Positions 1 through 30,071 of a stretch of 30,071 nucleotides of DNA are shown here, piece after piece; the stretch's first letter is position 1, and every line of letters begins with the position of its first letter. The stretch is from a virus. The stretch lies in IMG/VR virus record IMGVR_UViG_3300025108_000247, positions 1 through 30,071 of that record; one strand, given 5' to 3'. The notes beneath the pieces are model-generated. The model was given only the letters and a program-made list of their open reading frames with translations, had not been told where the DNA came from and made no database searches. The position numbers were made by a program, and so were the translations under genes.

Positions 1-2
1 AA

Positions 3-215
3 AGAATATTACCTATAAAATATACACCTGATTTTATTGGTGATGATTTTATAATTGAAACAAAAGGTAGAGCTAATGAATCTTTTCCAATGCGTTGGAA
101 ACTATTTAAACAATTAGTTATGCGACAATTTCCTAACGTAACATTATATAAACCACAAAATCAAGCAGAATGCGACAGAACCGTTCAGTTGATCCTAAAC
201 AAGCAAAAAGGATAG
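3..215 (+). CDS. T7 endonuclease I-like Holliday junction resolvase (C-terminal part)
   Basis: The open frame enters from the left window edge and ends at the TAG at 213-215, so only the last 70 residues are visible. The fragment contains YTPDF followed nine residues after the Asp by ETKG. This matches the PD-(D/E)XK active site of T7 gp3 endonuclease I, where D55, E65 and K67 bind the catalytic metal. The family resolves branched DNA and breaks host DNA during phage replication and packaging. After the active site the fragment is rich in aromatic and basic residues, as expected. The catalytic Glu of the N-terminal part (E20 in T7) lies outside the window. The gene overlaps the next small gene by 46 bases, typical of a compact phage early operon. 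The call rests on motif spacing alone, and other PD-(D/E)XK nucleases are possible. Confidence 0.7.
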   Translation, partial: RILPIKYTPDFIGDDFIIETKGRANESFPMRWKLFKQLVMRQFPNVTLYKPQNQAECDRTVQLILNKQKG

Positions 216-343
216 CAAGACAAAAATATGCCGAACGACAGATCGAAAAGTTTATTAAATGGAGTTGGGAAGTACGAGGCAAAATTAAATATAACGAACT
301 TGTTGAAATACAAGATAAATATAACATAAAATGCTATGGCTAG
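170..343 (+). CDS. small basic phage protein, 57 residues, unknown function
   Basis: This short frame starts at the ATG at 170, inside the end of the resolvase gene, and stops at the TAG at 341-343. The product is basic and probably helical in its first half (Lys, Arg, Ala, Gln-rich). It contains a W-x-W pair around residues 31-33 and a C-terminal KCYG. No known domain is recognised. It sits in a chain of overlapping tiny genes that leads into the ribonucleotide reductase module, and its stop overlaps the start region of the next gene by eight bases, which suggests translational coupling. The gene call is supported by this overlap chain and by phage-like composition, not by homology that I can prove. 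Confidence 0.5.
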   Translation: MRQNRSVDPKQAKRIARQKYAERQIEKFIKWSWEVRGKIKYNELVEIQDKYNIKCYG

Positions 344-470
344 ACTAGTTATAGGAAACTATAAAACAAATACAAAGAAAAAAAGACCTGGTGTACACGC
401 TAAGTCTAAATCAAGTAACATTAAACAAAGTAAAAATTATGTCAAAAAATACAGAGGACAAGGGCGTTAA
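336..470 (+). CDS. small very basic protein, 44 residues (KKRPGVHAKSKSS-type)
   Basis: The frame starts at the ATG at 336 and ends with TAA at 468-470. The product carries a run of Lys and Arg, the segment KKRPGVHAKSKSS, and the ending YVKKYRGQGR. Small proteins of this pattern recur in marine tailed phages to my knowledge, with no established function. The charge would suit nucleic acid binding, which is inference. The gene overlaps its upstream neighbour by eight bases and its downstream neighbour by 32 bases. The Ser/Lys/Asn-rich middle has no hydrophobic core, so it may be disordered. Confidence 0.6.
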   Translation: MARLVIGNYKTNTKKKRPGVHAKSKSSNIKQSKNYVKKYRGQGR

Positions 471-600
471 AGGTTGGACTATATCCATTGGGTTTTATCC
501 TGGTATATTGTTCGGTGCTAGAAGCTACGTTGAAAAAGATATGACTACACACGTTATATATCTGCCTTTTGTAGACTTAGCAATTGAAATATATAGATAA
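439..600 (+). CDS. small conserved-type phage protein, 53 residues, unknown function
   Basis: The reading frame is open from 391, but I place the start at the ATG at 439 (MSKNTEDKG). The upstream 16 codons overlap the preceding gene and look unlike protein, while the rest is compact and amphipathic. The product contains GWTISIGFYPGILFG followed by a short acidic turn and THVIYLPFVDLAIEI, a pattern of alternating hydrophobic strands. It has no predicted leader peptide and no catalytic motif that I recognise. Similar small proteins occur near ribonucleotide reductase genes in marine phages as far as I recall. The TAA stop shares its last base with the nrdB ATG (TAATG at 598-602), so the two genes are probably translationally coupled. 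Confidence 0.65.
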   Translation: MSKNTEDKGVKGWTISIGFYPGILFGARSYVEKDMTTHVIYLPFVDLAIEIYR

Positions 601-1568
601 TGGGATTATTTAATGAGCGCATTGCGTACAAACCGTTTGAGTACCCTGAGTATTATACAGAAGGTTGGTTAAAACAAGCACAAGCATTTTGGTTGCATAC
701 TGAGATACCAATGCAAGGTGATTTTAAAGACTGGAACGAAAAGCTTACACCAGAAGAGAAAAACCTAGTAGGTAATATACTTTTAGGTTTTGCTCAAACA
801 GAGTGTGCTGTTTCAGATTACTGGACACAAAAAGTCGTATCATGGTTTCCTAAACACGAAATACAGCAAATGGCCATGATGTTTGGATCACAAGAAACAA
901 TACACGCTGTAGCTTATAGTTATTTAAATGAAACACTTGGTCTTGAAGATTACGAAGCCTTTTTACATGAGCCTGCAACTGCTGAAAGGTTTGATAACCT
1001 GGTTGCTTATGGTGGGACAAACACTGTTGGTATTGGCAAGTCTCTTGCTGTGTTTAGCGCTTTTGCTGAAGGGGTTAGTTTATATTCTGCTTTCGCTGTA
1101 CTCTATAGCTTTCAACTAAGAAACTTATTAAAAGGTATAGGTCAGCAAATGAAATGGTCAGTAAGAGACGAATCTTTACATAGTAAAATGGGTTGTAAGT
1201 TGTTTAGACAAATGTGTTCTGAAAACGAACAACTATTAAATCTGTGTAGATTAGATATTATAAACGCTGCAGAGACAATGGTTAAGCTAGAGACTAAATA
1301 CATTAATAAGATGTTTGAAATGGGTGACATTGAAGGCATCAGAGCTAATGATCTTAAACATTTTATAAAGAAAAGAGCAAATGAAAAACTGGTTGAACTT
1401 GGATATAAAGATTTGGAATCGCATTTCAAATATGACAAGATGGCAGCAGCTAATCTTGATTGGTTCTATCATCTTACCGGCGGGGTCACTCATACTGATT
1501 TTTTCGCGCTTAGGCCGACAGATTACTCGAAAGCTGGTGAAGGAGAGGACTTTGAGGATATTTGGTAA
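600..1568 (+). CDS. nrdB: ribonucleoside-diphosphate reductase, class I beta subunit
   Basis: This 322-residue protein is the radical-generating subunit of class I ribonucleotide reductase, which supplies deoxyribonucleotides for phage DNA synthesis. The ferritin-like metal site is visible: E68, E99 and H102 (ETIH), E157 (FAEG), and E191 and H194 (RDESLH). Y106 lies seven residues after E99, matching the radical Tyr122 of the E. coli enzyme. The first ligand position holds Glu (E68) where E. coli has Asp84. The C-terminus ends EDFEDIW, a short acidic, aromatic tail of the kind that docks to the alpha subunit. The start overlaps the previous stop (TAATG). nrdA lies downstream but is separated from nrdB by three other genes. 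The length is slightly shorter than the bacterial subunit (about 375 residues), as is common in phages. Confidence 0.97.
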   Translation: MGLFNERIAYKPFEYPEYYTEGWLKQAQAFWLHTEIPMQGDFKDWNEKLTPEEKNLVGNILLGFAQTECAVSDYWTQKVVSWFPKHEIQQMAMMFGSQETIHAVAYSYLNETLGLEDYEAFLHEPATAERFDNLVAYGGTNTVGIGKSLAVFSAFAEGVSLYSAFAVLYSFQLRNLLKGIGQQMKWSVRDESLHSKMGCKLFRQMCSENEQLLNLCRLDIINAAETMVKLETKYINKMFEMGDIEGIRANDLKHFIKKRANEKLVELGYKDLESHFKYDKMAAANLDWFYHLTGGVTHTDFFALRPTDYSKAGEGEDFEDIW

Positions 1569-1596
1569 TTTAAATTTAAAAGAAGAGGATATTTGG
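1554..1596 (+). repeat. 12-bp direct repeat at the nrdB / oxygenase gene junction
   Basis: GAGGATATTTGG occurs at 1554-1565, where it encodes the last residues of NrdB (EDIW), and again at 1585-1596, just before the GTG start of the next gene. The copies are 31 bases apart. The second copy, read in a different frame, again gives EEDIW after a short low-complexity stretch. The repeat marks the exact boundary between the nrdB gene and a much more AT-rich gene, so it could be a scar of cassette insertion. It also supplies the purine-rich AGAGGA in front of the GTG. Confidence 0.7.
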
Positions 1597-1597
1597 C

Positions 1598-2170
1598 GTG
1601 ATTTATATAGTTGATGATTTTTTACCAAAAAACTTATTTAAAGAACTTTTAACATACTGTGATAAGTTTGAAGAATTTAAAACTCCTGGTAAATCTTTTT
1701 GGATTAAAGAATTACCAGATGATTTTGTTAATTTTTTTAAAAACAAAATAGAGAAAGTAGAAGGTAGAAAAATAAAAAATATATTATGTTTTTTACGTGA
1801 AGCTAAAAAAAACCAAGATAATACTTGGAGAATACATAATGACACAATAATAAACGGCGAAAAACCAGATAGAGCTATTGTTTATTATATTAAAGCTAAT
1901 GAAAAACAACTTAATGGAACTGCTTTTTGGAACCACGAAACATATGGTGATAAATATATTCAAAGTGATTCTGTAGAGTTTAATAGGATGTTGACAGAAG
2001 ATGCTGAAAATATTTCAAAATGGTCGTTAAGATCTGTTGTTGGTTATAAACCTAATAGGTTGTTATCATATCCTTGTGAGTATTTTCATAGTAAATATCC
2101 AAATGAATATAACAATAAAAGAATAGTATTAGTAATGTTTTATAAATATGAAGGGACAGAAACAAAGTAG
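1598..2170 (+). CDS. 2-oxoglutarate/Fe(II)-dependent oxygenase-like protein (prolyl hydroxylase type)
   Basis: The 190-residue product fits the Fe(II)/2-oxoglutarate dioxygenase fold. The N-terminus IVDDFLP is the usual first strand. The iron ligands are H80 and D82 (RIHNDT) and H164 (YFHSKYP), with R175 eleven residues later as the likely 2-oxoglutarate anchor. GTAFWNH around residues 107-113 is also typical. Such phage proteins are thought to hydroxylate a protein side chain or a nucleobase, but the substrate is unknown. I use the GTG at 1598: it is preceded by AGAAGAGGA at a suitable distance and begins directly at the conserved strand. The gene is far more AT-rich than its neighbours. A hand count of 1621-1800 gives about 21 percent G+C, against about 47 percent for 2941-3060 in nrdA. 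This suggests separate acquisition. Confidence 0.82.
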   Translation: MIYIVDDFLPKNLFKELLTYCDKFEEFKTPGKSFWIKELPDDFVNFFKNKIEKVEGRKIKNILCFLREAKKNQDNTWRIHNDTIINGEKPDRAIVYYIKANEKQLNGTAFWNHETYGDKYIQSDSVEFNRMLTEDAENISKWSLRSVVGYKPNRLLSYPCEYFHSKYPNEYNNKRIVLVMFYKYEGTETK

Positions 2171-2384
2171 AACAGATGCGTTAGAAAAACGTATGGCCGC
2201 TGTTACAAATGTATTACAGCAATTAATAAACGAAATTGATAACTTAAAAACAATGACACTTGGTAATTACTCTTTAACAAAGCATTTACCAGGTTACGAT
2301 GAAGCTATTGAAAAGTTAAAAGAAGAGAATGAGAAAATGCAACAAGTGTCAGAAAAAGAGGCCAAACTGGAAATTCCTGACTAA
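2148..2384 (+). CDS. small coiled-coil protein, 78 residues, unknown function
   Basis: The start is the ATG at 2148, overlapping the end of the oxygenase gene by 23 bases. The product begins with a basic KGQKQSRTDALEKR stretch and continues as heptad-like helices, for example VTNVLQQLINEIDNLKTM, followed by a second charged helix with EKLKEENEKM. It looks like a short dimerising coiled coil with no enzyme motif. Proteins of this size and layout occur in marine phage nucleotide-metabolism regions as far as I recall, but their role is not known. Its last 56 bases also encode the beginning of the next gene in another frame. Confidence 0.65.
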   Translation: MKGQKQSRTDALEKRMAAVTNVLQQLINEIDNLKTMTLGNYSLTKHLPGYDEAIEKLKEENEKMQQVSEKEAKLEIPD

Positions 2385-2676
2385 CGATAAAAAAACTTGT
2401 AAAAAATGCGAGTATAGGTTCAAGCAAAGGTTGCTTAGACTACTTGTACATGACAAAAGACTTTCAGCAGCAGAACGTATAGCTGGTCGTCTAGGGTATA
2501 TGGGGACGGCGTTTATGATGACGTCTCCCCATTTGTTACCTGAAACAATTGGTGTAGTTACATACATAATAGCAGGTGTTATTTCAATACCTCAAGTATT
2601 TGTAGCTAAACAATGGAACTTAGTAGCGGTTAATTTAAACGTAGCAATAGCCTACACAATATTATATTTTTCATAA
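2329..2676 (+). CDS. zinc-ribbon plus membrane-segment protein, 115 residues
   Basis: The product starts with two CxxC pairs, C4/C7 and C24/C27, spaced by 16 residues in a basic context, which is a classic Cys4 zinc ribbon. After a basic linker (residues 28-44) come hydrophobic segments at about 53-71, 74-93 and 97-114, so a cytoplasmic zinc knob anchored by two or three membrane helices is likely. The third segment begins with SIPQ and contains a later Lys and Asn, which faintly recalls PQ-loop or SemiSWEET transporters. That is speculation. The ATG at 2329 lies inside the preceding gene, a 56-base overlap. It is required to include the Cys pairs, so I keep it. The TAA stop abuts the nrdA ATG directly. 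Confidence 0.65.
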   Translation: MRKCNKCQKKRPNWKFLTNDKKTCKKCEYRFKQRLLRLLVHDKRLSAAERIAGRLGYMGTAFMMTSPHLLPETIGVVTYIIAGVISIPQVFVAKQWNLVAVNLNVAIAYTILYFS

Positions 2677-4398
2677 ATGTGGAACGATGAATGGATTAAA
2701 GGAAAGGATTACCCAGAGTGGGGTGATACCGAAGTGTATAAAAAAACTATCGCCGGGGGTTATCTTCTTGATGGCGAATCTCCTAGTGATGCTTATTGGC
2801 GTGTTGCTAATACTGTGGGGAGGCGTTTATCTCGCCCTGAGTTAGCAGAAACTTTTTACGATTATATATGGAAAGGTTGGTTATGTCTAGCCTCACCTGT
2901 GCTTTCTAATACAGGTACTGATCGCGGTTTACCGATTAGTTGTTTTGGTATAGACGTAGCTGACTCAATACAAGATATAGGAGGTAAAAATTTAGAAATG
3001 ATGCTACTCGCTAAGCACGGCGGTGGAGTTGGTATCGGAGTTAATATGATCAGACCCGCTGGCGCTAAAATTACAGGCAATGGAACATCAGACGGAGTCG
3101 TACCTTTCTGCAAAATATATGACTCAACAATTCTTGCAACTAATCAAGGAAGCGTACGCAGAGGAGCCGCATCGGTTAATATCAATATTGAACACGACGA
3201 TTTTGAAGAGTGGCTTGAGATTAGAGAACCTAAAGGAGATGTCAACAGACAATCGCTTAATCTACATCAGTGCGCAGTTGTGGGTGATAAGTTTATGCGT
3301 AAACTTGAACAAGGAGATGCGCAAGCTAGAGATCGATGGAGTAAACTACTTAGAAAACGAAAAGCAACTGGAGAACCGTATATTATGTTTAAAGGAAATG
3401 TTAACAAAGCAAATCCAAAAGCATATAAAGAAAACGGATTAAAAGTACATATGACAAACATATGTAGTGAAATAACATTACATACAGATGAATCACACAG
3501 CTTTGTTTGCTGTTTATCATCTTTAAACCTAGCAAAATATGAAGAGTGGAAAGGTACTAATCTTATATACGACGCCATTTGGTTTCTTGACGGAGTTATG
3601 GAAGAATTTATTCAAAGGGCCAAAGGCCTTCGAGGTTTCGAAAACAGTGTTCGTTCTGCGCAGAAGGGAAGGGCTCTTGGTTTGGGAGTACTCGGATGGC
3701 ATACATATCTCCAAGAAAATGGCCTTCCTTTCGAAGGTTTATTATCTCAGTTTGAAACTAGGAAGATTTTTTCACAAATTAAAATCGAAAGCGAACGAGC
3801 CTCTATGGATCTTGCTGAGGCATACGGCGAGCCTCTTTGGTGTGCTGGCACTGGTATGCGTAACACTCATCTTAGGGCCATTGCTCCTACTGTGTCTAAT
3901 AGTAAGCTTAGTGGTAATGTCAGTCCTGGTATTGAGCCTTGGGCCGCTAATGTTTTCACTGAACAAAGTGCGAAGGGTACGTTCATTAGGAAAAATCCAA
4001 CGTTAGAACAATGTTTAGAAGATGCTGGTTTAAATAATAATGATGTTTGGAATAAGATACTTGAAGACGGAGGATCAGTACAAGATATAGACGCTTTAGA
4101 CGATGTGTTAATTGGTGATCATGATATTCCTTTAAAAGAAGTGTTTAAAACTTTTAAAGAAATAAATCAATTAGAGCTTGTTAATCAAGCTGGTTTACGC
4201 CAACAATATATTGATCAATCAGTAAGTTTGAATTTAGCTTTTCCTTCTGAAGCAACTCCTAAGTGGATTAATAAAGTTCATTTTGATGCTTGGAAAAAAG
4301 GTGTTAAAACTTTGTATTATACTAGAACTGAATCTGTATTGCGAGGAGATATTGCTGCTAAAGCAATGGATGAAGATTGTGTAGCTTGTGACGGATAA
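2677..4398 (+). CDS. nrdA: ribonucleoside-diphosphate reductase, class I alpha subunit without ATP-cone
   Basis: This 573-residue catalytic subunit reduces ribonucleotides with the radical provided by NrdB. Active-site residues are visible: C89 (ISCFG) and C278 (FVCCL) as the redox pair, and N261, C263 and E265 (NICSE) as the radical cysteine triad. Y547 and Y548 (LYYTR) form the radical-transfer pair, and C568 and C571 (DCVAC) form the C-terminal shuttle. The effector loop region (NQGSVRRGAASVNI) and the substrate phosphate region (APTVSNSKLSGNVSPGIEP) are intact. It is about 190 residues shorter than E. coli NrdA, and the N-terminal ATP-cone is absent, so overall dATP shut-off is probably lost. 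The first two thirds are notably richer in G+C than the last third. It is the last + strand gene before the terminator. Confidence 0.97.
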   Translation: MWNDEWIKGKDYPEWGDTEVYKKTIAGGYLLDGESPSDAYWRVANTVGRRLSRPELAETFYDYIWKGWLCLASPVLSNTGTDRGLPISCFGIDVADSIQDIGGKNLEMMLLAKHGGGVGIGVNMIRPAGAKITGNGTSDGVVPFCKIYDSTILATNQGSVRRGAASVNINIEHDDFEEWLEIREPKGDVNRQSLNLHQCAVVGDKFMRKLEQGDAQARDRWSKLLRKRKATGEPYIMFKGNVNKANPKAYKENGLKVHMTNICSEITLHTDESHSFVCCLSSLNLAKYEEWKGTNLIYDAIWFLDGVMEEFIQRAKGLRGFENSVRSAQKGRALGLGVLGWHTYLQENGLPFEGLLSQFETRKIFSQIKIESERASMDLAEAYGEPLWCAGTGMRNTHLRAIAPTVSNSKLSGNVSPGIEPWAANVFTEQSAKGTFIRKNPTLEQCLEDAGLNNNDVWNKILEDGGSVQDIDALDDVLIGDHDIPLKEVFKTFKEINQLELVNQAGLRQQYIDQSVSLNLAFPSEATPKWINKVHFDAWKKGVKTLYYTRTESVLRGDIAAKAMDEDCVACDG

Positions 4399-4433
4399 TT
4401 ATGCTATACACGTATGATACATAGTGTGTAATT

Positions 4434-4465
4434 AAAAAAGGGGACCTCATTTGAGATCCCCTTTC
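4434..4465. terminator. bidirectional intrinsic terminator between convergent operons
   Basis: The arm GGGGACCTC (4440-4448) pairs with GAGATCCCC (4453-4461) around a four-base ATTT loop, with one C-A mismatch. It is preceded by six A (4434-4439) and followed by a short T run, so the stem can be extended by A-T pairs and the element can work in both directions. It lies 36 bases after the nrdA stop and between the two convergent gene blocks, exactly where such an element is expected. Confidence 0.85.
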
Positions 4466-4500
4466 TTGGTTACAGGAACTTTTAGGTATGGTACGCCTAT

Positions 4501-4587
4501 TTATTTATGTTCCTTATATTTTTTAAACATTAGTTTATACAGTAAACTATTCCAAGCTCCTTGTAGTTTGTCTATTATTTTCCGCAT
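4501..4587 (-). CDS. possible 28-residue basic peptide at the end of the late operon
   Basis: A short frame starts at the ATG at 4587 inside the end of the preceding gene (13-base overlap) and ends with TAA at 4501. The product MRKIIDKLQGAWNSLLYKL plus a Lys-rich tail could form one amphipathic helix with a basic end. It continues the pattern of overlapping tiny genes in this region and fills most of the space before the terminator. There is no homology evidence. It could be a chance frame, so the call is tentative. Confidence 0.4.
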   Translation of the reverse strand: MRKIIDKLQGAWNSLLYKLMFKKYKEHK

Positions 4588-4841
4588 GGTTCCCCTGTTT
4601 TCACATTAATCCAATTTTCTTTTTCAAACCAATCACGTAGTGTTGCTCCTTTTTTGCGAGCACCTTTTACAAATGACTTGCTTGATCTTTTATACTTACC
4701 TGATTTAGCAGCGGTTTGTTTGGCTCTAATAACTTTTTCTTTTTCAGCCTTACTCATTGATCTTACCTTAGCTGCAGGTAAACAAACTTTTTTTGTACCT
4801 CCGCCTTTTACTTTTCCAGTTTTATAAAATGGTGAATTCAT
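4575..4841 (-). CDS. small basic MNSPFY protein, 88 residues (possibly DUF5872-like)
   Basis: The product starts MNSPFYKTG and is very rich in Lys, Arg, Ser and Gly. It includes CLPAAKVRSMSKAEKEKV, a KRSSKSFVKGARKKGATLRDWF stretch (residues about 53-74) and the ending EPCGK. Small proteins with this sequence pattern occur in marine phages and some large algal viruses. I associate them with DUF5872, but I cannot verify the family name. No function is known. The composition would fit a nucleic acid-binding or virion-packed protein. The start lies in an ATGA overlap with the upstream gene's stop. The first 14 bases are identical to the start of the gene beginning at 5160. Confidence 0.75.
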   Translation of the reverse strand: MNSPFYKTGKVKGGGTKKVCLPAAKVRSMSKAEKEKVIRAKQTAAKSGKYKRSSKSFVKGARKKGATLRDWFEKENWINVKTGEPCGK

Positions 4842-5002
4842 CTTCTACAATTTTGCATGTTAATAAACCAATTAGCAAGTTGCACATCTCGCTTAGTAGC
4901 TTCTTTACGTGCTTTTAATTTTTTAACTTTACTACAAGTAACGTCACCTCCATACAGTTTACTAATACGGGCTTTTAAAACTCCTCTGTATGCTTTAGCC
5001 AT
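4838..5002 (-). CDS. small basic protein, 54 residues, unknown function
   Basis: The start ATG (5002-5000) overlaps the TAA of the upstream gene (TAATG) and the stop TGA overlaps the next ATG (ATGA), so it is coupled on both sides. The product begins MAKAYRGVLKARISKLYGGD and continues with a basic helix (CSKVKKLKARKEATKRDVQ) and an amphipathic LANWFINMQ segment. It is positively charged and probably helical. No domain is recognised. The tight overlaps and the protein-like composition support it as a real gene, although it is short. Confidence 0.65.
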   Translation of the reverse strand: MAKAYRGVLKARISKLYGGDVTCSKVKKLKARKEATKRDVQLANWFINMQNCRR

Positions 5003-5160
5003 TACTTCTTTTTCTTTTTATTACCAAATTTACTCGGTCCTCCAGCTTTAGTACATCTTACTCCCCAACCAGAAGCGTAAGCACTAGGCCAAACTTTAAA
5101 CTTTTTCTTTGCTGCAGCCTTACAAGGTCCGCTTATTTTTGCGTATAATGGTGAATTCAT
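5002..5160 (-). CDS. small basic MNSPLY protein, 52 residues (possibly DUF5872-like)
   Basis: The frame starts at the ATG at 5160, which overlaps the endolysin stop (ATGA), and ends with a run of five Lys before TAA at 5002. The product reads MNSPLYAKISGPCKAAAKKK, then a W-P-SAYASGWG segment, VRCTKAGGPSKFG and the Lys tail. Two Cys (C13, C36) could pair or bind metal. Such peptides are common next to phage lysis genes in marine phages as far as I recall, with no known role. It shares the N-terminal MNSPxY with the gene starting at 4841, but the rest of the two proteins differs. Confidence 0.7.
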   Translation of the reverse strand: MNSPLYAKISGPCKAAAKKKFKVWPSAYASGWGVRCTKAGGPSKFGNKKKKK

Positions 5161-5618
5161 ATTATTGAATATTTAGTTTTTCCGTTAATTTTTTCTGCTT
5201 TTAAGCATCTTCGTCTATTTTCTTCAGGAGATACATAACTAACATGTACCCAATTAGGATTTTCATCTGTTCCAAACTCCCATATAATTTGATCAAAATC
5301 TAAATTACATTTAATATAGTCAAACATTTCTGCGTTTGTTTTATGACCATATACGTCATCTATATCGATGGCCCTACCTTCACAATGTTGTGACTTGGAA
5401 CTTCCGCCGATAGCCTTATTAAGTTCTTTACTTCTAAAAAATGAATTTATTTTTATAGGACCACCCACCCATTCACGTAAAGGTTCAAAAACATTTTCAG
5501 CTACTCCAACCATATTTGTTAATTCATACTGACTAGGATAGTTATCTATATTTTTACGTTTAGCTGTATATGATTCAGTAGCTTCACGCAGAGTTATATG
5601 ATCGCTAATTTTACTCAT
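5157..5618 (-). CDS. endolysin, M15-type D-Ala-D-Ala peptidase-like
   Basis: The 153-residue protein matches the zinc peptidase M15A-type endolysins that cut peptide cross-links in peptidoglycan. It contains SQHCEGRAIDID, giving the H78-x6-D85 zinc ligands, and WVHVSY with H125 as the third ligand. E114 in IIWEFG is a candidate catalytic base. The N-terminal part (EATESYTAKR ... FEPLREWVGGPIKINSFFRS) is the usual helix and strand leading to the active site. No signal peptide is seen, so it would need the membrane protein encoded nearby to reach the cell wall. It is the third gene of the lysis group, and its stop overlaps the next start. Confidence 0.92.
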   Translation of the reverse strand: MSKISDHITLREATESYTAKRKNIDNYPSQYELTNMVGVAENVFEPLREWVGGPIKINSFFRSKELNKAIGGSSKSQHCEGRAIDIDDVYGHKTNAEMFDYIKCNLDFDQIIWEFGTDENPNWVHVSYVSPEENRRRCLKAEKINGKTKYSII

Positions 5619-5624
5619 TTAATT

Positions 5625-5954
5625 TTATTTAGAATTATTAAAAATAACTTTTTTTATTTCAGCCTCTGTTATCTCTAGTTTAAAAGTTAAGTCAGCTGCC
5701 CATTGATAAACAACAACGTCATCTTTATATAAAATAATCACAGGTACAGAAGAAATTTTGCTTTTTAAAGTTTCGCTTTGATCTTCTAGATTAGCGTATA
5801 CGTTTTGAACACCATTAATTTTAGGTAGTTCAACTTTATTGTTTTTATTCCACTTAGCATTTATTTCTAGTAAAGTAAACTTTTGAGCATATGCAAAAGA
5901 ACAAAACAAAAATAATATTAAAGTAATTAAATTTTTCATTTTATTTTTTTTCAA
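5625..5954 (-). CDS. secreted thioredoxin-fold-like protein without CxxC
   Basis: The 109-residue product has a clear Sec leader: basic MKKNKMK, a hydrophobic core LITLILFLF, and a cleavage site after FAYA before Q. This leader style is frequent in flavobacterial exported proteins. There is no good lipobox, although a Cys lies in the hydrophobic core. The mature part has the strand pattern of a thioredoxin fold: a strand GVQNVYANLEDQ, then KSKISSVPVIILYKDDVVVYQW with a Pro in the cis-Pro position (SSVPV), then a final helix. The CxxC active site is missing, so redox activity is unlikely. It sits between a membrane protein and the endolysin, so an envelope role in lysis or entry exclusion is plausible but unproven. 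The start could also be the internal ATG at residue 6. Confidence 0.75.
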   Translation of the reverse strand: MKKNKMKNLITLILFLFCSFAYAQKFTLLEINAKWNKNNKVELPKINGVQNVYANLEDQSETLKSKISSVPVIILYKDDVVVYQWAADLTFKLEITEAEIKKVIFNNSK

Positions 5955-6225
5955 TTATTTCATATAATTTTTCATCTATTTTATCAAGTTTATCACTGTT
6001 TTCTTCAACTTTTTCTTGAGTATTCATGATCGTCTCGCGGACTAATCGATCTTTTAAATCGTACTCAGTTCTACTAATAGTTGGTTCAGGTAATTCTTTA
6101 GCTATTTCTATTTCTTTTTGCAACGTAAAATACATCGCGGCTAAAGACACAGCGCCTGCTATAACCATTCCTATTGTTTTTAAATCAAGGGTAACCTTAG
6201 TTCCTTCTCCAAGTTCTGTAGCCAT
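5941..6225 (-). CDS. membrane plus coiled-coil protein, holin or inner-spanin candidate
   Basis: The 94-residue protein has a short N-terminal segment and one membrane helix at about residues 16-34 (TIGMVIAGAVSLAAMYFTL). A long charged coiled coil (residues 58-94, KVEENSDKLDKIDEKLYEI) follows. One membrane span followed by a soluble helix fits an inner-membrane spanin or a small holin. Location supports this: the gene precedes the secreted protein and the endolysin. Its start shares a base with the stop of the giant gene (TAATG) and its end overlaps the next gene by 14 bases. The exact lysis role cannot be decided from the sequence. Confidence 0.7.
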   Translation of the reverse strand: MATELGEGTKVTLDLKTIGMVIAGAVSLAAMYFTLQKEIEIAKELPEPTISRTEYDLKDRLVRETIMNTQEKVEENSDKLDKIDEKLYEIIEKK

Positions 6226-9200
6226 TATTTAATCTTTTTTCTTTTTATTTTACGTTTTTTAATTTTTCTAGGTTGAGGTTTGGTTGTTTCGTTTTCTTCT
6301 TTTATACCTATTTCCCAATCAGACCAACCACCGAGCAAAGCCATTCTTTCCCAAGTTTCAAGATCTTGTGAAGTTGCTTGTACCACGTTATTAGTCTTTT
6401 TAACAGCTCTGTCAAGCGGTATATTAGTTAAAGCAGATACAACATTAGCGCTGGCTAGATAAGCTGGGTTATCCAAACTCCAACCTTTTTCAGCCATTTC
6501 TTTTTTATCCCATTGATACGATCTTGCCGCTTGATTTATACGAGATAATTTAGCAGATATAGGTGGGGATAATTTAGTTAACTCGTAACCTACTTTTTCA
6601 AGTTTAGGTTGCTTTTTCTGCATCTCATCATATATACGTTTCAACGCATTTTTACCAACAGATATTACAGCACCACCAAGACCCATACCTCTAAGAAGAG
6701 AATCCATCATACCGTTAGCTATACCAATATACTTTTTTTCTTTTTCTTCATCTTCTGGCTCTGTATCTCCAAAAGCAAAAGCAAATAAAGCTTGCTGCAA
6801 CGCGTTAAATAATAAGTTTTGAGCAACACCGTAGTATATGATCTTACTCATATTAGTCTTTGCATCACCTCGGCCATTCTTAAGATCTCTAGCAGCTTTT
6901 TTAATTAATCGCGCATATTGTGCTGGTGTGTTAGCAAAAGCCAATACAAGACGTCCTAATGAACCAGCTTGTTGCATTGATATTCTATCAGGTCTTGAAG
7001 ACTGTTGAGACTCTTCAGCGATCTCTCTAAAATCTACAAATGCTTTATCTTGAGCTTCTTTAGAATCTAAACCTTGTTTTTCATAAGTTTTAATTCTATT
7101 ACGATAAAAAGTAGCTCCACCAGATGCAATAGCAAAACTATCAGCAAGTTGTGTTGGTGTAAAACCAAACTCTAGCAACTTATTGATAACACCTTGTACG
7201 CCACCTTTTTTAGCCATATCAGCAATATCGGCTTCGTTAACATTGATACGTAAACCACCTCGACGTTCTTTTAAGAAATCAGAGTTTGCTAATGTTAAAA
7301 AGTCAGACCAAAATTGTTTTTGATTTCCAAAAGCTTTACCGGCAGCAAGAATATTATTATCTGTGAAGTTAACAAAGTTTATAGCCGATATAGTTTGAAG
7401 TATAGCTGACCTCGTGTTAAAAAACATTATTGTACCAATACTACCAGTTATCCAATCTGTAAACCTACCTGTTAATGAATCACCACTAAAGTTTCTGTTA
7501 CGACCAGTTTTCATACGCTGTAACATGTTCTCTAATGCTTTACGATAACCTTTACCATAAGCAGCTTGAAGTTTGTTTAAGTTCTTTTCTGAAAATATAA
7601 CATCTACATTGTTTTGCCATTGTTCTAGATACTTAGCTCTTTTAGTAGTGTTTAGCCCTTCAAGTAAATCTGTCGTTATAGTACCAGCTGGCCAACCTTC
7701 TTTTGGTTTTGCATATTGATCACCTTTTTGCATAGCTATAAGCTGATCAGCAAACACTTGTAAATCAGCGTTATCAGATACATACTCTGTTAAATCTTTT
7801 AAATCTGCTTTGCTTATACCAGGAACATCCATTCCTTGAGTATTCCATATGTAAACTCTTACAGCTTGTTCTCTTGTGTAAGGTTCACCTGGCACTTTTT
7901 TACGTAAATTTTTTGGTACTACTTTTAACTGTTTTTTAAGTTGTTTATAGTCATTCATTAAAGCTATGCGAGCAGAACTTAATTCATTCATAGCTCTACC
8001 GTATGGGTTTAACAAATGTTTTTTATACCAAGCCATTTGAGAATCACCAAGTTTTCCTTTACTAAGTGTATCGTATAATAAACCTACAAAATCCTCAGCT
8101 GATGGTGGTATAAAGAAATTAAATCTACCTTTACCAGCTCCAGCAACTTCAGCTTTAACTCTTTTGTATTCTTTTTCAGAAGCTATACCTGTTTTAGCTT
8201 CTATTATGTCATTAAAACCTTTATCAAGATCTGAGGCTTTACTAAATTTAACTTTAGCTTGCTGTGTTTTAGATTTAACATCAAATACGTCTAATGCATC
8301 TTGTACTGCTTTAACATTTTTATATGCATCATCTACAAAGAAAAAGTCATTGTAACCTTCAGCAGCTTTACCCGTCATCCAACGTGCTTTAGCTTCAGCC
8401 TTGCCATCACCTAAACCTACAATATTTTCTATAGGTAAATTAACACCAAGCGCATCCATAAATTCTTTAATAGGACCAGCAGCGTCAGCAGGTCTAGCCG
8501 TAAGTATAAATACATCTTCAGCGCCTCTTGCTTTAACTATATTTTGTATAGCTTTAAATACAGGACCTTTTTTACCATCAATTACTTTGCTAAACTCTGA
8601 GAAATCAAACTCAGCTCCTTGAGCTTCTAGCTCTCCAGCTCTTTCAGCAAACTGTGTAGCATCAAGCTTACCAGTCGTACCGTCAGGCATTTCATACAAT
8701 ACATTACTTTTAGATCTAGCTAGTGTATCGTCAAAGTCAAATACACGTATCTTTTTAACAGGTGCTTCAGGGTTTCTAGCGTTAGCCATAGCCTGATCTG
8801 CGTTACCTAGATTATCAAGCACTTCTTGGTTAGGTACTTGTTTGCTAAACTTTATTGTGTTATTTTCGTTGTTGTTAATAGCGCTAGCTTTTGTTTTGTT
8901 ATCGGCTATTTTAATGTATTCTTTTATTTGATTCTCAGCTTGCTTAGCGTTTATCTCTCCTATAAATTGTTGGTATATTAATCTACCTTGTTCAGCAATA
9001 ACATTTGTATTGCTTTCAAATTTTTTATCTACAGATACATTGTATCTTTTAGCATCTGTGATACCATCTCTAGATCTTGTGTTTGGATCTAAAGTAAAAA
9101 ACTCATTGTATTTTCTTATATCAGAAGGTGGTACTTGGCTAAAGTCTCCAGTTTTAAAAGCTTCATCTAATTTTTCTTTTAAATAAGGATGTTCTTGAAA

Positions 9201-12200
9201 TTTAGATTTCCAACCTGGGTAAACACCATCAACGATGCCTTGAGTGTCTCTACCTGTAACTTCTTGATAGTAGTTATCTTCTGCCCAATTTAACCAGCCG
9301 TTAACAATGTTAGGATCTTTAGTGCCGTAAGCTTGTAAAGTTCTATTAGCCCAATTACCAAATTGAAAGACGTGTTCTTCCCATGTTTTTTGTTTTGGTT
9401 TTAAATTACTTTCTATAGAAGTTACTGTAGCAAATTTCCTACCAAAACTAGAGTTAGCATTAGCATTATAAAGCAACTCTCTTATTGAGCCTAAATTATT
9501 TACATCAGCTTGAACAGCTCTAAACAAAGCGTCTAAAATTAAACGTTTGCCTCTTTTTATTTTATCTTTATTAGTTTTGTTTCTAGACATACTAGCTCTA
9601 GTCTGACTAGACGTAGCAGCTATAACATCTTGTATTTGTTCTTCAGATAATAAATTAGCTTTGTCTTTTATTTCATTTCTTAAAACTTGTAAATCCATAA
9701 CTTCACCAGCGGCTATAGCAGCATTAGTTTCGTCTATAAATCTTTGAGTTTTATTTATGTCTCCTATAAATCTAAAACCTCTACCTTTAGCTCCGCTAGT
9801 TTTTGTACTACCAACAGCTGAATTACCAGCTCCAGCTACATCACTTGGTTTTATTATTCTATTAGCTTCTGATCCTAAAAATTTAGTTAATTCATCAACT
9901 AAAAAAGTTCTAAAAGTTTGATTGTCTTCTATTGTATTACCTAAAACTTTACCTCCTGCTTTTTCAACAGTAGTGTTCATATCCGAAGCTATCCCAGTTT
10001 TACTAAACATAAGTCTAGCTTTACCAGCTGCTACATCTTGTTTTTGAGTAATATCTAAATCAGTTTCAGATCTAACCACTTCGTTTGTAACAAGCCTACC
10101 ATATAAATTAGCTATACCTTTTAAAGCTTGAGCTTCAGGTGATCTTGCACTAAAATCTTCAGCTTTTTTACCTTCAATAATACCAAAAGCTTTCAAAAAG
10201 TCAGACTTAGTTATGCCTTTATTCTTTTTAAATGGAGCAAGTCCAGCACCTTTACCAACTCTAGCTTGCTTAGTGTAAAAAGCATTAAGCAAACCTTTAG
10301 GTACACCTGTCGATGTCCCAATAAGTTTTTCAGTTGCTGCTTCTAGCACTGCTCCTTCTGGTAATATTTTCAATAATTTATCAGCATTTTTACTAACAAA
10401 TCTTTGAATAGCATTTGCATCACCTTTAGATAAATTAGCTTTTGGATCTACTAACTTTTTAACAGGTATACCTATAGCTTCAGCTATAACATCAGGAGCC
10501 AAATCACCTAGTTTTTTAAACGTAAGTTTATCGGCTGGAATATCTTTTACTTTTGCTACAACTTGTTTTTTAATTTCAGCTACAGACTCAGCAGGTATAA
10601 GTGATGTTGGTTTTATTTTTTTAGCAACACGTTCTTCAACTACTTCAGTAACAGCTTCTTCAGCCGCAACACCTTTAGCTTCAGTGACATCTTCAGTAAA
10701 TTGCTCCCCAAGTACTCTATTAGAAGCTTCAATAGCACGAGCTGGTAAAAACTTGTTTATATAAGCGGCTAATGGCACACCTGATTCTGGGTCGTATTCT
10801 TTAATCAAGTCTAATATACCACGCTTACCAAGCTCTATTTCCGATGTTAAATCTTCTCTGTTAAATCCAGGAGCATCGCGTCTACGATCTACTATTTTGT
10901 TGGTAATAGGTTTAAACTGCTCTATAATATCGAAAGCCCCAGCCTCCCCTTGTTCTTCGTAAATTCTTTGAACTTCTTGAGAAGCTTCTTCAGATCTTGA
11001 TTCTTTAATTATAGTTTCAGCTTCTTTAACAGCGTCTTTAACTAAAGCTCCTTTTACACCTTCTTTAGCTGCTTTAATTTGAGCTTTGCCTATAATACCT
11101 TTTTCTATGCTTTTATTGTAATCTTTAATAAAGTTGTAAACATCTCTACCCGTGTTAAACTTAACTTTAACACCAAAGCTTTGCATAACTCTACGTATTT
11201 GATCACCTATCTTAGTAAATATATTTTCGTTAAATTTTATATCACCAGTAGCTAAAGCGTCTGAAAATAACGTTATAGCTTCTTCCATTTTTATACTTTT
11301 AGGATCTGCTGAGTATTGCTCTAAACGACTTTTAAATTTACTGTCTTTTACTTGAGCTGCGTCTATTTTATTTATTTCACCAAGCAAGGCTTCGCCTAAA
11401 TTTACAGCTGTTTCTGGACTATCTTTTACAGTTTTAAATAATACAGCATGACCAAATTCATGACCAGCAATATTCATAGCTTTTTCCTTGTTAGCTACTT
11501 CTTTATTTATAACTATAGTTTGTTCTTCTGTTATAGGGTTTTGTATTATAAAACCTTGTTGTTGAGAAGCTTTTATATCTGCTTCTGGATCTTGCTGTTT
11601 TATAAAGTTTTCTACTTCTTGAGTTGTATCAAAACTTTGAACAGTTACACCTTCTAATTTTTCAGCAGCTTTAGTAACAACTTCAACACCTCTTTGTATT
11701 CTACGTTGTACAGATTCTTGAAATAAAACATCGTTTTCATCTCTTATTTCAATGAATTTTTTATTAGCTAGTTGTTTAACTGACTCTGTTGTTTTTGGGC
11801 TTTGTATTTGCTGCTGAAGCTTTCTTAACTCATTTTGGTTACCAGCATATACTTTTAATTCCGCTGGTGTCATACTGTTTAAAGCGTCAGTAGTTTCTTT
11901 TTTTATATTAACTATATTAGCCTCTTCAGCTTTTATAGCTTCATTAATAAGTTTAACGCCTTCTACATCAGCCGACTTAGCGTCTTTATATAATTTAGAT
12001 ATATTATTAGCTGATTGTATTAATTGTTTTTTGTTTTCAGAAGGAGTTAATATCATTTGAGCTCTTTCTACTACAGCTTTATCTGTATTAGCTAAAGCAC
12101 CAGCAAAAGTTGTACCACTACCCATAACACTACCGACAATACCTTCATCTATAATATTATAAGCTTCTTTCCCCCAGTCAATGTCTTTTCCTAATGTGAG

Positions 12201-13421
12201 TTGATCAAGAAAAAGAGTGGTAACTTTAGTAGCTGCCTCTGATCCACCTTCTTTTAGAGTGTTTAAACCTAAAGACGTAATTAGTTTTTCAGAACCACCT
12301 CTTATTAAGTCTCTAGCAGCTTTATCAGCACCAGTATCTTTTAGTAATCTTGCTTTGCTTAATATACCTCTTGTTACAAGTTCAAAACTAGCCTCAGTTA
12401 CACCGGTTAAACCAGCGTTAGCTAGTAAAGTACCTGTAGATTTTTCAGGATCAGCTTCAAACTCTTCCATAAACTTTCCACCAGAAACACTACCACCTAG
12501 TAAAAATAAACCTCCTACACCGGTAGCTGCTGCTACTAAAGAAGGTAAAGACTCTATAGCAGCTCCAACAGCTCTTTCACCAGCTTTTAAATAATTACCT
12601 TTTTCAATTTCTTCAGTTATTGTTTGAGTTTCATATTCTCTTATAGATGGTTCAAGTTTTTCAATAAACTTTCCAATACTAGAAGAAGGTGGTAATTTAG
12701 CTGTACCAGGAGCTTGTAAACCTCCAGCTTTAACAAGACCCATTATAGCTTGTTTTTCTTCTACAGTACCCTTATATTCTGGTTCAAAAGTATCTAATGC
12801 TGTTTCCATTAAAGAATACTGTATAGTTTCACCCATTTGACTTATACCTTTAGCGAAACCAGCAAAACCTCTAACAGCTTGAGCTGCATAACTTTCAATA
12901 ACAGATGGTTGAGTTTTTTGTTTAAGTATCTCAGAAGCTTTAGCATTTATTTCTTCTGGTTTAATTTCGTATTCTTCTACGCCTTTGTTTCTATAGTCTA
13001 ACTCTATTTGATCGACAGCTAAATCTTGTAGTTTTACCTTTTCAACATCTGGTAACTCATCAAATACAGTTTCTGAGACCTCAATCTCTTCAACAGCATC
13101 TTCTATAGCCTCTTGTTGTTGTCTGTTTTCTATTCTTTCAAGCTCTTTAGCTCTCTGCTGACCTCTAACACTTCTTCTTTTTGGTTGTGAAACCAAAGAA
13201 GTATCTACCGGCTCTAATTCCATACTCTCGGACGCTTGCTCCGGTTCCGATGTTACAGTTGCATCCTCTACTACAACATCGTTTGGCTTTCCCACTGGTT
13301 GTTCAGTTTTAATTTCTTTTAAATTAAACTTACTAACATAATCTTCTACAGAAAGTTTTTTAGCTTCTGCGGCTTCAGTTACTTCTTCTAACGTGTATTC
13401 AGAACCTTCGTATTCAAACAT
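6225..13421 (-). CDS. giant multi-domain internal virion ('polyvalent') protein, 2398 residues
   Basis: The product starts with MFEYEGSEYTLEEVTEAAEA, a leader typical of large marine phage virion proteins. Visible parts in order are: a low-complexity acidic region to about 150; Gly/Ala-rich hydrophobic segments near 290-314; a coiled region near 460-560; an HEFGH metalloprotease-type motif (H654, E655, H658); and a sigma-70 region 2-like segment (about 835-908, with R855-E-D-L, YDPESG and a conserved Arg-rich helix). A HAD phosphatase-like domain follows (about 1555-1710, with DFDDTL, a LTARP motif, a Lys in GDGKAEAK and FFVDD). The long helical C-terminal region has hydrophobic stretches near 1988-2018 and 2196-2218 and ends in a strongly basic Lys/Arg tail. 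Large multi-enzyme proteins of this type are injected with phage DNA (the polyvalent protein concept of Iyer, Aravind and colleagues). The location after the cargo-like genes supports ejection. Domain functions are inferred from motifs. Confidence 0.85.
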   Translation of the reverse strand: MFEYEGSEYTLEEVTEAAEAKKLSVEDYVSKFNLKEIKTEQPVGKPNDVVVEDATVTSEPEQASESMELEPVDTSLVSQPKRRSVRGQQRAKELERIENRQQQEAIEDAVEEIEVSETVFDELPDVEKVKLQDLAVDQIELDYRNKGVEEYEIKPEEINAKASEILKQKTQPSVIESYAAQAVRGFAGFAKGISQMGETIQYSLMETALDTFEPEYKGTVEEKQAIMGLVKAGGLQAPGTAKLPPSSSIGKFIEKLEPSIREYETQTITEEIEKGNYLKAGERAVGAAIESLPSLVAAATGVGGLFLLGGSVSGGKFMEEFEADPEKSTGTLLANAGLTGVTEASFELVTRGILSKARLLKDTGADKAARDLIRGGSEKLITSLGLNTLKEGGSEAATKVTTLFLDQLTLGKDIDWGKEAYNIIDEGIVGSVMGSGTTFAGALANTDKAVVERAQMILTPSENKKQLIQSANNISKLYKDAKSADVEGVKLINEAIKAEEANIVNIKKETTDALNSMTPAELKVYAGNQNELRKLQQQIQSPKTTESVKQLANKKFIEIRDENDVLFQESVQRRIQRGVEVVTKAAEKLEGVTVQSFDTTQEVENFIKQQDPEADIKASQQQGFIIQNPITEEQTIVINKEVANKEKAMNIAGHEFGHAVLFKTVKDSPETAVNLGEALLGEINKIDAAQVKDSKFKSRLEQYSADPKSIKMEEAITLFSDALATGDIKFNENIFTKIGDQIRRVMQSFGVKVKFNTGRDVYNFIKDYNKSIEKGIIGKAQIKAAKEGVKGALVKDAVKEAETIIKESRSEEASQEVQRIYEEQGEAGAFDIIEQFKPITNKIVDRRRDAPGFNREDLTSEIELGKRGILDLIKEYDPESGVPLAAYINKFLPARAIEASNRVLGEQFTEDVTEAKGVAAEEAVTEVVEERVAKKIKPTSLIPAESVAEIKKQVVAKVKDIPADKLTFKKLGDLAPDVIAEAIGIPVKKLVDPKANLSKGDANAIQRFVSKNADKLLKILPEGAVLEAATEKLIGTSTGVPKGLLNAFYTKQARVGKGAGLAPFKKNKGITKSDFLKAFGIIEGKKAEDFSARSPEAQALKGIANLYGRLVTNEVVRSETDLDITQKQDVAAGKARLMFSKTGIASDMNTTVEKAGGKVLGNTIEDNQTFRTFLVDELTKFLGSEANRIIKPSDVAGAGNSAVGSTKTSGAKGRGFRFIGDINKTQRFIDETNAAIAAGEVMDLQVLRNEIKDKANLLSEEQIQDVIAATSSQTRASMSRNKTNKDKIKRGKRLILDALFRAVQADVNNLGSIRELLYNANANSSFGRKFATVTSIESNLKPKQKTWEEHVFQFGNWANRTLQAYGTKDPNIVNGWLNWAEDNYYQEVTGRDTQGIVDGVYPGWKSKFQEHPYLKEKLDEAFKTGDFSQVPPSDIRKYNEFFTLDPNTRSRDGITDAKRYNVSVDKKFESNTNVIAEQGRLIYQQFIGEINAKQAENQIKEYIKIADNKTKASAINNNENNTIKFSKQVPNQEVLDNLGNADQAMANARNPEAPVKKIRVFDFDDTLARSKSNVLYEMPDGTTGKLDATQFAERAGELEAQGAEFDFSEFSKVIDGKKGPVFKAIQNIVKARGAEDVFILTARPADAAGPIKEFMDALGVNLPIENIVGLGDGKAEAKARWMTGKAAEGYNDFFFVDDAYKNVKAVQDALDVFDVKSKTQQAKVKFSKASDLDKGFNDIIEAKTGIASEKEYKRVKAEVAGAGKGRFNFFIPPSAEDFVGLLYDTLSKGKLGDSQMAWYKKHLLNPYGRAMNELSSARIALMNDYKQLKKQLKVVPKNLRKKVPGEPYTREQAVRVYIWNTQGMDVPGISKADLKDLTEYVSDNADLQVFADQLIAMQKGDQYAKPKEGWPAGTITTDLLEGLNTTKRAKYLEQWQNNVDVIFSEKNLNKLQAAYGKGYRKALENMLQRMKTGRNRNFSGDSLTGRFTDWITGSIGTIMFFNTRSAILQTISAINFVNFTDNNILAAGKAFGNQKQFWSDFLTLANSDFLKERRGGLRINVNEADIADMAKKGGVQGVINKLLEFGFTPTQLADSFAIASGGATFYRNRIKTYEKQGLDSKEAQDKAFVDFREIAEESQQSSRPDRISMQQAGSLGRLVLAFANTPAQYARLIKKAARDLKNGRGDAKTNMSKIIYYGVAQNLLFNALQQALFAFAFGDTEPEDEEKEKKYIGIANGMMDSLLRGMGLGGAVISVGKNALKRIYDEMQKKQPKLEKVGYELTKLSPPISAKLSRINQAARSYQWDKKEMAEKGWSLDNPAYLASANVVSALTNIPLDRAVKKTNNVVQATSQDLETWERMALLGGWSDWEIGIKEENETTKPQPRKIKKRKIKRKKIK

Positions 13422-13430
13422 AATTAAATT

Positions 13431-15098
13431 TTAAGGTAGTTTTCTTTTTTCTCTTCTTTGCTCAATCAATTCATCTATTTCAACTAAAACAGCATCAGTA
13501 CTTGCATCAGCGCCAAACTCAGAAGTTTCAAGATCTTTAGCTAATCTAGCTACATCTTCTTTTCTGTTCATGTCGTATGTTTTTTCATCATCTGTTCCTT
13601 GGTATAATGTTACAATTTTACCTTCTTGAATAGCTTGACCTTCACCTAACTCAGCTCTAATAGCTGTTAAAGGATTGTCTAACACAGCGCTTAACCTATC
13701 TTCAGCTCTGCTAGATACTTTTTCTTTTTGTTCTTTAGACTTAATCTCAGAAACTGTAGGTTTATCTTCTTTTATTTTTTCACTTTTTAAAACTTTATAA
13801 TATATAGTATCTCCCTCAGAAATAGTAGAATTAGGATCACTTTCTTTTAGTCTAGTAACATCACTAGATGTAGCTTGTCTTTCTTTATATTGTGAAAATT
13901 TAGTTTCAACAGAGTTGTCTACTAAAACATCCTTTATATACTGTTGTCTTTGAGCAGGTGTTGGAAATTGTTTATTCAACTCTTGCATTGTTAAACCACC
14001 TCTATTGGTGCCAAAGTTTAAAAAAGCTTCTACTTCTGCGTCTGAAGCTCTATTTATACTAGCAGCTTGACCATTTAAAATATTATTTAAACTAGGGTCA
14101 TTTTTTATAGTGTTTATATCTACGATCTCTTCGCTATCAATATAATCACCTCTTTGTGTTTGAACTTTACCTACTAGTTTAGCATTAATTGTTCCTTTTT
14201 CGTCTTCTATGTTAGCTTCACCATAAACAGCTGAGTAATCTGGTCTTTCAGGAACATCAGTTGTAAAGTTACCGTCCCATACGTTTACATCTCTTTTAAA
14301 CTCAAATTTATAGTAATCTTTACCATCTTCAGTAACTTTTTTTAGTCCTTCTATATCGCTCGAACTTAATGTACCAGCAAATGATCCACCTTCTTTGAAT
14401 TGATCAACAGGCACTAACGTAGATGTTTCTAAATAATTTTCCCCTTTTTCACCTCTAGATGTTATTCTATTTTCTTTTACGCTTGGATCAATCATTATAT
14501 CAGGATTAACCGCATAGTAAGCTAGCTGGTTTTCAAATCTTTCTTTAGGTGTTTTTCCATTAAAAACATACCCACCTGCTGAGCCTAAGCGTGTTGGATC
14601 TTTTTCAGATATATCTTGAACACTTGATATTACTTTACCAAAACCATCAACTGCTTGAGATTGAAACATTTTAGAATCATCTACTATTTTAGTGTATTCT
14701 TTTCTTTGTTCATCAGTTAGACCTGTATTAAGCTCTAGTTGAACTCTAGCATCAATAGCACCCATTTTGTAATCTTTATCACCTGGAATACCTACACCAT
14801 TTAAAAGTTTTCCAACATCACTTTTAAATTGATTAGCTATACTAATGTCAGCATCGTTTTTTAAAGCTATATAATTGTCACGAGCAGAATCCATATATGA
14901 TTCTCGTATTTTAACTTCAAGCTTTTGCATTGCAGCTCTCTGCTTTTCAGCAGCTGCTCTTTGAGCTTGTTCAGCTTTTTTTCTTGCTTCACCAGCAGTT
15001 GTGATACCTTGAGCTATCTGCTGGCCTATACCAGCTATAGCTTTGCCCCAAACATCTGCAGATTTATCTACGATTATAGGTGGATTTCTATAACTCAT
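13431..15098 (-). CDS. internal virion / cargo-like protein, 555 residues
   Basis: The product begins MSYRNPPIIVDKSADVWGKA and has an Ala/Gln-rich helical stretch (residues about 20-65, with QGITTAGEARKKAEQAQRAA). The remainder alternates helical and mixed segments and is acidic overall, ending in a charged helix. No enzyme motif is seen. It lies between a glycine-zipper ejection-type protein and the giant multi-domain protein. In podoviruses this is the place of internal head or ejection proteins, so a role inside the capsid or in the DNA delivery channel is likely. The first residues and the size recur in marine phage virion operons as far as I recall. The gap to the giant gene is nine bases. 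Confidence 0.7.
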   Translation of the reverse strand: MSYRNPPIIVDKSADVWGKAIAGIGQQIAQGITTAGEARKKAEQAQRAAAEKQRAAMQKLEVKIRESYMDSARDNYIALKNDADISIANQFKSDVGKLLNGVGIPGDKDYKMGAIDARVQLELNTGLTDEQRKEYTKIVDDSKMFQSQAVDGFGKVISSVQDISEKDPTRLGSAGGYVFNGKTPKERFENQLAYYAVNPDIMIDPSVKENRITSRGEKGENYLETSTLVPVDQFKEGGSFAGTLSSSDIEGLKKVTEDGKDYYKFEFKRDVNVWDGNFTTDVPERPDYSAVYGEANIEDEKGTINAKLVGKVQTQRGDYIDSEEIVDINTIKNDPSLNNILNGQAASINRASDAEVEAFLNFGTNRGGLTMQELNKQFPTPAQRQQYIKDVLVDNSVETKFSQYKERQATSSDVTRLKESDPNSTISEGDTIYYKVLKSEKIKEDKPTVSEIKSKEQKEKVSSRAEDRLSAVLDNPLTAIRAELGEGQAIQEGKIVTLYQGTDDEKTYDMNRKEDVARLAKDLETSEFGADASTDAVLVEIDELIEQRREKRKLP

Positions 15099-15110
15099 TT
15101 GTTTTTATTT

Positions 15111-15218
15111 TTATTGAAATAACGGATTAGTAACTTTAAAAGTTTCCGCTAATTGTGAACTTGTAGGTGTTGAAGTAGGATTTACAGGAGGTGGACTTAC
15201 ACTAGTAGACGCCTTTAC
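15111..15218 (-). other. possible frameshifted C-terminal extension of the upstream ejection-type protein
   Basis: Directly at the stop of the preceding gene, the -1 frame is open for 35 codons (GTA at 15218 to the TAA ending at 15111). It encodes a Pro/Ser/Thr-rich tail VKASTSVSPPPVNPTSTPTS and then SQLAETFKVTNPLFQ. It has no ATG, GTG or TTG start, so it can only be translated by frameshifting on CCG CTA AAG, or else reflects a one-base mutation or sequencing error. Without it this would be the longest gap in the late operon, 116 bases, while nearly all other gaps are under 40. The other frames show no gene here. Confidence 0.45.
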
Positions 15219-15943
15219 TTTAGCGGATTAGCAGAGAGATAAGAACTAGTTATACCTCCAACAGCACTAATCCCCCCAGCAATAGCTTGTGATCTTGCTT
15301 GATTAGCTTGAGCTTGATCAGCTTGAGCTTGTGATATTTTACCAGCAGCTCTATCCATGTCTGCGTTAGTTCTTTGTTCTTGTGTTTGAAACTCAAATTG
15401 TTTACCAGCGGCTTCAGCAGCTTGAACTCTTTGACCTTCTGATATAGCTATACTTTGCAAACGCTGTTGTTCAGCCATTTTTTGTGATTGTAACTGCTGT
15501 TCGCCTTGAGCTCGTAGTTTTTCATTATTAGCTTCTTGACCCTCAATAGAAGCCGCAACACCTTTTTTACTTTGTAAAGCAGCTTGTGCAAGAGCAGTTG
15601 CTCCACCAGCGCTAGCTCCAGTTTCTCTAATAGTATCTAATGTATTAGCTAGAGCAATATCAGCTTGTTCTATTTGTATCTCAGCAGCTTGTGTAGCTAC
15701 ACCTAAACTAGCAAATGGATTAGATATTTCACCAGATAAATCAGTTGCTAAACCAGCTAAACTTTTAGTTGATTCATAAGGATTTATAATTTGTTGTCTA
15801 CTTTCTTTTAAAGCGTCTAATTCAGCTTGAGCTCTATCTTTAGCTCTACCAGCTCTATTAGCTTGTTTTTTAGCTTGATTAGCTCCTACTGCCGCTCCCA
15901 CACCAGAAACTACCGCGCCTGTTATTGCTGCTACTGCTGCCAT
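15215..15943 (-). CDS. glycine-zipper internal virion / DNA ejection-type protein, 242 residues
   Basis: The N-terminus is a Gly/Ala-rich membrane-like segment (residues 3-21) with small-residue spacing at G9, G14, G16 and G20, followed at once by a basic KKQANRAGRAKDRAQ stretch. The middle is a long Ala/Gln/Glu helix (about 25-220) that looks like a coiled coil. A second Gly/Ala-rich segment (AIAGGISAVGGITSSYL) closes the protein. This layout is common in proteins that leave podovirus heads ahead of the DNA and form a channel through the cell envelope. The gene sits among cargo-type genes, two bases after the GNAT-like gene. The frame ends NPLK, but an open -1 frame continues directly and the true C-terminus may be longer. 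Confidence 0.75.
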   Translation of the reverse strand: MAAVAAITGAVVSGVGAAVGANQAKKQANRAGRAKDRAQAELDALKESRQQIINPYESTKSLAGLATDLSGEISNPFASLGVATQAAEIQIEQADIALANTLDTIRETGASAGGATALAQAALQSKKGVAASIEGQEANNEKLRAQGEQQLQSQKMAEQQRLQSIAISEGQRVQAAEAAGKQFEFQTQEQRTNADMDRAAGKISQAQADQAQANQARSQAIAGGISAVGGITSSYLSANPLK

Positions 15944-15945
15944 AA

Positions 15946-16356
15946 TTAATTTATTTTTTTAGATATTTCATAAGAAGGATTTTTATCTATTGTGTAACCT
16001 AGTTTTCTATGAGTTTCAATTAAACCCTTACTTCTTCCAATACTTAGTATTACTTCAAAGCCGCTATTTTTAGCGACGTTTTCTATTCCGTTTATTAATA
16101 ACTCCATTGCTTGTTTTCTATCTGACTCTCTATAATCTGGATCTGAAACTACCCATTCTATCCAAGCTACTTTTGAGTTTGTTGTATATAAAAAACCTGC
16201 AATTATAGGTTTATTATTTTTTTCAACCATAAAACCACCTGTTCCATTTTCAGGTAGCATGTGTTTAGGTACTGGTACCCACTCTGGCCATTGCTCCCAC
16301 CAAAAGTTCAAAGTTTCCCAGTCACTTTCAATAAGTTTACGTATGTTTAATTCCAT
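15946..16356 (-). CDS. GNAT-like acetyltransferase-fold protein in the tail module
   Basis: The 136-residue product has the order of GNAT N-acetyltransferase elements. An N-terminal strand and helix (NIRKLIESDWETLNFWW) are followed by GGFMVEKNNKPIIAGFLY, then KVAWIEWVVSDPDYR, then a helix (ELLINGIENVAKNSG) and VILSIGRSKGLIETHRKLGY, which corresponds to the last GNAT motif. The acetyl-CoA loop, normally (R/Q)xxGx(G/A), here reads YRESDRKQA (75-83) and lacks both Gly, so cofactor binding may be altered. The Trp-rich WWEQWPEWVPVPKHMLP segment is characteristic of a group seen in marine phage virion operons. The substrate is unknown. A virion protein as target or a structural use of the fold are both possible. 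Confidence 0.8.
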   Translation of the reverse strand: MELNIRKLIESDWETLNFWWEQWPEWVPVPKHMLPENGTGGFMVEKNNKPIIAGFLYTTNSKVAWIEWVVSDPDYRESDRKQAMELLINGIENVAKNSGFEVILSIGRSKGLIETHRKLGYTIDKNPSYEISKKIN

Positions 16357-16366
16357 TTAATTTAAT

Positions 16367-17698
16367 TTAATATGATGATTCTACATAATTTGTAGAAACT
16401 GCGAATAATTCTTTTTTACCACCTAAACTATTATCAACACTCATTTCAACTGTAGCAAAAAAGCCTTTTATACCAGAAGTATCTTGACCCCATAAAACTT
16501 CACCAGGTTGAGAGGTAGTGTTGTTTATTAAATTAGCAAAATATTTATTTTCTTTTGCTTTAAAGTTGTTTTGTAGTATTTGGTTTTGCAAATCTGCTAA
16601 GTTGTTAGCTTGAGTAAGTATATTTATAGCTTTAGTAATAGGTAGTGAAACATCTGAGGATGTAGCCATTGAATTAACTTCCCAATCACCACTACCTTCA
16701 TAGTTTATTGTTTTAAAGTTTTTAACAAGTGATTGATTGCCATTAAATACAAACGTTACGGTTGAATCATTAGAAACACCGTAAAACTTACCTCTTTCTG
16801 TAGATCCACTTTCTAAAGTATAATGCTGCCATATTTTACCATCATGAGCAGAATACATAGATGTGTTTAAGCTAAATATAAAATCAGGTTTAAAGCTTAA
16901 AAAACTAGTCCAACCATTAACACTATCGTCAAAAGAAAGTGTTTTATAAGTACCGTTTTGTTGTATAGATACTGTGTAGTTTTTATTATGTATATCCCAA
17001 CCACCTATTATATCGTCTTCAACTTGTAATGAGCCTAGGTTGTCTCTAAAAAAGTCTTGCATACCATAAGATGATATTTCAGTCAAACCGTCCATAGAGA
17101 GCCTTAAAACAGCGTTTCTTTTTCTATCTGTAAAGTATTTTCTATAACCGTAAACAGCAAAACTTTCTGGGTTTGTACTAATACCATAGTTACCAGCGTA
17201 AGGAATTATTTGACCTATAACCTGTGTTGACGATGTTACAGCAGCATTACCTTCAGCAGAATAAATAGCATCTTTATCAATAAGCGCTCTACTAACTTTA
17301 TCTTCTTGTAAAACTATTAAATTAGTATCTTCAGCGTACAGTTTTTGAATACTACCGTTAGCAGGATCTGCAGACTTAGTTATTTCTTCACCTACTGAAA
17401 ATACATTAGTTCTATTTATACCTGTCCTAGAGTTAAATACACCTGAGTATATAATAGAATTAAATCTATGTTGCTGTCTAGTTTCTTCTTCAACTAAATA
17501 AGCTTTAACTCCAAAATCTACAGACGTGTTGTTATATCCACCTCGTATTCTAGCTTCTTCAATAAACCAATCATTATCATTACTAGAAGCATAGCCACCA
17601 GGTACAATAACTTCGTTAACTGGATCAGCTTGAGTTATAGAACCTATCTTCTTTAACCAAAAAGAGTTAAAATACTTTATATTTAGTGTTGCTGACAT
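16367..17698 (-). CDS. virion protein resembling the C-terminal half of a muzzle / stabilisation protein
   Basis: The 443-residue protein is dominated by beta strands. Its middle contains YRKYFTDRKRNAVLRLSMDG (residues about 183-202) and then LTEISSYGMQDFFRDNLG. This resembles the repeated 'tDk.rn.vlRLs..Gl..IS..GM..fF' segment of large tail-end beta-propeller proteins such as crAss-like muzzle proteins. GGWDIHNKNYTVSIQ and KTLSFDDSVNGWTSFLSFKPD are further blade-like repeats. In related phages this segment can follow the N-terminal part in one chain. Here the N-terminal part appears to be in the gene just upstream, so the protein may assemble with it at the tail tip. The function is inferred from pattern and gene order. 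Confidence 0.6.
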   Translation of the reverse strand: MSATLNIKYFNSFWLKKIGSITQADPVNEVIVPGGYASSNDNDWFIEEARIRGGYNNTSVDFGVKAYLVEEETRQQHRFNSIIYSGVFNSRTGINRTNVFSVGEEITKSADPANGSIQKLYAEDTNLIVLQEDKVSRALIDKDAIYSAEGNAAVTSSTQVIGQIIPYAGNYGISTNPESFAVYGYRKYFTDRKRNAVLRLSMDGLTEISSYGMQDFFRDNLGSLQVEDDIIGGWDIHNKNYTVSIQQNGTYKTLSFDDSVNGWTSFLSFKPDFIFSLNTSMYSAHDGKIWQHYTLESGSTERGKFYGVSNDSTVTFVFNGNQSLVKNFKTINYEGSGDWEVNSMATSSDVSLPITKAINILTQANNLADLQNQILQNNFKAKENKYFANLINNTTSQPGEVLWGQDTSGIKGFFATVEMSVDNSLGGKKELFAVSTNYVESSY

Positions 17699-17730
17699 AT
17701 TTTATTATCACTTATTTTATAATATTATTA

Positions 17731-20700
17731 CTAATAATCTATAAACTCATATTTAACTAGATTGCTAGTAGATCCACACATTGTCCTGTAACTAGTAGTA
17801 AAAGCTTCTCTAGTTTTATAACCATCCGTATCTACAGCTGTAGTTGATGTAGTAAATGTTTGTATATAATTAGTAAACTTAACGGCAAATCTAAGTTTTA
17901 ACGTGTCTTTATTGCCAGAAGAACTTGGTTCATATATATAATTATTATAAGAGTTAGAAGGAAAAGTTTGAGCAGGAGCATTGTCGAACGTGGTGTCTTC
18001 AAAAAACTCTCTAACCATATGAGCATATGGGGTTCTTGCAAAATACTCTTCTGTACCTACTGTAATATCACAAGCTGATTCAGGAGTATTAATATTGGTT
18101 ACTCTTTGTACTATATAGCCAAAATAATCTGCATCTCTTCCTGACCCCGCCGCCATATTTGTTCCATACAATGGTACGCATGTTGGGTAATTTGCATCAT
18201 TTACATTGACCCAGCAAGCAGCGTATCTAGCAGTATTATCATCTTCTTGGTCAGCTCGCGTTTTTATTTTGCATGTTATAAAATACTGGTTGAGAGCATT
18301 AAAAGCTATAGGAAAATTAGAAGAAGACGTTGAATTATCTGTATTAGCTGTTGAAAGAACTTGATCAATATCGTTTAAATCATTACTTATACTTGTACCG
18401 TTAGAATCATTAACACTAGTTTTTGACCAAGTACCACCTGAATTAGATCTTTTATATATAGTCCACTCATAATAAGCGTTAGCAGCGGGTGCAGCTATCG
18501 CGTATGTTTTTCGTTGAACTTCAACCATTAAATCTAATTGTATTTCAGTGTAAGCTTCAGTAAAACCAGCCGTGCCAAGTCTAACAGGATCTCCATATGG
18601 CCAAGTTGTAACAGGCATATCGCTAATAGCTAATTCACTTCCAGCTATATACCAACCAAAAGTTCTATTAGTTAAACCACCGTCTGGATCAGAAGCTGTT
18701 TCAATTTCAGCTTCAAATTGTCTAGCGTCTGGATTATTAGGATCATACGTAAACAAGCAAGATGTTTTTAAATTAGATGATATTTGTTTTGGAACTATTC
18801 TTACTGTTTTTTCATATTCATCAGACAGCAATTGGCCTCCTCCAGCTGGTGTAGATCCTTGACTATTGATATTTTGATTACCACTAGCGAAATATGATAA
18901 GGTGTCTTTAACTTTTATTTTCCAAGTATAATAACCAATACTTAAATCATAATTTGTTGTTACAGCACCGCTTGTATGGTTTATAAGAAAGTTTTCAGGA
19001 GCAATCGACAAAGGTTTTGGAGGAATTTGAGTAAAAAATACACCTGAATCATTATACCAATTAGTAGGCGTGAATGTCCAGTGAGCACCATTAGACTTAA
19101 CAAGTAGCCCATTAGAAAAAACATCTTGCCCTTGTTCATACTCTAATAGTGGTAACTGTAAAGAACTTGGATCACCGTTTAATGAGTTTAGCAAATAAGG
19201 ATTATTATTAGTTAAACTCAATAGCTCACCTTCTTGTGATAAAGAAAACTGAACAGAATCATAGCCAGTTAATGTAGCTCCGTCGTATACGTCTTGCACA
19301 GAGTTTAAAACAAAAGTATATTGGTTGTTTTGTAATGAAATAGAACCCCAATAACTTAAATTATCTAATTCACTCGCTTGTCCTGAAAGCCTGACTCTAT
19401 ATTTACCAAGATTTGGATCTAAAGGATCTGTTTCTTGATATAAAACAAAAGAACTGCTAACATCTAAAGGTGTGGACGCGTTGTTTGTAACTTGTATATA
19501 TGGTGCTGGTACGTTTGTTGGATCGTCTATATAAGATTGAGATCTAAGACCTGTTGTTAATATAGGAGTGCCCTCGGCTGTTAAAATACTAAAAAAGTCA
19601 GTTATCCAAGGTGAATCAACAGTCCCAGTGTCTTCAGTTATATCTCCACTAGGATTTTGAAACTCGTTATATAAAAAATTTGGATTAGAGACTCCAATAG
19701 CACCTTCTGAACCGGTTGAAACATCTTCGTTTAAATCAGAGATTAATCCAGCGGTACTAGTTTCCCAAAATATATCTAATAAAGAATTTACAGGTTCTGT
19801 TTCATAAACAGCTAAAATAGGGTTCATATCGCCACTAGTAACGCCAATAGCACCAGATAAAGTAGATATTCTTGCTATCAATGGATTTGTGTCTAGTTGA
19901 TAAAAGTTATCATCACTAGTTATATCACTCGCGGCCATGTTTAGATCACTAGCAGTAGCTATAGTAGAAGCCGTATCTGTTGATCTACCAGGATAATATT
20001 GAGCGTTGTATTGATCATTAGGAGGAGCTGCGTCTCTTACATTTTGAACTCTACCAAATAATCTTACTGAACTTCTATATTGTTTTTGATCTGGTCCAAC
20101 TTCTGATAAATCTCTAGGTATTTTATTAATGTTATCATTTAGTAAAACAACATGCGCTGTTAAATTATCTTCGTTATTTGGAAATGGTGTTCCTGAAGTT
20201 GCGGTCGGGTAACCATTTAGTATTCCAGGTAAATAACAATTATAATATTCTTGTTCTGTTTGTTTAACTACAACTTTATAAGAATACCAACCAGTTTGAT
20301 TTATAGTGTAAGCAAACTTTATATCATTGTCTAAAGAAGAATTATACAAGTATTTACTACTAATACTACCATCAGCTGTTACAGTATAAGTTCCCGCATT
20401 TTCAACAACATTCGTAACTTTAACATAGTCTTTAAATTCACCTCTTAAATAGTCTCCAACTCTAGGAACGCTACCATTATTTGGATTGTTTGTAGAGTCT
20501 AGCGTAAACTCTAATTCATCTTGGTTAGGTGAATCAAATGAAGCGAAGTTTATAGAAAACCCAATACCAGAAAAATTAGGATCTTTTACTCTTATAGCAT
20601 ACAACCCGGGTGTGCCTTGAGATAAGTTCTTGTTACTATCTATACCTAAACCATTACTAGTTTCGTTAATAACTAACTGTATTTGATCACCAAACCAATC

Positions 20701-22371
20701 ACGAGTGTTTGTAGCGCCTGATGAACGATATTGGTGATATATAGTGGATCCACCGCTAAAATTACCATTAGCTTCTGTACCTTGAGAATTAACAGGTGAC
20801 AATATAACAGGTGATTGTCTACCAAATTTATCAGCTAAAACAAAACCAATTTGATAGTTTCTATTTTGTTTAAGAGTATGATTAGGATATTCTATAAAAT
20901 CATCAGATACATTAGTGTTTTTATCAAAAGCACCAACATAGTAATTTATATTAACAGGAGGTGTATTTTGATCATAAAAATTACCATACATAACTCTATT
21001 ACCCGATGTTTCTTGTGATAAAGCTCTAACAGGTACTTTATCGTAAACTCTAGTAGTTTGAAATTGAGGTAGCGTTTTATATGGTTTTCTTGATTGATAT
21101 TCGTAGTTATAAATATTAGTTTGCTCAGAGTTTAAATCTGTTACAGGTATAGTTTCTAATACTTTAACAGATAAAGCATCAGATTCTTTATACAATATAT
21201 CTATAGCTTGAATTTTATACTCTGAGTTTAAGTTAGATCCTTTGCAAGGTAGTGGTATTAATAACTCTATATTATTAATTTCATTTTCCATAAACTCAAT
21301 AATAGTAGATCTATACGAGGCGTCTTCGTCTCCACTATGAAAATAACCTTTTTGCTTAGGTACATATGCTATTTGAGTGAATGGAGCTATTAAAGAATAT
21401 TCACTATCATCAAATTTAAATCTATAAGAAAATCTAATATATTTATCTTCTATTAAATCAGGATCACCAGGCCAAGAAACATTATCTTCTTGGTTTGTCA
21501 TTGTTGATTTTAAAAATGTAACAGTGCCACCAGCATCTATAGTTACACTAGCATCTACTAAAGTAGTTGTTGCTCCTACTTGGGTTTTTAAAGTTACCTC
21601 GTATGGTGATGTAGAACTAACAGTATTAACAGTAACATAATCAGAGCCTTCTATAGCTACACTAGCGTCTGAATTTTTAGCTACAACTACCATTCCAACC
21701 TCTATTTTGTTATTAAAACTAGAGAAAGTAATTATATTACTACTAGAAGAAGCTTGTGATGTTACACTAGTAGTTTTCTTTATTAATTTTATTGAATCGT
21801 ATGGGTTATATTTAGCTACAGATATTTGTGATTCAGAAGTATAATATTCAGAACCTTCACTTACAGCTTCTAAAGCTCTATCTAAACTTATTTTTCTTGG
21901 TTGATTTCTATTATCAGTAAAAAACAACATTTCTTCTATAATATTTACGCCTAGAACTTTATTTGTTGTTGAAAAATTTAAAAAATCACCAGTTAAAATT
22001 TTAGAGTAAGTATTAGTATTTTGATTAAAAACACATATATGGCATTCGTAATTACCGCTATTGTAATTATTTTCATCATAAACATATGATGGATTATTAG
22101 GATCAAGATCAGTGTAATTAGTGACAAAAGTTACAACTCTATTGTTTATTTTGTCTACATAATAACCTATTATTTCACAGTCATTAGAATAAGGAAGATC
22201 AACAGTAACATTGGCATTACCTATAATGTTTTCTAAAGCACCTACATCAGCGTCTTCTGATTTACCTACAGATATATTCTGCGCGTCACGATATTCACCA
22301 TTTGGTAGTAATCTATCGTCTAAGTCTTTATTCATCTTAGACTTTAGAAAAGTATTTTTAATTTCAGCCAT
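17731..22371 (-). CDS. large muzzle / fibre-type virion protein with Ig-like insertions, 1546 residues
   Basis: The N-terminus, with KSKMNKDLDDRLLPNGEYRDA and later DVGALENIIGN, is the typical opening of large tail-end stabilisation or muzzle proteins of podoviruses. A beta-rich body follows, with FSYRFKFDDSEYSLIAPFTQ near residue 320, NRVMYGNFYDQ near 460 and GFVLADKFGRQSPVIL shortly after. After about 550 the chain is Ser/Thr/Asn-rich with strand repeats. A cadherin/Ig-like block near 1110-1200 (FLINHTSGAVTTNYDLS, then YTWKIKVKD) suggests surface-exposed adhesion domains. No catalytic motif is visible. The protein probably closes the tail and carries host-binding modules. It is the longest structural gene apart from the giant ejection-type protein, and it follows a ring-like protein by six bases. 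Confidence 0.7.
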   Translation of the reverse strand: MAEIKNTFLKSKMNKDLDDRLLPNGEYRDAQNISVGKSEDADVGALENIIGNANVTVDLPYSNDCEIIGYYVDKINNRVVTFVTNYTDLDPNNPSYVYDENNYNSGNYECHICVFNQNTNTYSKILTGDFLNFSTTNKVLGVNIIEEMLFFTDNRNQPRKISLDRALEAVSEGSEYYTSESQISVAKYNPYDSIKLIKKTTSVTSQASSSSNIITFSSFNNKIEVGMVVVAKNSDASVAIEGSDYVTVNTVSSTSPYEVTLKTQVGATTTLVDASVTIDAGGTVTFLKSTMTNQEDNVSWPGDPDLIEDKYIRFSYRFKFDDSEYSLIAPFTQIAYVPKQKGYFHSGDEDASYRSTIIEFMENEINNIELLIPLPCKGSNLNSEYKIQAIDILYKESDALSVKVLETIPVTDLNSEQTNIYNYEYQSRKPYKTLPQFQTTRVYDKVPVRALSQETSGNRVMYGNFYDQNTPPVNINYYVGAFDKNTNVSDDFIEYPNHTLKQNRNYQIGFVLADKFGRQSPVILSPVNSQGTEANGNFSGGSTIYHQYRSSGATNTRDWFGDQIQLVINETSNGLGIDSNKNLSQGTPGLYAIRVKDPNFSGIGFSINFASFDSPNQDELEFTLDSTNNPNNGSVPRVGDYLRGEFKDYVKVTNVVENAGTYTVTADGSISSKYLYNSSLDNDIKFAYTINQTGWYSYKVVVKQTEQEYYNCYLPGILNGYPTATSGTPFPNNEDNLTAHVVLLNDNINKIPRDLSEVGPDQKQYRSSVRLFGRVQNVRDAAPPNDQYNAQYYPGRSTDTASTIATASDLNMAASDITSDDNFYQLDTNPLIARISTLSGAIGVTSGDMNPILAVYETEPVNSLLDIFWETSTAGLISDLNEDVSTGSEGAIGVSNPNFLYNEFQNPSGDITEDTGTVDSPWITDFFSILTAEGTPILTTGLRSQSYIDDPTNVPAPYIQVTNNASTPLDVSSSFVLYQETDPLDPNLGKYRVRLSGQASELDNLSYWGSISLQNNQYTFVLNSVQDVYDGATLTGYDSVQFSLSQEGELLSLTNNNPYLLNSLNGDPSSLQLPLLEYEQGQDVFSNGLLVKSNGAHWTFTPTNWYNDSGVFFTQIPPKPLSIAPENFLINHTSGAVTTNYDLSIGYYTWKIKVKDTLSYFASGNQNINSQGSTPAGGGQLLSDEYEKTVRIVPKQISSNLKTSCLFTYDPNNPDARQFEAEIETASDPDGGLTNRTFGWYIAGSELAISDMPVTTWPYGDPVRLGTAGFTEAYTEIQLDLMVEVQRKTYAIAAPAANAYYEWTIYKRSNSGGTWSKTSVNDSNGTSISNDLNDIDQVLSTANTDNSTSSSNFPIAFNALNQYFITCKIKTRADQEDDNTARYAACWVNVNDANYPTCVPLYGTNMAAGSGRDADYFGYIVQRVTNINTPESACDITVGTEEYFARTPYAHMVREFFEDTTFDNAPAQTFPSNSYNNYIYEPSSSGNKDTLKLRFAVKFTNYIQTFTTSTTAVDTDGYKTREAFTTSYRTMCGSTSNLVKYEFIDY

Positions 22372-22377
22372 TTAATT

Positions 22378-23601
22378 TTAGTGTTTTATCCATTTAGACT
22401 TACCTCGCATAACTTGTATAAACTCATTTAGCTTGATATTAGATAATCTTATTTTAGCGTTTCTTAATTTAGCACTTTTTTCTTGACGTAATCTTTGTAC
22501 TAGATACTCAGGTTGATTAGCTCTAGTAGAAACTATAGCATGTAAAATATAAGCGTATATAGCTTCTTCTGACATTTTAGGTATTCTAGTGTCTAGATCA
22601 TATGCTAAACCATCAGAAACGTACTCTAAAATGATTAAGCGATCAACTAAATCATTTGAAAAAGAAAACTTATTTTCTCTTTCATTTATTGTAAACCAAC
22701 CGTTAATCTGACTAACCTCAGGTTGTATACCATAAAAACCACTATTCCAAGCAAAACCTTGACCAAAACCACCACCGTATATATTAGCCCAAACAGGTGA
22801 TCCGTCTTGTATTTGATTATTTATAACTCCAATACCATTAGTGTCCCATCGCTGTTCTGTTTGCGATGTACCTTGAGTATTGTTGTTGAAGTTATCTTGC
22901 GTTGGTATACCTTGAGCATCTTGTAAAGGATTTTCATAAGGATTACTTGTTAGTGTAGTAGGATATATAATATGTTTAATACCAGACTTATCAACCCAAG
23001 ACATGTTTACATAATTTACATAGTCTTGAGGCATTGGCACGCTTAAGCTAGGTGGTATAGTTAATTCTTGAGACTTTACACTTTTCAATGTATCGTAACT
23101 AAACTCTTGCATTGCTCTTTTAGCAAAGAAAACTACATCTGTTCTTTTAACATCAGATATAATTTTACCAGTACCAACATAAGCAACCATAAAGTTTGTT
23201 ATAATGTCATCTAGTTTTGTATATGAATATGAACCCCAGTTTTCTTCTACAGTATTACCGTAAGCGTCTCTATCACCATAGTTACCACCTTCAAGTGATT
23301 TTAATTGAACAGCAACTGAAGTATTTTCAGCTAGTCCTGTAGTGAAAGTTATAACATTATCTACAACAGTATACTCAGCTACATACTCTGTGTAAACTAA
23401 ATCACCAGGTGCTGCTGTATATAGTTTAAAGTTATTTAAAGCGTAGTTAGTTTCTAGAGGATTATAACTTCCAAAAACTAAATCTGTATCAAATGTAGTG
23501 GGGCCAAAAATAGTTTGGCCAGCTGTTGATAAAAAGCTCTGTGCTCCTGCGTAATATTGGCGATTGTTTTCGGTTATTAAACCTCCATTAGGTGTAGGCA
23601 T
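22378..23601 (-). CDS. virion ring / tail adaptor-like protein, 407 residues
   Basis: The product starts MPTPNGGLITENNRQYYAGAQ and has a beta-rich N-terminal domain to about 110. A mixed central region (DDIITNFMVAYVGTGKIISDVKR ... FFAKRAMQEFSYDTLK) carries long helices. The Asn/Gln-rich insertion near 235-300 is followed by the helical end EEAIYAYILHAIVSTRAN, a basic LRNAKIRLSNIKLNEF helix and the terminus KSKWIKH. This ending recurs in head-tail ring proteins of Bacteroidota and marine phages as far as I recall. The position between another ring-like gene and the muzzle-type gene supports a role in the short tail or neck. It is not an enzyme by any visible motif. Confidence 0.65.
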   Translation of the reverse strand: MPTPNGGLITENNRQYYAGAQSFLSTAGQTIFGPTTFDTDLVFGSYNPLETNYALNNFKLYTAAPGDLVYTEYVAEYTVVDNVITFTTGLAENTSVAVQLKSLEGGNYGDRDAYGNTVEENWGSYSYTKLDDIITNFMVAYVGTGKIISDVKRTDVVFFAKRAMQEFSYDTLKSVKSQELTIPPSLSVPMPQDYVNYVNMSWVDKSGIKHIIYPTTLTSNPYENPLQDAQGIPTQDNFNNNTQGTSQTEQRWDTNGIGVINNQIQDGSPVWANIYGGGFGQGFAWNSGFYGIQPEVSQINGWFTINERENKFSFSNDLVDRLIILEYVSDGLAYDLDTRIPKMSEEAIYAYILHAIVSTRANQPEYLVQRLRQEKSAKLRNAKIRLSNIKLNEFIQVMRGKSKWIKH

Positions 23602-23607
23602 AGTTTA

Positions 23608-24300
23608 TTAGCTTTTTTGATTTATTTCTTCTGATTGTATTTCTTGAGCGGCTAGTTGAACTATTTGATAGTCTTTAACTACAACTCCAGCATACAATAA
23701 TACTTTTATAATTACCTCAGGTTGCTCTGACACATCTAACTCAAAGTCTGTAGAGTTAGCAGCGTCGTATGCGTAATAGTTTTGCCCTTCAGGTATAGTG
23801 AAGTTCCATACAACATCAGCTGGTTTTTTAACATAAGAAACGCTGATGTTTGAGTTTATACTAGCTGGTTTTAAATACAACTTATTGTCTTCGTATAAAT
23901 ACAATGGATATTTTTCCGTGGGTTTTGTTAAAGGCGATTGATTTACATATAGAAGATCATTTCTTTGAATCAATTGAGCTTCTGTATCGTCTTTATAAAC
24001 AACAGTACCTAATCTATATAAGTCTGTTGGTAGTGTGAAGTGATCTGTTGAATAACTAGCTGTTGCATATTTTTTAAATATAGCTATTTTTTCATCAATA
24101 TTTTTTATACGATCAGCATACTCGCTGTCATTATCTGGCACTCTAAGTTGTTGGTTTAAACTTTCAAAATAGTTTTCAAAAGTTTCAAGTTGAACTTGAG
24201 TAGCTATCTTATTAAACTCATCAGGCGTCATATAGCCTCTTTGTTCTTTATTTAGTATTAATAAGACTGTTTTATAAACCGTGTCTACACTTATTGCCAT
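23608..24300 (-). CDS. head-tail connector / ring-like protein, 230 residues
   Basis: The product begins MAISVDTVYKTVLLILNKEQ, then RGYMTPDEFNKIATQVQLET and FENYFESLNQ, a helical N-terminal domain I associate with marine phage connector proteins. The second half is beta-rich with FTLPTDLYRLGTVVYKDD, PLYLYEDNKLYLKP and SVSYVKKPADVVWNF. This strand-turn pattern recalls tail tubular or ring adaptor proteins. It ends with a helix rich in Gln and Glu. The gene is preceded by a UUCG-loop hairpin and starts the ring-muzzle part of the operon. The assignment is by pattern and gene order. Confidence 0.65.
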   Translation of the reverse strand: MAISVDTVYKTVLLILNKEQRGYMTPDEFNKIATQVQLETFENYFESLNQQLRVPDNDSEYADRIKNIDEKIAIFKKYATASYSTDHFTLPTDLYRLGTVVYKDDTEAQLIQRNDLLYVNQSPLTKPTEKYPLYLYEDNKLYLKPASINSNISVSYVKKPADVVWNFTIPEGQNYYAYDAANSTDFELDVSEQPEVIIKVLLYAGVVVKDYQIVQLAAQEIQSEEINQKS

Positions 24301-24326
24301 TTGTTATTTTTTTATTATAATACACA

Positions 24327-24348
24327 GAAGACCGCCGAAGCGATCTCC
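24327..24348 (-). terminator. UUCG-tetraloop hairpin, attenuator or processing site
   Basis: On the - strand the sequence GAGATCGC TTCG GCGGTCTTC forms an eight-pair stem (with G-U wobbles) closed by the very stable C(UUCG)G tetraloop. It lies about 20 bases after the 277-residue gene stop and 27 bases before the next start. The bases after the stem are only moderately T-rich, so it may be a weak terminator, an mRNA-stabilising stem or an RNase site rather than a full stop. Confidence 0.7.
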
Positions 24349-24367
24349 TATATATTAGTATTACATG

Positions 24368-25201
24368 TTATGAGAGTTTTTTCTCTACAGATTTAAAAAC
24401 TTCAATACCTTCATCTGTTTTGAAGAAAGCAGCCATAGCTGAGTACGGATGTTCATCAAATGGAACTGTCATTAATTTTCTACCATTTGTAGCCCAAGTA
24501 AATGTTCTCTTGTCTGGTGAAAGATTAATTATACCAGCTTCAGTAGCTTTAACAGCAAAGTTTCTAAGCTGAACATTTTCATCATTAGCTAGCTCTATGA
24601 ATAAAGAAGCGTTCTTTTTAGCAAACATTAGTAGATCTCTTTTTATTTCTCTACTAGTCATTTTAGAAACTTCAGATCCTATTTCAACTCTTAATATAGC
24701 TTCAGCTTGATCTATTTCCATAGACTTAGCTGCATTTAAAGCTTCTATTTCTAATTCCAAATCAACTAAATCATTATTAGCAACCGCTACTTTGTTAAAC
24801 TCAAAATATTTATTGTTTAATGCTGGGTGATAAAGAGATAAAAGTTTTTGTAAGTTTTGTTTTTCTTTTGGCACAAATAATGTACCATTGTTAAATACAA
24901 TATGCCCTAAAGTAGATTGACCATTTTGTTCTTCTACTAATGGTGAATTTTGATTCGTAGCATATCTTAATTCTTTTTGAACTCCATTTTCATTGTCAAA
25001 CCACAGTAAAGGGTATTTAACAGAATGCCTAGAAGGCAAAGTGTATGTTAGTGGAGTAAACGAACCTTTTAAAATATAAGTTCTATCTTTAATTTCCCAC
25101 TTTGGTTTTGCGGGTTCTTTTTTAATTGTTTGTTTTTTTTCAACAACAATAGGTTGAGGTGCAACCTCAACAGTTTTTTCTGCTTGGACTTTTTTAGCCA
25201 T
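24368..25201 (-). CDS. head-associated structural protein, 277 residues
   Basis: The product has a Lys/Val/Pro-rich flexible N-terminus (residues 1-40). A beta-rich part follows with TYILKGSFTPLTYTLPSRHS, HIVFNNGTLFVPKEKQNLQ and a long amphipathic helix. The C-terminal half contains SREIKRDLLMFAKKNASLF, NDENVQLRNFAVKATEAGII and LMTVPFDEHPYSAMAAFFKT, a strongly conserved-looking block that I associate with head proteins encoded after the capsid gene in Bacteroidota phages. No enzyme motif is seen. It lies between two hairpins and directly downstream of the capsid gene, so an auxiliary head or completion role fits. Confidence 0.6.
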   Translation of the reverse strand: MAKKVQAEKTVEVAPQPIVVEKKQTIKKEPAKPKWEIKDRTYILKGSFTPLTYTLPSRHSVKYPLLWFDNENGVQKELRYATNQNSPLVEEQNGQSTLGHIVFNNGTLFVPKEKQNLQKLLSLYHPALNNKYFEFNKVAVANNDLVDLELEIEALNAAKSMEIDQAEAILRVEIGSEVSKMTSREIKRDLLMFAKKNASLFIELANDENVQLRNFAVKATEAGIINLSPDKRTFTWATNGRKLMTVPFDEHPYSAMAAFFKTDEGIEVFKSVEKKLS

Positions 25202-25237
25202 GATATAATATAATAAAAATGTTAATAAGAGTAATAA

Positions 25238-25264
25238 TTACCCCCGTCGTTAAGACGAGGGTAA
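25238..25264 (-). terminator. hairpin terminator downstream of the major capsid gene
   Basis: Reading the - strand, TTACCCTCGTC pairs with GACGGGGGTAA around a five-base TTAAC loop, an eleven-pair stem with a single T-G wobble. It is followed by the T-rich stretch TTATTACTCTTATT. It begins 19 bases after the capsid stop. A partial terminator after the capsid gene is a familiar arrangement (compare the late terminator after gene 10 in T7), letting capsid mRNA exceed that of downstream genes. Confidence 0.8.
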
Positions 25265-25282
25265 ATACTACATAAGGTATTC

Positions 25283-26701
25283 TTAGTCAGTGAACAATAC
25301 AAAGTTGTTAGCACCTTGTACACACAAACATCTTTCAGATAGGAAGTGTACTTCCATTGCATCAAGATCAGAAGTGTAAGCTCCTCCAACAGAACCAGTC
25401 AACCAAGACTTCATACGACGATCATCAGTTTGAGATGCTCGGTAACGTACGTGCAAGAATGGACGACGGATGTTAGTTCCTAGGATTTGATCATAAACTG
25501 TAGAAGTTCCAGCTGGTACTAATACACCTTCGATACCAGCATCAGCAACACCTCCACGAGTTGAAGCATCATTCAAGTATTTCCAGTCAGTTTTATAGAA
25601 ATCATAAGAACCTCTTCGGAATCCAGAGAATCCTAAGTTTAGAGCCATATCTTCAGAATTTTCAAACAATCCGTAAGATGTACCTCCAGTTCCATAAGAA
25701 TTAACTCCAGCAAGCATATCGTCGATCAAGATCGAAGTACCTCTGTTCAAGAAAAGCATGTTTTCTTCAATAGCTCCTTGAGTGTCAAGATTTTTAAGAA
25801 TCTCATCAAATTGACTCAAGTCTCCAGAAGCAGGTGCAAATCCAGAGAAAACATTTCCTCGTGATTTAACAGCGGCGAAAAGACCTTCAGTACCTTTCTT
25901 ACCAGCAGCTAAAGCTCCTGAAAGAGGCGCAGCCAAAGTACCTTCAACTACAGACATTTCTAGATAATCTTCGAAACGTAGACGAGTTTCAGACTCAGCT
26001 TTCAAGTACCATAGATACCCTCCGGTTCCGTCTTCAGTAGCAACTTCTACCCAACCGATTTGAGCAGTATCAGATCCAGAAATAGCATATTTAGATTTGA
26101 TAATGATAGGTGAGTTAGAAAACTGAGTGAAAGAAGGAGTGATTGATTTAAGATCAGCGTCTCCAGTTCCTTTTCCAAATTCAGAACCATATACGAAGAT
26201 TTTAAGATCTGTATCAAGTACATTAAATGTATCATCAAGATCTGCACCTGTGTAAGTGGCAACTGTTAAAGTAGCAAGAGAAGCTGTGTTTACGACGTCT
26301 GTAACAATAGCTGTAACTTCAAGTCCGTTAGCAGGATCCAAAACTACAATAGTTTGGTCTTTTGAAATTACGTTATCTACAAAAGTGCTACCAGAACCTC
26401 CTAAAGCAAATGTTAAAGTAGTTGCTGTAGCAACAGTTACACCTTCGTAAGCGACGTGTAGACGGTTTTGCTCAGACCATACTACTTGGTCAGATGTCAT
26501 AGGCATTTCAGCTCCTACCATACGTAAGAATCCAGAAAGAGTTCTGTTTCCATAACGCTCTACTTCTTGTTCGTAGATCTCAGGTAGATACTGTTGTGCG
26601 AAATCGTTTCCAGATCCATCAGTAAAGTTTAGATAGTTGGATTCTAGAATTTGTTGTTTTTGACTCGGTTTAATTGAACCGAATGTTGGTGATAAAGCCA
26701 T
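25283..26701 (-). CDS. major capsid protein
   Basis: The 472-residue product has the opening YLPEIYEQEVERYGNRTLSG followed by FLRMVGAEMPMTSDQVVWSE, the N-terminal arm I know from major capsid proteins of crAss-like and related marine phages. A variable beta-rich domain (about 90-170) looks like an insertion domain. The C-terminal part (DDRRMKSWLTGSVGGAYTSD, LDAMEVHFLSERCLCVQGANNF) resembles the P-domain and A-domain end of the HK97 fold. Codon use differs sharply from neighbours. G+C is about 45 percent in two hand-counted lines, Arg is mostly CGT and TTC is common. This indicates selection for high expression. It is followed by a strong hairpin terminator. The scaffold-like gene precedes it, as expected. 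Confidence 0.92.
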   Translation of the reverse strand: MALSPTFGSIKPSQKQQILESNYLNFTDGSGNDFAQQYLPEIYEQEVERYGNRTLSGFLRMVGAEMPMTSDQVVWSEQNRLHVAYEGVTVATATTLTFALGGSGSTFVDNVISKDQTIVVLDPANGLEVTAIVTDVVNTASLATLTVATYTGADLDDTFNVLDTDLKIFVYGSEFGKGTGDADLKSITPSFTQFSNSPIIIKSKYAISGSDTAQIGWVEVATEDGTGGYLWYLKAESETRLRFEDYLEMSVVEGTLAAPLSGALAAGKKGTEGLFAAVKSRGNVFSGFAPASGDLSQFDEILKNLDTQGAIEENMLFLNRGTSILIDDMLAGVNSYGTGGTSYGLFENSEDMALNLGFSGFRRGSYDFYKTDWKYLNDASTRGGVADAGIEGVLVPAGTSTVYDQILGTNIRRPFLHVRYRASQTDDRRMKSWLTGSVGGAYTSDLDAMEVHFLSERCLCVQGANNFVLFTD

Positions 26702-26720
26702 TTTTAAATAGTTTTAAATG

Positions 26721-27935
26721 TTAAATTTTAATTTTTTTTACTTTTAGTTTTGATGCACTAAGCGCATCGTTGTTTAACACTTTCACTTTTATACCATCTT
26801 GAAAACCACCTTGAGGCGTTTGCCTTGGTGTTGAACTAGGATTTTTGGAACTATTGACAACCTCTTTAACAGCGTCAGCTCTACCTTGTTCATAAAAATG
26901 ATTTGCAATAGTGTCAGCATTTGAAGCAGCATACATAGCTTTGTGATAACCAGCCGGATCTTTTACACTACCATCTTCGTTAAGGAACTTCCCTACAAGA
27001 TTACTAATGTCTGATTGGTTTTCTGCAACTTTAGAAGGATCTTTTACACCGTATCTAAACTTTTTTTCACCTAATTTGAAATCAAAACCTTTGAAATCTT
27101 CGCTAAAAAGTTGTTTAGTTTGGTTTTTAAACTCTTCATGTTGTTGCTCAGCTTTTGTTTGCTGATCATTATATCGATTGAAAAAGTCCATTGCTTTTTG
27201 TTGTTCTTGAGTTACGCCCGGTCTCAACTTGATCTCGTCGTAGTATTTACTCTTAGTTTCTTCCAAAAAGTTTTTGGCTTTTGCAACTTCTTCTTTAAAC
27301 GCAAGTTTTTTCTTACGTATATCTCTTTCCTCGTCTAACTCTTCATCATAAGAAAAGTCTTCAAGTAAAAGATTTATATCCTCACCTTCTAGATAAGGTT
27401 TGGTCTGTTTATAATATTCTCTTAATAATGTATTTGAATCAACATTAGAGTAGTCAGCGTTTAAACGAACATAATCGTTAATATCTCCACCTGTTTCCTC
27501 CATAAATGAAACTAGTTTTTCGATGTTTTCTGGTAGTGGTTTACCTAATACCTTTTCATCTCTAATAGCTTCTTTTACTTGCTTCTCAACTTGTTTTACT
27601 TCCTCCTGTACTTCTTCTTCTGTTATTTCTTGAATGATTGGAGCTTCATCTTGAACGGTGCTTTGTTCTGATGATACTTCTTCAACCACTTCTTGTACAG
27701 GTCCGGTTTGTTGATCTGCAACCACGTTTGTTGTTTCTTGCTCTGTATTGGCATTTTCTTCGGGTTGTTTTTCTTCAGAACCAATTACTACTTTAGTAAC
27801 TTGCTCTTCTACTTGTTTTTCTACTGGAGCAGACAAATCTACTTTGACAGGCTCGCTCTGTGTTTTAACCAGTTTTTTAGGTGTAGTCTTCTTACCTTTT
27901 AAAGAAAACTCTCCTTCTTGTTTTACTTCTGACAT
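26721..27935 (-). CDS. scaffold-like head assembly protein, 404 residues
   Basis: The gene lies between portal and major capsid, the classical scaffold position. The N-terminal third is very acidic and repetitive in Glu, Val and Gln (for example QEITEEEVQEEVKQVEKQV), so it is probably disordered. The middle (about 140-275) is helical and charged: NIEKLVSFMEETGGDINDYV, LLREYYKQTKPYLEGEDINL, then a long Lys/Glu coiled coil. The C-terminal part ends in a short basic KLKVKKIKI tail, reminiscent of scaffolding proteins whose basic end binds the capsid protein. No enzyme motif is seen. The assignment is by position, composition and architecture. Confidence 0.75.
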   Translation of the reverse strand: MSEVKQEGEFSLKGKKTTPKKLVKTQSEPVKVDLSAPVEKQVEEQVTKVVIGSEEKQPEENANTEQETTNVVADQQTGPVQEVVEEVSSEQSTVQDEAPIIQEITEEEVQEEVKQVEKQVKEAIRDEKVLGKPLPENIEKLVSFMEETGGDINDYVRLNADYSNVDSNTLLREYYKQTKPYLEGEDINLLLEDFSYDEELDEERDIRKKKLAFKEEVAKAKNFLEETKSKYYDEIKLRPGVTQEQQKAMDFFNRYNDQQTKAEQQHEEFKNQTKQLFSEDFKGFDFKLGEKKFRYGVKDPSKVAENQSDISNLVGKFLNEDGSVKDPAGYHKAMYAASNADTIANHFYEQGRADAVKEVVNSSKNPSSTPRQTPQGGFQDGIKVKVLNNDALSASKLKVKKIKI

Positions 27936-27969
27936 AATATAATATAATTAAATAGTTAAAAATTTATTC

Positions 27970-30071
27970 TCAACGAGGTTCAAACTGTTCTAGTCCAAAA
28001 CCTCCAAGAGTATCAAAACCAGCAGATTCAAAGTTTTTAGGTAGCTCATCATTTTGTCTTTGAGCTATCATCTCTGATTGCTGTGTTGCTTGTATTCTTG
28101 TTCTTTCGTCTTTACGATCTTCTATTTCTTTTTCTTTATCTCTTTCAGCCTCTGCTCTAGCTCTAGCTAACTGTATCTGATAATTAAACTCTTCAGCCAT
28201 TAATTGCTTTTTGATCTGAGCTTCGGTTTGCATTCGTTGTATTTCAAACTGAGACTTAGCTTGCTCTATACTTACTTTTTCTTGCGTAAGAGCTTGTTGT
28301 TTTTGAACCTCTGCTAAAGCTGCTGCTTCTGAAGCTTGAGCGTTTGCTTGTGCTTGAGCCTGTATATTAGCTTGTTGAGCAGCTTGGTTTTCTTGCTGTC
28401 TTTTTTTCTTTTTAAGTTTTAACAACTGATTAGCCATTTTAAGGTTTCTAACCTGCCGTATATCAATAGCATCATCAAGATCAATACCACCAGATTGTAA
28501 AGCAACTTGTATGTTTTGTTCTAATTGTGCTTTAGCTTCTTCGTCTGGTTCTAATTCTAAATATATACCAAAATCATGTAAATTTAAAGAATCAATTTCT
28601 TTAAGAGTTTGGAAATTGTAATTTGATACACTTTCTTTAAGTGAGTTGGCTGTTAACGGGAACGCTAACGAATCAGCTATTTTTAAAGATATGTTTTCAC
28701 AAACTCTAAGAGTTAAATATAACTGAGCCTGCATAAGATGTCTAGTTGCTGTGTTTGACGCGTTAGCGGCTAGTTTCTGTAAACCTAGTAATGAATCTTT
28801 ATCTGGCATCGTTCCATCTCTAGCTTCATTTAATCCGGTTACATCACGTATCATTTTTAAATAATATTCGTATGTACCAATTAAGCTTTGTATTTTAGCT
28901 TGACCAGATGATGACGCTAGCTCTTGAACAGGTACTTTACCAGCATTCATACCACCTTCTTGAGTAAGTGATCTACCAACAACACTACCAGTTTGAAAAT
29001 ACATATTAAGCGCTTCAGCTGGATTGTAATTTGTACCGTTACCAAGATCAACTTCAGCTAAACCGTCCATGTCTAAGAAAACACCATCAGGTACTATTCT
29101 AGACATCACTTGTTGTAGCTTTAAATGCGTTAGTTGTATCATATCAGCAAAACCTGTTATACGACCTACTAGTGATTCAATTCTACCTTTATACATTCTA
29201 GGTGCACATATAGAGTAATTCATCTCTACTTTAGTAGTATCAGCATATGGTCTAGACATATTTTCTGCTAATTTCCACTCTAACATATGATTGTTACCTA
29301 AAACTTTAGCTCCTGTATACAACACTTCAATACTTCTTCCAACTCTTTCAAAATTATCATTAGCCGGTGGATCAAAAGTATCTGGTTTTTCTATAGCTTT
29401 TAAAAGCCCTTGCTCTGTTTGTTTTATTTTAAACACTTGGTTCATATATGTTTTGTATTCAAAATACATAACTTGAACAGTGTTTTCATCATAATTACCC
29501 CAACCTGTTACATACTGAGAATTACCAGGCATTTTTTGTATTTCGTCTAGCTCAGCATCAGATATATTAGGAAATTGTTTTTTAAGCTCTGATATAGTTA
29601 TAGATTTAACTTCACCAACATAATATATATCATCAAAGTTTGGGTCTTCAGTATATGAATAAACCATATAAGCTGGATCAACATAATCTATGTTAATACC
29701 ATTAGATGTATTAAAACTAGTTTTAACAGCAGCGATACCTAGTACAGCTAAATCATAATTTATTCTACGTCGAGTTAAATTATATTTGTTTCTAGCTAGT
29801 GTGTTATTAATAACTTCTTCTTCGGCTACTTCTATACCTTGTTTGTAAGATAATTGCATATGAAGTTCTAGCTCTTCAAGAGTAGAAGGTAATTCGTTTG
29901 GTGGAATACTAGATCTTGAAAAATCAGCACCAGTATTAGCTTTAGCCTCTTGTATTAAATCTTGAGCAACCATATCAGCCGCTATGTTATTAGCGTGGTC
30001 TGTTCTTTTCTTTTGAGACTCAGGATCTTGAGCGTAAGCAACAATATCGTATTCTTTATTAGACATACCAT
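27970..30071 (-). CDS. portal protein (N-terminus beyond the window)
   Basis: The frame runs to the right edge. The first ATG inside is at 30066 (MSNKEYDIVAYAQDPESQKK), but the frame stays open to the edge and this sequence looks internal, so about 100-200 residues are probably missing. The visible portion has the portal core: helices with INYDLAVLGIAAVKTSF, a strand-rich wing (NIDYVDPAYMVYSYTEDPNF), then RMYKGRIESLVGRITGFADM and IQLTHLKLQQVMSRIVPDGV, and DVTGLNEARDG. The last 150 residues are a Gln/Ala/Glu-rich coiled coil that may reach into the capsid. The portal is the DNA gate and packaging site. It is followed by the scaffold and capsid genes, the usual order. Confidence 0.88.
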   Translation of the reverse strand, partial: GMSNKEYDIVAYAQDPESQKKRTDHANNIAADMVAQDLIQEAKANTGADFSRSSIPPNELPSTLEELELHMQLSYKQGIEVAEEEVINNTLARNKYNLTRRRINYDLAVLGIAAVKTSFNTSNGINIDYVDPAYMVYSYTEDPNFDDIYYVGEVKSITISELKKQFPNISDAELDEIQKMPGNSQYVTGWGNYDENTVQVMYFEYKTYMNQVFKIKQTEQGLLKAIEKPDTFDPPANDNFERVGRSIEVLYTGAKVLGNNHMLEWKLAENMSRPYADTTKVEMNYSICAPRMYKGRIESLVGRITGFADMIQLTHLKLQQVMSRIVPDGVFLDMDGLAEVDLGNGTNYNPAEALNMYFQTGSVVGRSLTQEGGMNAGKVPVQELASSSGQAKIQSLIGTYEYYLKMIRDVTGLNEARDGTMPDKDSLLGLQKLAANASNTATRHLMQAQLYLTLRVCENISLKIADSLAFPLTANSLKESVSNYNFQTLKEIDSLNLHDFGIYLELEPDEEAKAQLEQNIQVALQSGGIDLDDAIDIRQVRNLKMANQLLKLKKKKRQQENQAAQQANIQAQAQANAQASEAAALAEVQKQQALTQEKVSIEQAKSQFEIQRMQTEAQIKKQLMAEEFNYQIQLARARAEAERDKEKEIEDRKDERTRIQATQQSEMIAQRQNDELPKNFESAGFDTLGGFGLEQFEPR

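Follow-up and report, generated by a model that had tools for sequence, protein, structure and literature searches.

The window, that is, the whole 30,071-base virus record analysed here, encodes on its minus strand a 2398-residue protein (P0001) that joins a zincin, a module resembling sigma-70 factors, a HAD phosphatase domain, and an all-helical C-terminal core in one chain. We consider it very likely that this protein is a polyvalent protein ejected from the virion, its presence in the particle of this phage being inferred. The homology of the sigma-like segment to sigma region 2 is well supported, and we hold it with nearly the same assurance; the action of the module on host RNA polymerase is inferred.

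The 2398-residue protein is encoded among virion genes

An earlier note, made from the sequence alone, had described a 2398-residue open reading frame at 6225–13421. The frame is single and free of stops, its length and motifs were given correctly, and its strand is minus. The structural-gene cassette of this strand encodes a portal protein, a scaffold-like protein, a major capsid protein (MCP), ring-like proteins, a 1546-aa tail protein, a muzzle-domain protein, a GNAT acetyltransferase, and cargo-type proteins of 242 and 555 aa, followed by the 2398-aa frame; the placement after cargo-type genes given in the note was therefore right. Next comes a lysis group that includes an M15 peptidase (endolysin), and ribonucleotide reductase genes were recognized on the opposite strand by eye, from translations.

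25283..26701, minus strand: major capsid protein, 46–52% identical to flavobacterial phage MCPs (phrog_13704)
16367..17698, minus strand: protein with a crAss-type muzzle C-terminal domain (PF25729, E = 1.2e-10; phrog_14478)
15946..16356, minus strand: GNAT acetyltransferase, relative of phi38:1 gp098 (Pfam E = 2.5e-4; blastp E = 1e-6)
15215..15943, minus strand: 242-aa cargo-type gene, in the position held in phi18:3 by gp120, which is annotated as structural from MS/MS (position only)
13431..15098, minus strand: 555-aa cargo-type gene, in the position held in phi18:3 by gp121, which is annotated as structural from MS/MS (position only)
6225..13421, minus strand: P0001, very likely a giant virion/ejection protein (polyvalent protein) of 2398 aa (ATG at 13421, stop codon at 6225–6227)

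The structural annotation of phi38:1 gp098 is by similarity. Because a tblastn search of P0001 against cultured phages gave no match, relatives among cultured phages were reached through the MCP and the muzzle protein, by which the nearest phages are those of Cellulophaga, Flavobacterium, Tenacibaculum, and Maribacter. The best reading of the virus is a crAss-like, Bacteroidetes-infecting marine podovirus; with the muzzle domain matched, the terminase outside the window, and no tree, only a crAss-like relationship is claimed.

Relatives keep one fixed domain order

With P0001 as the query, viral contigs yielded 44 loci encoding the giant protein. The sigma-like profile matched 193 stretches in viral contigs and the C-terminal core at least 567, and the best 80 of each were kept for analysis. 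No relative was confirmed when the sigma-like profile was searched against 84,980 bacterial and archaeal genomes. P0001 alone gave almost no matches in Pfam and PDB, and profiles A1–A4 returned nothing meaningful from PDB sequences, so the folds could not be settled by sequence search alone. The features recognized in P0001 are as follows:

13197..13421, minus strand: conserved N-terminus, residues 1–75 (conservation profile; N-terminal matches in L041, L042, and L045)
12042..12584, minus strand: Gly/Ala-rich hydrophobic segment, residues 280–460, shared with the giant proteins of cultured flavobacterial phages (iterated HMM; blastp)
11031..11708, minus strand: M78/IrrE-type zincin metallopeptidase domain, residues 572–797 (Pfam Peptidase_M78 in 10 of 37 members, best E = 3e-7)
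11448..11462, minus strand: HEFGH zinc-binding/catalytic motif, residues 654–658
10242..11021, minus strand: sigma-70-like module, residues 801–1060, comprising a region-2-like core and, with lower confidence, a helical part at its C-terminal end (AlphaFold and Foldseek; Pfam in relatives; hhalign)
10707..10991, minus strand: sigma region-2-like core, residues 811–905 (block pLDDT about 88–94)
8250..8789, minus strand: HAD phosphatase domain, residues 1545–1724, with four motifs, polynucleotide-kinase-phosphatase-like (phrog_415, E = 2e-6; Pfam DUF2608/HAD)
6273..8255, minus strand: C-terminal all-helical core (C-core), residues 1723–2383, about 660 aa (A4/A7; AlphaFold pLDDT 79, pTM 0.78; BFVD matches)
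6228..6272, minus strand: very basic C-terminal tail RKIKKRKIKRKKIK, residues 2384–2398

Zincin, sigma-like segment, HAD domain (where present), and core recurred in this one order in scores of viral contigs. Among complete reading frames, 64 had all four parts, 35 had zincin, sigma-like segment, and core, and 30 had no detectable sigma-like match at first pass; several records entered these counts repeatedly, each time under another locus id, so the figures are rough ratios, not independent observations. With an iterated profile, the sigma-like segment was recognized in 99 of the 119 non-redundant stretches that follow the zincin. In the alignment, the N-terminus, zincin, sigma-like segment, and C-core were conserved, and residues 75–560 and 1140–1545 were variable. 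The HAD domain was missing from relatives with C-cores 72–81% identical to that of P0001, among them L003, L009, and L012; the HAD is gained and lost on nearly constant C-cores, which is module shuffling.

The hydrophobic segment and the C-core link P0001 to virion proteins

Residues 280–460 are probably an ejection or membrane segment. The iterated profile of this segment matched the giant proteins of phi18:3, phi38:1, Gundel_1, elemo, and Panino, with E values from 1.6e-13 (phi18:3 gp123) to 5.5e-29 (Panino), and blastp aligned residues 290–611 of P0001 with residues 279–611 of phi18:3 gp123 (E = 2e-8). In the cultured relatives, moreover, the giant gene lies at the same place. For phi18:3 gp120, gp121, and gp123, GenBank gives the note 'annotation based on experimental MS/MS proteomics analysis'; this evidence is an annotation for a relative without the sigma module, and there are no proteomics data for the present phage.

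The C-core is the best-conserved large part of the protein. In BFVD, its model matched predicted phage proteins annotated as large-polyvalent-associated, PolyVal ADP-ribosyltransferase, or MuF, and also predicted structures of a crAss-like virus protein and a Gundel_1 structural protein. By sequence, none of the Pfam LPD models matched in the two scans made, and nothing convincing for LPD38 came from a search of 9 relatives. An assignment of the C-core to LPD38 was rejected: by sequence, none of 15 records gave a match above the cut-off, and the only weak matches were to the giant of Panino (1.8e-5) and to that of G007 (0.004), the latter lying outside the core. The very basic C-terminus pointed out in the earlier note is present, and its character is conserved among relatives. 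By analogy, residues 1–75 may be ejected first.

Several features of the polyvalent class were thus found: disparate domains within 2398 aa, a position near virion genes, and a zincin together with an LPD-like C-core fold. The earlier reading of P0001 as a polyvalent ejected protein is supported by its gene position, its homology to the MS/MS-annotated gp123, and the fold likeness of its C-core.

The zincin and HAD domains retain their catalytic residues

Peptidase_M78 was the commonest Pfam match of the zincin region in the 37 relatives scanned. A conserved glutamate (E714) lies downstream of HEFGH, and HExxH was retained in 122 of 124 non-redundant relatives; what had been noticed as an HEFGH protease motif is therefore that of an M78-type zincin. 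The studied members of M78, ImmA and IrrE among them, cleave HTH repressors. The Pfam match would accordingly fit an offensive protease that mainly attacks host or prophage repressors rather than processing its own chain, a role that we regard as possible and hold only tentatively. Set against this, zincin processing of polyvalent chains in general has been inferred (PMC5512222); neither role has been shown for P0001, and the two do not exclude each other.

The HAD motif residues of P0001 are D1562/D1564/T1566, T1641, K1678, and D1697/D1698, and in alignment A3 residues D18, D20, T22, T97, K134, D153, and D154 were invariant. A strict pattern recovered motif I in 75 of 77 relatives, the remaining two reading DFDQT, and LTAR was kept in 77/77. 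The conservation of HExxH, motif I, and LTAR across relatives indicates that these motifs are not due to chance. Among the HAD members scanned against Pfam, DUF2608 was matched in 18/18 and HAD in 12/18; the phrog_415 family matched by the domain is polynucleotide kinase, and the domain resembles phage polynucleotide kinase (PNK) phosphatases. The HAD domain with all four motifs proposed earlier was thereby borne out. Judged from their retained catalytic residues, the zincin and the HAD domain both look active.

The segment after the zincin is very likely related to sigma region 2

The sigma-like segment is the best-conserved part of the N-terminal half, with 46 invariant columns in 24 sequences. 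Sigma70_r2 was not matched by P0001 itself in the Pfam scan, and PF04542 gave no match in the window. In the relative L014, a blind scan with 24,736 models gave a Sigma70_r2 match at residues 984–1043 (E = 0.025), exactly at the place aligned to the sigma-like segment. Furthermore, genome-wide searches with Sigma70_r2 gave matches within the giant frames themselves, in G018 (L014; E = 9.9e-6) and G020 (L162; E = 5.5e-4). When 30 divergent segments were scanned, Sigma70_r2 was found in two, tied with two other families for most members, and had the best E value of the three (0.0029); one of these two members is L014 once more, or else L162, which is closely related to it, and so is not fully independent.

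The earlier note had proposed structure prediction with Foldseek and profile searches of each segment. An AlphaFold model of residues 801–1060, built from 56 sequences, was confident over residues 11–100 of the segment. In a Foldseek search of this model against 350,542 PDB chains, 50 of the 50 matches listed were sigma factors (probability 0.72–1.00). The best E value was only 3.6e-3 and global TM-scores were low, perhaps owing to a loose joining of the two parts in the predicted model. As a control, the all-helical C-core model gave neither a sigma factor nor any meaningful match against PDB, indicating that an all-helical model does not draw sigma factors by default.

Profile comparison pointed the same way. 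Aligned by hhalign to region 2 of E. coli sigma, profile A2 gave a pairwise E value of 0.001 in the expected register, as against 0.05–0.6 for unrelated proteins. The iterated diverse profile matched a combined sigma alignment with a probability of 79.6% (E = 1.5e-5), compared with 0.1–2.2% for the zincin, HAD, and core domains used as controls. The match of the sigma-like profile to the phages' own stand-alone sigmas alone was weak (E = 0.03). Profile comparison found region 2 alone, and a likeness to region 4 was sought and remained unsupported; the sole hint of region 4, which we do not claim, is that the Foldseek alignments span most of the 260 aa. Of the profile searches, those of the zincin and HAD segments matched M78 and HAD families and that of the sigma-like segment matched Sigma70_r2 in relatives; the region 2-like segment of the note rests on Pfam matches in relatives, on the listed Foldseek matches, and on the profile probability.

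Residues W433, W434, Q437, and T440 of sigma70 contact the −10 element. In the hhalign alignment of A2 with E. coli sigma, these residues are aligned to K, F, A, and I. The Y430 equivalent and the glycine and hydrophobic frame are kept; the D403 equivalent is D in the family consensus and S in P0001. As the −10-reading residues are mostly replaced, promoter recognition of the usual type is doubtful and cannot be assumed.

Relatives with the module also encode a stand-alone sigma factor

A separate protein of about 252 aa with sigma region 2 was encoded in 17/17 long relatives (61–72 kb). A region 4 match was present in 12/17 of these stand-alone sigmas, and the G007 gene is broken into two reading frames. 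In the six cultured relatives, which have the giant protein without a sigma-like module, region 2 was matched in 0/6, and in Gundel_1 a single weak match to region 4 was seen. Phylogenetic clustering of the two groups is probable, and therefore the co-occurrence of module and stand-alone sigma is only suggestive.

No RNA polymerase beta subunit was detected in 23 records, with 14 of 14 control genomes matched; a T7-type RNA polymerase was not found either, and no control genome carries that family. Since none of the RNA polymerase families tested was matched, the host polymerase is presumably used, with a phage sigma. These phages thus appear to depend on the host polymerase and a phage sigma, with one sigma-like part placed in a probable virion protein. 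A search for promoter motifs in four relatives gave nothing clear, and the host-type TAnnTTTG was not enriched (5 occurrences vs. 4.1 expected).

The presence of a stand-alone sigma in every long relative is also compatible with a decoy or competitor, in which the module would occupy the beta' clamp-helix site and shut host transcription at entry, specificity being supplied later by the stand-alone sigma. Such a role would agree with the fold and shape of region 2 being kept while the −10-reading aromatics are lost, and with a region 4 that cannot be demonstrated in the module. Nothing specific contradicts it, but a decoy would hinder early transcription by host sigma, which such phages would still need, and we think it unlikely.

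That a sigma-derived fold has been reused in the ejection apparatus, as a structural part or an adaptor, or else for DNA binding or packaging, without a transcription role, seems less likely again. The segment nearly always sits beside the zincin, strongly divergent forms included (the 99 of 119 post-zincin segments), and functional sigma residues are only partly retained, as that explanation would have it. However, the module is missing from cultured relatives that share the ejection segment and the gene position, so it is not needed for ejection; its co-occurrence with the stand-alone sigma (vs. 0/6) speaks for a link to transcription, within the limit set by the clustering of the two groups.

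Proposed mechanism and comparison with known systems

The explanation that we favour, by a modest degree as a whole, is a polyvalent ejected virion protein with a sigma-like module that docks on host RNA polymerase and tilts its activity toward the entering genome. On action of the module upon host RNA polymerase taken alone, we see the chances as even; promoter-directing and decoy modes are both possible, and the function is inferred. In the proposed course of events, the giant protein would be packed in the virion and, as we infer, ejected into the cell together with the DNA or ahead of it. Ejection would be the task of the N-terminal part and the hydrophobic segment, and the C-core and basic tail would keep the protein in the particle. 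Once in the cell, the M78-type zincin might process the chain, an inferred activity, or cut a host regulator. The sigma-70-like module could dock on the host core RNA polymerase and shift its preference to the phage DNA just entering, at a time when the separate sigma factor has yet to be made, both polymerase binding and promoter choice being inferred. The HAD domain, being of the polynucleotide-phosphatase type, may in the same early period mend or remove 3' phosphates of nucleic acids or act on a phosphate-bearing signal; its substrate is likewise inferred. More conjectural, and in our view rather short of even odds, is that a virion-delivered sigma, freed by the neighbouring zincin, programmes the host polymerase for the phage genome as soon as infection begins. 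If true, a virion sigma would be the host-polymerase-using counterpart of the virion RNA polymerases of N4 and crassviruses.

We know of no answer to how transcription starts in Bacteroidetes podoviruses without a recognized RNA polymerase. The polyvalent proteins (Iyer, Burroughs, Anand, de Souza, and Aravind, 2017; PMC5512222) share with P0001 a chain of >2000 aa, a zincin hub, unrelated enzymatic domains, and coding among virion genes, and its C-core resembles predicted proteins annotated as LPD or PolyVal-ART. P0001 differs by adding a sigma-like module and a HAD phosphatase; the main text of that paper contains none of the words 'sigma', 'phosphatase', 'haloacid', or 'polynucleotide kinase', and its route to early transcription is the N4-type virion RNA polymerase.

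The giants of cultured flavobacterial phages (phi18:3 gp123, phi38:1 gp101, Flavobacterium elemo gp18, Maribacter Panino, and Tenacibaculum Gundel_1) also follow muzzle and cargo genes and have the hydrophobic segment in common; elemo gp18 likewise has a zincin, and the Gundel_1 giant resembles the C-core by fold. In contrast to P0001, no sigma-like module or HAD was detected in them, and their C-cores are unrecognizable by sequence. The crassvirus PhicrAss001, whose cargo and RNA-polymerase proteins are gp45–gp50 (PMC10172136), similarly has a crAss-type muzzle, cargo proteins, and giant chains believed to leave the particle by way of the tail. The crassvirus virion, however, brings its own RNA polymerase (PMC10172136), in place of which the sigma-like module may serve in the present clade. 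The virion RNA polymerase of coliphage N4 (gp50) is likewise an ejected giant in which a zincin adjoins a transcription module and a C-terminal region is required for packaging, but N4 brings a whole polymerase, whereas P0001 has only a sigma-like part that would need the host enzyme.

The earlier note had called the family not wholly new and the mechanism apparently undescribed. The first part stood, as the protein is of a known kind. The second stands provisionally: a virion-borne sigma module appears undescribed, with no description found in the accessible papers, and subscription papers and preprints were outside the scope of the search. If the module acts on host polymerase, the virus may take over host transcription at entry. 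The occurrence of a sigma-like module and a stand-alone sigma across marine viral contigs suggests a testable two-step sigma programme with a particle-borne first step, and the polyvalent repertoire gains a transcription-factor fold and a nucleic-acid-end phosphatase. In one relative (L172), a zeta-toxin/AAA_33 P-loop kinase sits between the zincin and the sigma-like segment (E = 3.6e-14), which fits a kinase–phosphatase theme.

Modules swapped into the giant proteins

Three additional domains were located in relatives of the giant protein.

L172:6284-7276, P-loop kinase, zeta toxin/AAA_33 (E = 3.6e-14)
L026, residues 1159-1201 of ORF 6308-15283, LysM domain (E = 1e-8)
NC_055854.1 gp18 (L053:1852-12936), residues 1323-1392, DUF3293 (E = 1e-12)

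The P-loop kinase is inserted into the L172 giant protein with the zincin on one side and the sigma-like segment on the other, and together with the HAD could constitute a polynucleotide kinase-phosphatase pair. The DUF3293 of gp18, the giant structural protein of the elemo phages, is another swapped module. It precedes the zincin; in L026, the LysM insertion separates the zincin from the sigma-like segment.

Stand-alone sigma factor

A separate phage sigma factor of ~252 aa (for example, L218:1459-2217) is encoded in all 17 long relatives (G001-G017, which include records of L104, L119, L130, L044, and L160), with region 2 present and, in most, region 4 too. This gene is absent from the 30-kb window, which is a fragment.

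Other genes of the window

15946-16356, GNAT acetyltransferase, between the muzzle gene and the cargo genes
26721-27935, scaffold-like protein, C-terminal tail KLKVKKIKI
6228-6272, giant protein C-terminal tail, RKIKKRKIKRKKIK
5625-5954, 109-aa frame, TTG start, weak DUF6568 match
1598-2170, 190-aa gene, weak DUF6445 match (E = 4e-5)

The GNAT acetyltransferase is akin to gp098 of Cellulophaga phage phi38:1, annotated as structural by similarity, and is possibly itself virion cargo that acetylates host proteins.

Both the scaffold-like and giant proteins end in a short basic Lys/Ile-rich tail. These tails may represent a common head-assembly signal.

The 109-aa frame, flanked by a one-TM holin-like gene and an M15 endolysin gene, displays a signal-peptide-like N-terminus and a thioredoxin-like pattern (SVPVIILYKDD). 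The 190-aa gene adjoins NrdB.

Follow-up and report, generated by a model that had tools for sequence, protein, structure and literature searches.

Phage proteins that join unrelated enzyme modules in one giant mosaic chain, carry an HExxH zincin and are encoded in a virion-gene neighbourhood are described as polyvalent proteins by Iyer et al. (2017; PMC5512222). Autoprocessing is proposed there for the zincins of such proteins, and P1 DdrB, a virion protein with an HExxH motif (HELGH at 872), is reported as processed (PMC5512222). The N4-type virion RNA polymerase, a giant protein with a metallopeptidase (MPTase) domain, is reported in the same text as virion-borne, injected and packaged unprocessed (PMC5512222). 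The word "linker" does not occur in the main text of PMC5512222, and its passages on these proteins describe no recurrent motif at the seams between modules. Searches of open-access literature likewise gave no relevant account of such a motif, be it for joining or for cleavage.

P0001 is a giant multi-module ORF of 2398 aa (6225-13421, minus strand) in a viral sequence of 30,071 nucleotides (IMG/VR record IMGVR_UViG_3300025108_000247; the whole stretch is called the window here). It shares with the polyvalent proteins the giant mosaic chain, the HExxH zincin-like module and the virion-gene neighbourhood, and resembles DdrB as an HExxH-bearing, putatively virion-borne protein; its likeness to the N4-type polymerase is one of description only. 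The gene lies towards the end of a virion-structural cluster with the portal gene at its start, and the matches to portal and other virion structural PHROGs are on the same strand. The portal is 49% identical to that of a podovirus record, and its relatives are found in elemoviruses, Cellulophaga phages and an uncultured podovirus. With a zincin-like module, a HAD module, swapping cargo and a conserved C-terminal module in one chain, P0001 is best explained as a polyvalent protein in which interchangeable modules are arranged around constant zincin, post-zincin and C-terminal modules. This giant marine-phage protein is probably injected.

Modules of the giant chain

Two sets of homologues were assembled. 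When viral contigs were searched with P0001, 44 loci were recovered; 42 of them contain a homologous large ORF, so that set 1 comprises 43 giants with P0001 included. For a held-out set, the alignment of the C-terminal module then served as query. It has at least 537 relatives, from which 80 additional loci were taken; all 80 gave a giant, and 61 were left after removal of 19 near-duplicates. The matches in genome contigs, 17 in number, all fall in MAGs.

The zincin-like metallopeptidase (MPTase) module occupies residues ~591-770 (11112-11651, minus strand), with the active-site motif HEFGH at residues 654-658 (11448-11462, minus strand). In a 25-row alignment of the module H115, E116, H119 and E175 are invariant, which corresponds to an HExxH motif with a downstream Glu. 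The AlphaFold model (mean pLDDT 76.8) finds weak structural matches in Foldseek (best E 0.07), where zincins lead the listing, and middling ones in VIA-align (Z 6.6, rmsd 4.4-5.7 over 171-178 residues), where the leading rows are mostly zincins. The Pfam MPTase-PolyVal model is not among the matches listed for P0001. The conserved module that follows (residues ~812-960; 10542-10988, minus strand) was located in 65 of 104 giants. By eye it resembles sigma-70 region 2, and the Pfam search of P0001 gave no match of that kind; a sigma-like domain, if injected, would matter for early transcription.

Further downstream, residues ~1546-1723 (8253-8786, minus strand) form a HAD phosphatase-like module (phrog_415, E 2.1e-06). 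The DxDxT, Thr, Lys and DD catalytic motifs are all present: D1562, D1564, T1566, T1641, K1678, D1697 and D1698 stand in invariant columns of a 23-row alignment (residue number being position in the aligned piece + 1059), and their roles are presumably those usual in HAD phosphatases. The segment has no match to annotated phages at 0.01 and one weak match among solved-structure sequences, to a baculovirus protein (E 0.0028). The chain ends in the conserved C-terminal module (residues 1735-2398; 6228-8219, minus strand), which has a mean column identity of 65% in a 29-row alignment and is found in 96 of the 104 giants. Neither this alignment nor that of the MPTase module matches solved-structure sequences at E up to 1, P0001 as a whole has no match to annotated phages at 1e-5, and no NCBIfam family covers it. 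The extreme C-terminus is a lysine/arginine-rich tail (6228-6290, minus strand); the ORF at 26721-27935 has a lysine-rich end too, possibly a packaging signal common to both.

A short motif at module seams

The initial annotation had drawn attention to short FSK-containing repeats in P0001, and their positions are confirmed. MFSK (as LMFSK) lies at residues 1138-1141 (9999-10010, minus strand), where alignments with homologues tend to end (eight end at 1140-1143). KFSK (as IKFSK) at residues 1524-1527 (8841-8852, minus strand) coincides with a cluster of alignment starts (six at 1521-1530). A second KFSK (as VKFSK), at residues 1725-1728 (8238-8249, minus strand), marks the border to the C-terminal module, and most of the alignments that begin near this module start at 1704-1728. 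Some alignments end away from the motifs, for example at 1050. The two KFSK copies had been described as bracketing the HAD domain. This holds for the second, since the PHROG match ends at 1726, but the first is not immediately before the domain, whose PHROG match starts at 1547 and whose DFDDT core starts at residue 1562. A fourth FSK had been overlooked: an EFSK at residues 1609-1612 (8586-8597, minus strand) falls inside the HAD module and is not at a seam. In a model of residues 1060-1800 built on a 23-row alignment, which is of modest quality (mean pLDDT 60.5; 240 of 741 residues below 50), all three seam copies (model residues 78-82, 464-468 and 665-669) are in segments with pLDDT below 50.

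Could the repeats have arisen by chance, as FSK appearing in short lysine-rich linkers? In 5000 shuffles of P0001 the four FSK exceed the expected 0.56 (p 0.0024) and the two KFSK the expected 0.06 (p 0.001), both being post hoc comparisons. Among 19 further ORFs of the window (7054 aa in total) none has an FSK, and they contain one copy of [LIV][KMR]FS. The choice of motif was made after the fact and 71 tetrapeptides occur at least twice in the chain (shuffle mean 54), so that little could be concluded from P0001 by itself. The chance explanation is nevertheless very improbable and already refuted by replication in the held-out giants, barring an unrecognised bias in that set, with matched local controls and decoys that mostly stay at background.

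For this comparison, a seam was defined as the point where a BLAST alignment of at least 60 residues between two giants stops, provided that this is not close to a terminus of the protein. Motifs within 5 residues of such an end were counted as at-seam, and positions 25-150 residues away served as local control. Set 1 retains near-duplicates (e.g., L009 and L010), and counts therefore use instances non-redundant by their flanks unless stated; in the held-out set they are restricted to instances non-homologous to those of set 1 and to breaks among held-out giants. The pattern [IVL]xFSK is that of the initial annotation, which had named its enrichment between domains in advance as a check, and it is found at a seam in 16/19 cases in set 1 (local control 0.19) and in 19/24 held-out cases (control 0.26). 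[LIV][KMR]FS, picked on set 1, gives 25/29 (control 0.23) and 20/25 (control 0.30), respectively. The binomial p for the enrichment is ~1e-7 with relatedness ignored; distant homologues of one seam may count separately, so that truly independent events are fewer than instances.

Among the held-out decoys, [LIV]xSF (13/57, 0.23, against a background of 0.22) and [LIV][KMR]F[^STA] (12/56, 0.21, against 0.25) are at background. Above background are [LIV][KMR]YS (5/5) and [LIV][KMR]LS (11/18), which are read as variants of the seam motif, as well as [LIV][^KMR]FS (18/37), [LIV]xFK (23/43), FKS (12/27) and SK (228/602). With scrambled decoys mostly at background, approximately [LIV]-[KM]-F-S-K is a real module-seam motif. 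Unbiased mining of breaks also ranks MFS, KFS and FSK high among tripeptides (p ~1e-4, uncorrected). Most homology breaks, which are noisy, are motif-free: [LIVMA]xFS occurs in 21 of 268 non-redundant breaks and is absent from 247. An ungapped swap scan, dominated by indels, shows only mild enrichment, with [LIV]xFSK at 8 of 406 breaks (2.0 expected) and in both partners at 0/406.

The logo of 48 non-redundant seam copies from both sets has A or P at position -2 followed by L/I/V, and then a core of K (37) or M (9), F, S, K (28) and S (18). Three residues beyond the Ser it shows no preference for Glu or Asp, and a helix N-cap reading was therefore rejected. The copies are placed variously: 2 before the post-zincin module, 9 at the end of the module that follows, 5 before HAD, 7 before the C-terminal module and 25 in cargo or unassigned places. 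One upstream end may be joined to differing downstream modules and the reverse (e.g., L003/L023 and L030/L036). Disorder propensity in the flanks of the copies is a little higher than in local controls (0.145 vs. 0.101).

Conservation of the motif at a given site is uneven. At the HAD/C-terminal border only 14 of 56 distinct homologues have [LIV][KMR]FS, and few columns of this border are as poorly conserved as those of the motif. In giants without HAD, the motif before the C-terminal module forms a conservation island (Ser 27/35, Lys 25/35, Phe/Tyr 23/35). Where both flanks are homologous, the motif is kept no better than they are: Phe identity is 0.37 and Ser identity 0.64, compared with 0.23-0.71 in the flanks (all pairs, uncorrected for relatedness). 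A strict copy is absent from 39 of 92 giants longer than 2000 aa. The proposal that FSK marks domain borders thus stands as an enrichment and fails as strict positional conservation. Bracketing of HAD is not general either: of 60 giants with both HAD and the C-terminal module, 11 have a copy within 50 residues upstream of HAD, 23 have one downstream and only 6 have both. The best reading is a fast-turnover motif, whose sites are quickly gained and lost, and such rapid gain and loss is usual for short linear motifs. In practice, the motif can split chains into modules where domain models fail.

Cutting, docking or inheritance

What does a short, probably exposed linear motif do at so many module seams? 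The reading preferred here, with a probability of roughly 0.4, is that it serves as a recognition motif and, most plausibly, as a site of processing, where the chain would be cleaved to give separate enzymes while virions are assembled or once it has entered the cell. The enrichment at seams, the varied placement, module swapping, low pLDDT, the slightly disorder-prone flanks, the conservation island of the no-HAD class, the near-universal HExxH and the precedent of DdrB and the proposed autoprocessing (PMC5512222) count in favor of processing. The 39/92 giants without a copy, the 14/56 at the HAD/C-terminal border, identities no higher than in homologous flanks, the motif-poor breaks and the lack of a strict copy in elemoF gp18, a cultured relative with a zincin, count against it, as do the independence from HExxH and a codon bias at the motif, both described below. 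The motif gives exact sites at which to seek cut ends.

The HEFGH domain of the chain itself had been suggested as the protease. A zincin-like module with an HExxH that is invariant in the 25-row alignment is indeed present, but a specific link between the motif and this domain is not supported. HExxH is found in 84 of the 92 giants longer than 2000 aa, and the remaining eight have EELFH (L023, L053, L055, L066, L067 and L080), QEVGH (L079) or HEMVGH (L105). A strict motif occurs anywhere in the chain in 47/84 giants with HExxH and in 6/8 without (Fisher p 0.46). Seam-located copies are present in five of the six EELFH giants; the sole copy of L055 corresponds to an L053 copy that is not at a seam. 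The EELFH giants keep the motif, so a plain HExxH enzyme cannot be the cutter throughout the family; it would possibly be the chain's own zincin in most members. Cutting at the seam motif by the zincin is possible, and what speaks for it is their co-occurrence. All eight giants without HExxH retain the downstream Glu, so that the EELFH site may be not dead but a variant. These natural variants with an altered zincin site and intact motifs make the autoprocessing idea testable. The second His is also kept in the EELFH giants, a possible variant metal site.

Alternatively, the motif may act in docking or as a hinge without any cutting, either by binding a virion partner (portal, core or internal proteins) or by flexing so that modules unfold singly through the tail. 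Seam location, probable exposure and fast turnover suit binding no less than cleavage, the independence from HExxH fits too, and a passage of PMC10172136 proposes partial unfolding of cargo proteins at ejection in a crassvirus. Against it, copy number varies and the strict copy is lacking in the 39 long giants noted above. Docking or flexing is considered somewhat unlikely.

The codons of the motif bear on another explanation, in which the seam is an inherited recombination seam: it would be what the constant modules ancestrally ended or began with, carried along in the DNA at each module insertion and with little function as a peptide. The motif drifts under vertical descent and its copies flank some modules on both sides, as this would have it. 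Moreover, 34/48 seam motifs have an AGY serine codon, more than expected from the remaining serines of these linkers (29/80, p 2e-4) or from F-S serines elsewhere (162/369, p 6e-4). This is a hint that inheritance is in part at the DNA level, and the serine-codon signal would fit a partial copying of the DNA at seams. On the other hand, both families of serine codons and both Phe codons are used, raised identity between the DNA stretches next to the motifs within a giant was not found, and the conservation island of the no-HAD class is local. Concordance of the serine codon within giants is 40/44 pairs uncorrected and weakens with clade correction, so that concerted evolution of this codon was rejected: p is ~0.05-0.08 with one giant per clade at 65-80% identity, the signal is gone at 50-60% identity (only 2 clades), and one control pattern reached p 0.04. 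Altogether, inheritance of the seam as DNA is somewhat unlikely as the main explanation. The AAG lysine codon bias before Phe was likewise set aside as context (0.48 in K-F without a following Ser vs. 0.56 in [LIV]KFS).

The preferred reading of the motif as a processing site may be taken further, to a general release code in which a virion-borne zincin or a partner protease would cut [LIV]-[KM]-F-S-K seams after entry and motif-bearing seams would be slots for new modules. This extension is doubtful and distinctly less probable than processing as such; if true, one injected chain would free a different set of enzymes in each phage.

Relatives and neighbouring genes

Generality of the motif outside this phage group is not supported. 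The strict motif is absent from P1 DarB, DarA and DdrB and from epsilon15 gp15-17; unlike P0001, DdrB is devoid of [LIV][KMR]FS, and its one [LIVMA]x[FY]S adjoins HELGH. Three further large proteins come from structural gene clusters of phages. ElemoF gp18 (Elemovirus) matches the MPTase profile (E 9e-9) and Tenacibaculum phage Gundel_1 gp074 the C-terminal profile (E 4e-11), both without the strict motif. Cellulophaga phi40:1 gp101, a virion protein according to its MS/MS annotation, has the same gene position as P0001 and, unlike it, has neither HExxH nor the strict motif nor a significant profile match, and shows no detectable similarity to it. Searches with single proteins gave 3 loci for elemoF gp18 and 1 locus for Gundel gp074, and matches to MPTase-PolyVal in Bacteroidia are mostly in ORFs of ~300-400 aa. 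Five gammaproteobacterial loci bearing LPD38 were found (in 5/369 genomes searched), and their nine longest ORFs hold one copy, VRFSR. It is located at residue 924 of a 1810-aa ORF (L161), in a glycine-rich linker of the LPD38 protein.

Three further genes of the window were tentatively assigned by eye. A small GNAT-like acetyltransferase (15946-16356, minus strand) lies inside the structural cluster, and in the record MW202828 a gene at a similar place carries the annotation acetyltransferase subunit. The ORF at 600-1568 (plus strand) resembles the small subunit of ribonucleotide reductase, and that at 2677-4398 (plus strand; 573 aa) the large subunit, with a start that seems short.
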